From Apium graveolens (taxonomy: Eukaryota > Streptophyta > Magnoliopsida > Apiales > Apiaceae), in contig NC_133652.1 of the NCBI RefSeq assembly GCF_009905375.1, positions 20,657,262-20,721,261 on the forward strand: a DNA stretch of 64,000 nucleotides, in the 5' to 3' direction. Made by a program: the position numbers and the translations under genes. How positions within the stretch are numbered: position 1 is the first letter of the stretch; each line of letters opens with the position of its first letter. Positions 1 through 64,000 of the stretch are shown here, one piece after another. Below the pieces are notes generated by a model. It searched no databases, had not been told where the DNA came from, and saw only the letters and a list, made by a program, of their open reading frames with translations.

Positions 1-1164
1 CCTCAAGATGATGCAGTTTAAGAATTTCAATGATTTCCACGGTTTAGCATCCTTTTTAAAATTATGCAGCTTTTCATTTTGGAGTACAGAGACCACTAAT
101 ATCTGCAACTTATAGTTGACTACTTAGCTGCATTAGAAAGTTTACTCTTGGGATCGATCTTGTGACTTTTATTATCAGATGTTTAGTTTTTGGGCAACTT
201 TTATACATTTTAGTTATCAGATATATTGTGAAATTAAGCCATAAATGGCTAGATAATGAAATTGTGACTGAGTAGTAATATATGTTTTGGAACTAATTTT
301 ATTTTAGGGGTTTTTAGTGTGTGTGTGTGTGTGTCAATCTATTGCCGGATTGCAGAAATTCCTGCCGTAAAATCAATGGGTCGATGTGTTTATTATGGCA
401 CTGATGTTAGTTGGTTATTGGCTAGTTGCATATCTTGCATTGCAACGGGTGAGGACTCAACTTTGTTGAAGACACAATTTCGAAGAGCTAACTATTTTTA
501 TAGCTAAACAATAATATTAGACTAGAGGCCAATATGATGCCAGATTTTTCATAATCACCATATGATCACTACATGTACTACGCGTCTGGCAAAGCATGGT
601 TTACATAATATAGAAAAAAAATAGATTGTTGCACTAAATCATGACAAAATGCTCCCCCAAAAAGAAACTTTTGTAATATAAAGAGATCAAGCAGGCATGC
701 ATGGTAATTACAATAGAGCATCAAATTATGACCTGAATTTCAACAAGAAATACTAATGAATGTTAAAAAAAACTAAAAATATATCCCATGTATTTGAAAA
801 TTAAAAATCAGCCACTGAAATTTCAGAAAATCCAGCAAATAGCATCAGAAACTTCAACCATAAGTATAATATAATCCACAACAATATTTTAAAATAAGTT
901 TCTAAGTTTGACTTCATGAAAAATTACAATAAGCTAACAAATCCTTCCACTTATAGAAATTAAGCCCATCAAATTATTATTGTAATTGTCTTCGTATGTG
1001 GCTTTAAGTTCATTCCATGCACCAGAATCATCTACCTGCAAAGCAAAAAAAATAGAGATATAAAATAGAGAAATATTACTCTTAGTGCATAATAGCATGG
1101 TAAGTGCACGAGTGGTAGTGAATTAGAAAAAAATTAAATAGTTAAACATACCAAAGAACAAGTA
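1..1164. other. Gene-free left edge
   Basis: I see no coding exon or RNA gene here. A short GT microsatellite lies at about 318-334. The stretch just left of 1165 may include the 3' untranslated or terminal part of the neighbouring MULE, but I could not locate a terminal inverted repeat. Confidence 0.5.
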
Positions 1165-3706
1165 CTATGGTATGCTAGAAGAAGCTCCACTAGAAGTTCC
1201 CTTGCTTCGTGCCGATACTTGATAATCCATTTCATTTTTATATCTTGTTGACTTTCTTCGTCCCGGCTTTTTAGGAATGTTCTCAACATCGGGCACCACT
1301 TTGGGAAATGTATCAAATAAAGGCCATCTATCCTCATCCGGCAATGGCTCAAATGCACTTCCATATACATTTATTGCATTGTCTAGCCTATACCACTTAC
1401 TTACCAAAGTCGTGTAATCTAAATTTTGGTTGGCACGACAAGCTAGCACATGAGAGCATGAAAATATGGAATGTTTGTCATTTGTTACAAGTGCATATAT
1501 TTTCCATTAAGCGAACAATGTGTTCATTTCCTCCTTTCTGGCCATGCTTTAATGTAGTCACGGTGAACACCCAAGTGTCACGATCAAATACATTCACATG
1601 ATGTCCACTTGCACGTTCCTTCTATCTATTAAGCATTTTGTTGGCATGAAGAGTGAATAGATTGCCATCAACATATTGCTTATCTACTTCCAATCGCCGA
1701 TGATCAAAGTAAGCAACCACCTTGTGAAATATAGTCTTGACTAATGCAGTGATAGGGAGTTTTCTTGCCACCTTGATAGCATTATTCCAACTTTCAGCCA
1801 TGTTAGTTATCATAATCCCAAACCTTTTACCGTCGTCAAAAGCCAAAGCCCAACGACTCAATGGTTTATCAGCAAACCATTCTTCTACTCTTGGCTCTAC
1901 AGCTACCAATGCATTCCAATGCCTAGAAAATTTAGGAACTGTAAGTTGGCTACACAATGGAACAATGTTATCCTTCAATCCCTTTTTGAACTCCTTCCCA
2001 AAATTTGCAGCTAGGTGTCTAGAGCAGAATCGGTGATGACTAAGTGGTTCACACCACCCAAGCTCCGAATTATTCATAACTGAAATAATCCCCTTGTGCC
2101 TATCCGAAATGACACAAACATCTCTCCGCTGGAGGACAACCTTCTTCTTCACCCTATCCATGAACCAAGACCAACTTGCTTTATTTTCTCCTTCAACAAC
2201 TGCAAATGCCACCGGAAGAAGGTGGTTAAAACCATCAACTGATGTAGCTGTCAGCAAGACTCCGCCATACTTGTCATAAAGATGTGTACCATCTATAAGA
2301 AGTACTGGTATACAGTGTGGAAATGCATTTATGCAAGGTTTCAATGCCCAAAAAACTCTTTTGAATGTCACCACCTATTGGAATCAAACATAATAAATGA
2401 ATTAAATTCAGCTAGTCAATAATGAATGAACAAAAAATAATGAATACTTACACTATTAAATAAATAATGTAATTACCTCAACTATAGGCTCTCCTAGATC
2501 ATGCTTCTTAAAGTACCAATCCACAACTGTTCCTTGATTGAATGATAGCAACGCATTCATAAATTTGGGAAGGTACTCATAAGACTCTTCAGAAGACTTG
2601 AATATAGCTTTTTCTGTCATCTCTCTTGCATGTCTAATCTTCCTTCTTGAAGGTCTATATCCAAAGTGGCTCACAGCAGTAGCCTCTAATACCTTCTCCG
2701 AGACACTAGGATCTGCAGCTATCTGTGCACTAATCACATGTGAAATATTTGAAGAGGTCAAGTTGTAGTGATCCTGTATGATGTTTGGGTTGACACATGT
2801 GTGTGGACCCTTAGTTTCCATAATTTCAAAAAAATTATAGATTGCTCTCTTTCTAGTTCTCAACATCCATTCACAACCTGTTATCTTCCTCTTGCACTCC
2901 ACTTCCCAATTCATTGCATCTTATCTTACCACCTTTATCTCTTGGTGGTTGGCAATATGAACATCCCTCACTACACGCATCAACTCATTTTTTGAATGAA
3001 ATATTATTCCTTTTCGTAACTCTGAAGCATTGGAAATATCAAGAGATTTATTTAGAACCGGCTCATGAAAAGATGCTACCATTGATGACCCATCAAAAGA
3101 ATTGTAGAAAGGGATGTATTCATCTCTAAATTCAAAACTTCCTCTAGAGTTAGTGTCACTATCAAACTGACTTGTGCACCTACTAGAACTTCCACTTGAA
3201 ATACTTCCACTCACTCCACCACTAACGTCACCACTAACTCCACCACTAACTTCACCACTTTCACTAGTTCGCAATTTTTTTGAACCATGTGAGCTTGAAC
3301 CTCTTTCCCCACTTATGGACTTCTCACCCCTTACATTCGAATATTCCACGGAACTAGTTGAAATTTTGTCTACATAGAGTTCTACGTAGTTTCTCAAACT
3401 TGAGAAATCCACCGACTCAAACATATATTCAACGTCTTCATCATCAAACATCGGAGCTCTTTCAAACATATTTGTTGAAGGATTAAAAAATCTACGGGAT
3501 ATATTTAACTTATACAAAGTGTTATCCGTCCACAACTTTGTATTCAAAAGATTCACTAACCCTTCAAAAGTAAGATTAAACCTTAATTTCACCAATCTAG
3601 TCATTTTTCTATCATATTTAACCCCTTCTACATCATCGATTATAATATTTCCATCACAATAAACCCAACCCCAAATAAAACCACTTTGTGAAGACATTTT
3701 ACCCAA
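1165..3706 (-). pseudogene. MULE (MuDR-like) transposase pseudogene
   Basis: This is a remnant of a Mutator-like transposase, which cuts and pastes its element. The reading starts at the ATG at 3706. It has an N-terminal plant MuDR-type region (IWGWVYCDG) and a Ser/Gly-rich linker with VSGG/VSGD repeats. Next comes the MuDR-type DNA-binding domain (CEWMLR, GPHTC), interrupted by an in-frame TAA at 2921-2923. An intron follows at about 2375-2476 (donor after GTTGAG, acceptor CAATAG). The DDE core keeps its likely acidic residues in LLIDGTHLY, VISDRHKG and NMAESWN, plus the CSRHL motif. A stop follows KMLNR at about 1622. The SWIM zinc finger is then broken by a stop after CTCNK and a frameshift before CSHVLACRA. 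The C-terminal tail continues to the stop at 1165. Family assignment is strong; the copy cannot make an intact protein. Confidence 0.9.
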
Positions 3707-3958
3707 TAAAAATATAGTTAGGATTGTAGAAATATAATGAGTACCTTAAACTACCCAATTGAATATGCAACATTCATCTTCATTATAAGAGATTCATTTT
3801 ATTGTATGAAAGCAACAATAATATACGACAGTGTTCACATAATTTGAGAGAATAAAACTAAACAGAAGGTCTGTTTTGTGTTTTGTGTCTATCGGAGACA
3901 GTAGTAGTAGTGTACAAATAAGGCTAATAAATACATAATAAATATTACCCATTACAAA

Positions 3959-5075
3959 TATGCGTAACAGGCATAAAAAATACATATAACACACGATATG
4001 CAAATGCGTATTAGCGGTTACCCTTAGGCCATATGCGTATTACAGTTCATGTACATATAAATATTTTATGGTTGTTACATGCTTGTGCAATGCGTATTAC
4101 CTTCACCCAACTCTAAAATGCGTATTTACATTTAAAATGTTCAAATATATTAAATTTTTATTCTTTTAAAAAAAATATGTTAAAATTTAGATAAAAATTA
4201 AATTAATTTTTTAAAACAATTATTTTTTAAAATTCAATGGTGTGTTACTCTAATTTTACAATATTTAATATTTTAGGGTTCAACCATTCCTATTTGGGTT
4301 TTAGAAATTTGTAAACTAAAAATTAAAAATAATACAACAGTTTAGGGTTTAGGATTCCTAAACCTTAGGAACCGAACTCTAATTTAATTTAATAAATTTT
4401 AATATTTTAGGGTTCAACCATTCATATTTGGGTTTTAGAAATTTGTAAAATAAAAACAAAAATAATACAACAGTTTAGGGTTTAGGATTTAGAGTAGAGC
4501 CTCCCTAAACCCTAGGAACCGATCTCTAATTTAATTTAATAAATTTTAATATTTTAGGCTTCAACCATTCCTATTTGGGTTTTAAAAATTTGTAAAATAA
4601 AAATAAAAATAATACAACAGTTTAGGGTTTAGAATTTAGCTATAGAGCAACCCTAGGAGCCGAATTATAATTTAATTTAACAATTTTTAATATTTTAGGG
4701 TTTAACCATTCCTATTTGGGTTTTAGAAATCATTTATAAAAAATAAAAATAACACGACGAACTAGAAAAATTTATTATTTTTAGAAATTATTTTAAATTC
4801 GAAATAGAAACACCCATTATACAAATGCGTAATGTGTTTGATTACAAAATACCTATAAAAATGATTATAATATGCAAAGTGAAAATGCATATTAGCCATT
4901 ACATGTACAACAAATGCGTAATAAGCTTAGAATTAAAAAATAAATATACCCATAATAGACTGGAAAACGCATTCTTTGAAGACTTATTAGTTATTACCTG
5001 CTTTTGTATGCGTATTTGGTTTTTTTTTATTAATAAAAAAAATCATTTGTATTATGCATACTGAAAATGCGTATT
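3959..5075. repeat. Dispersed ATGCGTA motif cluster
   Basis: The heptamer ATGCGTA, often within ATGCGTATTAC, appears at least nine times on the + strand, at about 3959, 4003, 4032, 4090, 4118, 4824, 4914, 5010 and 5067, with decayed variants between them. The motifs lie on both sides of a tandem-repeat block and upstream of the MULE transposase start. In AT-rich DNA this heptamer should be rare. They may be subterminal transposase-binding sites of the adjacent element, but I found no terminal inverted repeat to prove it. Confidence 0.6.
4267..4760. repeat. Tandem repeat, about 140-bp unit, about 3.5 copies
   Basis: Units begin at about 4267, 4401, 4549 and 4689 with AATATTTTAGGGTTCAACC. Each continues through CCTATTTGGGTTTTAGAAAT and an AT-rich stretch to ACAGTTTAGGGTTTAG. 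Spacing is 134-148 bp. The TTTAGGG-like words resemble the plant telomere unit but are single, not a telomeric array. Confidence 0.85.
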
Positions 5076-5110
5076 ACATATTACCCAGTTAGCCAATACG
5101 TAACAGGCTG

Positions 5111-6217
5111 GTAAAAATGGCCATCCTTCTCGCGCTGTGGTACTTTTGTTACACTTTTTAAAAAAAACTGTTATTTGCGTCCTTCGTCCAAAACAATAAT
5201 GGTAACTACCAGTAAAGTTAATAATTTTAATACAAATAATCAATTGACTTGATCCTAAAAGACCTCAAACACATTAATTTATATTAACATAATATTAAAA
5301 AAATTCACATTATTAGTAAGATATTCTCTCCGAGCTTGTAATTTTAATTTACTTAATGTAAAATGTGACGATATTTTTCTTCCGAGTCATATATTCAAAT
5401 TTCGAGTATTTTTTGAATAATGAGTCAAGTTCTTATTTTAAATTTGAAATAAATTAAAATGCATTGACTTATTATAATTCAAACTTATCTAAATATATAA
5501 TATCAATATAGATTATTAATATAAAAGCGATTCTATTTTCAATATTTTTTTAAAATTATATATGTACATTTTAATTAATTTTTATAATACAAAAATATGT
5601 TAAAAATATATGAGATATATTTTCAAACTAAAAAATGATTAATAATTAAGATAACAATCCTTTTATGTATTATTCCTAACTTAATATCTGGAATTGAATT
5701 CTTTAAAATTAACTGTACAAATATTCAAGTAACTATCTTTTTTTTTAGGAATTCAAGTAACTATCTTTTTTTGCGGAATTCAAGTAACTATTTTTAAAGT
5801 TAAATAAATTATTAATTTAGCATACTTAAATATGTGTATTATAAAAAAAAACAAATGTGACAATATGGTGTAGTGGTACGAGGTTGTATACCACAAACCA
5901 CATTTTTTATATAAATACTAAAAATAAGGGTAATTTAGTCTTTTCAATAAGACTTTTTAATTTCAAGAATATTACCACTTATTTTTCTATTATATAAAAA
6001 GAGATATTGATATTTTGATCTCACATCGTGCTTTGCATATTAAAAATAATGGTAATTTAGTGTTTTCATTGAGATTTTTTAATCGCAGGAATATTATCAC
6101 CTGTTATTCTATTATATAAAAATAATATTAATATTTTAATCTCAGCTCGTGTTTCGCACCGATAATCTACTAGTAACACATAATTTATGTTTCTTGTTTA
6201 GTTACAAAATATAGTTA
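5111..6217. other. AT-rich gene-free DNA with decayed repeats
   Basis: No gene is visible. Two diverged copies of a segment of about 120 bp occur at about 5930-6050 and 6050-6160. Each has the TATATAAAAA..GATATT and TCTCA(C/G)..TCGTG words, and the second ends in the Helitron-like terminus listed separately. Confidence 0.5.
6145..6173 (+). mobile_element. Helitron-like 3' terminus (decayed)
   Basis: An imperfect GC-rich hairpin (CTCGTG..TCGCACC) is followed about 10 nt later by CTAG and a host T. This matches the Helitron 3' end rule of a hairpin plus CTRR inserted before T. The 5' end was not located. Confidence 0.5.
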
Positions 6218-6473
6218 CTCCCTCCGTCCCTTTTTAGTTGTCACATTTGACTTTGACTCAGTCAAATTGACTAAAGTTTGACCAGAGTTTATTAATATAT
6301 TAATAATTGAACAAAATAAAAAAATTACATCACTGGAAAGTAGATTTAATCTATGTTAATATATATTTTTTAGTTTTTTTAAGTAATATAAAAGTAATGT
6401 TTAATCATCAGTCAAAAATTGGTTCATTTGACTTCTCAAAGGAAATGTGACAACTAAAATGGGAAAGAGTGAC
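6218..6473. mobile_element. Stowaway-like MITE
   Basis: The 256-bp element starts CTCCCTCCGTCCC and ends with a partly decayed complement, GGGAAAGAGTGAC. TA dinucleotides flank it at 6216-6217 and 6474-6475, as expected for Tc1/mariner-type MITEs. The inverted repeat extends inward through AGTTGTCACATTTGACTT. It has no coding capacity. Confidence 0.88.
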
Positions 6474-8116
6474 TAATATCCTAACTAAACGTGCACTAAA
6501 TGTCATGGATGATGAGACAAGAAACAAATAACATAAAATCCAAAAAAAACAAAAGGAAAGGAAAATAAAACATGATAATGAACCAAAAATGGCATAGAAC
6601 AAAACTGGAGGTAATTTATATGATTGACCCGGAAAAGGGATTGGAAGTTTCTGTCGTGCATCACGTGTCTGTATTAATTTCCTCTTTCATTTTTCTTTTA
6701 CAATAATATCCGTGGCTCCACTTCCCGATTGATGTATGAATTTATAATTTTAAAATCGTTCAATTATTATCGTGGTTCCCCTACGGATATATCTGTACAG
6801 TTGAAGAGTAGATAGAAAATTAATGCGTGGATCTTGTGATCGGGTACTACATGCTTGCTTGCTTCTAAATTAATTATCCATCTTTAACTATTTTCAAGAT
6901 GACAAAATATAGCACCCTTCTGGTGAAAATTAACCCATAACTCATTCCGGACAGCTTAACTTATTAAGGTCGGGACTTTAGTAAATCAAAGATTCAATTT
7001 CAGTTAAATGCTCAAATATAAATAGGAGGATCATGATAGTATAAAAATGTGTGTTAATCCTTTTTAAAATTAGTCGAGATACGTAAAAATTGATCCAAAA
7101 ATCGTGTTCTTATATCGATTTGATTTTATTATGACATTTCATTATATCATCCAGTAAAATGTTTTACATATGCGTAAATGGCAAGCACAAAGTATTGTAC
7201 GAAGTATTGTGTAATAATTGAGTAATTATAATCTTTGTAAAAGATTAGGAGTTTGACTTGTGATTATGTAATTAATTAAAAAAAGGGGCAAACAGTGGTA
7301 ATTCATATCGGAAAAGTTGATGAAAAACTGAAGATGATGACATGATTGATACAAAATTACAAATGACTAGTTATTCTTCCAACAATCATAATTTTCATCT
7401 AAATTACTAGTAAGTAGTTCTTACATTAAGTTGATATCATTTGAGCTGACACTATTCTGAAACTTGCTACGCCTATTAAAATTCATCTACTAATTTTAAA
7501 AAGATAGTAACTTTACTAAAAAGAGCTAAAGAAACCATGAATATAATTTATTAGTACTATAGGATAAGAGATAAATTGTTGGAGAATTATAGCGTAGTGA
7601 AATGCACATTTTAAATAATTATGTGTGTTTTGTATGGGCTAATTAACAAGCCATATAAGACAATATAAACAGTCTATAAAAAGGGTGATTCCAACTTCTC
7701 ATATTGATTAGGAAATGAATAATTTGTTATTCACATATGAAAATCCCTAATTACAAGTTACAAACATAAAAGATTTATATATTCACCAAGTCGCTTAGCC
7801 TTTTCATCGGAGTTGTTGTGGTGAATTATTGTAAATTTCCATTTTTTAATTACGAGTGGGGGGCAGTAGCGGATATGTACCAGTCACGTTAATAGAGTAG
7901 CAGATCTGAGTTGCATGTATTTAATTGTGTCATATCAGAGCAGCTTCAATCATATGTGTTAAAAAAAATTAATGACATTACATGATTTAACATTTTTATT
8001 AATATTTTATTAGAATTAACTTAATTTTATTTGTGCGATATAAGTTGACAATCTTTTTAATGGCGTCACAGTTGGGAGTTGCTGTTAATGAATAGCTGAT
8101 GAGATCTGAGTTGTAC
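6474..8116. other. Gene-free upstream region of the MLP gene
   Basis: I see no gene or well-bounded mobile element in this AT-rich stretch. The right part should hold the promoter of the downstream MLP-like gene. Confidence 0.45.
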
Positions 8117-8124
8117 TATAAATA
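8117..8124 (+). promoter_or_regulatory. TATA box of the MLP-like gene
   Basis: TATAAATA sits 71 bp upstream of the ATG at 8195. That places a start site near 8148-8155 and gives a short 5' leader. This is a sequence match only. Confidence 0.6.
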
Positions 8125-8194
8125 AAACAAGGAGGGTAGCCAATTTATCAAATCACCTAAGATCAATATAATACTGATCGATCATATTGAAAGG

Positions 8195-8886
8195 ATGAGT
8201 AGTAGTGAAAGTGGGAAGCTGGTGAGCTCAATAGAGGTAAAGTCATGTGCAGATGTATTTCATGAGATCTTTCGACACAGACCTCATGCCATCTCAGAGA
8301 TGAGTCCTACTAAAATCAAGGCCTGCGATTTGCATGAAGGTGACTGGGGTACTGTTGGTTCTGTCATCTTCTGGAACTATTCCCATGGTTAGCAACTTTA
8401 ATTTTTCTATACCTCCAAGTATCACCATTCTTATATACTACTAATAAACATGGAGTGATTCATTTGGGTGAGAACAATTTATACCCGAGAAAATTGTCAC
8501 TGAGAACTATGGTTATGCACTCTCTCTAAGTGCTGAACAATTGTTTTGCATGTTTTTCACATTTTCAATACTGGATTAATATTCAATATTACTGATAATA
8601 TTAATAATGAAATAAAAATGCAGATGGGAAGGAGAAGGTTGCTAAAGAAATAATAGAAGCCATTGATGAAGAAAAGAAATCTGTCAAGTTCAAGGTTATA
8701 GAAGGAGATCTGATGGAGCTGTACAAGACCTTTTCGCTTACCTGCCACGTGGACACTGACGGGGAAAATAATCTGGTGACGTGGACATTGGAATACGAGA
8801 AGCTGAATGACAGCGTGGAGGATCCGCATACCTTGATGGAGTTCTGTCTCCATGTCACCAAAGATATCGAGACTCACCACTCTTAA
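8195..8886 (+). CDS. MLP-like protein (Bet v 1 / major latex protein family)
   Basis: Two exons, 8195-8387 and 8624-8886, are joined across a GT-AG intron and encode 151 residues, the usual length for major latex proteins. The start is the first ATG after the TATA box. Residues 1-15 form the first strand (GKLVSSIEVKS). The glycine-rich loop segment is LHEGDWGTVGSV, followed by FWNY. Exon 2 opens with the family-typical DGKEKVAKEIIEAIDEEKKS and runs through FKVIEGDLMELYK to a C-terminal helix (PHTLMEFCLHVTKDIE). The fold has a hydrophobic cavity, and MLPs are usually cytosolic binders of small lipophilic ligands with stress or defence roles. The ligand here is unknown. The frame is intact across the splice. 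Confidence 0.93.
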
Positions 8887-9989
8887 ATTTAAATAAATAT
8901 ATGAAACATCCATCGTCGTCTATACAAGCATATCATACATTTAGCTATATATTTCTGCAGTGTGATCTATGTTGATATGCAGCGTGAGCAGAATCTGAAT
9001 AATGAAACCGTTCCTTGACATGTATTTGCTTTTATTTGAGTGTGACTGTGTGAGTTGCATGTACTACAATAACTAAGACTTGTGATTTTCAGTATCCTGT
9101 ATGTTTGCAGAGTTTGTATTAATATTGTTGATGCTGTTGAATATTGATGTATATCGCAGTTTCTATGGCTTTTTAGTACTGCAAAATCTAAAATTTGCAA
9201 GATGCTTTAACTCGATGGAGAAATTGACTTAAATGAGATTATACTTGGGTTTCTCTTAAATTGCATATACGTTTCCAATTAGTCACTGTCCACCTCTGTT
9301 CTAAAATAGGGGATCAATCAAAAACATAATTAACCGGCTCGATCATATATGCTAAAACCAGATTAAATATCGATCAAAATGACAAGGGTAAATGCTATGT
9401 TATGTGAACACCGTGATAGGACATATAGGTTTAATGTGCTTCTACCTCTCCATGCTGCTCTGGTGTTGTAGTCTCATTGGTGCTGAACCAGTAACTCCGC
9501 CGCAACCATATTTGCCTGCGTCTTACTATGACATCAAAGAAAACAACCAAGCCCCTAATGCTTAAAGACGTTTTAGGTCCAATTGTTCCGAATAAGGCTT
9601 GCACAGAAAAAATCACTCAACGATGCTTTACCCCCAGTTATTCCAGACAAATAATGCATTACTTGCAGCTTATGTCTTCTCAAAATTTCAAAACTTGAAA
9701 GTTCACTCGAAGACACTTTACCAGTATTATAGAGAATAACAATTTATTCATTAAATAGAATAAATATCTATAACATTATAGTAAGACTTAACATCCGGGA
9801 TGTGTTCATGTTACAGTGGTGAAAAATGTTATTCATTTATTTGGAAGATACCCTGTAATAGCATATGCTATCAAAAAACTCATCAGCTATAGTGACAGAG
9901 GTATGCAACTGCAAATTTAATCGGTTGCTATTTCCAAGATCATGTCCAAAACGCAGAAAAGCATCAAATATATACAGAATTTAAGTTAT
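8887..9989. other. Convergent intergenic region, MLP and CAR genes
   Basis: This holds the 3' sides of two convergent genes. I see no exon; the small ORFs here lack codon or family signal. Confidence 0.5.
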
Positions 9990-12900
9990 CTACCTTAGAC
10001 CCTTGCCACCTGGAACATCAATCCACTCAATCTGGATCTCCACTTTGCCGCTCTTAACATTTTTTAGTCGAAGGAACATATCTTGAGTGATTTTTCCCTT
10101 GTTCCACATGACAACACTTTCATCATCCAGACAATTTTCTTCGTTGGGATGAACACTGCAAATTGTAGTACCATCTGGAAGGTTTTCAGTCCCCGCCCTT
10201 ATGCACTCTACAAACGGTTTTATATCGATTTCCGCTTCCCCCAGTGCGTCATCCACAGTGAATGTGTCTTTGTCATAGACTGTCTGAAAAAAGAAAATTT
10301 GTAATCACTAGTTACTGAAGCACTATCTCTACACTAACCCAGCAATGAAGAAAAAGTGCAATAGTATTTAAAACATTTTTCAGGGAAAAAAGACTTTACT
10401 CTTGTCCATAATCAGCAGATAATAAGCTGATCATGCAGAAATGTATCAATTTATAGATCATGGCAACTTGCGGAATTTACCAGTTATCACGACAGCAGGA
10501 CAGATTTCTTACCTGAATGATGAATTGACTTGACTTGTACAAAAAGTATATTGAAAAGAACGGATAGGTGCAATATTGGTGAATGCATTGGTATACAGAG
10601 AGCTACAAAGATCTGTATCCCCAAACTGAGAGAGGGACCGAATTTTAAATTCTAAACATATTCAGAGACAGATTGTGCAACAATTTTCCCAAGCCAATGC
10701 TAAAGCCAGTTTTATTAGAAGCAGTTAATTTTTGCAAGCTTCCGAACTAAATCATGCGAAGGAATATAACTTGTAAATATGCAAGTCGCTGGTATATGAT
10801 TACAAGCACTAGAATGTAAGTTATGGCTTAATAGTATATAAAAGCAAACATTTAATTTACGACTTCAACGAGACATGCCATAAATAACAGGTTGATGCAG
10901 TTGATTCATTCAGCTGAATTTGGAGATATGCTTACTAGTTTAATAGGAGTTGTTATATCCTTAATTGAGAGAGTCAATTCTTCATTCCACTCAGGATTGC
11001 AGTGGTTCTTGACTACACGAGTCTTCAGTTTCTGCAGATGTTTGCATATTCTATCAGCCGGAAACACATAAGAACATAGAGATAGGATATATTCGATAAG
11101 TAGACTGTTTATTCAAGAGATAAGAAATAGCACAAATATTTAATGACATGCTCTGGTTATAGTAGAGGAATGAAGAATAGCTCGTCCATTGTTCAGACTT
11201 CAGCGGGTTGTAATTATTGTGTTAAGGTTAAGGGTAATTACATTATATTATATATATATTTATTTATTTTATACTTGTGTTAAGGGTAATTATTGATGTC
11301 CGCCACCACCACAGTGAGCAAATTAAGTATATTTCAATTAAAAACTTGCTAAAAGTTTTGATCACAGCTACAGTGGATGTTTTCAGCACGTTCTTCTTCT
11401 ATGTGGTACCAAAACCAAAGCTATACTTGCATTTTAAAATGAACGGGTTTTGTTCCATGGAGTACCCTTAAATGAAGCACAAATTGGAGTACCAGATGTC
11501 CTGCAACATGTTATGCAATATAAGTGATCCAAATTGTACTTCATTTTAAGGTACTCCTTAGAACTTTTGCCTAAAATGAACACTATGTATTCTTATGTAT
11601 TTTGATTGAACGGAGCAATAATTTTTGATAATATGAACACCAAAACTATATACTTGTTATGCCCAGAATCTGCATAGATGTAATCAAGCTCATTAAAATA
11701 TATAAATAGTATATTTGCATGATGAAAATATGGTGCAAAGAGGAGAGCCTCTCTTAGCATTGCATGTGGATGTGGTACATAAATGACTTCTGATAGCAAA
11801 TAACACAAAAATTTGGTTAGAACATAAGCTCTCATCGCATTAACAAGGGTTTATGACATTATGCATGTAGGCATGGCTGAGAGAAAAGAAGAATGACAAG
11901 CTTGAGCTCGCATCTCATAGTAAGACGGCAAAGGGACTTAGTGTGGGATAAAAGATGAAGAAACTTGATGAAAGCATGAGTTTTCATTTGCTCTTAATTG
12001 ACTTGAAATGACTTAGCTTAGAGCCTTAGACTGCATGCTAGTGGTGGTAAATTTGCGCCGTATGATATGCCTCTCCCTAACTCCGAGATTGTGTGTAGCC
12101 TCTATAATTCCGGAAACTAGCGGAAGTATCAACTCGTGATTTGTCGGGATGATAGGCCACAAAAGTTGGGATATCATAATGATTTAGTGGAGTTGTAATC
12201 TTAAAGGCCGATGGGCCTCATTGAGCAAAAATCTAGCCTGTCTATTTTAATCATTCTCCAAGAATTATGAGCAACTTGATTACTCATAAATAGATGACTT
12301 ATTAGAGACCTTGTACGAATTGATTGATAATTAGCAACATCTGGTGAAAACAAAAGTTTTCTAGGATTTCTTGAAAATTCATCATACAAGCTCCACTACA
12401 ACCACCATTCTCCGCCACCACCAACCATCAAAGATCAAATTCCGGCAACAACCTCTAGGATTATACTATAACGAAATTCCTCTTGAAACAATACTTATTT
12501 AAATGTAAAAATTACATATTCCGGTTATAGCAATACACAGGGCCGTTGATTAGGGTGTGCAAGAAGTTCAAAGGCCCCAAATTCAGAAGGGCCCCCAAAA
12601 ATACTAAGCTCATTATGGTTATCTTAAATTTTGTAAACCTAAAGGCCCTGGTTATAGTTCAGGAATAAGATTTTACTTGTTCTTAATCACCACTGTGAGA
12701 GTTGTCATAGAGTACAGGATATGTGACAATATAGTTGTTTTCATGTTTAGTTTTATATAAATTCATGTGTTTTTCGCATTTGAAGGCCCCCAAAATTATA
12801 ATTTGCACACGGCCTCCAATATAACTGGGACGGGCCTGGCAATACAGATTTGAGAAACAACTAGAGATGAGGAGTTGAATATGAAACATACATCTTTTAA

Positions 12901-13219
12901 TAAAGAGTAAAATCTCTAATAGAAACAAGTATGACTGGAGAATATAACTTACTAAATTTTATGATTGATCAAAGTAAGTACAAGATGTATAGGCATCACG
13001 TATCAAGCAAACCAGCTAAGACACAGCCATACCTATAAATTTATTACATAAACACGAAGGAAACGACATAACATATATAGATAACAAAAAGAAGATAAGA
13101 GGTAAGACCTGATGAGCCATGGTAACGACAACAAAAGGATCACTACCAGATGAATCACGAGATATAAGGTTCATTCCTCTGCGCACCCGTATCCGAAGAA
13201 GCCCCATCATATCCTCCAT
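9990..13219 (-). CDS. CAR: C2-domain CAR-like protein (C2-domain ABA-related)
   Basis: Three exons on the minus strand (13219-13109, 11031-10936, 10283-9990) encode 166 residues, close to the usual CAR length. The protein is essentially one C2 domain. Residues 6-19 are GLLRIRVRRGMNLI. Likely Ca2+ ligands are Asp22 and Asp27 (SRDSSGSDPFVV) and the acidic loop Asp73/Asp75/Asp81 (YDKDTFTVDDALGEAEID). Exon 2 carries the CAR-typical KLKTRVVKN..NPEWNEELTL. The C-terminus reads GKVEIQIEWIDVPGGKGLR. Known CAR proteins bind membranes in a Ca2+-dependent way and help recruit PYR/PYL ABA receptors to the plasma membrane; that role is inferred from family. Splice sites are GT-AG, and the first donor (CAG then GTCTTA) is weak. 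Intron 1, about 2.1 kb, hosts a hAT MITE. Confidence 0.92.
11458..11557. repeat. Short inverted repeat in CAR intron 1
   Basis: GGAGTACCCTTAAATGAA near 11458 is nearly the reverse complement of TTCATTTTAAGGTACTCC near 11540. This gives a foldback of about 18-bp arms and about 64-bp loop, possibly the ends of a small MITE. No clear target duplication was found. Confidence 0.5.
12538..12838. mobile_element. hAT-type MITE with perfect 8-bp target duplication
   Basis: The 301-bp element starts CAGGGCCGT and ends in ACGGGCCTG, hAT-style termini. Identical 8-bp duplications (GCAATACA) flank it at 12530-12537 and 12839-12846. It lies in intron 1 of the CAR gene and has no coding capacity. The perfect duplication suggests a fairly recent insertion. 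Confidence 0.92.
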
Positions 13220-14493
13220 CTTTTACTTTTTTTAAAATTCGATTTCGAATTCGAATTCGCTTCCTCTTTCTTCTTTGTTTTTTTTTCAATTTATTTTAGA
13301 AGGACAGGAAATCTTCAACTTCAGAAATGAAATCTTTTTGCATGTGCGGTCACAGTTTGTAATTGATGATGGGGTTCAGGTTCAGCTGATAACTAAAACA
13401 ATAATTCCAAAAACATGCAATAATTTGTGGAGCAATATGCAAACCTCTTATCACAATTTTGTGTAACTTGCCACGCGTCAAACTCCGCAACCATTACATA
13501 TGCTCGGTGCAAGTTTTGATCTTTTAAATCTCGTTCGTCATTTTTTTATATAATTTACCACATACGTATGCGTTAATCTCCTCCAACCGAAACACGAAAT
13601 TAATCACCACACTCAAATTTTGTTGACAAAATATTGTTAACCAGGAGTTATTTTTTCTTTTTATATAAAAGGGACATTCACCATCAATATTTTGGCTTCT
13701 ATCGTGATAATTCTTTACATTTGATTTCTCATCTCAAATACCTTATATAATATAATTGATTTCGGATACCTTATATAATAAAATATAATATATTTGATTT
13801 CGGTTTGAAAAAAATTATATATTTGATTTTTTAAAAATATATATATATAATAGATTCTTCAATTATGTAAAATGGAGTCAATACGAATGAAATATTAATG
13901 GTTAAAGTTTGATTAAGAAGTTTAAATATGTCTAGCTCATTTTAACTGCATTTCACATGATTTAATGGTTCATTTCATGTATTTTTTTTGAAAATATATC
14001 AAATATATAATTTATTTTCCGGTCTAAATTCAATTTTGTTATCTTTTATTTAATAATGGAATATCCGCAATGAAAAATTAAATCTACATGAGTATAACAA
14101 GTAGAAGTCAGTAAATTGATAGTAGTTAAGAAGCCAATTTTACGGTGATAAAAATACCCCGTGCAAAGGTCATCTCGTTGTTGCAGTCAAGACTCAAGAA
14201 TGATAATCTCTAACATTCTTGTTCCCAGAAAGTACGATTAAAGAAGCTAATCCTTCCATATCTTCCCAAAATGTGACTAAGATTTTGAAGCAGAATTTCC
14301 TTTTTATAGTTTATAACTTTTTTTCGTAAATAATCACTTGGGAACATTTTGAGAAAATAAATTTTTCATTTTATTTTCTTACCAAAATTAAAACTTTTGA
14401 ACACAGCTTCTAAATCATGATATTGACTAGAAAATCGTATGAGTTTAATAATGTAATGAAATGTGATTTACTTAAATAATTTTGTCCAGGTTA
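13220..14493. other. CAR upstream region and AT-rich spacer
   Basis: Directly upstream of the CAR ATG (minus strand) is a purine/pyrimidine-biased leader with a TTCGAATTCGAATTCG palindrome at about 13243-13258. Beyond it is AT-rich DNA in which I recognise no gene. Confidence 0.45.
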
Positions 14494-14726
14494 GAGTATC
14501 TCCAAGACTCCAATCATGAAAAACCCTTAATTAAAAACTGAGTTGGCATAGAAAAATAAAAAAATATAGTCAATCTCTTTAAAAAAACGCACTCCAACCA
14601 TACTTACCTCTTATTTGTAATTATAGTCAACCTCCTATGGATGACTATATTTGTCGATGCATTATAGGACCGTACGAAATCCGTAGAAAAATTACACATC
14701 AGTTATTATCATATTAAAATGATTTA

Positions 14727-14985
14727 CTCCCTCCATCTCATATTATGTGACTTGTTTTGACTATTACGTAGTCAAATTGACTACATTTTGACCGACAATT
14801 AAGACAAATTTATATCTTATCTTAAAATATTGAAAATTATATTTTGAAGAGGATTAGATATATTTTCTAATGATACAAGTTTTGAATCATATTTAATTCT
14901 AAACAAAGTGTAATTTATGGTCAAAATATAAAAAAATTGACCATGGACTAGTCAAAACAAGACACATAATATGAGATGGAGAGAG
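14727..14985. mobile_element. Stowaway-like MITE S1 (inside MITE B)
   Basis: Ends CTCCCTCCATCTCATA and TATGAGATGGAGAGAG are near-perfect inverted repeats. TA flanks both sides (14725-14726 and 14986-14987). The length is 259 bp, non-coding. The inverted repeat extends inward past TGTGACTTGTTTTGACTA. Confidence 0.93.
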
Positions 14986-15150
14986 TATTTTATTTATAAC
15001 AATCTAAAATATTAAGAGCATCTCCAATGAGGTTGACTATAATGGTTGGCTAAATTGAACCTATAAGACGTTTTGCTTCGATGGTATTGGCTATATTGGT
15101 TGGTTATAATTTAAAAATAGTATGTTATTAATATTTTATATTGTTATAAA

Positions 15151-15392
15151 TGTTGTAAATTAATTGTTATTGTCAAACATTAAATAATAAGGCTAGGCTT
15201 GGACTTGGAAATATTTGCATTGCATTAAATTATATGTTCCTTGTTTTGGCTATAAATAGCCTTATTCGGAATGATGCAAAACACACCAAGCAACTTTCAT
15301 TTTCTCTCTAGTCTACTCTCTTTCTCCCTTTCTGCTATATTTATTTTTACAGAGGTTCGATATAATAATGTTATAGCTAGTATTTTATAACA
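15151..15392 (+). repeat. Copia 5' LTR
   Basis: This 242-bp LTR begins TGTTGTAAATTAATTG and ends TTTTATAACA. It contains TATAAATAGCC and a CT-rich tract (TTTCTCTCTAGTC). It pairs with 20510-20751. Confidence 0.95.
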
Positions 15393-15925
15393 CGTTATCA
15401 GCACGAAGCTCTACCGAAACTGAGAAGGTATAATTTTAATTTAAATATACATATATACGAATAGACGTGGTTACACCCTCTACATATAATTTATATATAT
15501 ATGTGACCGAGGTAGACGTGGTTACACCCTCTACTAATAATTTAAATATATATGGCCGGAGCACCGCCTATTAAAACTATTTTACGGTACCATTTAATTT
15601 TGGGTAATACCGAAATATAGTGGGAACCTTAATTCATAAATTGCATATTTATCGGATAATAACTTTGCCCATAACTAACTTATGCAGGATTGTCCACTTT
15701 AATTTATTATTGGCTGGAGATAACCTGCATACGCAGACGTCCGTATGGCGGGTGAAAATCCATTTGTCAGTTTATATATAGATCTGTTTATATTATCAAT
15801 GATAATAATGATATATACACAGATTATTGCGTACTTGTTAACGCACCCGATTAACTAGGATTTTTATGTAATATTCACATTGATGAATTCAAATTTAATA
15901 ATTTCCGTGTTAATTCAGATTTAGT

Positions 15926-16772
15926 ATGACAAATATTACAAGCTTGTCGTTTGTTGCCTTGGACATTTCTGACGATAATTATTTATCATGGGTACAAGAT
16001 GTAAAGTTGTATTTGGGTTCAAAGAAATTAAGCGATACAATAAAGGCAGAAAATAAATCTACGGCTGAAGAAAATTTTACCTCTATAATATTTCTCTCTA
16101 ACACCACATGCATGAAGTTTTAAAATTTGAGTACTTAGAAGTCGAGGATCCCTTTATTTTATGGGAAAATCTAAAGGATAGGTTCGATCACCAGAAACTA
16201 GTTTATCTACCTGCAGCTGAAAATGATTGGGCTAATTTAAAACTTCAGGATTTTAAGAGTGTCCGAGCATATAACTTTGCTTTGTTCAAAATAAGTTCTA
16301 GGCTTATTATGTGTGGTGAGGAAGTTACGGAGAAAAGAAAAAAACGATAAAACACTATCAACTTTTCACCCCAACAATATCAACTTAGCATAGATGTACA
16401 GGGAGCACAAATTTACTAAGTTCGGGGATCTTCTATCAACTCTCCTCGTCGCTGAATAGAATCATGAATTGGTGATTAAGAATCATCAATCCCGTCCAAC
16501 AGGATATGCCCCATTACCTGAAGTAAATAATATGTCATTTCAACAGAATGTACGTGGAAAAGGGTATAGAGGTGGACGGGGCCCAGGTCGGTACCGTGGA
16601 CGAGGTCGGAGCCACAGGCATTTTCGTCCATATAACAACTCTGGTCACCGGAAGTGGCAATCTGAATCACAAAGTAAAAGAAAGGCACCATGAGCAGTAA
16701 AAGTTGAAAATATTTGCTATAGGTGCGGCATGGATGGGCACTGGACACGTAATTGTCATGCCCCAAATCAAC
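15926..16772 (+). pseudogene. Copia gag remnant with zinc knuckle
   Basis: The reading starts at the ATG at 15926, with the family-typical LSWVQDVKLYLGSKKL segment. It shifts frame near 16100-16110, then continues through FEYLEVEDPFILWENLKDRF. It is disrupted again after about 16340, where sequence matching the family is lost. An Arg/Gly-rich stretch (GRGRSHRHF) follows at about 16560-16630, with a stop at about 16691. A CCHC knuckle (CYRCGMDGHWTRNCH) begins at about 16715. Gag would package the RNA into particles; this copy cannot make an intact product. Confidence 0.85.
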
Positions 16773-17039
16773 TTGTTAAGCTATACCAACCTTCTCAAAA
16801 ATCAAAAGAGAAAATGGTAGAAAAAAATTTCGCCAACAATAACATAGATGATTTCCTGAGAATCACAACTGGAGGAATAAGCATTAATGGTCCGAATGAA
16901 CCTAACGAAACTCCCATATGGGAGGCTGAAGATCAGTTTCATATAATTACTATAGTAGTGTGTATTGTATTATTTTGTTTGAACTATGTAGTGTGTTATG
17001 TTATTATCAAATAAATTATGTTTCTTAATTATATACATA

Positions 17040-20000
17040 ATGGATTCTGAAGATATATGCATGGCTGATTGTGGTACAACTCATACGATTCTACAGAATC
17101 GAAAATATTTTACCCAAATAACCAAAACTGAAGCTCAAGTCGGAACGATTTCCGGCGTATCTAATATAATCGAAAGTTTTGGAAAAGCTAGTTTCGTCCT
17201 ACCTAATGGTACTCACATACACATTTCAAATAAATTATATTCTAGTAAGTCTACTAGAAATCTTCTCAGTTTTAAAGATATCCGACTCAATAATTTTCAC
17301 ATCGAAACTACATCTGAGACTGATAGAGAATATCTTCTTATTACTTCCACTAATCCTAGCAACAAGAAAATCTTAGAAAAATTTCACTCACTTTCCTCGG
17401 GATTATATATGATGAAAATTAGAATTATTGAGTCACATAATGTCATTGCTTCCAAACTCATAGATCCAAAATCTTTTACACTTTGGCATGAAAGATTAGG
17501 TCATCATGGCGTCTCTATGATGCGTCGTATTATAGAGAATTGTACTGGTCATCCTCTTAAAGATTTTAAAGTTCTTTCCAACAATGACCTTCCATGTTCA
17601 GCATGTTCTTTAGGAAAACTGATTACTCGACCAGTAGAATTACTTGCCCAAATAATCAAATTACGAGCTCAATTTCCAGATCATTGCATCAAGTCAATTC
17701 GTTTAGATAATGCCGACGAATTCACATCTGTAACTTTTGTCAACTATTGCATGTCTGTAGGAATCTCAGTTGAACACCCAGTTCCTCATGTACATAAACA
17801 AAATGGGTTAGCCGAGTCCTTTATCAAAAGACTCCAACTTATTGTAAGACCGCTATTGTTAAAAGAAAAATTACCTACATCTATTTGGGGTCACGCAATA
17901 CTTCATGCAGCTAATATTATTAGGATTAGACCAACTTCCTACAACCAACATTCTCCCCTACAACTGGTACTTGGTCAAGTTCCTAATATTTCTCACTTCA
18001 AATTTTTTGGATGTGGTGTATATGTACCGATTGCTTCACCACAAAGATCGAAGATGGGAGTTCAAAGAAGAATAGGTATCTACGTTGGTTTTGATTCCAC
18101 ATCTATAATTAGATATCTGGAGCCTCTAATCAGAGACTTATTTACCGCAAGATATGCAGATTGTCATTTTGACGAGTGTATGTTTCCTCCCTTAGGGGGA
18201 GATAAACATTCAAATAAAGTTAATCCTGACATAACATGGAATGCGTCAGGATTATATTTTCTAGATCCACGTACCGGTCAATGCGAACTTGAAGTTAAAA
18301 GAATTATTCATATGCAAAATATCGCAAACCAAATGCCTGACGCATTTAACGATTCTAGAAATATAACTAAATCTCATATACCTGCAGTAAATACTCCAGC
18401 TAGAATAGATATATCAATTCAAATATCAGATACAAAAGAATTGGTTATAGAATCAAAGCCACGCCTGAAGCTTGGTAGACCGGTCGATACAAAAGATGTT
18501 GCACCACGAAAAATAAAAATAAAGAAAATTGCCCCTGAAGTGGCACATGCTCCAGAAGAAGCAAACACCCCTGAAGTGGTATTATCTCCTGAAGAGATTA
18601 CAGTCTCTGAAGATACGGGATTAAACAATCATGAAATTTCAATAAATTATGTGCATGATATGAAATTATGGGATCGAAGTAAAGCCATAATTGATGATGT
18701 ATTTGTATATTCCGCATCATTGGATGTAGACATAAATTATGATCCTGAACCACAAAGTGTGGATGAATGCCGTCTAAGAAAAGACTGGCCAAAATGGAAA
18801 TACGCAATCCAAACAGAATTAAATTCACTGCGTAAAAGAGAAGTATTTGGACATGTTGTCCAAACACCAATTGGTGTGAACCCTGTTGGAAATAAATGGG
18901 TATTCATAAGAAAACGAAATGAAAAGAATGAAATTATGAGATATAAAGCCCGACTTGTAGCACATGGGTTTTCTCAAAGGTCGGGCATTGATTATCAAGA
19001 GACGTACTCGTCAGTGATGGATGGAATTACTTTTCATTTTATATTAGGTATGGCATCTAAAGAAAAATTGAAAACACGTCTTATGGGCGTCGTTACTTCA
19101 TACCTTTACGGTTCACTTAATAGTGAAATTTTTATGAAAATCCCAGAAGGATTAAAAATGGATGAATTCAAGAAATCTCGTCATATATACTCCATTAAAC
19201 TTCAACGATCATTGTATGGACTGAAACAGTCTGGTCGTATGTGGTATAACAGACTTATTCGTTATTTACAAAAGAATGGGTATATTAGTAACCAAATTTA
19301 TCCATGTGTTTTTATCAAAAAATCACAATCTTGGTTTTGTAATTATTGTTGTATATGTGGATGATTTAAACCTTGTAGGAACAGGTACAGAGGTTGATGA
19401 AGCATTGGAGCTGTCATATACCTAAAGACAGAGTTTGAAATGAAAGATCTTGGAAGGACAAAATATTGCCTTGGTATACAAGTCGAGCACTTGTCACCGA
19501 GAATTTTCCTCCACCAATTTACATATACAAAAAAGGTTTTGAACAGATTTTACATGGATAAATCTCATCCATTGAATACTCCAATGGTGGTTAGATCTTT
19601 AGAGCCTGATAAAGATCTATTTCGGCCATGAGAAGATGATGAAGAAGTTCTCGGCCCTGAAATCCCATATCTTGGAGCAATTGGTGCACTTATGTATCTT
19701 GCAAATAATACAAGGCCAGATATTGCATTTGCTGTGAATTTATTGGCTAGATTTAGCTCTGCTCCGATTGACAGACATTGGAATGGGATCAAGCATATAT
19801 TTCGTTATCTTCGTGGAACAATTGATTTTGGGTTATTCTTCCCGAAAAACTCAACATCTCAGCTTATTGGATATGCAGACGCTGGATATTTGTCATATCC
19901 TCATTTTGGCAAATCACAAACTGGACATGTGTTTACATATTGCGGTACAACCATTTCCTGGAAATCTACGAAATAAACTACAGTGACAACCTCAACAAAT

Positions 20001-20381
20001 CACTCAGAACTCATTGTGATTCATGAAGCCAATAGAGAATGTGTCTGGTTGCGGTCTATCATCAAGAATATTCGGGAATCATATGGATTACCAGACATCA
20101 CCAGAAGTCCTACCGTTATGTTTGAGGATAACACTGCATGCGTTGATCAACTCAAGGAAGGATATATCAAAGGAGACAAAACGAAGCACATTTCACCATA
20201 ATTCTTTTACACTCATGAACTTCAAAAGAATGGTGAAATTGATATACAACAAATTCGGTCATGTGACAACCTTGCTGATTTATTCATGAAATCATTACCG
20301 AAATCAACATTTGGGAAGTTACGACATAACATTGGAATGCGTCGACTCAAGGATTTGTTACAACAAAACTTCGGAGAATGA
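17040..20381 (+). pseudogene. Copia pol remnant (protease, integrase, RT, RNase H)
   Basis: The longest open part is 16998-19364. The protease has ADCGTTHTIL, with Cys where D-S-G is usual. Integrase keeps the HHCC zinc-binding region (LWHERLGHHG to CSACSLGKL) but jumps directly to LLAQIIKLRAQFPD. I judge that about 55-60 residues, including the first catalytic Asp, are deleted. The later Asp (RLDNADEF) and Glu (QNGLAES) remain. RT has KWVFIRKRNE and ARLVAHGFSQ, but the first catalytic Asp position reads GVVTSYLYGSL, so it is Gly. A frameshift lies just before the YVDD region (about 19330-19365). RNase H pieces (YADAGY, NHSELI) contain stops at about 19629 and 19974. The remains end at about 20381. 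The element is catalytically dead. Confidence 0.93.
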
Positions 20382-20499
20382 TTAGTTTTTTCGGAGGGGA
20401 GATTGTACTCTTTTTCCTTCGTCAAAGTTTTTATCCCATGGGGTTTTTCTTTGACAAGGTTTTAACGAGGCAATCTATGATCTATTTTAAAATAACAAT

Positions 20500-20509
20500 C
20501 AAAGGGGAG
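20500..20509 (+). other. Copia polypurine tract
   Basis: The purine-rich AAAGGGGAG directly precedes the TG that opens the 3' LTR, the expected site of plus-strand priming. Confidence 0.85.
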
Positions 20510-20751
20510 TGTTGTTAATTGATTGTTATTGTCAAACATTAAATAGTAAGGCTAGACTTAGATTTGGAAATATTTGCATTGCATTAAATTCTATGTTACT
20601 TGTTTTGTTTATAAATAACCTTCTTTGGAATAATGCAAAACACACCAAGCAGCTTTCATTTTCTCTCTAGTCTGCTCTCTTTCTCCTTTTCTGCTATATT
20701 TACTTTTACAGAGGTTCGATATAATACTGTTATAGCTAGTATTTTATAACA
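20510..20751 (+). repeat. Copia 3' LTR
   Basis: This 242-bp LTR begins TGTTGTTAATTGATTG and ends TTTTATAACA. It is the same length as the 5' LTR with no indels seen and about 19 substitutions counted by eye. Confidence 0.95.
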
Positions 20752-21069
20752 ATAAATAACATATATCACTTTAATATGATAATAACTGGTGTGTAATCTT
20801 CTTACAGTTTTCTTACAGAACTGTAGTGGATCGACAAATATAGTCATCCATTTAATTTGGCTATAATTATAGATAAGGGGTGGATATGGTTGGAGTGTGA
20901 TTTTTTGAATAGATTGACTATATTTTTTATTTTTGGTATCTCAACTCAGTTTTTAGCTAAGTTCTATTCATGATTTGAGATGCTCTAATAACATACCATT
21001 TTTAAATTATAGTCAATATCATCGAAGCAAAATATCTTACAGGTTGAGTAAAATTTATATCATATCTTA

Positions 21070-21706
21070 GAGCAACTCCAAGAGATTCCCTATTTGTTAT
21101 CCTAAAATGTAATTTAAGGAATGGAGCTAAAAAATATGCTCCAACTGAGTCCTTATTTCACTAAGATCCTTGTTTCATTACTTATAAATAACTAACCTAC
21201 TCCTTCATCTTAGCAAGTGCTAACTTGTATTTAATACTCCCTGCGTCCCTCCCAAATGTTTACATTTGGGTGGGGCGCGTAGTTTAAGAAAAATGATAAA
21301 ATAGTGGAGGAAAGTTGAAAAAGTGAGTAAAGTAGTGAGACCGATTAATATTATATGTATAAAGTGGGTATAGTGAAGAGAAATAGTGGATGTAATTATT
21401 TTAAAAATTATAAAAATCTTACCATTTTTGAAAAGTTTTGAAATGTAAACAATTGGAAGAGACATCCAAAAAATGAAAGTGTAAACAAATGGGAGGGATA
21501 GAGGGAGTAATATAATATTGGAGTACTTTCTTTCTCTCTCTATTAAGTAGGGAATGAAAAGTACTTTTAATAATATAATATCAAACGAGGAACCAATATA
21601 AGGAATATTGTTGGAACTCAAGGTCCTTATCAACGTTTTAAATTACTAAGATTCAATATTTTATATTAAATACAAGGAATAAACTAGCACTTTATTTCAG
21701 TTGCTC
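21070..21706. mobile_element. Tourist-like MITE C (inside MITE B)
   Basis: It starts GAGCAACTCCAAGAG and ends CAGTTGCTC, flanked by TTA at 21067-21069 and 21707-21709. B-like sequence continues on both sides. It is 637 bp including the inserted Stowaway S2. Confidence 0.85.
21237..21507. mobile_element. Stowaway-like MITE S2 (inside MITE C)
   Basis: Ends CTCCCTGCGTCCCTCCCAAA and GGGAGGGATAGAGGGAG are flanked by TA (21235-21236 and 21508-21509). At 271 bp it is the same subfamily as S3 at 38213-38464; both share the GGGTGGGGCGCG..GTTTAAGAAAAATGATAA interior. The open frame on its minus strand is a by-product. Confidence 0.93.
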
Positions 21707-21757
21707 TTATATATTTAATTTAGTCAACCATTATAATTAATGTCATAGGAGATGCAC

Positions 21758-23743
21758 AGCGGCAGTAGTTTGTGGTCTAATAGTTGGTCTTTTCCGGTTG
21801 TTGCAACATGCAGAATGCAGATGTGGTCTACCTAGGGGCTAGCAGCAACACATAAGTGGAGGATAAACAAGGGTCAATCGTCTTAAAGGAAAATTACATG
21901 AACTTTTTTTAAAATATTAAATTCATAAGGCAAATCTTAAATTATAAAAAAAAAATTCACATGAAATATAAGAGAAAACTTTTAAAAAATTGATTTTAAT
22001 AAAATATTATTCATATGTTACATCTATACTCTTTAATAAAATTTCAACTGATAAAAATTAACTTCTACTCTCTGTAAATTTTATTTTCCTTCAATTTTTA
22101 TTTGTTACTGAACATCTAAGCGTCGGTTTATTTTAAAATAATCGTGTTAGTATGTTAACATGTCAGATTTGTATAGGTAAATAATTAGATGCATGCATAA
22201 CTACAATTATACGGTGAAATTTTAGAGTTACACTTAAATTCGATTTTTTTAACTACATATTTTATCTATTATATTTAGATATGTATTTTGTACGGATTAT
22301 GAGTTTCAGTTTTATGTAAATAATAATGTGATACAATTATTTTTAATTCCGAGCTCGTGCTTGGCACGGGTTAACAACTAGTATATAATTATTTATATAT
22401 AAATAGAAAATCATAAAATGAAACAAAAATAAATCTTAATTAAAAATAAAATATTATTTATAAAGCGGCATAATCATACCGTATTTAGCATGATCATGCA
22501 AAATTTTTAAATACCCGAGTAAAACTCTTGTTGTGTGCTCATGCTATTCGATAGCGTGATAATATTCGACGTCATGAGTATGCAATCATATATTTTGAAC
22601 GGCGTGTTCACAAAATAATCAACACGAATATTTGTTGTTATTCTCACATTTATTATACCCTCGATATTTAACAAAAATCTTTTTACATTACATCCTCGTG
22701 CTAAATGAAAATTGTTGCAAAAACTTAAATATCTATAGAAGTTTAGTCCAAATTTTGTTGGTACAAGTGTCTCATGTGTTTATGAAGAATATTCCTAAAT
22801 TCGGAAAATTTAGATAGAAATTCGGTGGCCCCTAAATCGACTGGATCCATCAATAAATGTAAATCGATGGTATAACATAAATTGATGTTTACAACTAGCT
22901 AGAAAACAGATTCGAACAGCTTCAGAGCAATGAGCATAAAAATATACTATGTAAATAGGAGCCTTGCTTGAGTTGATAACTTTTGATGCTTCTAGAGGTA
23001 CACCATGTGCGAGACACGTCCACTTGGCCCAACTCGGTTGAACACTATTTTCTCTCCAGAGTCCAGAATAATGCAATTTTTTCACCAAACTGTATTATTG
23101 TACGGTGCCGGTACAACCACTGATTTCAATTATAAAATGATTTGCTTATCAGAAGGCGAGGTCTCTCGAATTGGTGTTATAAAAGTCGGGAACGAGATAT
23201 AATCGGTTGAACTATCGAATTAGTATTAATAGTAAATTGGAAATTAATTGATCGATTAAGGAAGATAAAAGTTAGAAATTTTAATATTAAATATTGAAAA
23301 TTGGGGATTTTTGAAAAAAACACCTTTAAACTAAATACATTTTTTTTTCTTTTTTACCTTCAAAACAAACTTATTATCCTCAAAACTTACCTCAATTATT
23401 CCGGTAATTACCAAAAATTCACCTCAACCCCAGCTTTCCCCCCAAGAAAATTACCCTCAAATTTTTACCGTACCCTACTAACCGAAAAGCGCAAAGACAT
23501 TAATGGGCCGGGTCGGTGGACAAAAATTAACCGTGCATAAAAACACCCCTCTCCAAAACACAACGGTGGTAAAAAAACAAAAACTCATCAATCTTATCAA
23601 ACCCTAACCACCCCCCTCAAATCAGAAACCTATACACACAATACACACACCCCCTTTATAAATAAATATTCTTCTCAATTCAATAGCCTCCATCAAAACA
23701 AACACACACATTTTTATTCTCTCTCTGTGGAATTGGATTGTGA
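21758..23743. other. Gene-free region with a Helitron end; right part is promoter and leader
   Basis: No exon is recognised between the nested cluster and the DUF7054-like gene. A Helitron 3' end is listed separately. The right side (about 23540-23743) looks like a promoter and leader: C-rich DNA with ACACAC runs, a TATA-like TTTATAAATA at about 23655 and a CT-rich stretch. Confidence 0.5.
22350..22381 (+). mobile_element. Helitron 3' terminus
   Basis: A hairpin (CTCGTGCTTGGCACGGG) is followed by TTAACAA, CTAG and a host T at 22382, a good Helitron 3' end. The 5' TC end was not identified, so the element length is unknown. Confidence 0.75.
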
Positions 23744-23869
23744 ATGGTAGAAATCTTAAGCAATTGGTTAATGATCTCCCTCTTCCCTTCAAGGGGGGTC
23801 TCTGTTGTTTTCTCTTTCGGTTCTTGCAAAGAAGGCTGGTACTTTCGCTGCATCGGCGTTGACCCCTGA
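23744..23869 (+). CDS. Upstream ORF, 41 codons, 5' of the DUF7054-like gene
   Basis: The ATG at 23744 opens a 41-residue reading frame that ends at TGA 23867-23869, 135 bp before the main ATG at 24005. The peptide is rich in aromatic and hydrophobic residues with two cysteines (FSFGSCKEGWYFRCIGVDP near its C-terminus) and looks less random than flanking leader sequence. It may regulate translation of the main frame, as conserved-peptide uORFs do in plants. I cannot test conservation here. An intron in the leader could exclude it from the mRNA. Confidence 0.45.
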   Translation: MVEILSNWLMISLFPSRGVSVVFSFGSCKEGWYFRCIGVDP

Positions 23870-24004
23870 GATCCATCTCTCCAAATCTTGATTTTTATTG
23901 CAAAGTTTTCATCTTTTTCGCATTAAGAAACAACCTTTTTTGTTGAATTTTGTTAATTGCTCTGTTTTTAATTGTTGTTGAATTTTTTTAAGAGTTTGTT
24001 CAAG

Positions 24005-24984
24005 ATGTTGCTTTCTAAGCAGAAGAAGATTGATAAGGGGAATAGATTTTTGGTGAGTATTACGGTTATGGGTAGTGCTGGGCCTATTCGATTTGTTGTT
24101 AATGAGAAGGAGCTCGTTGGTAGTGTTATGGATACTGCTCTTAAGTCTTATGCTCGTGAAGGAAGGTTGCCTGTTCTTGGCTCCAATCTTGATCATTTTG
24201 TGCTCTACTGCCCCATTGCTGGCACTGAAGGTATTTTCCCCCTTTTCGATTTCGTGTCGTAATTTATCTATTGTCATTTAATTTGTTTGTGTACTTGTGT
24301 GATTTGATTATATGGTTGTTTGTGTGTATGTTTGTAATTGTTCTTTTAATTGTGCAAACTGATTTGGTACTTTTTCGATGATCTTTAATACTGTTATAGG
24401 TCATTTATAATGTTGTGATTGGTGATTTGTAGCGGGAGTTGTGATGTGCAGTATTGTGATAGGCGATTTGCAATCCTAAGAATGGTGATTGATCAGTTGC
24501 TACATGGTTATCGTGTGTATTGAACGGGACCCTTTAAAATATGTTTACACAAATTGTACACAAACTTTGATCACTAATTGTACAAATTTAGGTGTGTTAA
24601 AACATTGTAGGATTGTAGTGTTGCTTGAGCTATAGGGTGTAATTGCAAAGAATATACTAATTATCGACTGCAATGATTGATAATAGTACTACCATTAACA
24701 CTTTTGAAGGGAGGTATACAGTTAAACTTATACATATAATGAATACATGCTTTCAGTGTTGATTCTTTGCTAATCATTTGATTGATCTATTTGCAGCTTT
24801 GAGCCCATGGGAAACAATTGGATCATTCGGAGTTCGAAATTTTATGCTGTGCAAGAAACCAGGGGTGGACAAGGCAATTGATGGCGGAAAGCAAGTTGGA
24901 GATGCAACAATTACTCGGAAGGGTGCTGGAAGCTGGAAAGCATGGTTCAACAAATCTCTCAATCTTAAGATATCTTCCCATTGA
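24005..24984 (+). CDS. DUF7054-like small plant protein
   Basis: Two exons (24005-24230 and 24797-24984) with GT-AG borders encode 137 residues. The in-frame codons upstream lack an ATG, so 24005 is the start. The protein begins MLLSKQKKIDKGNRFLVSI. It continues with a ubiquitin-like beta-rich segment (GSAGPIRFVVNEKELVGSV), then ALKSYAREGRLPVLGS and the exon-2 motif LSPWETIGSFGVRNFMLCKK. The tail is Gly/Lys/Trp-rich (GAGSWKAWFNKSLNL). I recognise this pattern from a plant family of unknown function, recalled as DUF7054, with no established biochemical role. No signal peptide or membrane segment is visible. The family label is from memory; the gene model is firm. Confidence 0.85.
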
Positions 24985-25637
24985 ATTGGTACAAGTAATT
25001 TGATACCGGAGCTGTGTTTGAATTTTGTTCGGTTATATTTTTGTTATCATTTGCAATTCGGTTTTACTTTCAATTTTCGAAGATTGCTCATGTCCGTTTT
25101 GTTTTATGTCAAGAATGTTGTTGTCTGAGTAACAACAAACGTTAAACCTTTTGAGGGTTTGTTTTACATTATATCAAATAAAATATGCCAAACTTTGGCA
25201 TTGGGTTTATATTTGTTAACTGTATACTTCATATAAACTTATTTCTGTTTGGTTGGGATCTCTGAACTGTTGGATCTTTCATGACTATAATGTACTCATG
25301 TTTTTGTTTTTTGAAAGAGAACATTTTAATTTAATACTGCATTATTATTCAAACAGATTCATCGATATTCTTATGGTTAAACTCCAGATCACAGCTTGAA
25401 ATGTGTGTTTGTAAAGTTAGGCTTGGACAGTAGAATATGTATGTATTGAAAAGTTAGGCTTGGACATTAGAATATATTTTTGGTTTTAAAAAGAAATGAT
25501 TCAGAAATACTAGGTTTCGAATCTGAGATGGCTAGCTATCAAGGGACCTGTTCACCAGGAACCAATTTCCTCATCAAGATAAGTCAGAAAATTCCCACTT
25601 GATCTTGGATGATAACCATTAACCACCTCCCTCCAGT

Positions 25638-25673
<36 letters not shown>

Positions 25674-26548
25674 GTATAGATTTATATTTTGGCTGAAATG
25701 TGATGAAATATCATATTATAAAAATAATTGACTTGGGTGCATGCGTGTATTAGGTACGACGTTAAGGTGTATTTTACTCAAAAACCACTGATTTGAATCT
25801 ATGGATTAATTAAGCAAATGCGTATATGTGAGTATGTGTGTTCATTGTAGTACAAATCTTTGGAGAATAATGATGCGATACAGACATGGAAAATTTGAGT
25901 TGCCAACTTGCAATGTGCAAGAATTGTAGTATGAGGAACGCCGCACCTGCAGGCCACATCTATGCTAGGATTTAATTGTTTCAGGATTCATGTGCCCTAT
26001 AACAATATTGTTTCAAGTGAACGTTCAATGAGTTATAAAGGTGCGATGTTGTACAACTCTTCTTTAAGGATAGTCAAGACGCGTAAATTTATCCGGACAC
26101 CTAACTAGTTGAGGCCGCCTGAAGGTTTCGGTACACCTAGCTAGTTGGACACATAGCGAGTTGAGACAGAAATTTTAGGGGTTTATCAAGTCTAAAAGCA
26201 ACTACAACACAGACCCAATTCATGCATTGGGCCGCGTGAAATGTCCCTGACCTGCTGAGTTTACAAATCACAGCGTTGTATGAAACCACTTCTTGGTGGT
26301 CCTTCCCACTTCCGCAGCTTTTTATTTTTTTAAATTTATTTTACACAAAAATGGCAGGTGAAAAGGTGAGTCATACATACTGTTGTTACCTATTAAAATT
26401 AATAATACTAAAGTTACAATCCCAACAGCTAGATAACATATATATTTAAAACGGTAACATTTTACTCTTATAAATAGAGATTTCACACCCCATTTTTTCA
26501 TATCTTCACTTCCTAAAAATATTTCTCAATTTTTTCTCTACCAAAAAA
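24985..26548. other. Gene-free region with a TA microsatellite
   Basis: This holds the 3' flank of the DUF7054-like gene and then AT-rich DNA. I see no gene. A (TA)15 run occupies 25641-25670. Near 26100-26165 the words CACCTA(A/G)CTAG and AGTTGAG recur, with no clear element borders. Confidence 0.5.
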
Positions 26549-26665
26549 ATGAATCCAAATAATCCCCCATCTTCAAATTCTCAAAATTCAAACCCTCAAT
26601 TTTCATATCCATATCCAAATCCAAATCCTTATTTTCCATATCCAAACCCTCATGCAGTTCCATAA
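26549..26665 (+). pseudogene. Harbinger ORF1-like N-terminal fragment (tentative)
   Basis: This 38-codon frame starts MNPNNPPSSNSQNSNP and is made almost wholly of Asn, Pro, Ser, Tyr and Phe, ending at TAA. It is preceded by a leader with TATAAATAGAG and CACACCCCATTTTTTCAT, like the 5' part of plant Pong/Harbinger-associated Myb-like ORF1 genes. Nothing downstream resembles the rest. It could instead be a chance frame in a deletion derivative. Confidence 0.35.
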
Positions 26666-28574
26666 TAATCGTTAATTTCTTTTATTATAACGTTTAAATT
26701 TAATATTTTCTCGTGTGATGTTTTATATTTAATGTTTTTATATAATATGGTGCATTTTATTTACTTATTTTTAATTTTAATTACATTTTTAAAACTTTAA
26801 TCACTTTTCTATTATTATATTTTTATTTTAGAATTTAAAATTAAAAAGTCAAATGATTTTATTAGTAAATTGAATGAGTAACATACTACTGAATTTTACC
26901 CATATTAAGGTTAGTAAGTAAATGTAATAGGATCCACACCGTCCGAAAAAATTCCATTGAAAACCGTAATATGGGCTCACCCAGCACTCGCCCAGTTCTT
27001 TTCGAGAACTTCTTTTGCTTATGTGGCATGTGCATGTGGTCGAAATATAAAAAAAACCTGTCTCAGCGCTGCTGGTGCTCTGAGGTCCTTGGTTTAATTT
27101 CGATCGTTTCAAGAAGCACATAGCCGCCTACTCATTGTTAATTTGGACGTACAAGTCCAGTAAAAAAGATTAATTTTATTAGCTAAAAGATAGTTGAAAT
27201 AGAAACGAACTCGGATCCAAACACTCTCAAAACTCATCTTCTTGAACTTGGGTAATTTGATCATGGACCTTTCTTGTTAATTGACCAGTGGGCCTGTTGT
27301 AACTATTGGATACCTATGATAGATATATCCAAACAAACCAAGAAATATTGTTAGAGCATTACATAAAAGGTGTGATACACGCAACCCAAATAACAACCTC
27401 TCTTATCAGCGGAGTTTAAAAATAGTTGAATAAATGCCACCCAACATAGTATTGGCGCAGGTTGAGCTCATGTATCCTCCTGCGTGGAATCAGAAGTTTG
27501 ACTACCTGCGTGTGTGTTTATTCAATTAGCAAAAATAAATAAATTTTGTAGGAAAAAAAAGGTTCATGATTGCAGATAACAAATACTAAAAACATTATTT
27601 ATCCTTACGAAATTCAAATATTAAACTTATCTTGTACAAATTATGCTACACTTCGAACGACAAAATTGGGACGATTGAGTGAAAGCAAAATACAACACGG
27701 ATTAATGTGGAAAATGATTGCATTTAACAGAATATGAAAAAGAATATACCCTAGTTCCGCACTTATAATGGCCAACTTAAACAATTGACCGGCCAAACCT
27801 GGCCTTCACTTGAGCAGTGAAAGCGATGTACTCGATCTTTTTTGGTAAAGAAAATTAAGAATCACCACTCAATCTTTTTTGTAAATCAAATGGAATATAA
27901 AATTGGCGTGAAAAGACAGCCAACTACGATAAAAAACAAAAAAAAAAACATTTTTCGTATGAAAAAGAAAGAACTCTTTGTACAGCATCCTTCCTTCCAA
28001 TGGGACAGCAAGTAAATGGAAAATGAGTAATTATCACAAGGCATCTCGTATTTATTAGATCATGTTTAATAGTAGTAAGCAGAGACATGGTAAAGACGTA
28101 TACTATTCAATTATGTAGGTACTTTTGATTTAGGTTGCATGATTAGATCAAGAAACAATTGAAAATATAGATTAGTTGTTGTACTTATATACGTTGTAGC
28201 TTGATGATGAACCGGAATACAAAAGATGGCCGGCTTGTACTTAAAATATTCATAGCACTCTTAAAAGTCTGTTACTACTTTGAAATATACTAGGATATTC
28301 CCAACATAAATTCAAGTGGGTAGTAGTGTAGGAATTTAAAATTCTTGTAAATTTCATCCTGATAGGTGTGAAGATATATATAATAACATAGGAGTACGTA
28401 TGCATGGCAGCCCAAAACTGAGGAAGAGGATCCAAAGACAATTGAAAAAAATATAAAAAAAATAACTTAAAATTACACATAATCTACTTACCGTATCGAA
28501 ATTATATATTCTATTTATAATAGTTTAAAATGATAAAAATATACTATTTTTAAAATATACTCAAGGGTTAATGT
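26666..28574. other. Gene-free AT-rich region
   Basis: No exon, RNA gene or bounded repeat could be supported here. Confidence 0.45.
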
Positions 28575-28940
28575 GTATGGAGACCATTTTTTTGGAATAC
28601 CTTGGAGATCACTTATGTTCTGCAAGTTAAATATTGCACAAAAACATTGCAAAATATATTATTTTACGAATCATGCTCTACAAAAATCCTTATTTAATTC
28701 AAAATCTTGAATATCATATATGTACAACATGTAAAACATTACAAAAATATTTTATTCTGCAAAACATGTTAATTTGCAGAACATACACATTCTACTTATT
28801 AAACTTAAATTATCTTTAATAATTTTAATGAATTAGTGATACTGGTAAAACATACTTCATAAAATAATATATTTTATAGTGTTTTGATTGCAGAACATAT
28901 ATGGTCTCCAAGATTTCCGATGAAAACGTGGTCTCCATAA
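28575..28940. mobile_element. MITE-like foldback with about 50-bp inverted repeats
   Basis: The left arm reads ATGGAGACCATTTTT..CTTGGAGATCACTTATGTTCTGC. The right arm, read as its complement, gives ATGGAGACCACGTTTT..CTTGGAGACCATATATGTTCTGC. The arms match over about 50 bp with scattered differences. Copies of the GCAGAACAT word recur inside. The target duplication is not clear, so the superfamily is open. Confidence 0.75.
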
Positions 28941-29347
28941 AACTTTTCTCATGTAATCAATTATTATATCCAGCTCCACCGGAGTAAATTAACTAACAGA
29001 TTTGATAAATTTTACATAATAAATATTTTATATTATTTTAGTCAACCAGTTTAGCCAACACCATTCGAATGGTGATGCTCTTAATAGCTAGCTTACTGCA
29101 GAATTGCTATATGGTAACAAGGAGTCGCTTGGAATTGTTACCATGAGTTTTTCTTACGTATTGAATGAATTGATCGTAAATTATGAGACACCGGCCCGAC
29201 CGTTGTGGTGTAGCTAGCTTATAATTATATATATAATATATACCAGGGAAACTGCGCAAATTTTCGATAAGGTTTACGAGGTTAATTTATATACGAGTTG
29301 GATATATCAATTGTTTAAGGATGTCCCAGCTGTGTGAATTATTTTTA

Positions 29348-29568
29348 CTCTCTCTATTTTTTGGCACATTTTTCAATTCACGTTTAAAATATAATTTTAT
29401 AATATATTTTTTTAAAAAAATTGTGAATGAAAATTAAATATTTAAACTTTTATTCAATTTTTTTTAAAAAAAAACCCTTATAAAATTATACTTTATAGAA
29501 TAACCGAATATCTGCAAACAGTAAACAGTGAACAGTAAACGTAAACATGCCTAGTGGGAGGGAGAGAG
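29348..29568. mobile_element. Stowaway-like MITE S5
   Basis: Ends CTCTCTCTATT and GGGAGGGAGAGAG are flanked by TA (29346-29347 and 29569-29570). It is 221 bp and AT-rich inside. The left end is decayed relative to the usual CTCCCTCC. Confidence 0.7.
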
Positions 29569-29570
29569 TA

Positions 29571-30940
29571 ATACCGTAACAAAATGAGTCTAACATCGGG
29601 GGTTCCGCTGGGGGCTGGTTAACAAAAAAAACATTGTTCTTTCCGGCTCATCTACTAATCTAGCGCGACAACATTATTGGTATCACAAGGACCCTGGATT
29701 AAAAAAGAATGGAATCAACAAGGTTTTCATTTTGTTGAGAGAGAAGGTTTTGGTTCTGAACAGGGCAAAGTTTTCCATATTTCAATATTTTTATTCTATT
29801 TACAATTTTAATTATGTAATGTACTACTGCACTTATTGACGATTCAAAAATGTCAATTTTTTTTAGTTTTTATCAAAGATAGTAAGATGTAAATTAATAT
29901 GAAATTAGAAAATTGAAGCCACAAATTTTACAAACTATTAATGGAACTAGTCCACGGCCAAGTGAGAAAATTGATTTTATAATTTTTATTTATATATCTT
30001 ACTCATAAAGTAATGATGTATTCTTTTAAAATTTATATCCATCTTTACTGTTCACTCTCTCAGAATACCTAAATAAAATTGTTATTTTAATGGAATATTA
30101 TAACTTGTAATCTTGAAATATTAAAAGGTTGGCAGGTATAAAAATATATTGGTAACTACAATAATGTAGATTAAAGTATTATTATATTAATATTTTAATA
30201 TTAGATATACAAAGCACACATTGAATAAAATTAAACTTATTAACTTTTAGAAAATTAAAGTAATTTTTAAAAAAAATTAAGAACACACCTAGATGGCTAG
30301 ATTGTGTAAACTCGGTATCATCGTACACTTGTAAATGTCATTGTCTAATTACAACAAAAACAAGCATAATCACGCAGCATTGTTAGAAATATAGACCAAG
30401 TATTAAGAATGAACAAAAAGATAAACTTTAAACTTTAGAGTATATGAACCATTTTATTAAAAAATTGGTCCCAAAAAATAGAATTTTTTAGATTCCAATA
30501 AATTATCATACAAATTTTCCAAAAAATAGTGGACATGTTGCCATCCACAAAAATTAGGGGTAGTCATTTGAAATTATTGATAAAAATCTTTGGATAAAAT
30601 TATCAAAGATTTGAAATTACAAATTACAAAAAAAATATAACAAAATAGAAAACAATATTACTATTATGAAAAGTTACATAAATCCACATCCTCATTACTA
30701 TCATCTCTCAAATAAAAAAAACATTTCAACATGCTAGAAAAAGAAGTTTGGTAAAATAACAAAGATATTAGAACAAAAGTAGAAACGCACAAACGTTGGT
30801 ACATTACGGTTACACTGGCTAACGTCATATTTGTCTTAGCACGGACACCTTATCGCATGGTGCTTGTCTAGGTTGTGATTGGCTGGCCCTGAGTTGGCAT
30901 GACTCAGATATATAGATATATAGAGTGTCAACTCACTGAG
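29571..30940. other. Gene-free region downstream of the DELLA gene
   Basis: AT-rich DNA with no exon visible. The last part (about 30780-30940) should hold the DELLA 3' untranslated region on the minus strand. Confidence 0.5.
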
Positions 30941-32569
30941 TTAACCACTGAGTTTCCATGCCGAGGTAGTGATGAGTGGTCTACTATGCCAACCCAACAT
31001 CAAACAACCTTCATGCTCCTCCACTCTATACCCATCCCCTCCAGCAAACAAAGCCAACAACATGCTAGCTTGCTTAAACGCATTAGACCCCAGATGGACC
31101 GGTTCAAACCCGGCCAAATTAAAGCGATCCCTCCAGTGAGTCAATGACTCATGTCTTTCAATTCGATCAACTCCTTCACATGCCACCAAATTACAGATCT
31201 GTTTACCCAAAAACACCTCCGACATCACCTTATCTTGAGGACTCACGGCTGCAGCACCATCAACCCCACCCCCACAACTCTCCAATGAATCAAAAAGTGT
31301 AGAATAATAATGTAATGATTCAGTAAATCGGTCCAAGAAAACTGGTCCATTATGATTTGCTTCTTGTTCCCCAACCGTTACAATCTCCGGTTTCATTTGT
31401 GCTACAACAGACATCACCTTCTCAATTGCGCCGGGCCTAGCCAAAAGTTGATGCAACTCAAACATCGAATTAACCGCCACAGTCTCACCTTCCCTTAGAT
31501 CAAGCATATTAGCATTAAGATCCGCCAAACTATTAGCCACAAACCCCCTATACTCAAACTTAACATGAATCGTTTCCGCAAACTGAGCCAATTTCCACCC
31601 CACTTCTTGCAAATGATCTGTATTATCATTCGAAGGAGGCCCAATTCCAGTCAATCTAAAAGTCGGCGGTCCACCAGCCCTTAAAGCCAAAGCTTGCATC
31701 AAAGCAGGCCACTGCATACCCTCTTTCATACTAAAATCAATAACATGAACCATCTTCTTACCCGCAAACGCCTCAAGTATAGCCTGATTAGCCGTAAAAT
31801 GAGCAAACTTCAAATACGGACAAGTCTCATAAAAATGCATCTCAAGCATCTCATTAAAACCCAAATCCTTCCGACTCTGAGGATACAATCTATATATCTT
31901 TCTAGCCAACGCCTCAGCAAAATAAGTAGCCACTTTCTTCATAGCCCCAATCTGCGAAACAGCCAACACACCAACCTGTTTCACAAGCACCTCCGCTAAC
32001 TTAAAATTACTCTCTTGCACAGCCTCCGCACACGCCATCAAACTATGCACTAATCTAACCCCATTCTCTTGTGAATCAACCAAAACCTGAACCGACTGAG
32101 TCTGACTCAGACTCGGACTCTGACTCACCGGAACATCCCAACTCGATGTACAACTCTCTGTTTTCAATCTTTTATTATTCGACAAAACAGCGTTCCCTGG
32201 TATGGCCTTAAGATCATAATTATCCGAATCATCGAAAACAATCTTACTCGAGGACTGAGCAAACATATCATCAGATTGTATTGGATTAAACTCATCAATC
32301 ATAGAATTAAGCCAAGAATTCAAATCAGAAGGATTGTAATGAACTGTTTCAGACCCGAGTTGCGAAACCTCTTGTTGTCCCATAGCTTGTTCAAGATGCT
32401 GTAGCTTCTCAGCAACATCAGCCATATCAGATGATTTAACTTTGTACCCAAGAACTGCTAACAACTCATCGTCTTGTTCAGCTTCGTTCCATTTCATTTT
32501 TGATTTTCCGGTGGAGTACATGTCGCCGGTGATGGAAGAACTGCCGCCGGCGCTATGGTCTCGTTTCAT
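30941..32569 (-). CDS. GAI: DELLA protein (GRAS family gibberellin repressor)
   Basis: One uninterrupted exon encodes 542 residues, matching the GAI/RGA size range and the intronless state usual for DELLAs. The DELLA motif is at residues 34-38 ([13 protein letters not shown]) and TVHYNP at 75-80; both are needed in the family for GID1-gibberellin binding and regulated degradation. A Ser/Thr-rich linker follows, with a basic NNKRLK patch near 131-136. The GRAS domain starts at about 171 ([14 protein letters not shown]) with the first leucine-heptad region. VHVID is at 274-278, followed by the second heptad region and a PFYRE-type segment ([14 protein letters not shown]). The SAW region ends the protein ([12 protein letters not shown] to TTSAWKLSG). 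It acts in the nucleus with transcription factors. No lesion is seen. The paralogue symbol is approximate. Confidence 0.97.
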
Positions 32570-32627
32570 TTTGGTTGTGTTTAATATTTCTCTCTGGAAG
32601 TTTTTGTGGGTGGTGTGGTGTGTAGAC

Positions 32628-32666
32628 TTAGAAGAGGAATGATAATTGGGTGAAGAATCTGGGCAT
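32628..32666 (-). CDS. 12-codon uORF in the DELLA leader
   Basis: On the minus strand an ATG at 32666 opens [12 protein letters not shown] and stops at 32628-32630, 58 bp before the main ATG at 32569. It may lower translation of the main frame; nothing shows that it is conserved. Confidence 0.4.
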
Positions 32667-32670
32667 TTGA

Positions 32671-32766
32671 GAGAGAGAGAGAGATTGGATGAGAGAGAGA
32701 GAGAGAGGGGATGAGAGGGGGAGAGAGGGATTGCTTGTGTACTCTCTCTCTTGAAAATTTATATAT
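32671..32766 (-). promoter_or_regulatory. DELLA TATA box and GA/CT-rich leader
   Basis: A TATATAA-type box lies at about 32760-32766 on the minus strand. Downstream of it in the leader (32671-32750) is an interrupted GA/CT microsatellite that is pyrimidine-rich in the mRNA sense. The spacing gives a leader of roughly 160 bp. Confidence 0.6.
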
Positions 32767-32769
32767 TTA

Positions 32770-33239
32770 GATGAGGAAATATTATTATATGGTGGAGATG
32801 CATGTAAATAATTGGAGGATGGAGCAGGGGAATAAAATAATGCAAATTGTAAGAAAGAAGGGAAAGGCTCGTGACATGTTGATAGTCTCAATGCAAAAAT
32901 CATACACGTATTAATAAGTAATAACCCTCATTAAAATATCTGAATCCAAAGTAGATTCTTTCTGGCAACTGATGTTGATAATTAAAGTTTGTTCAAACTT
33001 TTTATTAATCTCAGTTTCAAATTTTGCAACTAATCAAGTGTTTGCTATCACGTTTTTATAAATTATCAATCACAAAATATAAAATGAAAATGTGACCTTT
33101 TTTATATTAATGTTTTCTGATTCTAATTTCAAAATTAAAAATTATAATAAAACACCGGGACGAAAATCCGGTTTATTATCTTTCGAGTTTAAAATAATAA
33201 ATACGGCAAGGAAAGTATGTGTCGTGTAATCGCTTAACT
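32770..33239. other. DELLA upstream region
   Basis: AT-rich DNA upstream of the DELLA TATA box. I see no gene or bounded repeat. Confidence 0.45.
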
Positions 33240-33573
33240 AGAGCTGTAATTAGAGTCAACCGGCTCCATCTTGACTAATGAAATGTAAAGAGTCAAATTT
33301 GGATAGAGTTTAAAATTGATTAAGCATAAAATTAAACGGGTCGGCTCGACTCGATTTGTAAAATTAAATGAGTCAAATTGGGGGAAGAGATTTAGGAAAC
33401 GAGCCGGCTCGACTCGACTCATAAAAATTAAATGAGTTAAATTGGGGAAAGAGATTTAGGTTACGAGCCGGCTCGACTAAACTCGTAAAATTGAAGGAGT
33501 CGAATTCGGAAAAAAAATTGAACTCCATTAGTTAAACAAGTCAACTTGTCCGACTCGAGTTACATCCTTACAG
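33240..33573. mobile_element. MITE-like element with CGGCTCGACTCG internal repeats
   Basis: The ends AGAGCTGTAATTAGAGTC and GACTCGAGTTACATCCTTAC are imperfect inverted repeats. The interior holds about two and a half copies of a unit of about 75 bp (GAGCCGGCTCGACTCG..AAATTAAATGAGT..GAGATTTAGG). No gene. Borders are approximate. Confidence 0.55.
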
Positions 33574-33576
33574 TTA

Positions 33577-34173
33577 GACCTGGCAAATCGGATAACCGGT
33601 TCGGTTTCAGATCGGATTAATTTCGGCGGATCTACTTTCAGATTATGATATATTTGAAGACCATTCAGATCGGATCGGATGTTATTCGATTCGGGTCTGA
33701 TTCGGATTAAAATCGGATAAAATTCGGATTAAGATCGGAAAAAATTCTGTTCGGATTAAATTCGGTTCGGATATTTTCGGATAATAACTTATTTACTTTT
33801 TCAATTTTTGAGATTTAAAATATTTTTTTTATTTAATTTAGTATTTTTAATATAATATAATGTACTTTTACAAAAGAATATGATTAAATAAGTATATTAT
33901 CATAAACAAAAAATTGTTTAAAATATAAATTTTGCTTATTTCGGGTCATATTCGATTTAGGTAATATATTATTCGATTTTAATCGGTTCTAAGTTATAAT
34001 CAAATCTTGTATTTCAGATCATTTTCGGTTCGGGTATTTTTCGGATCGGTTTAATTTGGTTTTCGGATTTGGTTTTCGGATAACTATCGGATTATATGAT
34101 TCGAATCTCAGATCGGATCTCGGTTTCATAAATTTGGTTCGATTCTTCGGATCGAGACCCATTTTTCCGGGTC
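33577..34173. mobile_element. CGGAT-rich MITE-like element
   Basis: The sequence is dominated by degenerate TTCGGATCGGAT words on both strands. The ends GACCTGGCAAATCGG and CCATTTTTCCGGGTC form an imperfect inverted repeat. It resembles the GC-word-rich non-autonomous elements common in plants. The target duplication was not resolved. Confidence 0.5.
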
Positions 34174-37100
34174 TTGTTATGGTTAGCCTTTAGATCAAAA
34201 GCTACAATGACCCGTCCCACCGCATCTCACAAGGGGTCCTGCATAATTTTTTTATTACAATATTATTATTGTGAACGGCAAATACTATTGGTTAGCGGCG
34301 TTAAGAGAATCCAGGCGCCCAATACGATTTACAACTACAGAGTCCCTCTGGTTGCGCCTTTATATATTGTAAGCAAGATAGACATACATATATACGGAGA
34401 AATATTATTCACTTGTTAGTTTTCAGAGTAATTATCGAAAGAAAATTGAAGTGCACTTCATCATTACTCTATCATCCTCATATCGATGTTTTATTTAATT
34501 ATTTTGTATCTGTTTCTTTAGTTAATCTTATATATATCATACATTTGATAAGAGAACAAACTGGGTGCGCGAGGAATTGGTGTACAAATACGTTATTGAG
34601 TATATATAGAAGATGGAGTACAACGGGAAACAAATACGAAATTGACGTACGAGGAACATGGAGCTGGGGGAAGACGGCCCAACTGAATGCATTATTGTTG
34701 AAACCTACATCTCTTTCTGTTTCTCATGTCAGGCCCATCCTTCAACATGGCCATGGTCCCACCTACCCCTAACTCCCCTATTTTTCTATTTTTATACCGG
34801 GTTTAGATCACATGGCCTCTACTTTCTTGTTTAGTTAGCATTTGAATATTATTGAAATACGGATTACGAGTGTAATCGTGCCGAGCCGAGTTAATGTTGT
34901 TAAATTAGGTTTGAAGTCAATTTTAAAATTCGAGTTTAAATTCCAATTCGACCAAAAATTTAATTCCAACACTAAATTCGGCTCATTAAGTTGATAAGCT
35001 CTCGTTCGTCACAAATTTCAAATCATTTTCACTAAATATTAATAAAAATTTGCAATATATACGATTACGTTTCAATTTTGACTCGATTAAATATATAAAA
35101 TATAAATAAAATATTATATATTTATATAAAAATTTATTTCTAATAAAAAATACAAATAATTTAGACCGGATAAGGTACGCAAATATTACGAATCGAATAA
35201 TTTAAAATTCAATTTCGGCTCGATAAATTATTCGAGTTTGACTTAATTATTACCAAGTTAAATTTGAATTAAAATTTAGATCAAATTATTCATATTATAT
35301 TATTCTTGTTGAAGGTGCAGCACTCAGTAATCAGCATCGTCAATTTAATACTCGCTCTTTCCTTAAAAAATGACCCGCTGACCTCGTCATGTATTTCAAC
35401 GTCTCTGAAACAGGTACTTCTAACTTATAAGTAATATATATTTTATTTTATTATTTTGAAATAAGTAATATATTTTATTATTTTTATTTTGTATAGAATA
35501 AAGTTCCTACTTTTATTAAAACCAAACAAAATTAAAATATAAATTATTTTACTATCATTTTAAAATACGTATAAAAAACGTTTGTTAACTTATTTGGAAC
35601 CGAAAATTAGTTAAAACGGCCCCAATAGTGTTGTTAAAAAAAATACGTATATTTCTCTTTGATTATAAAAATGAATTTTGATAAAATTTGTGATATAACA
35701 GATTTTTTTTAAAATAATATCAAATATATTTAAATAAAACTACAATTCAAATATATATGTTTATATATAAGTAATGTAATCATAATAATTTGAACAATTT
35801 TATATTTAATAAAAAATAATAAATAAACCTACGGAAAATAAAAATAATATAATTATAATATGATTGCAATAATTTTATTTTTCATTAAAAAGTAATATAA
35901 AACAAAAACATAGAACTCTACATTAAATAGAAATTTAGGGGTGAAATCAAAATACGGTATAATCGTACTAAAATGAAATAAAGTATCCTATTAAAAAATT
36001 AATATTATTAATTCTACAGAAAATAGAATTATAATTATAATACGGTTTGAAAATTTTTATTATCATCCAGAGATTAAATTAAAATACAGCTTTTATAATA
36101 TCCGCATTATTTCATAGAAAATCTTTGGGTTCTCAACAGTTGTAATATTTCACAGGAGCCGTAACTCTTTTTTATTCACGGTGCCGTAACTTTTAATGAA
36201 AATAAAATGCACATACCAGTGCCAGTTTAGGGCAAATCCAAGAGTAATTTACAAATTTAAATTTGAAGCTGATTATCTCAAATTTTATTCCAACAGTAAT
36301 CTAAAGGATAATCTAAATTTGAATAAGTAAACAGTACTGATCCAAATATGGATCAAATTTAGATCACTTGATTTAATATAAAATAATGATTTTGTTATTT
36401 GTAGTTTATGAGATTTAAAATTTATTTTTGAATTTTGAATTATATAATTAATAATGAAATATAATTAATTGTTAACAATTTTTTTAAAAAAATATAACTT
36501 AAAATAATGAAAAAAAACAAAATTTCATTAAATTTTAATTGAAGAGCCGGAAGTGCCGGATCCAGATGTCGAGACTATTCCGATCAATTAAAATATTTGA
36601 TTCCAAGAATTCCTGAAACGCCACAAAAAAATAAAAAATAAAGAGGCACATATTGCACTTTTGATATGCATTAATTGAGCATTTGTGGAAAGAATATATT
36701 AATTCGGAAAATTAGTGTTTATCAATGATATTTTGTATGTTAATTATTGTAATAAATGTGTTTTTCGTGAATTAAGTGCACAATTTTAACATATTTATGT
36801 ATATTAATTTTTTTTGATTTAATTAATTTATGAAATATTATAATTTTTTTTAATAATGATTAAACGATAAATTTAAGATAAAATTGATTAAAATAATATT
36901 TACATATTATTATATATAAAAAATAATTTAGATCAAATATTAAAATCACACTATTAAAATTAGACAAAAATATAAATTAGTTAGTAATCCAAATTTTTAA
37001 TATCACCGCATGACCAATTGACCATGCAAATATTCATAATCAGCGAAATCATGGAACAGTTAACACAGGGGTCCATGTTCCTATTAAGAGGATTTCCCAC

Positions 37101-38019
37101 TTATATTACACTATCATGAAACACACTTTTAACACACGAATTCATGTTGCGAGTAAGAGGATCTTCAGCCCTATACATTATTTAGATGTAATTTCTATAT
37201 CAAAATAGTGTTAAAACTATTTTATTTTTAAATTTAACTTCAATCCATTAATATCAAATTTTACATCATTTTTGTATTACATAATTTTTTTTTTAAAAGT
37301 ATAAAAATAAAGTTAAAAATAACAAAATGGTTGGATACAAATTGAACAATTTTTTTTATTATTTTTAGTAAAGAAGTGTAAGGACAACATGAAAATATAT
37401 AAAAACTTTCAAATTTTAATGTGACACCAAATTTGATGTAACTTTTGATGTGACACATGTTGTCCTTCCTTCAAATTTGATCGTAAATAAAAACTCATTT
37501 TTTCATTATTTTAAAAATTAAAATATCCATATAAAAGTAGATTAAATATTCTTTCTAATGATATAAATTTTATAAGTATTTTTGATATTATACTATGTGA
37601 AATTTTCGATCAAATTTGAGTAAATTTGACCATAAAAAATCAAACAAGATGGATAAATTGGGACGCGGAGAGTAATATGTAGAATTGGATTGCAGAAGAG
37701 TTTTAAACCAAAATGATGTAAAAGTGTAACTTTAAATTTGGGTCGGAGATGATCTAAATGCATGAATCAATGAATTATGAGTCGCATCTCATTTTTTAAA
37801 TTTGTAAAAGAACTAGTTCCAAATATAATATAAAAAATTATTTCATCCCGTTTTTCTTTTTTATCAATTTAAAATCATGTTTTATTCAATTATATTAAAT
37901 ATAATGATATTTATCATAATATAAAGAAAGAACACTTTTTCTTTCTATTTACATGTAATTTATTTTTTATTTACCACATTTATAAAATTGAACAACTATT
38001 TCACTACAACGAAAAATGA
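34174..38019. other. Long gene-free AT-rich region
   Basis: I recognise no gene in these 3.8 kb. Patches near 34880-35290 again carry degenerate CGAGCCGAG / CGAGTTT words. About 37145-37757 looks like a decayed Tourist-like element: the arms AGGATCTTCAGCCCTATAC and its partner ending GGGTCGGAGATGATCT are similar over about 55 bp, with a Stowaway-like end (GGGACGCGGAGAG then TA, about 37661-37675) inside. Confidence 0.45.
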
Positions 38020-38525
38020 TACTATCTCCGTCCCACGGGTTCTCTACGTTTACTATTTGCGTATATTTCGAGACTTATATAAAATATAATTTTGTAATAT
38101 TTTTTTTGAATAAAAGTTTAAACATAAAACTTTTATTTAGGATTTTATTAAAAAAAATCATAAAGATATACCTTAAAGGAGCATTGAAAAGTATGCCGAA
38201 AAGTAATGTATACTCCCTCCATTTGGGTGGGGCGCGGAGTTTAAGAAAAATGATAAAATAGTGAAGAAAAGTTGAAAAAATGAGTAAAGTAGTGGGACCG
38301 ATTAATATTATATGTATAAAGTGGTTATAGTGGAGGAAAGTAGTGGATGTAGTTAATTTAAAAATTATAAAAACTTTACTATTTTTGAAAAGTTTTGAAA
38401 TGTAAACAATTGGAAGGGACATCCTAAAAAGGAAAGTGTAAACAAATGAGAGGGATAGAGGGAGTAGAATTTAATGGGATAGAAGGAATGATATCCAATA
38501 CAAAATCGGGACGGATAGAGTAGTA
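38020..38525. mobile_element. Stowaway-like MITE S4 containing S3
   Basis: The outer ends TACTATCTCCGTCCC and GGGACGGATAGAGTAGTA are complementary with a small offset. Its interior is split by S3 at 38213-38464. This gives a clear order: S4 first, S3 later. Confidence 0.75.
38213..38464. mobile_element. Stowaway-like MITE S3 (inside S4)
   Basis: It starts CTCCCTCCATTTGGG and ends AGGGATAGAGGGAG, with TA at 38211-38212 and 38465-38466. At 252 bp it is very similar to S2 at 21237-21507, including GACCGATTAATATTATATG and TGAAAAGTTTTGAAATGTAA. Confidence 0.93.
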
Positions 38526-39799
38526 ATATATTAATTTTTAATTAACATCCCGTCCCCGTAATATTCTTTCGTAGTCTGAATCGAGACCTGTTTTGAAATA
38601 ATTTCGAACACTTTCGTAGATTAGCATGATAAGGATATTAATCGTCAGAGAGGGAGAAGGTCGCAAGAAGATAATGTTTCTATACGACTTGATTGGACAA
38701 CTCCACCATTATAATTTACACCTCCATCTGGATGAAATCAATGCATGTCGGGGCCGTCTGCGAGCTTACGCGGCTCAAACTCATAATAGAACTCGATAAA
38801 ATAAGCCAAGTTTAGACAGAAGTTTAGAACTGATTCGATCCATAAAATTAAACGAGTCGAGTTCGGTATAAGTTCAGACTGATAAAGTGTCAAATTCATC
38901 GAGTCAGCCAGCTCATCCGATTCATTAATATTAGCTCCTTTAACCAAATGGACAACTCGACTTGACTCGTGAAAATAATCGATTCGAGTTCTGACGGAGT
39001 TTTGTATCGATTAAGTTAAACAAACCGGTTCACCGACTCAATAATCTCGACTCGAATTATAACCGGTTCACCGACTCAATAATCTCGACTCGAATTATGC
39101 CCAACTCGATTAATCTCGGGCGGCTCGGCAGAATTAGAGCCCTACCCATTGAAGACCGTCCCGATATTTTTTTCTTTTTGCTAATTTTCCCATTATTTCG
39201 TTATCAGCATTGCATTAATAATTGAAGAAAAATAATAAGCACAAGGGGTTCCACCATTTTTATAAGGCTTTTTACTTTTTGGGGGCCTGCCTAATCACGA
39301 CTGCCTCGTCTTGTAAAAGATCGTGGTGGGCTAATGCATGGTCCCGATCACCCACATTGTACAGATGTATGTCACGTTTTGCTTATCAAGTTGAGAAGCA
39401 TTTATATATCCATTGAAATTGTTTTGGCAAGTTCACCCGTAGCATTAGCATCAAGCTTCAAGAGTGCCTCAAGAGTGAAGACGAGCCAGGAAGAAGCAAA
39501 ATCCAGCACCACAACCTGCATAAACAATTTGAAACTACAGCAATTTGAGTTTGATAAGTACTCTCACCTAAATAAAATTAGGAACATTATCGGAAGAATA
39601 AACTGGACCTATATGGCTCACCACCCATTTAAACAAATTAGGAACATTATAGGAAGAAAAGAACTAGATGTGAACTAGTTTAATTGGTGCACGGCAGAAG
39701 GATTCCTACCACAGAAACAGTTAGATAACAAGTCCGAACAACACCTTATCGCAAAGCGATCACTACTGGTTCAACAACAACTGTACAAAAGGCATCCTC
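38526..39799. other. Gene-free region with GAGTCGAGTTCG-type repeats
   Basis: About 38700-39150 carries degenerate CGAGTC/GACTCG words, with a direct repeat of ACCGGTTCACCGACTCAATAATCTCGACTCGAATTAT at about 39022-39097. Otherwise no gene is seen. Confidence 0.5.
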
Positions 39800-40030
39800 T
39801 TGGCGTCCGTCGATGGGTCCAGGAAAACTAAATTTATTCAACTCGGGGAGGCATAGGAGGTAATATTAAGTATAGAGAAAAACAAATCATCTATTTGTTT
39901 TATGGACCTTGAAAATATAATACAGCTATGGAAGCAGAGGAATTAGCCATTACGCACATGATCATAGTTTTAGAACGTCACAATATTTTTTCAGACAGTC
40001 AGACTCACAAAATGGCACCAAAAAATATCT
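39800..40030 (+). pseudogene. RNase H-like fragment of a retroelement
   Basis: Two frames together read ASVDGSRK, then GGIGGNIKYREKQIIYLFYGP, a stop, and KYNTAMEAEELAITHMII..ERHNIFSDSQ. The spaced Asp (VDGS), Glu (EAEELA) and Asp (SDSQ) match an RNase H fold as found at the end of plant LINEs and in RVT_3-type proteins. A frameshift near 39850 and a stop near 39910 make it a relic. No flanking RT could be recognised. Confidence 0.5.
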
Positions 40031-40572
40031 ATAGAAACAAAGTTTGATACTTTGAATTGGCAAAGGCTATGACTCCTCTTCTGAGGCCCTGTTTTAGTTT
40101 CCATCAAGTTTTATGTCATGATTATTTCTTTTCTTTGTTTATCTTATTAATGCAAGATTCTGCTTAAAAAACTAAAACAAAGAGTTCTCAACGAGGTTTG
40201 GATTACACATACTATCTTACTGATGCAACAAAATTATCATAAAATAATTTAGGATAAATGTGTGTGACCTTAGTAATTTTGTACAGAAGTGTAATAATTT
40301 ATTTTCCAGTTGGTCATCATTTATGCATAGAGCAAACACCTACCTCATGAGCCGAATGCCGTTGTGTGCGGAAAGGAAAACTGAAGGACCATGAGCAAAG
40401 CTGCATGAACTTGGAGAAAGAGTTGGCTCATTATTGTGTTACATTGCCCAATAGAAATTTTATTAAGTATACCATGTGAAAAATTTCATCTTTCGGCTTA
40501 ATGTATATAATAGCTTCTTCAGTGCTTCTACTTGTCCTTGACTGTTTGGTGCTTTTATTCTTATGCTGTAGT

Positions 40573-41148
40573 TAGGGTTGTTCACGAACCGAGCCGAGCC
40601 GAGTTTTGATCAAACAGAGCCGAACTTTATTTTTTTTCTGACGAACCGAGCCGAACCGTGCTTTCTTATCGAACAAAAATTGTGTTCAAGCTCGAGCTCG
40701 TTAACTAACGAGCCGAACATGAGCTTGTTCGCAAACATAAACGAGCCGAGCCGAACCGAGTCGACCCGAGTCAGAAAAAAATCAGGTCAACCGCTATTTG
40801 ACTATGAAAATAACTTATCAAATAATTTTTTTTTTAAAATTTTGGTTATATCACTAAAATAGATATATCTTGACATCCATACGGTTGGATCGATGAAAAA
40901 TATTTTTTAAAAAATTCGAAACACCAATTAATGACTAAAAATATTCACGATATATTATAATTTTTTCGAGCTTTAACGAGCGAGCTCTAGCCGAACAACC
41001 CAAAACTCAGCTCGAGCTCATTTTGCTTAATGAACACATTTGTCTGTTCGAGCTCGAGCTCGAGTTCGTTAACGAGCCGAGCCGAACGAGCTCTTAACGA
41101 GCCGAACTCGAACTTGTTCGCGAACAACTCTGTTTGTTAACAGCCCTA
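40573..41148. mobile_element. GAGCC/GAGCTCG-rich MITE at a BCCIP splice site
   Basis: The ends TAGGGTTGTTCACGAACCGAG and TAACAGCCCTA are inverted repeats. Near-identical 8-bp flanks (GCTGTAGT at 40565-40572, GTTGTAGT at 41149-41156) look like a target duplication with one mismatch, suggesting hAT or MULE. The interior is full of degenerate GAGCCGAGC and GAGCTCGAGCTCG words. It inserted seven bases upstream of the intron's 3' border. Confidence 0.8.
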
Positions 41149-41204
41149 GTTGTAGTAACATTCGAAAGCTAAAAAATAAGGAAGAAATTTCCTGCATGTG
41201 TGAA

Positions 41205-41895
41205 TCACCTGTATTAATAAACTTTATTAATAAGCGAAATCCCTTTTTAAATGGTACTATTAATTTTGGTTTCACCAATTTTTGGTACCACCAACTTTTG
41301 GTTTCACTTATTATATCTTATAATTCTACTTTTATATGTCTTTTAATTCTACTAAAATTTTTGATTACACCATTTTTTAGTGTTATACTTCTACATATAT
41401 TATGATTCTATTAAGTTTGGTTTTATTTTTGTTATCTTATACTTCTACATATCTATATTAAGTTTAGTTTTATTTCTGTTTCCTTATACTTTTACATATT
41501 AAGTTTGGTTTTATTTTTGTTTCACCCTTTTGACTTTAAGCTTTGTGTTATTTATTCCCCTATGTATTGCTAATTCAATATAATATACGTTTTTGGTTTC
41601 ATCAACTTTTGAGTTACCTTTTTTGAATTTCGTTATAACTCTAAATGTATAATTTTTATTCATTTTTTACTCCTATATGACTTATAATATTATATGTATT
41701 ATTCAACCCTTTTTTAATTACAATTCTTATATTGATTTCAACTCGGTAATCCTATTTCCCTTATGATTCAATAGTTTGAGTTTGATTTTGTGAGCAAAAA
41801 TTATAAATTTTGACATGACACTTATATTATTATAATTTTTAATAATTATTTAACTAAATTAACTAGGCCCGTGATTCGCACGGGTTATCAACTAG
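41205..41895 (+). mobile_element. Non-autonomous Helitron, about 0.69 kb
   Basis: The 3' end is clear: hairpin CCCGTGATTCGCACGGG, TTATCAA, CTAG and host T at 41896. The likely 5' end is TCACCTGTATTAATAAAC at 41205 after an A, with the Helitron-like ATTAATAAGCGAAA shortly after. The interior is AT-rich and non-coding. The 5' border is less certain. Confidence 0.75.
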
Positions 41896-41896
41896 T

Positions 41897-42607
41897 CAGT
41901 GTTGTTAAAGGTGCGTCGAGGCGCACGAGGCGCACTATTAGCACATAGTTATTACCGAGGCGTAGCGCCTTCAATGATGTGCGAGCCTAGACCCCTGAGG
42001 CGCGAGGCGCTGCGAGGCGCGAGGCGCAAAAAACAGTAAAAATAGTCAAAAACAGCCCTAAAACCCATACTTTTCTAAGCCTATAGTGTTTAGAAATTCA
42101 TGTTATCAATAATAACAAAAGTGAAGATATATCCTTACATAAACATGAATATTCTACTTCTTTTCTTTTCTACTCAGTAAAGCAGTGTGTGTATTATGTA
42201 TATATATAGTTTAAATAAATAAATAAATATATATATTGGGTGTGTATACAAATATATATATATAGTGTATATTCTTACAACTGTAGTGTTATACATACTA
42301 ATATATCATGTATTTACTTGTTTTTTTGTGTTTCCGGCTACATACTAATATATATGTATGAATTTACACTGTAAAGGAGCAATGGCTACTGAAAAAAAGT
42401 GATAGTATAAAAATTAATCCAACATGGAAGTTCCTATAAGTTTCATATACCTATTTGTGCTGTTTTTGCATAATTCTATAATAAATAATTTGTTTTCTAA
42501 ATAAATTTTTTTCACTTCGATAAGGCGCGCGCCTCGCCTCGCGCCTCATCGCCTAGGCTCCAAGGGATCCTAGCGCCTCGGTGCGCATCTCGCCTTTAAT
42601 AACATTG
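41897..42607. mobile_element. hAT-type MITE with GAGGCGC repeats
   Basis: The 711-bp element has ends CAGTGTTGTTAAAGG and CCTTTAATAACATTG, with a perfect 8-bp target duplication CAACTAGT (41889-41896 and 42608-42615). GC-rich GAGGCGC/GCGCCTC words crowd both subterminal regions. Its left duplication is the exact 3' tip of the neighbouring Helitron, so it landed on the Helitron border. Confidence 0.93.
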
Positions 42608-44070
42608 CAACTAGTATTAATAATGTATACAACCACAAGGGCATCTTTTTGGTTTACCTGGTATATCTTGCCAACAAACAAGTAATGCTTGAAGCAGAAC
42701 GATTTTCTGAGATCCTCCGTCGGCTGTAGAATAACAAAGACTCGAAGAGACATCATAATTTACATAAATAGTTAGATGTGAAATACATCGCAAAGAACAT
42801 AAACAAATAAATATAATATGAGAGGTAAGGGTGTATTTTGCGATCTATTTAGACATCATAAAAGGAGAACAGTGATAAAACAGAATTATTTCATCTCTTG
42901 CGAATAGGAGGAGATCTTTGAATGATATCGTTTTGATGGTATTGCTATCTAGTATCTAACCTCATCTTCTGTTGCCCAAGAAACTTCATCAAAAAGACCA
43001 TCATAAGGAGGTGGCAAAAGCTGAGGAGATAGATTCAGTACATGTTGAGAAATCACCAGTCCTGCATCTCGTGCTTGCTCCCCGAGCATGAATTTCATGT
43101 CCTGTTGTATACTTTTCTCCTGGCACACTTTGAGCAGGAATATCTTAAGATCCATTACACATTTGTGATCCTAGTCAAGATAAACTGGTGCTTTACATTT
43201 CTTAGCCTATCAAACTTTTGTAACCATAAATGAAGACTCCACATGAAAAATACCATATTCAGTTAGAACACACTTACTGCCTCTGTATCATTATAACCTA
43301 CAGCATTTTTTTAAAATTAAAATTTTAAAATAAATATGTTGCATGCCTCGTATCTTCCCAAGTTTAAAACGGTTGCAACAGCATAGACTCCATTATCTTC
43401 ATCATCCTCAATTTTGACGACAGACCGTACACTTGGTTGCCCCAGTATCAAGTCTGTAAAACCATTCAAATCCCATTCTTTATCATCAAGGTGTTCTGCA
43501 GAAGAACCTTTACACCGTGAAAGTCATCAGGCGTTGGGTCAAAATATACAAAATCTGCTTAAACAACTCCCTTGCAAAAGACATAATATATTATAAAACA
43601 GTTAAGTAAATTTGACTTACATAATACAAAAACTGATTACCAATCATATAGGCTACTGTAACTTTATAATTATAAGTAGCTTACTTTAAATTCTTCATCA
43701 TCAGAAGATTCAAGTTGTTCCTTCTTATCTTTCATGGCAAGATCAACTTCCTTACCTGTATACATGTTATTACAACAATTTTAAGGGTATATCTCTATAA
43801 AAAATGAAAAAAGTAATTATCTAAACAACAACCATCGCCTAATAGATTGAGAAACAAGTGAGATTAACAAACAGATGCCAATTATACACTCGCAGAATAA
43901 GGTCTTTCCCTATGCTTACCATGAAAGATGGGTAGAATATTTTTACTACACTTGGAGCTACGTGAATTGCGCTTGACCTTGCAAACAGAGGTGAGGGCCA
44001 CTAAACGAGCAAAGCGAGAGAAAGTGACCGGACGAGTAATCAATCGCCTTGCCGGATTTCGCGGCATCAT

Positions 44071-45645
44071 GACAAATCTTGCAAATTAAGATTTTTTTTC
44101 ACCGTGTCAAACCATTCCGTGGCTGGCATAGTAAAATCAAAAGGTGAGATCTTTCTACTTTTTTTAAAAAAAAAATCCATCTTAATGTCAATTAAGTATC
44201 TACTAGATACTCGAACTAGTACAAAATGATGTGAACTAAAATAACGACGTTCCAATACCTAGTATTTTTATGCTGAAAATTCAGCTTTACAATAAAAAAG
44301 AGATTTTTTAAAGCAGGAGCTGTAAAGTTTTGGTTGTCTCAAATCTGATTCACCTTGTGCATCAAAGTGCCTATTGCCGACTTTCAAGTGCACCACTTTC
44401 TGACATTCTTATTGTTGAATCTCTACAGCTTTGTAGAGCCAAGACACTGTCAACAATCTAAACGATTGTGTATATGGTTTGTTGTTCTTTACTCAGCTCT
44501 GAACTTTGTGGCTTACCAAAAAGCTTATACATGTTTGTACTAAAGATATGAAGTGTATAGAATGCAGACTAATGTGTAAGCCGATAGAAGGGTCTTCTCT
44601 GTTTCTATGAAAGAAGAAATCAAATGGATATTACCTTTGAAGACAAGGGTAAGATGCAGAACAATAATGCTCAAACGATAAGCAGAAATATAACTAAAGA
44701 GATCACATAGACACAAGCAAGTGTTTTGCCTCTACATCGGACTGCAAAGAGAAATCTAGACTGATACTTAAATGAAGAATAATTCTTAAAGAACAACGAC
44801 GACAATAAATAAATATATATCTATGTAGATACAACCAACAGCCTGCGATGTGAGAAGTTAGACACCTAACAATAAATAAATATCCTGAGTGTTTGTCGTC
44901 GTGTTACGAGATCCTTACAGCAACTCGACCAAACTCTCCTTATGTCGCTAACAACCTAAATCAATTCATGCAAAATCTGCATTATGCTCACCTAGATATT
45001 TATTCAGCCAACTAATTCTTAGATAAACTAACAGATGAGATAGTAAAGTTGTTTTGCTTTCTACATCCAGTCCTTACTCTTTAGTAGTCAGGTATGCGGA
45101 TTTTGACTAGACAAGATTCCCTACTAGGTGACACTCAAGTCTCAACCACTGGTTTCTTCCTCATGCTTGGACTCATATTCACGTGCTGAAGCAGAATATC
45201 CTCCCCTGCTGCAATCACGTCTAAAATACAATGGTTGTGTTATCTTGTCATTAATCTTGAATTTCCTATATACCAAGCTATTCTCATACATTGTGATAGA
45301 CAAGTTGTCACCCACACTGTTTAAAACCCTGTGTTCCCCGATTGCATTGAACATATTCAACTTAATTTCATTTTCTTTGTCAAATAATTCAAGTTGGTCT
45401 TAATATCGCACCATCCTTCAAAAGCTTGCATGATCAACTAGGAATCATTTTTACCAAGCAGCTCGAAACAATTACATTTCAAAGATTACTTGCGAAGTTG
45501 GAATTTCAAGATATTTCTTTCCCCCACCTCCAACTTAAGGAGGGGAAGGGGAAGTGCAGATGTGTAACACATAATCCGGCATCTTAAGGATTTAAATCAT
45601 CATCATAAACTTATGATATTACGTATTATATAGTTGTAATAATAC
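44071..45645. other. Region upstream of the BCCIP pseudogene
   Basis: A minus-strand open stretch at about 45390-45142 (ELFDKENEIKLNMFNAIGEH to YESKHEEETSG) has balanced composition and could be the last exon of an unknown gene cut by the LTR insertion on its right. I do not recognise it. No other coding signal is seen. Confidence 0.4.
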
Positions 45646-45650
45646 ATCGA

Positions 45651-46426
45651 TGATAACTCCGGTGAGCGGGCGGCTCCGTCCGACGGCGTTCCTGGACTTT
45701 CTGTGCGGGGGTGAGGTGTAGCTGCTGGTTGGGCGCCTGCAAAACAACACCGGAAGGGGGGTTTGGCTCCCACGGCGCCTCCGGTGTAAGAATAAGAACA
45801 GGCTTTGGAGAAGATGAAGGTATGTATACTTATGTAATTTAGAGGCTGTTGTGTGTTTGTGTGGATGTGTATATGTGGTGGCTGCTGTGTGTTTTTGAGT
45901 GTATGAGAGAGTGAGAGTGTGCAAGAGTGAATATTTTCCAAACCCTAAACCCTTCAGCCTTGGGGGTATATATAGCCCCAAGGTAGGGTTTAGGGGTAGT
46001 TACCTCTAAATCTGGGCCGTTGGATTTTGGGAGCGGAGGACGCCTGACTTGGGGGATTGCTTACACGTGTTCAGGGGAGGACCACCTTCAGAGTGTCCTA
46101 ACGGCCTCTGACACGCGTCGTGCTTGTCTGGTGTGTTGGTTGTTGATAGCTGCCAAAGTCACGTGCCCGCGTACCATTGCTTGGCGGGTTGTGGGATGTG
46201 CATGTGTTTGCTAGGAACCCCCTTCATGGTGCCTTGAGTCCTGATCCGGATCCGGGTAGGCATTAGGTCCGGGTTCCGGGTTGGATCCGGATTCGGGTCA
46301 TGGGATGGGCCTGGGTTTGGTCTCTCCATTTGATTGTACTGGGAGAGGGGGGTCTCGGTACATCGATTGAGCCCGGTATTCCATAGATCCAGGTTGATCC
46401 TTAACCGGGTCTCTTATACCCTATCA
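45651..46426 (-). repeat. LTR L1 (3' LTR of the minus element)
   Basis: 776 bp, from TGATAGGGTATAAGAG (at 46426, minus) to CCGGAGTTATCA (at 45651). It is adjacent to the polypurine tract GGGAGTGGGGGCAAA and to the left ATCGA duplication. Confidence 0.95.
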
Positions 46427-46517
46427 TTTGCCCCCACTCCCTTATGCAGATTTTCTGGATGAGGGAGTAAAGTAGGGTTGCATATTTGGCTTAGGAAAAA
46501 ACTTTCTGCTCCTGTTT

Positions 46518-46770
46518 GCCCCCCAATCCGGATCTGGTGTAATGTATACCAATCCGGATTAAGGTATAGTAGTTGCTTTAGAAAATTTCTGCTCTTTATT
46601 GCCCCCCAATCCGGATCTGGTGTAGTAGATGCCAATCCGGATTAAGGTAAGTAGACGCTTTAGAGAAATTTCTGCTCTTGATTGCCCCCCAATCCGGATC
46701 TGGTGTAGTGAATACCTATCCGGATTGATATGTTCCTGTGTAGGCTTATATGATCCGGATATGAAGCTTT
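46518..46770. repeat. 83-bp tandem repeat, about 2.6 copies
   Basis: Units start at 46518, 46601 and 46684 with GCCCCCCAATCCGGATCTGG and include a second CCGGAT word. They lie in the non-coding segment between the 3' LTR and the inserted plus-strand LTR. The CCGGAT words echo ones in the LTR itself. Confidence 0.88.
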
Positions 46771-46946
46771 AGGTCCTGTGATTTTTTTTGGAATTTGTAA
46801 CGTTTCTGCTCAATTCCCCCCAATAATTTGAAATTTTGGCAGTTACGTTCCTTGAAAATAGGCCCCTAATGATGATGGGGTTTAATGCGGTTTAATGTGT
46901 ATATATATTTTTTTTGTAACTGTTGGGTGAACCAGTGTTTGGACGG

Positions 46947-47155
46947 CACGTGGCAGGGGAGTTACTCTTACCTGGGCCTATAAAAGGCTGTCTCCCCTCT
47001 TCCATTTCATTTTTTATTTTCACAAAAGAAACTCAACAGTCCTTTGTTTTTCTCTTCTCTCTCTCGCTTTTCTGCAAATCACCGTGTTTGTGGTTGATTC
47101 TTCCGCCGTGTCTCGCCGGTCTCGCCATTAATCCTCCATTAACTTGTAAGATCTT
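46947..47155 (+). promoter_or_regulatory. Promoter-like block pointing into the inverted repeat
   Basis: A G-box CACGTG (46947-46952) is followed 26 bp later by TATAAAA (46979-46985). Then come a pyrimidine-rich leader-like stretch (TTTTTCTCTTCTCTCTCTCG) and, at about 47144, ACTTGTAAGATCT, which resembles a 5' splice donor. Its orientation is plus, antisense to the host element and directed at LTR L2. It may be a captured host promoter and first exon, or an antisense promoter of the element. There is no expression evidence. Confidence 0.5.
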
Positions 47156-47932
47156 TGATAGGGTATAAGAGACCCGGGTAAGGACCAACCTGTATCTATG
47201 GAATACCGGGCTCAATCGATGTACCGAGACCCCCCTCTCCCAGTACAATCAAATAGAGAGACCAGACCCAGGCCCATCCCATGACCCGGATCCGGATCCA
47301 ACCCGGAACCCGGACCTAATGCCTACCCGGATCCGGATCAGGACTCAAGCCACCATGAGGGGGGTTCCTAGCAAACACATGCACATCCCACAACCCGCCA
47401 AGCAAGGGTACATGGGCACGTGACTTTGGCAGCTATCAACAACCAACACACCAGACAAGCACGGCGCGTGTCAGAGGCCGTTAGGACACTCTGAAGGTGG
47501 TCCTCCCCTGGACACGTGTAAGCAATCCCCCCAAGCCAGGCGTCCTCCGCTCCCAAAATCCAACGGCCCAGATTTAGAGGTAACTACCCCTAAACCCTAC
47601 CTTGGGGCTATATATACCCCCAAGGCTGAAGGGTTTAGGGGTTGGAAAATATTCACTCTTGCACACTCTCACTCTCTCATACACTCAAAAACACACAGCA
47701 GCCACCGCATATACACATCCACACAAACACATAGCAGCCTCTAAATTACATAAGTATACATACCTTCATCTTCTCCAAAGCCTGTTCTTATTCTTACACC
47801 GGAGGCGCCGTGGGAGCCAAACCCCCCTTCCGGTGTTGTTTTGCAGGCGCCCAACCAGCAGCTACACCTCACCCCCGCACAGAAGGTCCAGGAACGCCGT
47901 CGGACGGAGCCGCCCGCTCACCGGAGTTATCA
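47156..47932 (+). repeat. LTR L2 (inner, plus orientation)
   Basis: 777 bp, TGATAGGGTATAAGAG to CCGGAGTTATCA. It has G-box-like CACGTG at about 47414 and 47513, a TATATATA at 47609-47616, and a presumed start downstream near 47640. A GGCGCTAGAAGGAGGG primer-binding-like site follows, as at L3. No target duplication of its own was found. Confidence 0.95.
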
Positions 47933-48402
47933 TTTGGCGCTAGAAGGAGGGGCGCTCCATCCTTGGGACTCGGTGTCCCTGGATTCATCTTCATCAGCAA
48001 ACTCTTGAGAGAGTCCACTTTCAAACCTGTAAGAACATAAACAACCAAACCCTTTCTTGAATATGAATGTTCATTTTAGCCACGTTTGTGTGAGCTTGTT
48101 GCTTTAAGCCACGTTTGTGTGAGCCCGCTCTTGTTTGTTAAGTTTTAGCTGTTTAGGGTTTGATAATCTTGATAATCTTGAAGCCTGGGGTTTGATAGTC
48201 TTGGTGATTTTAAAACCCAGAACTGTTTTAGCTTGCATATTTTCTTTTATGTTCAAGAGCCTGCTGTTCTTGTTTGGCATTATTGTTAGCAAAACCCAAA
48301 AAGTTTGCTTGCTGTTATTTTGGAAATTTTTTGTAACATTCAAAAAAGCAACCTCAGATCCACATTTGTAGCCTCAAATCTTGGTCAGTTGTTTGTACAA
48401 TT

Positions 48403-50133
48403 GTGGTAATGGCAAGAGCAGGAAAAAGTACAGCTGGTAGGCCCTCCGCCAGTACCCACATTCAGGATCAAGACCCCTCTCAAGCCCAAAAACCTGGAGG
48501 TGATAGAGAGATCTTCCAGGAGCAACCACTGACGCAGCATACCCCGGTAAGGGATGCCAGAAATGTCATAGAGCTCAATCAGTACAAGTATACCAATGTT
48601 CGAGTTGCAGAGGAGCATATGGCCAACTTAACAAGCCACGAACTTGCTGAAGCAATCAGGCTCTACAGAGATGAACAAGCCCGGGCTCAGATGGAATTTG
48701 AACAAGATGATGAGCAAGAAGAGTCCGGGCACTCTCAACAATCCAGGAGATCTGTCTTCGACCGAATTGGGGTCAAGTCAAAGAAAAATCAAAAGGAGCC
48801 TAGCAAGAAGGACACAGAAGCAACCAGAAAGAAAAAGTTAGAAGAAATCAGAGAAAAGATAAGAAAGGAAAGAGGAAGAAAAGCTGGAGCAAAAAATTCA
48901 GAAAAGAATGCAACTGGAGGAGGAGAGGCTCCTAGCTAAAGCAAGAGGCAAAAGAACTCGGAGGGACCCTACCCCCGAACTGATTTCTGATGACGAAGAG
49001 GAGGGTCAGAAAGATCTCAAGGACATGATTTACGAGCTCCAGAGAAAAATGGAGAAAGAATCCGGGGTGGAAGTTGGGGAGACCCTCATGCCCTTCAGCC
49101 ACTCCCTAGAAGTCATCCCTCGACAGAAAAATCTCAAACACTACAACTTCGACTCTTTCGATAGATTGGGGATCCGGAAGAGCACCTCAACTACTTCGAA
49201 CAGATAGCTCAGATATACTATTACAATGACTTGACGAAATCCAGATTCTTCGCCTCGACCCTCAAATGGGGGGGCTCAAAGATGGTTCAGCAGAATCCCA
49301 TCAAGAAGCATCCACTCCTGGAAAGAATTCAGAGGAGCCTTCCTTAGAAGATTCAGAGCCAACAAAACACATGAAATGCACATGTGCCACCTGGAGACAA
49401 TCCGCCAGTATGATAGCGAAGCACTCTCAGCCTATATGTGGAGGTTCCAGGAAGCCATCAACAAAGTTTCGAATCTCGATGAAAGGGAGGCTCTAAGCAT
49501 ATTTCGAAAAAACCTGGATCCAGGACACAACGAGAGGTATATTGTGGAATTAATAAAAAAAGAGCCCCAAAGCATGGCCGCTGCTTATTCTATGGCAGCA
49601 CGGTTCATAAAAGAAACGGATGTTCTCCAAGCAATGAGAATGACTCGGAATGGAGGAAACAGGAACAAATCTTCTGATGACCGACCGAAAGGGGGTTACC
49701 ATCAGGAGAAAAAGTTCAAACAAAGCAACCAAACCCAGCAAACAAATGTTGTACAAAACACCCCAATATTCCAAAGATTGGGTCCTAAAACAGAATCCAA
49801 AAGTGATCCCGGTCCCCCTAAGCAGCAAAGGGAGCCTAGGCAAGAGCCAGAGTGGACACAACTAAACAGGACCCGGGAAGAGATACTGAAGTAGATCAAG
49901 GGAAAGCCATTCTACTATCCTCCAAAGTCAATGCAGACTCCCACAGAGAGCAGGCCTTACAACAGGCAGTGTGACTATCATGAAACCCATGGGCACAAGA
50001 CTGAAAATTGTCTCTATTTAAAATACTTCATTGAAGATCAAGCCAAGAAAGGCAACATGAATCAATACATCTCAAGGGAGAAAAATCAGAGAGAAGAAAG
50101 GCAAAGGAAAGGTAAGAATGTGGTGAATGAGGC
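48403..50133 (+). pseudogene. Gag remnant, plus arm
   Basis: Gag starts MARAGKSTAGRPSAS (ATG at 48409). It has a Gln/Glu-rich coiled region (ELAEAIRLYRDEQARAQ), the retrotransposon-gag core (HLETIRQYDSEALSAYMWRF, FRKNLDPGHNERY) and a CDYHETHGHKTENC zinc-knuckle-like motif. Damage differs from the other arm: a 1-bp gain near 48870, a 1-bp loss in a G run near 49186 and a TAG at 49892-49894. Homology to the minus arm stops at 50129, right after the GKNVVN codons. It would encode the capsid-forming protein if intact. Confidence 0.88.
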
Positions 50134-50802
50134 AGTACTGTGCCTCTCCTGGGCCTATGCACTTGAGGATTGGGGAGGAGAAGGTCCGGCAATAGAGTAT
50201 TCCCTCTTCAATGAAGAATTTTGAAGCTTTTGCCTTTAACCTTTGTGCCTTCCCTTTATCCTCCGGGAGCTCTCCCTTCTCCAAGTAATTAATGAATGGA
50301 GTCATCCAATTTGGTCTGTTGTCTATTTCCATAACTTCCTCAGACTCTGTGCTTGGTTTCTGCAATTCTTCGAAGTAGACGGAGCAATCCACGTCTGATG
50401 AATTTTGAACAAGCTTAGATAGTGTATCAGCTTCTGAATTTTCCTCTCTGCAGATTTGGATGACTTGTATATTTGGTATCAAGGCGAGGTAGCTTTGGAC
50501 CAGAGCCTGGTACTTGGCTAGAACTGGATCCTTGGCTATGTACTCGCCATTTGTTTGCTTTACGACGATCTGGGAGTCGCTGTAGATTTTGAGATTCTGG
50601 ATCCTGAGTGTTCTTGCTAGCTTCAATCCCGCAATCAAGGCCTCGTACTCTGCTTGGTTGTTTGTTGCTGAGAAGCTAAAGGAGATTGTTGTTTGGATTG
50701 TGAATCCTTCTGGGCTTTTTAGGATGAGCCCGGCTCCTGATCTTTCATTTGTTGAAGAACCATCAACTTTGAGGGCCCAAGCTTCTGTTTTTTCTAGGAC
50801 CA
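50130..50802 (-). pseudogene. RNase H spacer between the palindrome arms
   Basis: On the minus strand the gag frame continues without a stop into ALKVDGSSTNERSGAG, NQAEYEALIAGL, IYSDSQIVV and NSEADTLSKL. These carry the four acidic positions of a gypsy-type RNase H. Then SPILKCIGPGEAQYC follows, a linker normally leading to integrase, which is cut off at about 50133. Protease and RT are missing because gag joins RNase H directly. This open frame is the longest intact coding stretch of the element (50072-51550). Confidence 0.88.
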
Positions 50803-52525
50803 CATTCACCACATTCTTACCTTTCCTTTGCCTTTCTTCTCTCTGATTTTTCTCCCTTGAGATGTATTGATTCAGGTTGCCTTTCTTGACTTGATCTTCA
50901 ATGAAGTATTTTAAAGAGAGACAATTTTCAGTCTTGTGCCCATGGGTTTCATGATAGTCGCACTGCCTGTTGTAAGGCCTGCTCTCTGGGGGAGTCTGCA
51001 TTGGCTTTGGAGGATAGTAGAATGGCTTTCCCTTGATCTCCTTCAGTATCTCTTCCCGGGTCCTGTTTAGTTGTGTCCACTCTGGCTCTTGCCTAGGCTC
51101 CCTTTGCTGCCTAGGGGGACAAGGATCACTTTTGGATTCTGTTTTAGGACCCAATCTTTGGAATATTGGGGTGTTTTGTACAACATTTGTTTGCTGGGTT
51201 TGGTTGCTTTGTTTGAACTTTTTCTCCTGATGGTAACCCCCTTTCGGTCGGTCATCAGAAGATTTGTTCATGTTTCCTCCATTCCGAGTCATTCTCATTG
51301 CCTGGAGAACATCCGTTTCTTTTATGAACCGTGCTGCCATAGAATAAGCAGCGGCCAGGCTTTGGGGCTCTTTTTTTATTAATTCCACAATATACCTCTC
51401 GTTGTGTTCTGGATCCAGGTTTCTTCGAAATATGCTTAGAGCCTCCCTTTCATCGAGATTCGAAACTTTGTTGATGGCTTCCTGGAACCTCCGCATATAG
51501 GCTGAGAGTGCTTCGTTATCATACTGGCGGATTGTCTCCAGGTGGCACATGTGTATTTCATGTGTTTTATTGGCTCTGAATCTTCTAAGGAAGGCTCCTC
51601 TGAATTCTTTTCAGGAGTGGATGCTTCTTGATGAGATTCTGCTGAACCATCTTTGAGCCCCCCTTTGAGGGTCGAGGCGAAGAATCTGGATTTCGTCAAG
51701 TCATTGTAATAATATATCTGAGCTATCTGTTCGAAGTAGTTGAGGTGCTCTTCCGGATCCCCCAATCCATCGAAAGAGTCGAAGTTGTAGTGTTTGAGAT
51801 TTTTCTTCGAGGGATGGCTTCTAGGGAGTGGCTGAAGGGCGTGAGGGTCTCCCCAACTTCCACCCCGGATTCTTTCTCCATTTTTCTCTGGAGCTCGTAA
51901 ATCATGTACTTGAGATCTTTCTGACCCTCCTCTTCGTCATCAGAAATAAGTTCGGGGTAGGGTCCCTCCGAGTTCTTTTGCCTTTTGCTTTAGCTAGAAG
52001 CCTCTCCTCCTCCAGTTACATTCTTTTCTGAATTTTTTGCTCCAACTTTTCTTCCTCTTCCTTTCTTATCTTTTCTCTGATTTCTTCTAACTTTTTCTTT
52101 CTGGTTGCTTCTGTGTCCTTCTTGCTAGGCTCCTTTTGATTTTTCTTTGACTTGGCCCCAATTCGGTCGAAGACAGATCTCCTGGATTGCTGAGAGTCCC
52201 CGGACTCTTCTTGCTCATCATCTTGTTCAAATTCCATCTGAGCCCGGGCTTGTTCATCTCTGTAGAGCCTGATTGCTTCAGCAAGTTCGTGGCTTGTTAA
52301 GTTGGCCATATGCTCCTCTGCAACTGGAACATTGGTATACTTGTACTGATTGAGGTCTTTGACATTTCTGGCATCCCTTACCGGGGTATGCTGCGTCAGT
52401 GGTTGCTTCTGTAAGATTTCTCTATCTCCTCCAGGTTCTTGGGCTTGAGAGGGGTCTTGATCCTGAATGTGGGTACTGGCGGAGGGCCTACCAGCTGTAC
52501 TTTTTCCTGCTCTTGCCATTACCAC
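50803..52525 (-). pseudogene. Gag remnant, minus arm
   Basis: Same gag as the plus arm, with the ATG-rich start at 52525-52519. Its lesions differ: a TAA after KIQKRM (about 52018), and a 1-bp loss in the run near 51664. The segment from about 51550 inward is open and fused in frame to RNase H. Sequence identity with the plus arm is high by eye (a handful of amino-acid changes in the first 150 codons). Confidence 0.88.
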
Positions 52526-52995
52526 AATTGTACAAACAACTGACCAAGATTTGAGGCTACAAATGTGGATCTGAGGTTGCTTTTTTGAATGTTACAAAAA
52601 ATTTCCAGAATAACAGCAAGCAAACTTTTTGGGTTTTGCTAACAATAATAACAACCAAGAACATCAGGCTCTTGAACATAAAAGAAAATATACAAGCTAA
52701 AACAGTTCTGAGTTATAAAATCACCAAGACTATCAAACCCCAGGCTTCAAGATTATCAAGATTATCAAACCCTAAACAGCTAAAACTTAACAAACAAGAG
52801 CGAGCTCACACAAACGTGGCTTAAAGCAACAAGCTCACATAAACGTGGTTAAAATGAACATTCATATTCAAGAAAGGGTTTGGTTGTTTATGTTCTTACA
52901 GGTTTGAAAGTGGACTCTCTCAAAAGTTTACTGATGAAGATGAATCCAGGGGCACCGAGAACCAAGGATGGAGCGGCCCTCCTTCTAGCGCCAAA

Positions 52996-53769
52996 TGATA
53001 ACTCCGGTGAGCGGGCGGCTCCGTCCGACGGCGTTCCTGGACCTTCTGTGCGGGGGTGAGGTGTAGCTGCTGGTTGGGCTCCTGCAAAACAACACCGGAA
53101 GGGGGGTTTGGCTCCCACGGCGCCTCCGGTGTAACAATAAGAACAGGCTTTGGAGAAGATGAAGGTATGTATACTTATGTAATTTAGAGGCTGCTGTGTG
53201 TGTGTGGATGTGTATATGTGGTGGCTGCTGTGTGTTTTTGAGTGTATGAGAGAGTGAGAGTGTGCAAGAGTGAATATTTTCCAACCCCTAAACCCTTCAG
53301 CCTTGGGGGTATATATAGCCCAAAGTTAGGGTTTAGGGGTAGTTACCTCTAAATCTGGGCCATTAGATTTTGGGAGCGGAGGACGCCTGGCTTGGGGGGT
53401 TGCTTACACGTGTCCAGGGGAGGACCACCTTCAGAGTGTCCTAACGGCCTCTGACACGCGCCGTGCTTGTTTGATGTGTTGGTTGTTGATAGCTGCCAAA
53501 ATCACGTGCCCGCGTACCCTTGCTTGGCGGGTTGTGGGATGTGCATGTGTTTGCTAGGAACCCCCCTCATGGTGGCTTGAGTCCTGATCCGGATCCGGGT
53601 AGGCATTAGGTCCAGGTTCCGGGTTGGATCCGGATCCGGGTCATGGGATGGGTCTGGGTCTGGTCTCTCCATTTGATTGTACTGGGAGAGGGGGGTCTCG
53701 GTACATCGATTGAGCCCGGTATTCCATAGATTCAGGTTGATCCTTACCCGGGTCTCTTATACCCTATCA
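52996..53769 (-). repeat. LTR L3 (5' LTR of the minus element)
   Basis: 774 bp in minus orientation. It is followed at 53770 by the right copy of the ATCGA target duplication and preceded on its inner side by the primer-binding-like site (about 52980-52995). Confidence 0.95.
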
Positions 53770-53774
53770 ATCGA

Positions 53775-54362
53775 GGCATCATATATACTATTATGTTGGA
53801 TCCTACTTGTACACTCTTTGCTGGATGCAATATATACATTTATCTACCTTTGTGCATATAAGATTGATACAGCGAATTAAAAAAACGTTGTTCGTGCTTT
53901 ACATTTATTCTTTAATTTTGATTAAAGAAAATTAAAAACATAAGACGTTGGAACCTCGTGTAAATGCATGAAACTATATAAACTGAAACAATTTAAGCAC
54001 GGAAAATACAACATTCACAGGGGCATTTAAACAAGCATTTGGCAGGCCGGTTATCAAAGTACTATCATGTACAGGCGTTAAAAAACAAGTATCAAAATAC
54101 AAAGCAAAAAAGACTCACCTCGCCTCATGGAGTTGGAAAGTTACTGTACTTTATTGTTTCTTTCTTTGTTTTACAGCATTGAGCCTACGTTAAAGCTATT
54201 GAAATCAACAGTCTTCTAAACAAAAGGAACACAACATTATAATTAAATTATTTTTATATGAAAAACATTATAAGCGAATTAAGTTTTTTACGCAAAATGG
54301 GTATAAAGTTGGTGGGATGATTAACAGGTTTCAAATACCACATTTCTTTTATTAAAAACCGA
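53775..54362. other. Gene-free spacer
   Basis: Sequence between the LTR element and a Helitron. No gene signal. Confidence 0.45.
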
Positions 54363-55843
54363 CTAGGTTTATATCCCGTGCGAGGCACAGCATTTTCTAA
54401 ACTCACATGTTATTTAACAATGTACATATTATATAAATAAAATATAAATTATGTTGTAAGATACATTTTTTTCTATTTTATATCGGACAATTAATATATA
54501 ATATTCATAAAAATTGTATTTGTTTTATATTTTGAACCCTATTGCTGAATTGTCATTGAGCACTTGAAAATATCAAATTGACCGATTGTTTTATAACTCG
54601 TGCAATGCACGAGCATGCTCTAAATTGCGCGTTTTTAATTGCAGTTGTTGGCAGTATATTCGTGTTGTTTCTAGGTGAATTGATGAAATTAACCTATTTA
54701 TATAAGTAGTTTTTGACTTTCTAGGGTGTGGTTATATCGATGCAAAACAAGTTTTTCGACATTTAATATTAAGGTGAAACAATAGAGAAATGTAGTGGTG
54801 TTTTATGCCCGAAATATGAATAAATAATTTTTTAAATACTTAATGTATTTTAATGCTAAAAATGCGATAAATGAGGTTCGTGATTGTGGATCTTGACCAG
54901 AAGTATGTGTTGTTAGACTAATGATCTCATCAACTCGAAATATATGTAATATTAATGATCCTCGAGTTTTTTCAACCATTTTTCTTATATGCGTGAAAGT
55001 TCAATATTTGTTATATATTAATACGATTAAAAGAATTATGCAATATAGCGTCTATACCTTTAAAATTTGAATATAATAATTGTTTATGTATAGTTTTAAC
55101 CATTTTATGAAAATTATACTTTTTTTATAATAGTTCACACATTGTTAGAATAAAAAATAATTTCTACTATCTGTGCTTCGATCTTCGTACACTAATATTG
55201 TGCCCGTCTAGGAAATCTTAAAATAAGTAAATTATGACTTAAAATAAATAAGTAACATATAAGTAATAAGTAGATGAATGCTTATAAGTTATCTAAGTTA
55301 TCTAAGTGTTTGGTTAAGTTTACTTATAAGTCATAATTTTTTTCACTTAAATGAAGTAAAATAAATCACTTTTACATATAATTATCTTAATTCGTAAATT
55401 TTAAGTTAGATTGACAATAAAAATAGTTATTTTAAAATCAAAGTTAAAAAAATTAAAATAAGTTGAGAAAAAATACGTCGTTGCTAACAATCAGCTTATA
55501 AGTTGTAAATATAAGTTAGGCAGACAAACACTCGTCAATAAATTATAACGGATTTATAAATAAATAAGCTGGCTTAATTAGATAGCCAAACAGGCCCATT
55601 ATTTTTATCCATAAAAATGTATTTAATTTATTCATATAGTTATAAATTATTATTATTAAATAATCAAGTAGTAATAAATATACGTAATAATTAATACATA
55701 CATATTAAGTTAGTGATAATTAATACATGCATATTAAATTAAAATAATTATTAACATATAATTATGAGGGGCAGTTCAGTAATTTTAATATAATTAAATT
55801 TTCTCATCCAACCCCCTATTTGCTCTATTATATATATAATAGA
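54363..55843 (-). mobile_element. Helitron on the minus strand, about 1.5 kb
   Basis: Read on the minus strand, the 3' end is the hairpin GCTGTGCCTCGCACGGGATATAAACCTAG, with the host T opposite 54362. The likely 5' end is TCTATTATATATATAATAGAGC after an A at 55844. A second hairpin-like word (CTCGTGCAATGCACGAG) lies at about 54597, perhaps another Helitron end inside. The interior is non-coding. The 5' border is tentative. Confidence 0.65.
55201..55600. mobile_element. hAT-like MITE M1
   Basis: The ends GTGCCCGTCTAGGAAAT and AGCCAAACAGGCCC are inverted repeats. The interior, rich in ACTTATAAGTCATAA words, matches M2 at 59039-59455 in inverted orientation. It lies within the minus-strand Helitron interval. 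Confidence 0.7.
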
Positions 55844-55989
55844 TTTATTAAGTTGCGCTTCCCACCCTTCTAACATGTTTATTCCAAAAGAGTCGTTCTT
55901 TCATTATTCACAAATTTAACATCATAAAATTATATTATTTATTAATTAATTAATTAATAGAAAAATTTTTAATTTAATAATATACATTC

Positions 55990-57190
55990 TCGTTTAAATA
56001 AGTATAATATAATATGATGATTTTTAAAAATATTGAGAAAGTATATTCATAAATACTTGTCTTTGTAACAATTCATAGGTTAAAAGTTAAAAAGAAAAAT
56101 TTTAGAAAAATATAATGTAGTAACTCGATATTAGGAGAAATAGAAGAAATGATATTAAAAAACAAGATAATATCGAGATGATAAGTTGCTTTAAGAAGAA
56201 AGTATAAATTTTGTGATAATATTATCACGATAAGTTCCTTTCAAAAATTACAATGAAAAATATTGTAGAAACTTCAGAAAAATATTACGAATGATAATGA
56301 ATTTATAGATACTTGTATTTGTAAATTACAATACTTCATATATTAAAAGTTAAAAGAAAATATTTAGAAAAATATTATATAGTTAGTTGCTTTTAGGAGA
56401 AAGAGGAGACTTGATATTAAAAAGGATATTTAAAAAATATCAAGATACTTAGTTGATTTAAAGAAAAAATATAAATTTTAGGAGAATATTATTATGATAA
56501 GTTGATTTGAAAAAACTTAATGGAAGATATTGTAAAAACTTTGGGAGAATATAATGAATAATGATAATATATTTAGGTGAATATATGGTAATTATAGTTT
56601 TTTAATATAATTTTATGATAATATAAGATAATTGTAGTAGAAGTTTCAGGAGTGTATTATGATGGTAAGTTCATTTTAAAAATTACAATGAAATATTTTG
56701 TATAAATTTTATGAGAATATTATGAATGAGTGATCATATATTAAGAAGAATATAAGGTTATTGTAATTTTAAAAAATAATCCGGGATGGTATATCATCAT
56801 GGTAAATTTATTTAAAAAAAGGAGTTTTAGAAAAATATTATGATGATAAGTTGATTTCAAAAATTTTAATAGAAGATTTTTTTTACCTACAACCGCTATC
56901 CTCCGGCTGCGCACTATGTAAACCCTACAGACTCTAGCCTGCAAATGTATAAATCTTAGAAAAATATTATGAATGAATGATAATTTATTTATAAGAATAT
57001 AAGATAAATGCAGTATAAGTTTAAGAAGAATATTATGATGTTAAGTTGATTTCAAAAATAAAAATGGAATATTTTGTATAAATTTTAGGAGAATATTAGG
57101 AATTAATAGTAATATATTCAGTAGAGTATAAGGTAATTGCAATTTTTAATAGTTATTAACTAAAAAATTTGAGAAAAATAAAAAATTAGA
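55990..57190. repeat. Degenerate AT-rich tandem repeat
   Basis: The words AAATTTTAGGAGAATATTATGAATGA and GATGATAAGTTGATTTCAAAAA, with variants, recur at about 56262, 56528, 56698, 56945 and 57072. This suggests a diverged unit of roughly 130-190 bp. One copy is interrupted near 56884-56945 by a GC-richer segment (CTACAACCGCTATCCTCCGG). No gene. Confidence 0.6.
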
Positions 57191-58122
57191 ATAAAATAAT
57201 TTGGGAGGTGTCTTCTCCTTTATATATATATATATAAAGATATTGATGTATTAATATTTTTTTATGGCACACTTTTTTTATAACATACCTCAAGCTTTTT
57301 TACAATATTATCATTTTTTTATAACACGCCTTAAACTTTTTACCTTCATTAAGAAAAAAACTCAACCAACCTTATATGCAACATCTATACTATATTATAA
57401 TAGACAAAAGTAGTTGGTCGGTACTTACTGAAATTACTTAATTATTATATTTTTAATTATTGAGTCGATCAATTCTAATTCTAATTAATATTGAAGTCAA
57501 CTTCCTATTTTATCAATTTCAATTCTATTTTATATTGAATTCTATATCATTATAATTTACATTAAATTCAACTTCTTCTATAAATTTAAAATTTAATTCA
57601 TATCAAGTTCTATATTACTCTAATTTGTTACTTCAGACTATATTAAATTTAATCAAACTAAATAATTATTTAGATTTAGTTGATATAATGTGACTCGGGT
57701 TAAGATAAAATAATAATACTATCAGTTCTTTTGAAAAAATTACACAAATGAACTTGGATAAACAAAATAATATATTTTATTTATCCAGAAAAAAAATATT
57801 ATACAATTGATTTAAACTAACACAAAACTAAAATAAAAATACAATTCGACCAACAAAAACAAATTTATATATATTAATTATTCAGTCTAAAATAAAACTA
57901 TATTATTGATCTAGACTTCAAAAAAATTAAAATCAAACTAAAAATAATTAGTTTGATTTGATCGGTGCAGTCGGCATCGGGCTAAAATAAAATAATGTAA
58001 ACCATTTACATGATATTAATCAAATTAATATTAGACTAGATATAATTCGTATCTTATTGATGTGAACTAAAAAATCAAATTTTAATTAAAACATATATAT
58101 ATTTTTTAAAAATACACATATA

Positions 58123-58371
58123 CTACCTCCGTCCCTCTCATTTTTTTACAGTTTTTTTCACATGCTTGACACGCATTTTAATGCAACTATAGAATATATT
58201 TATGTAATTTATTTTTAAAAATTTCTTTTTTGTATTAAAATTTGAACATCATATTTTTATTTAGAAGAAAAAAAAAATTAAAAAAATTATGCAACTACAT
58301 TTAATAAGAGAATTAAAGTGCGTGCCGAGCCCCCGTCATCCAATGTAAAGAATTGAGGGGGACGGAGGGAG
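58123..58371. mobile_element. Stowaway-like MITE S6 (inside the Helitron)
   Basis: The ends CTACCTCCGTCCCTCTCA and GAGGGGGACGGAGGGAG are flanked by TA (58121-58122 and 58372-58373). 249 bp. Confidence 0.9.
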
Positions 58372-58537
58372 TAATTATCAATAAAACTATATCGTTCAAT
58401 TAGTAATATTGTCTTTTTCAAAAATCTTTTACAGAGTTATAGTTAATCGATTAAGTAATCATCATGCTAAAATAATACATTTTAAGGTCACAACATAATA
58501 GAGACGTTATATTTTTACCTTAAATAAAATAATAATT

Positions 58538-58772
58538 GTGGACCGCATGGGTTGGCTCAGTTGGTTAAATAGGGGATAACTATTCTCTTTGTCACAAGTT
58601 TGAATCCCACGGAAGGATAATTTATGATTATGCATTTTGAATGTGAGTCTAATTTGTGATTATGTCTTCTAGATGTGAGCATGTAGCTTAAGTGCGGTTT
58701 ACCTGAGCCCGCGGGGTTTATTCAGGGCACACCCGAAGGTAGCGGTTGCGGGTTTTCTATGATAAAAAAATG
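58538..58772 (+). mobile_element. tRNA-derived SINE
   Basis: The head has an A-box-like TTGGCTCAGTTGG and a B-box-like AGTTTGAATCCCA about 45 bp on, the internal RNA polymerase III promoter of a tRNA-derived SINE. The tail ends in an A-rich, GATAAAAAAATGATAA-type stretch. Flanking copies of ATAATAATT (58529-58537 and about 58776-58784) fit a target duplication. The body has CCTGAGCCCGCGGGGTTTA. Confidence 0.8.
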
Positions 58773-59038
58773 ATAATAATAATTTTGTTTTAATAATATT
58801 TCCCCTCTTACCAATGTTACCACTTTAAATAAGTTTAAATATTCTAAAAAGTTATGAACATATACGTCTACTAATATAATTATCATGAAGTCATATCATT
58901 TAAAGTTTTTAAATAAATAATATTAAGAATTGAATTTAAATTTTTTTAATATATAATATTAAAAAAAATTGTGCGATCCGTGCATGGCACGAGTTTTAAG
59001 CTAGTAAAAAGTTATATATACAACAATCATATATATTA

Positions 59039-59455
59039 AGGGCTTGTTTCGGGTCCTACTAATAACTAGCTTATTAATTTATAAACCCGTAATTACTTAT
59101 CGACGAGTGTTTGTCAACCTAGCTTATTAGGCGGATTTATAACTTATAAGCTGATAAGTTAAATGTTAGTAATGACATACTTTTTCTCAACTTATTTTGA
59201 TTTTTTTATTAACTTCGGTTTTAAAATGTATGTTTTAAAACGCTAATATAAATTTAAAAATCACAAATTAAGATAAATATATTTTAAAATAATTTATTTT
59301 AGTTCATTTAATTCTTTTAAAAAAATTCAACTTATAAGTAAAATTATTCAAACACTTATGTAACTTATTAAGATTCATCTAATTATCACTTATAAGTCAC
59401 TTGTTGATTTTAAGTCATAAGTTAGTTATTTTAAAATTTCTCAAACGGACACTTA
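59039..59455. mobile_element. hAT-like MITE M2
   Basis: The ends GGGCTTGTTTCGGG and TCTCAAACGGACAC are inverted repeats. The interior matches M1 at 55201-55600 on the other strand (TTATAAGTCA, AAATTTCTCAAAC). The target duplication is unclear. Confidence 0.7.
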
Positions 59456-59813
59456 ACTTCGTGTGATCTCATTTATAACTTTTTATGGTATTTTTGCCGA
59501 AATATTGAAAAATTGAATATTTTTGACAAATTTCTTTAAATCATTAAAATCTAACATATTCACAATATCCCGCAGTATGTGAGATGAGTTTTACATAGTC
59601 TTACCCTCATTTCCAATTATGAAGCGGATGTTTTAAAAAGATGTGTGTTATCCTGTATTATGAGCAGAAGTAAGTGTTACAGAAATCGCTTATCAGATAA
59701 AATCGGTGAAAGGACCTTATAGCAATTTATTAGAAATTGGGGATTTATAGAAATGATAAATCGGTGAGAAATCGGAAGTAATTTATTATTTACTTTTAAT
59801 ATTTGTGTAAGTA

Positions 59814-60448
59814 AGGGGTCATTTGACAAATCTGAACGATAGTTTATGTACCACTAAAATTTTTGGAATGAAAGAAATTCTGAACAAGTCATTCGAGTCA
59901 TTTGACAAATCTGAATCAAATTTCCTGAATAGATTGAAAATTTTAAAATGTGAAATAAACATGTAATATCTTAAATTTAAAATCTTCTAATTATCATGTC
60001 CAACATCATAATATTTATAATATAAAATCTTTAAAATATTTATGCAATTAATAATTCTGAAACTTATTTGCTAATTAAAAAATTTAATTAACTAGTAGAC
60101 ATGTAATAATGACAATATTTATCATAAAATAAAATCATTTTTAACAAATTTTGTATTTAAAATAGTTAGTTTATAATGATCAATTCTATGACCAATTTAA
60201 AACTAATTAATTATTATTTATGACATCTAAAACTGTTTTTGAATGGAACAACTTATGTATATGAAGCATATTTGTAATGGTAATGTACTGGTCTACGTGA
60301 AAAACCGTGCAGGTAGGAATTTTTAGTCCATTCGTCCAAAAGAATTTTGGTTCGTCCAGAACTTTAAAGGAAAAACAAATGATTAGAACTACTCCATCCT
60401 TCTCATCGAGTTTAAACTTACTCGTTTCAGCGTTATCAAACGACCCCT
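59814..60448. mobile_element. MITE with GGGGTCATTTGACAA termini
   Basis: The left end AGGGGTCATTTGACAAATCTGAA pairs with the right end GTTATCAAACGACCCCT. The left motif is repeated internally at about 59897 (GAGTCATTTGACAAATCTGAA), so the element may hold an inner partial copy. No coding capacity. Confidence 0.8.
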
Positions 60449-60777
60449 GACTATAAAAAATGTCTCAACAAAATTCTGAATGAAAATATAGCTCTTATGA
60501 AAAAGAATCAACTGCAAAAGCATAACTTTAGTTATTTGCATTAGTCAACTGCAAAAATATAACCCTGATTATACACATTAAGTATGATTCAACGACATCA
60601 TTCAACCGGATCTACATTATAAATACTTAGAGCCAAAAGTACATCACTCCTAATATTTTATATTCGGGCACTATAAAAAATATGCTTTTTCTATATTATG
60701 AATCTCTTGTGAATTTCTAAAACTAATAATAGTAACTACGCAACCCAAAAGGTGAAACTAGGCAGTCAAAAGTGTTA

Positions 60778-61572
60778 TCAGTGTTCATTATGTAAATCAT
60801 CAAACATATGTTCATCAATAAAGAATGGTTCCTCGTCTTTAGAAAAAAAAATCTTCATCGAATTCTTTAATTGGATCATTACAGATGTTTGTTTCATTGT
60901 ACGCGATTGTAGAACTTTCAGACTCATTATCGCCACCATCCACAATCCACTATTGAGCCATCCGAACATCAATTGCTAATAATGGATCACAATTTTCCTT
61001 CAACTTTTTATTCTTGTTAAGAAGCTTAAGATTAAACTTGACATATACAAAATCATTCAATCTCTCTGAATCCAGCATATTCCTCTTTTTGGTATAAATG
61101 TAACAATAAAAATATAGATTTCAAAAACCCGATGACCTTATATTATAAGCGAGCATAAATAGTACAACAATGATTTAACAATTACAAACCCCTCCAAAGA
61201 TGCTCCAATTTCTCTCGCATCCCGAAAAACTTGTGGTGAGGCCAAGTATTTTCATTGCCATTTTTTGTAAATTTGGTGTCTGAGATCCATAACTACATCA
61301 CCAAGCAACTATCATGACAAAGAATAATTAAAACTGATGAATTTTACTTTAACCATAAATGGAACAATTAAGTGAAAGATGACATATATTTAAAGTTATT
61401 ACCTAGTTTAAAATCGTCATCATTTTTAATTCTTCCCGAAATGGCTATTTTTTTTGAAAATATACCTTCCATTACCTTTTACTTGTGCAACTCAATATTA
61501 GATACCACATTTTGAGTTTGAAAATCAATAGGGAAGAAAGTCTCGACACAAGTTATGAATACTCCCATGTAA
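60778..61572 (-). pseudogene. hAT-family transposase C-terminal remnant
   Basis: On the minus strand from about 61572: ITCVETFFPIDFQTQ, then ELHK, a stop, KVMEGIFSKKIAISGRI. After an intron-like gap come YGSQTPNLQKMAMKILGLTTSFSGCERNWSIF and, after another intron-like gap, KRNMLDSERLNDFVYVKFN. Finally CDPLLAIDVRMAQ, a stop, WIVDGGDNESE and an acidic tail ending at 60778. The SGCERNWS and LNDFVYVKFN blocks are hallmarks of the dimerisation region of BED-type plant hAT transposases. Stops and a frameshift near 60845 show decay. The N-terminal BED finger and first catalytic part are absent from the window. Confidence 0.82.
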
Positions 61573-62715
61573 TTAGACCCAGTTCTTTTTGTGTCGGTCT
61601 TTTTTTGTATGTATAATAATTGATATGTTATTGACTTTCTCGATTTCTGACCCGACTTTTGACTAATATCAACAAAACATATATTGCCTGGCTAGGTGTT
61701 AGATCGACAACATCTCTCCGGCCGACATTTCGACCGATTTATCGGTTAATACGCCGATTTCTACAACAGTGTCGGAAGTTTGGTATACATAACAAGTATA
61801 ATGCCAATACATCAAATATAAGAGAATTTAAGCTATTTTATACATAAAAAAATATGATAAACGATGATAACACTTCCCAAAAATTTATCATTGTTTTCTT
61901 AAAAGTGGTCGATATAAAAATAATTTATGATTTTCTTTTCAAGAAACTTACCTAAATTTCTATGTATTTCCTTCTTTACCTAGACTCTTATATCTGAAAT
62001 TTTCTTGTATTGGAAGCTAAAATATCACGAGTAATATATTTGTTATATAAAAAGTTAACAAAAATTTAAAATCCCAAAAGAATATTATATTGAAAGCTTA
62101 TGAAGTAAAAAAGTATTTTTTTTACAGTTTTGATTTCGGCACTATTTATTATACAAGATTATATTAATTAATTAAAAATAGGAGTTTGATTAATAAATAA
62201 ATTTTAAAAATATATGCATATGAAATGATCAACTAATTATGATCTGATTTTTTTTAAGATCTTACGGTTTTTGACCAAGATGGTAGCGGGACTAACATTA
62301 AAAATTAAAATTTTGGGATTATTCAAGTAATCACACGAGCACTCAAGCATAGCTTTTATTTTATATTTTCCGTTATTCTTTCTTCATATCACAATTTCCG
62401 AAACCATGCATGAACTCCGGTTAAATGATACTATATTATATATCAGTACAATATATTTTTGAGAACATATCTTTCGGACCAAAGAAATATACATTCTAAT
62501 AATCTGAATTATATTTAAAATACTATGATATCCATGGCAATTGTGTAAATTAAAACAGAACAAAGGTCAAAATTGTAACACTAAACTTCACCTATATCAC
62601 TCCCCTTCTCTCCGATCCAAACCTCCCCTCATCGTCATTCTCCGTTCCGATCTCGGATTGTTTCCCTCAATTTATATCTATAAATTATACATACAGATAC
62701 ATACATCATATAACA
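61573..62715. other. Upstream region of the TMEM214-like gene
   Basis: AT-rich DNA without a recognisable exon. The last 150 bp turn C-rich (CCCCTTCTCTCCGATCC), as in a 5' leader. Confidence 0.5.
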
Positions 62716-64000
62716 ATGGAAGGCAAGCTCAATTCATTCGATTCAAACCAAATTGAAGAAGCCGAAGCTAACAATCACGGCTGGCAAAAAGTGACTTACG
62801 CTAAGAAGCACAAGAAGCAGTCGGCGAAAAAACCGGATTCCGGCAGGATTGTGTCCAACGGATCCGCCGTGCACGGAGGCGACGGTGTTTTCACGACGCT
62901 GGAGAAGCAGTCGGAGGAGCGGCGCCGGAGAATTGAGGCTCAGAGAGCGGCGATTGATTCCGATGATGCGCCGGTGAGATCGGTGAAGCAGCGATCGGAT
63001 GTTGATGATGATGATAGTGATGGTGAGGTAGGTAAAGGTGTGCAGAATGGAGTACAGGCTGAAGAGAAGAAACCGAAGGTGAAGAAAGTGAAGAAACCGA
63101 AGGTTACGATTGCGGAAGCTGCTGCGAAGATTGATGCTGATGATTTGGCTGCATTTCTCGCTGATATTTCCGTGAGTTTGTTTGCTCGGTTTCGTAATTT
63201 TTGATTTTTATTGAGTTTTGATGAATTTATGTTTGAATTATTGATAATCTTGATTAAGTGATAATTTTCAGATTTTAGTGGATGCGTATGCGTTTTTTGT
63301 TTTGATTAATTGATAAAAAAAATGTTGATGTGATGTGAACTTATTGATGTTTTAGACAAATGAATATTTGAAAGAGGTGATTTTTATGATTGTTGGTTGT
63401 GTTGTGATTGCTTTGCAGGCATCTTATGAATCTCAGCAGGATATTCAGATGATGCGGTTCGCGGATTATTTTGGTAGGGCATTTTCAGCTGTGAGTGCGT
63501 CTCAGTTTCCATGGACTAAGTTGTTCAGAGAGTCCGCTATTAGGAAGATAGCAGATGTGAGTTGGTTTTCTTATTTTCAATTGTGATTTTTTTACTTATT
63601 CTTAGAGATATGGTATTTAGTAGTTTCCTTTTTATATGATTTAATTAATCATGACCGGCCTCATTGACTTTAACCTTGGCGGTTTTCTCATTTATCCTTG
63701 TAGACCTTCCTCTAGTGGTTGAATTTCTGTAGGATTTTGTTTTAAGGAGACTCTTGTTATACTTACAATTTAATCTGTTATTGATGTTTGGAACTAAAAT
63801 TGTGCGGTTGTTGGGAGTTGAGATCGTATCAACCATTAAGTCCTCTACTTTTTAATGCATTAAATGATATATATACAGTACACAACGCAGCGCTCTTTTA
63901 CACTGTTAATACAACCTTTCACACTGTTGAAACAAATGCATGCTAATTGGTGTTAGAATCTGTATGATAGTTTTCATAAAATAAAACTTTTAAGTGAAAA
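62716..64000 (+). CDS. TMEM214-like protein, 5' part (gene runs off the edge)
   Basis: Exon 1 is 62716-63171 (152 codons) and exon 2 63419-63556 (46 codons), both with GTGAGT donors. No third exon is seen before 64000, so the gene continues beyond the window. The N-terminus has HGWQKVTYAKKHKKQ, then a charged linker and a Lys-rich run (KKPKVKKVKKPKVT). Next come the conserved AEAAAKIDADDLAAFLADIS and, in exon 2, ASYESQQDIQMMRFADYFGRAFS and FPWTKLFRES. These match the N-terminal half of plant TMEM214 homologues, ER-membrane-associated proteins; the animal relative is linked to stress-induced caspase recruitment. The membrane segments lie in the missing C-terminal half. The function in plants is unclear. 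Confidence 0.92.

Follow-up and report, generated by a model that had tools for sequence, protein, structure and literature searches.

An inverted, truncated three-LTR Retand-like element in celery: a candidate composite cDNA with hairpin geometry

The onset of silencing of a new LTR retrotransposon family is an unsettled question. In the template-switching complexes of Sabot and Schulman (2007, PMC1950507), three LTRs share one outer target-site duplication (TSD), the outer LTRs are alike, and two core sequences follow in direct order with a common internal LTR. Reverse-transcription errors are held to yield these three-LTR complexes, which are read as one cDNA wrongly made before integration (PMC1950507). 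In self-integration, also a known reaction, an LTR end is joined to internal sequence of the same element, and the products are dead-end circles with a deletion or an inversion (PMC2644782). Mu killer of maize is a rearranged inverted derivative of a DNA transposon, for which the available part of PMC8224964 reports a hairpin, 21-22-nt RNAs and heritable silencing as demonstrated. In Retand elements, the interval from pol to the 3' LTR contains tandem repeats and a Transposase_28 ORF in antisense (PMC11963269), and an additional RNase H (aRH) occurs in the Tat lineage (available text of PMC10508981).

The locus described here lies in celery (Apium graveolens), within a window of 64,000 nucleotides, the whole stretch of DNA that was analysed (C6:20657262-20721261 of the 3.33-Gb assembly that was searched). 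Its structure is an inverted, truncated variant of the known three-LTR composites with Mu-killer-like geometry. As in the template-switching complexes, ATCGA stands on both sides of three LTRs and the outer LTRs are similar, differing at 25 of 774 sites. In contrast to these complexes, two complete direct cores are not present: the second unit runs in the opposite direction, breaks off within gag and is attached through its LTR end, and the first lacks protease-RT-RNase H. One junction (J3) resembles the autointegration products in joining an LTR end to internal sequence, but this copy is integrated with a TSD and has two copies of the front end. Like Mu killer, the locus has an inverted transposon duplication that would yield a hairpin if transcribed, with TATA-like sequence alongside; it differs in being an LTR retrotransposon known from its sequence alone. 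Literature listings on inverted, palindromic or hairpin LTR complexes showed no product of just this form, nor was there any match for head-to-head hairpin LTR elements, although its absence from the literature is unproven.

The two arms of the inverted repeat, 47156-50129 (plus strand) and 50803-53769 (minus strand), are 97.1% identical by BLAST. BLAST bounds the pair at 47155-50132 and 50800-53770, with 77-78 mismatches and seven gap openings, and alignment of the exact arms gives 77 mismatches (50 transitions and 27 transversions) and 9 gap columns in 7 runs. Both comparisons bear out the arm positions given by an earlier, sequence-only reading, and a match of ~3 kb at 97% is beyond chance. 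The whole element lies on the minus strand as a single insertion. In minus-strand order it is composed of L3 (the 5' LTR), leader and gag, an aRNaseH with the integrase start, an inverted gag, leader and L2, the 3' region, and L1 (the 3' LTR). Along the window, the features are:

45646-45650, no strand: left target-site duplication, ATCGA
45651-46426, minus strand: L1, the 3' LTR of the element; upstream in element sense, a PPT-like purine-rich tract ending GGGGGCAAA
46427-47155, minus strand: rest of the element's 3' region, 729 bp, with an 83-bp tandem array at 46499-46726 and TATAAAA at 46979 on the plus strand
47155-47156, no strand: J3, 3' region against the exact L2 LTR terminus; no shared bases; full-length probe match here only
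47156-47932, plus strand: L2, the inverted internal LTR, which opens arm 1; TATATATA at LTR position 454
47933-50129, plus strand: primer-binding-site-like sequence, leader and gag of arm 1, without a full-length gag frame
50127-50130, no strand: J2, arm-1 gag against integrase of the opposite strand; three shared bases (CAT); full-length probe match here only
50130-50793, minus strand: 664-bp pol fragment with the additional RNase H (PF13456) and the integrase start
50793-50794, no strand: J1, arm-2 gag against aRNaseH, with protease-RT-RNase H absent; no shared bases; full-length probe match here only
50794-52995, minus strand: gag, leader and primer-binding-site-like sequence of arm 2; 50794-50802 are 9 gag bases absent from arm 1
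52996-53769, minus strand: L3, the 5' LTR of the element; TATATATA at LTR position 453
53770-53774, no strand: right target-site duplication, ATCGA

The same 5-mer at both outer ends agrees with the earlier proposal of one LTR insertion bounded by ATCGA duplications. This insertion contains both arms and also the third LTR (L1) with the 729-bp 3' region. L1 and L3 have the same orientation, and the 5 bp outside L2 are ATCTT, not ATCGA. Neither arm retains a full-length gag frame.

The element is classed by its sequence features as a Retand-like Tat Ty3/gypsy retrotransposon. The coding sequence between the arms comprises an additional-type RNase H (RVT_3, PF13456) and the beginning of integrase, and the domain lists of relatives hold PF13456 together with RT, RNase H and integrase domains. 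On these lists and the literature, the RNase H of this copy, whose RT is absent, is assigned to Tat aRH. In both relatives examined (L075 and L076), PF04195 (Transposase_28) scores above cut-off in antisense within the interval between pol and the 3' LTR. Tandem repeats form three arrays in that interval of L075, the one relative scanned, and the 83-bp array in the window copy. The additional RNase H is common to Retand and the window copy, and the antisense ORF and the repeats are found in the relatives. The window copy differs in that protease-RT-RNase H, most of integrase and the antisense Transposase_28 ORF are lost, and an inverted front end is carried instead.

The family is repetitive, with 1536 to 2658 first-look candidates per search; the spacer, arm and LTR searches scored the best 40 of 1536, 2133 and 2658 candidates, respectively. 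The 40 full-length LTR rows include three from the window, 24 that form 12 same-contig pairs (9-17 kb apart, same orientation in all), and 13 single ones.

The 673-bp RNase H spacer of the earlier description is really 664 bp of aRNaseH and integrase start followed by 9 bp of arm-2 gag. These last 9 bp are native gag, because the 39 other scored places match positions 1-664 of the spacer probe at most. The common base at which homology between the arms stops had been taken as a sharp inner edge; this would hold for any repeat pair and is uninformative. Against intact copies, the gag ends lie 9 bp apart, and a purine-rich tract precedes the arm-1 end by 17 nt and the arm-2 end, with its 9 bp, by 26 nt. 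Just two 24-nt stretches of the arm contain 23 purines, and this tract is one of them. This observation, made post hoc, suggests a shared weak point, such as a plus-strand discontinuity, behind the near-coincident ends.

The junctions were compared with seven relatives for J3, seven for J1 and J2, and five of eight loci (four distinct places) for native gag. At J1, gag GGTCCTAG is joined directly to aRNaseH. At J2, integrase is joined to antisense gag, and the shared CAT is present in 6 of 7 relatives. J1 lacks ~2.45 kb by the copies on C11, C7, C8, C10 and C5:309.46 Mb, 2.3 kb by the C4:298.18 Mb copy, and 1.9 kb by the C5:316.56 Mb copy. The gap between integrase and the J3 site is 5.1-5.3 kb when judged by the copies on C6, C5, C1380 and C2, but 8.8 kb when judged by the one on C8.

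A 120-bp probe across each junction finds a full match at this locus only, which is 1 of the best 40 scored rows in each search. The other 39 rows match one side or the other; among them are the window's own L3 in the J3 search and its own arm 1 in the J1 search. The evidence that the junctions are confined to this locus is strong but incomplete, as the best candidates only were scored. A multicopy palindromic family was considered and rejected on the same matches, 1 of 40 scored rows per junction. At the protein level, the tail that follows J2 in the ORF crossing it occurs in none of 10 proteins found with that ORF, nine of which continue with native VVL or MVL (GGS in eight) and one of which stops earlier. 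In a search with gag-aRNaseH, J1 is spanned by none among the matches listed (120 of 471).

Among the copies compared, the two arms are also each other's closest relatives. Among the scored candidates, the best match of arm 1 elsewhere is arm 2, and the best two matches of L2 are L1 and L3. A leader-gag tree that includes 40 other copies places the arms together as sisters (100/98), on a common stem of length 0.0055 with tip lengths of 0.014 and 0.015. They are also sisters in a 19-row DNA tree (100/99) and a 36-row protein tree (100/95). L1, L2 and L3 form a star-like clade (96/86) among 27 other rows, which are 26 distinct LTRs, L010 and L040 being one LTR counted twice. Dropped from the leader-gag tree were L048, L049, L050 and L052, which are the same places as L021, L024, L031 and L030, and L058, which is too short; L027-L029 and L060/L061 are near-identical copies. 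An assembly artefact, either a fold-back read or a mis-join of family copies, is highly improbable. The many candidates of this repetitive family would speak for it, but a fold-back read gives identical arms, whereas 77 sites differ here and each LTR has private changes, and a mis-join would not produce matching outer 5-mers or sister arms.

Polarised changes private to one LTR number 11 in L1, 5 in L2 and 11 in L3. Those shared by two LTRs number 0 for L2 and L3, 1 for L1 and L2, and 1 for L1 and L3; one further site is unclear and one is three-state. The unpolarised private counts (12/6/12) show no departure from a star (p 0.30), and L2 is equidistant from L1 and L3 (0.0245 both). Because the LTRs are star-like and the arms are sisters, arms and LTRs appear to have separated together, when the outer LTRs began diverging, that is, at integration. 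At a substitution rate of 1.3e-8 per site per year, the L1-L3 distance of 0.033 would place integration roughly 1.3 My ago.

Gene conversion was rejected as the cause of the likeness of the arms. The mismatches are evenly spread, at 4-9 per 250-bp bin, and L1, which lies outside the palindrome, matches L2 as closely as L3 does. A later local inverted duplication of L3-leader-gag in an integrated element by replication-based template switching is very improbable and, like the artefact, disfavoured. It would account for the sister arms and for J1 and J2, which resemble repair junctions, but would leave the exact LTR terminus at J3 to chance. It also predicts that L2 and L3 share derived bases, and none is found against 11 private to L3. 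With a 95% upper limit of 3 on these shared bases, any common history of L2 and L3 is limited to about a fifth of the element's age.

An origin as one composite insertion is favoured, with a probability of roughly 0.6. What is directly seen in its support is the anatomy, the one TSD, the junctions matched here only, the sister arms and the star-like LTRs. The palindrome was most likely already present at integration, because arms and LTRs separated together, the TSD is single, and the junctions are matched in full here only. The same three observations favour such a palindrome over two neat insertions, and in this the sequence-only reading, which had it arise during or after one integration event, is partly supported.

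Under the composite origin, two near-identical copies of one Retand-like Tat source would have been assembled into a single composite cDNA. At J3, the precise U3 terminus of one copy would have become linked to the 3' region of its partner. The gag ends, 9 bp apart, would have been bridged by the 664-bp aRNaseH-integrase piece (J1 and J2), and the finished molecule would have integrated once, via its normal outer LTRs. Assembly presumably took place in the particle or the pre-integration complex. A join of the J3 type may form when an LTR end attacks other DNA or when the polymerase jumps at a finished cDNA end. Accordingly, integrase (self-integration) and a jump of reverse transcriptase at the cDNA end both fit as its source. 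A case of autointegration is reportedly known from Ty1. The locus would require a J3-type join plus two further joins. Template switching, which had been offered as an example, fits as one mechanism but is not singled out, as an integrase-type join equally explains the exact LTR end at J3.

Four points count against the composite cDNA. First, the arms are scarcely closer to each other than to their nearest relatives elsewhere: the arm-arm distance is 2.69%, compared with 2.83% between arm 1 and L047 and 2.91% between arm 2 and L021. The bases common to the arms alone number 3 against 40 copies and 7 against 17 copies. Second, J1 and J2, with 0 and 3 shared bases, are end-joining-like, and DNA repair after integration could make them. 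Third, the literature listings offer no precedent of just this form on which to lean. Fourth, the trees would look no different had a sibling from the same source been inserted into the first element (A) at around that time. For the first and last of these reasons the main rival, a nested insertion with a central deletion, retains a minor share of the probability, although it is unlikely.

The nested reading holds that a second family member (B) was inserted in inverted orientation into the 3' region of A by its own integrase. The resulting long inverted repeat would then have lost its centre, for example by cutting of the stem near the same place on both sides, leaving the 664-bp filler. The exact LTR end at J3 is expected from such an insertion, and a symmetric cut of the stem would account for the gag ends 9 bp apart. 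Nesting followed by deletion is also a common fate of plant LTR elements, and ~7 Mb of Triticeae sequence held 20 recombinant against 2 template-switching complexes (PMC1950507). However, with 40 other copies in the comparison, B would have to be both the sister of A and equally old, which is less easily explained, and the target site that B itself would have duplicated has no second copy left to mark a separate insertion.

A pair of copies on C7 provides a comparison. Two sister copies of the same family lie there tail to tail, with 268 bp separating them. The 5-mers at their flanks are crossed: TAAGC and CCGGT border the plus element, whereas CCGGT and TAAGC border the minus element in its own sense. 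Crossed 5-mers fit an inversion that took place between two elements after their independent insertion, and this best explanation led to rejection of the pair as a second palindrome. The pair shows how unlike the single ATCGA pair two insertions look. It also helps the nested reading, since it places sister copies of independent insertion side by side.

If the composite origin is true, a palindrome born of retrotransposition would be a ready source of dsRNA, with no later host duplication needed. All three LTRs contain TATATATA at position 453 or 454, within a short palindrome in L2 and L3, and the TATAAAA at 46979 on the plus strand is upstream of L2. A transcript from L3 to L1 would have its 5' and 3' LTR in order and include both arms, and L2, or the TATAAAA, would drive the opposite strand. 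Either the L3-to-L1 or the L2 transcript would fold into a hairpin with ~3-kb arms, from which Dicer-like enzymes could cut 21-24-nt RNAs matching the family. Perfect pairing between the arms extends over 1632 of 2954 21-mers and 1492 of 2951 24-mers. Among leader-gag 21-mers, 75% (arm 1) and 78% (arm 2) are exact in at least one of 40 other copies (72-78% when 24-mers are included), with a median of 36-38% of 21-mers per copy. Small RNAs from the locus, if made, would therefore fit the family. Geometry, TATA-like sequence and family match together would permit silencing.

By analogy with Mu killer, a single retrotransposition step might mint a silencing locus: a self-joined inverted LTR-leader-gag would integrate normally, and its hairpin RNA would silence the family in trans. 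In such a scheme, plus-strand synthesis would start internally at the purine tract that lies 17 nt before the end of the arm, and the break site in gag would be recurrent. This scenario is distinctly unlikely. The composite is possibly just an inert by-product, and an inert relic with no consequential hairpin RNA, which is compatible with every origin reading, is the likely state of the locus. The ~3% LTR divergence, that is, its age, the absence of a full-length gag frame from either arm, and junctions matched in full once only, among the best 40 scored rows per junction, are as expected of a relic. The family is also large, with no sign that this copy stopped it. The recurrence of TATATATA at the same position in three LTRs, the TATAAAA upstream of L2, and the share of arm k-mers found exactly in other copies argue against inertness. 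The remaining probability falls to a local effect or past activity. Even without function, the locus documents abnormal cDNA assembly in a form that can be dated, its three junctions can be read and compared with many relatives, and other plant genomes can be screened for its junction types (LTR end against family-internal sequence).

The tRNA and Rfam scans found none. Elsewhere in the window, a DELLA gene lies at 30.9-32.8 kb; the closest matches outside its own protein are from Heracleum and carrot, at 89%.

The family to which the Retand-like element belongs has further copies in the celery assembly (G000). Two sister copies are arranged tail to tail on contig C7, separated by a gap of 268 bp (G000:C7, approximately 253538600–253565000; loci L068, L070, and L077). 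The 5-mers flanking the pair are crossed, with TAAGC/CCGGT on one copy versus CCGGT/TAAGC on the other. This pattern indicates that the pair probably arose by two insertions and a later inversion between them.

Contig C4 carries three near-identical family copies at a spacing of 24 kb, which were located by two regions:
3′ region, G000:C4:134063923, 134087936, and 134112081
gag, G000:C4:134072311, 134096325, and 134120472
The 24-kb spacing would fit a larger block having been duplicated in tandem.

A further family copy, L006 (G000:C3:214347213–214358727), possesses two like LTRs. Its additional RNase H domain lies ~3.2 kb from the LTR start, and no gag match was found in the 1.5 kb preceding this domain. 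L006 appears to be another deletion derivative of the family.

Within the window element, a purine tract, GAGAGAAGAAAGGCAAAGGAAAGG, is present in both inverted arms (within window positions 50088–50129 and 50803–50844) and ends 17 nt short of the arm end. The tract is one of two 24-mers in the arm with at least 23 purines, and possibly constitutes an internal plus-strand start.

Directly left of the insertion, window positions 45366–45650 contain a short frame (TKQLETITFQRLLAKLEFQDISF), for which no Pfam match was found, and a purine-rich stretch; the two look like the terminal part of a Copia element. Right of the element lies another inverted repeat, weaker than the first (55212–55585 and 59056–59440, about 77% over 400 bp), which is perhaps a pair of small repeats. 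The window additionally contains the following features, of which the DELLA gene served to identify the plant family:
1625–2374, minus strand, Mutator-like transposase piece
16694–19973, plus strand, Copia element with RVT_2
30944–32758, minus strand, intact DELLA (GRAS) gene
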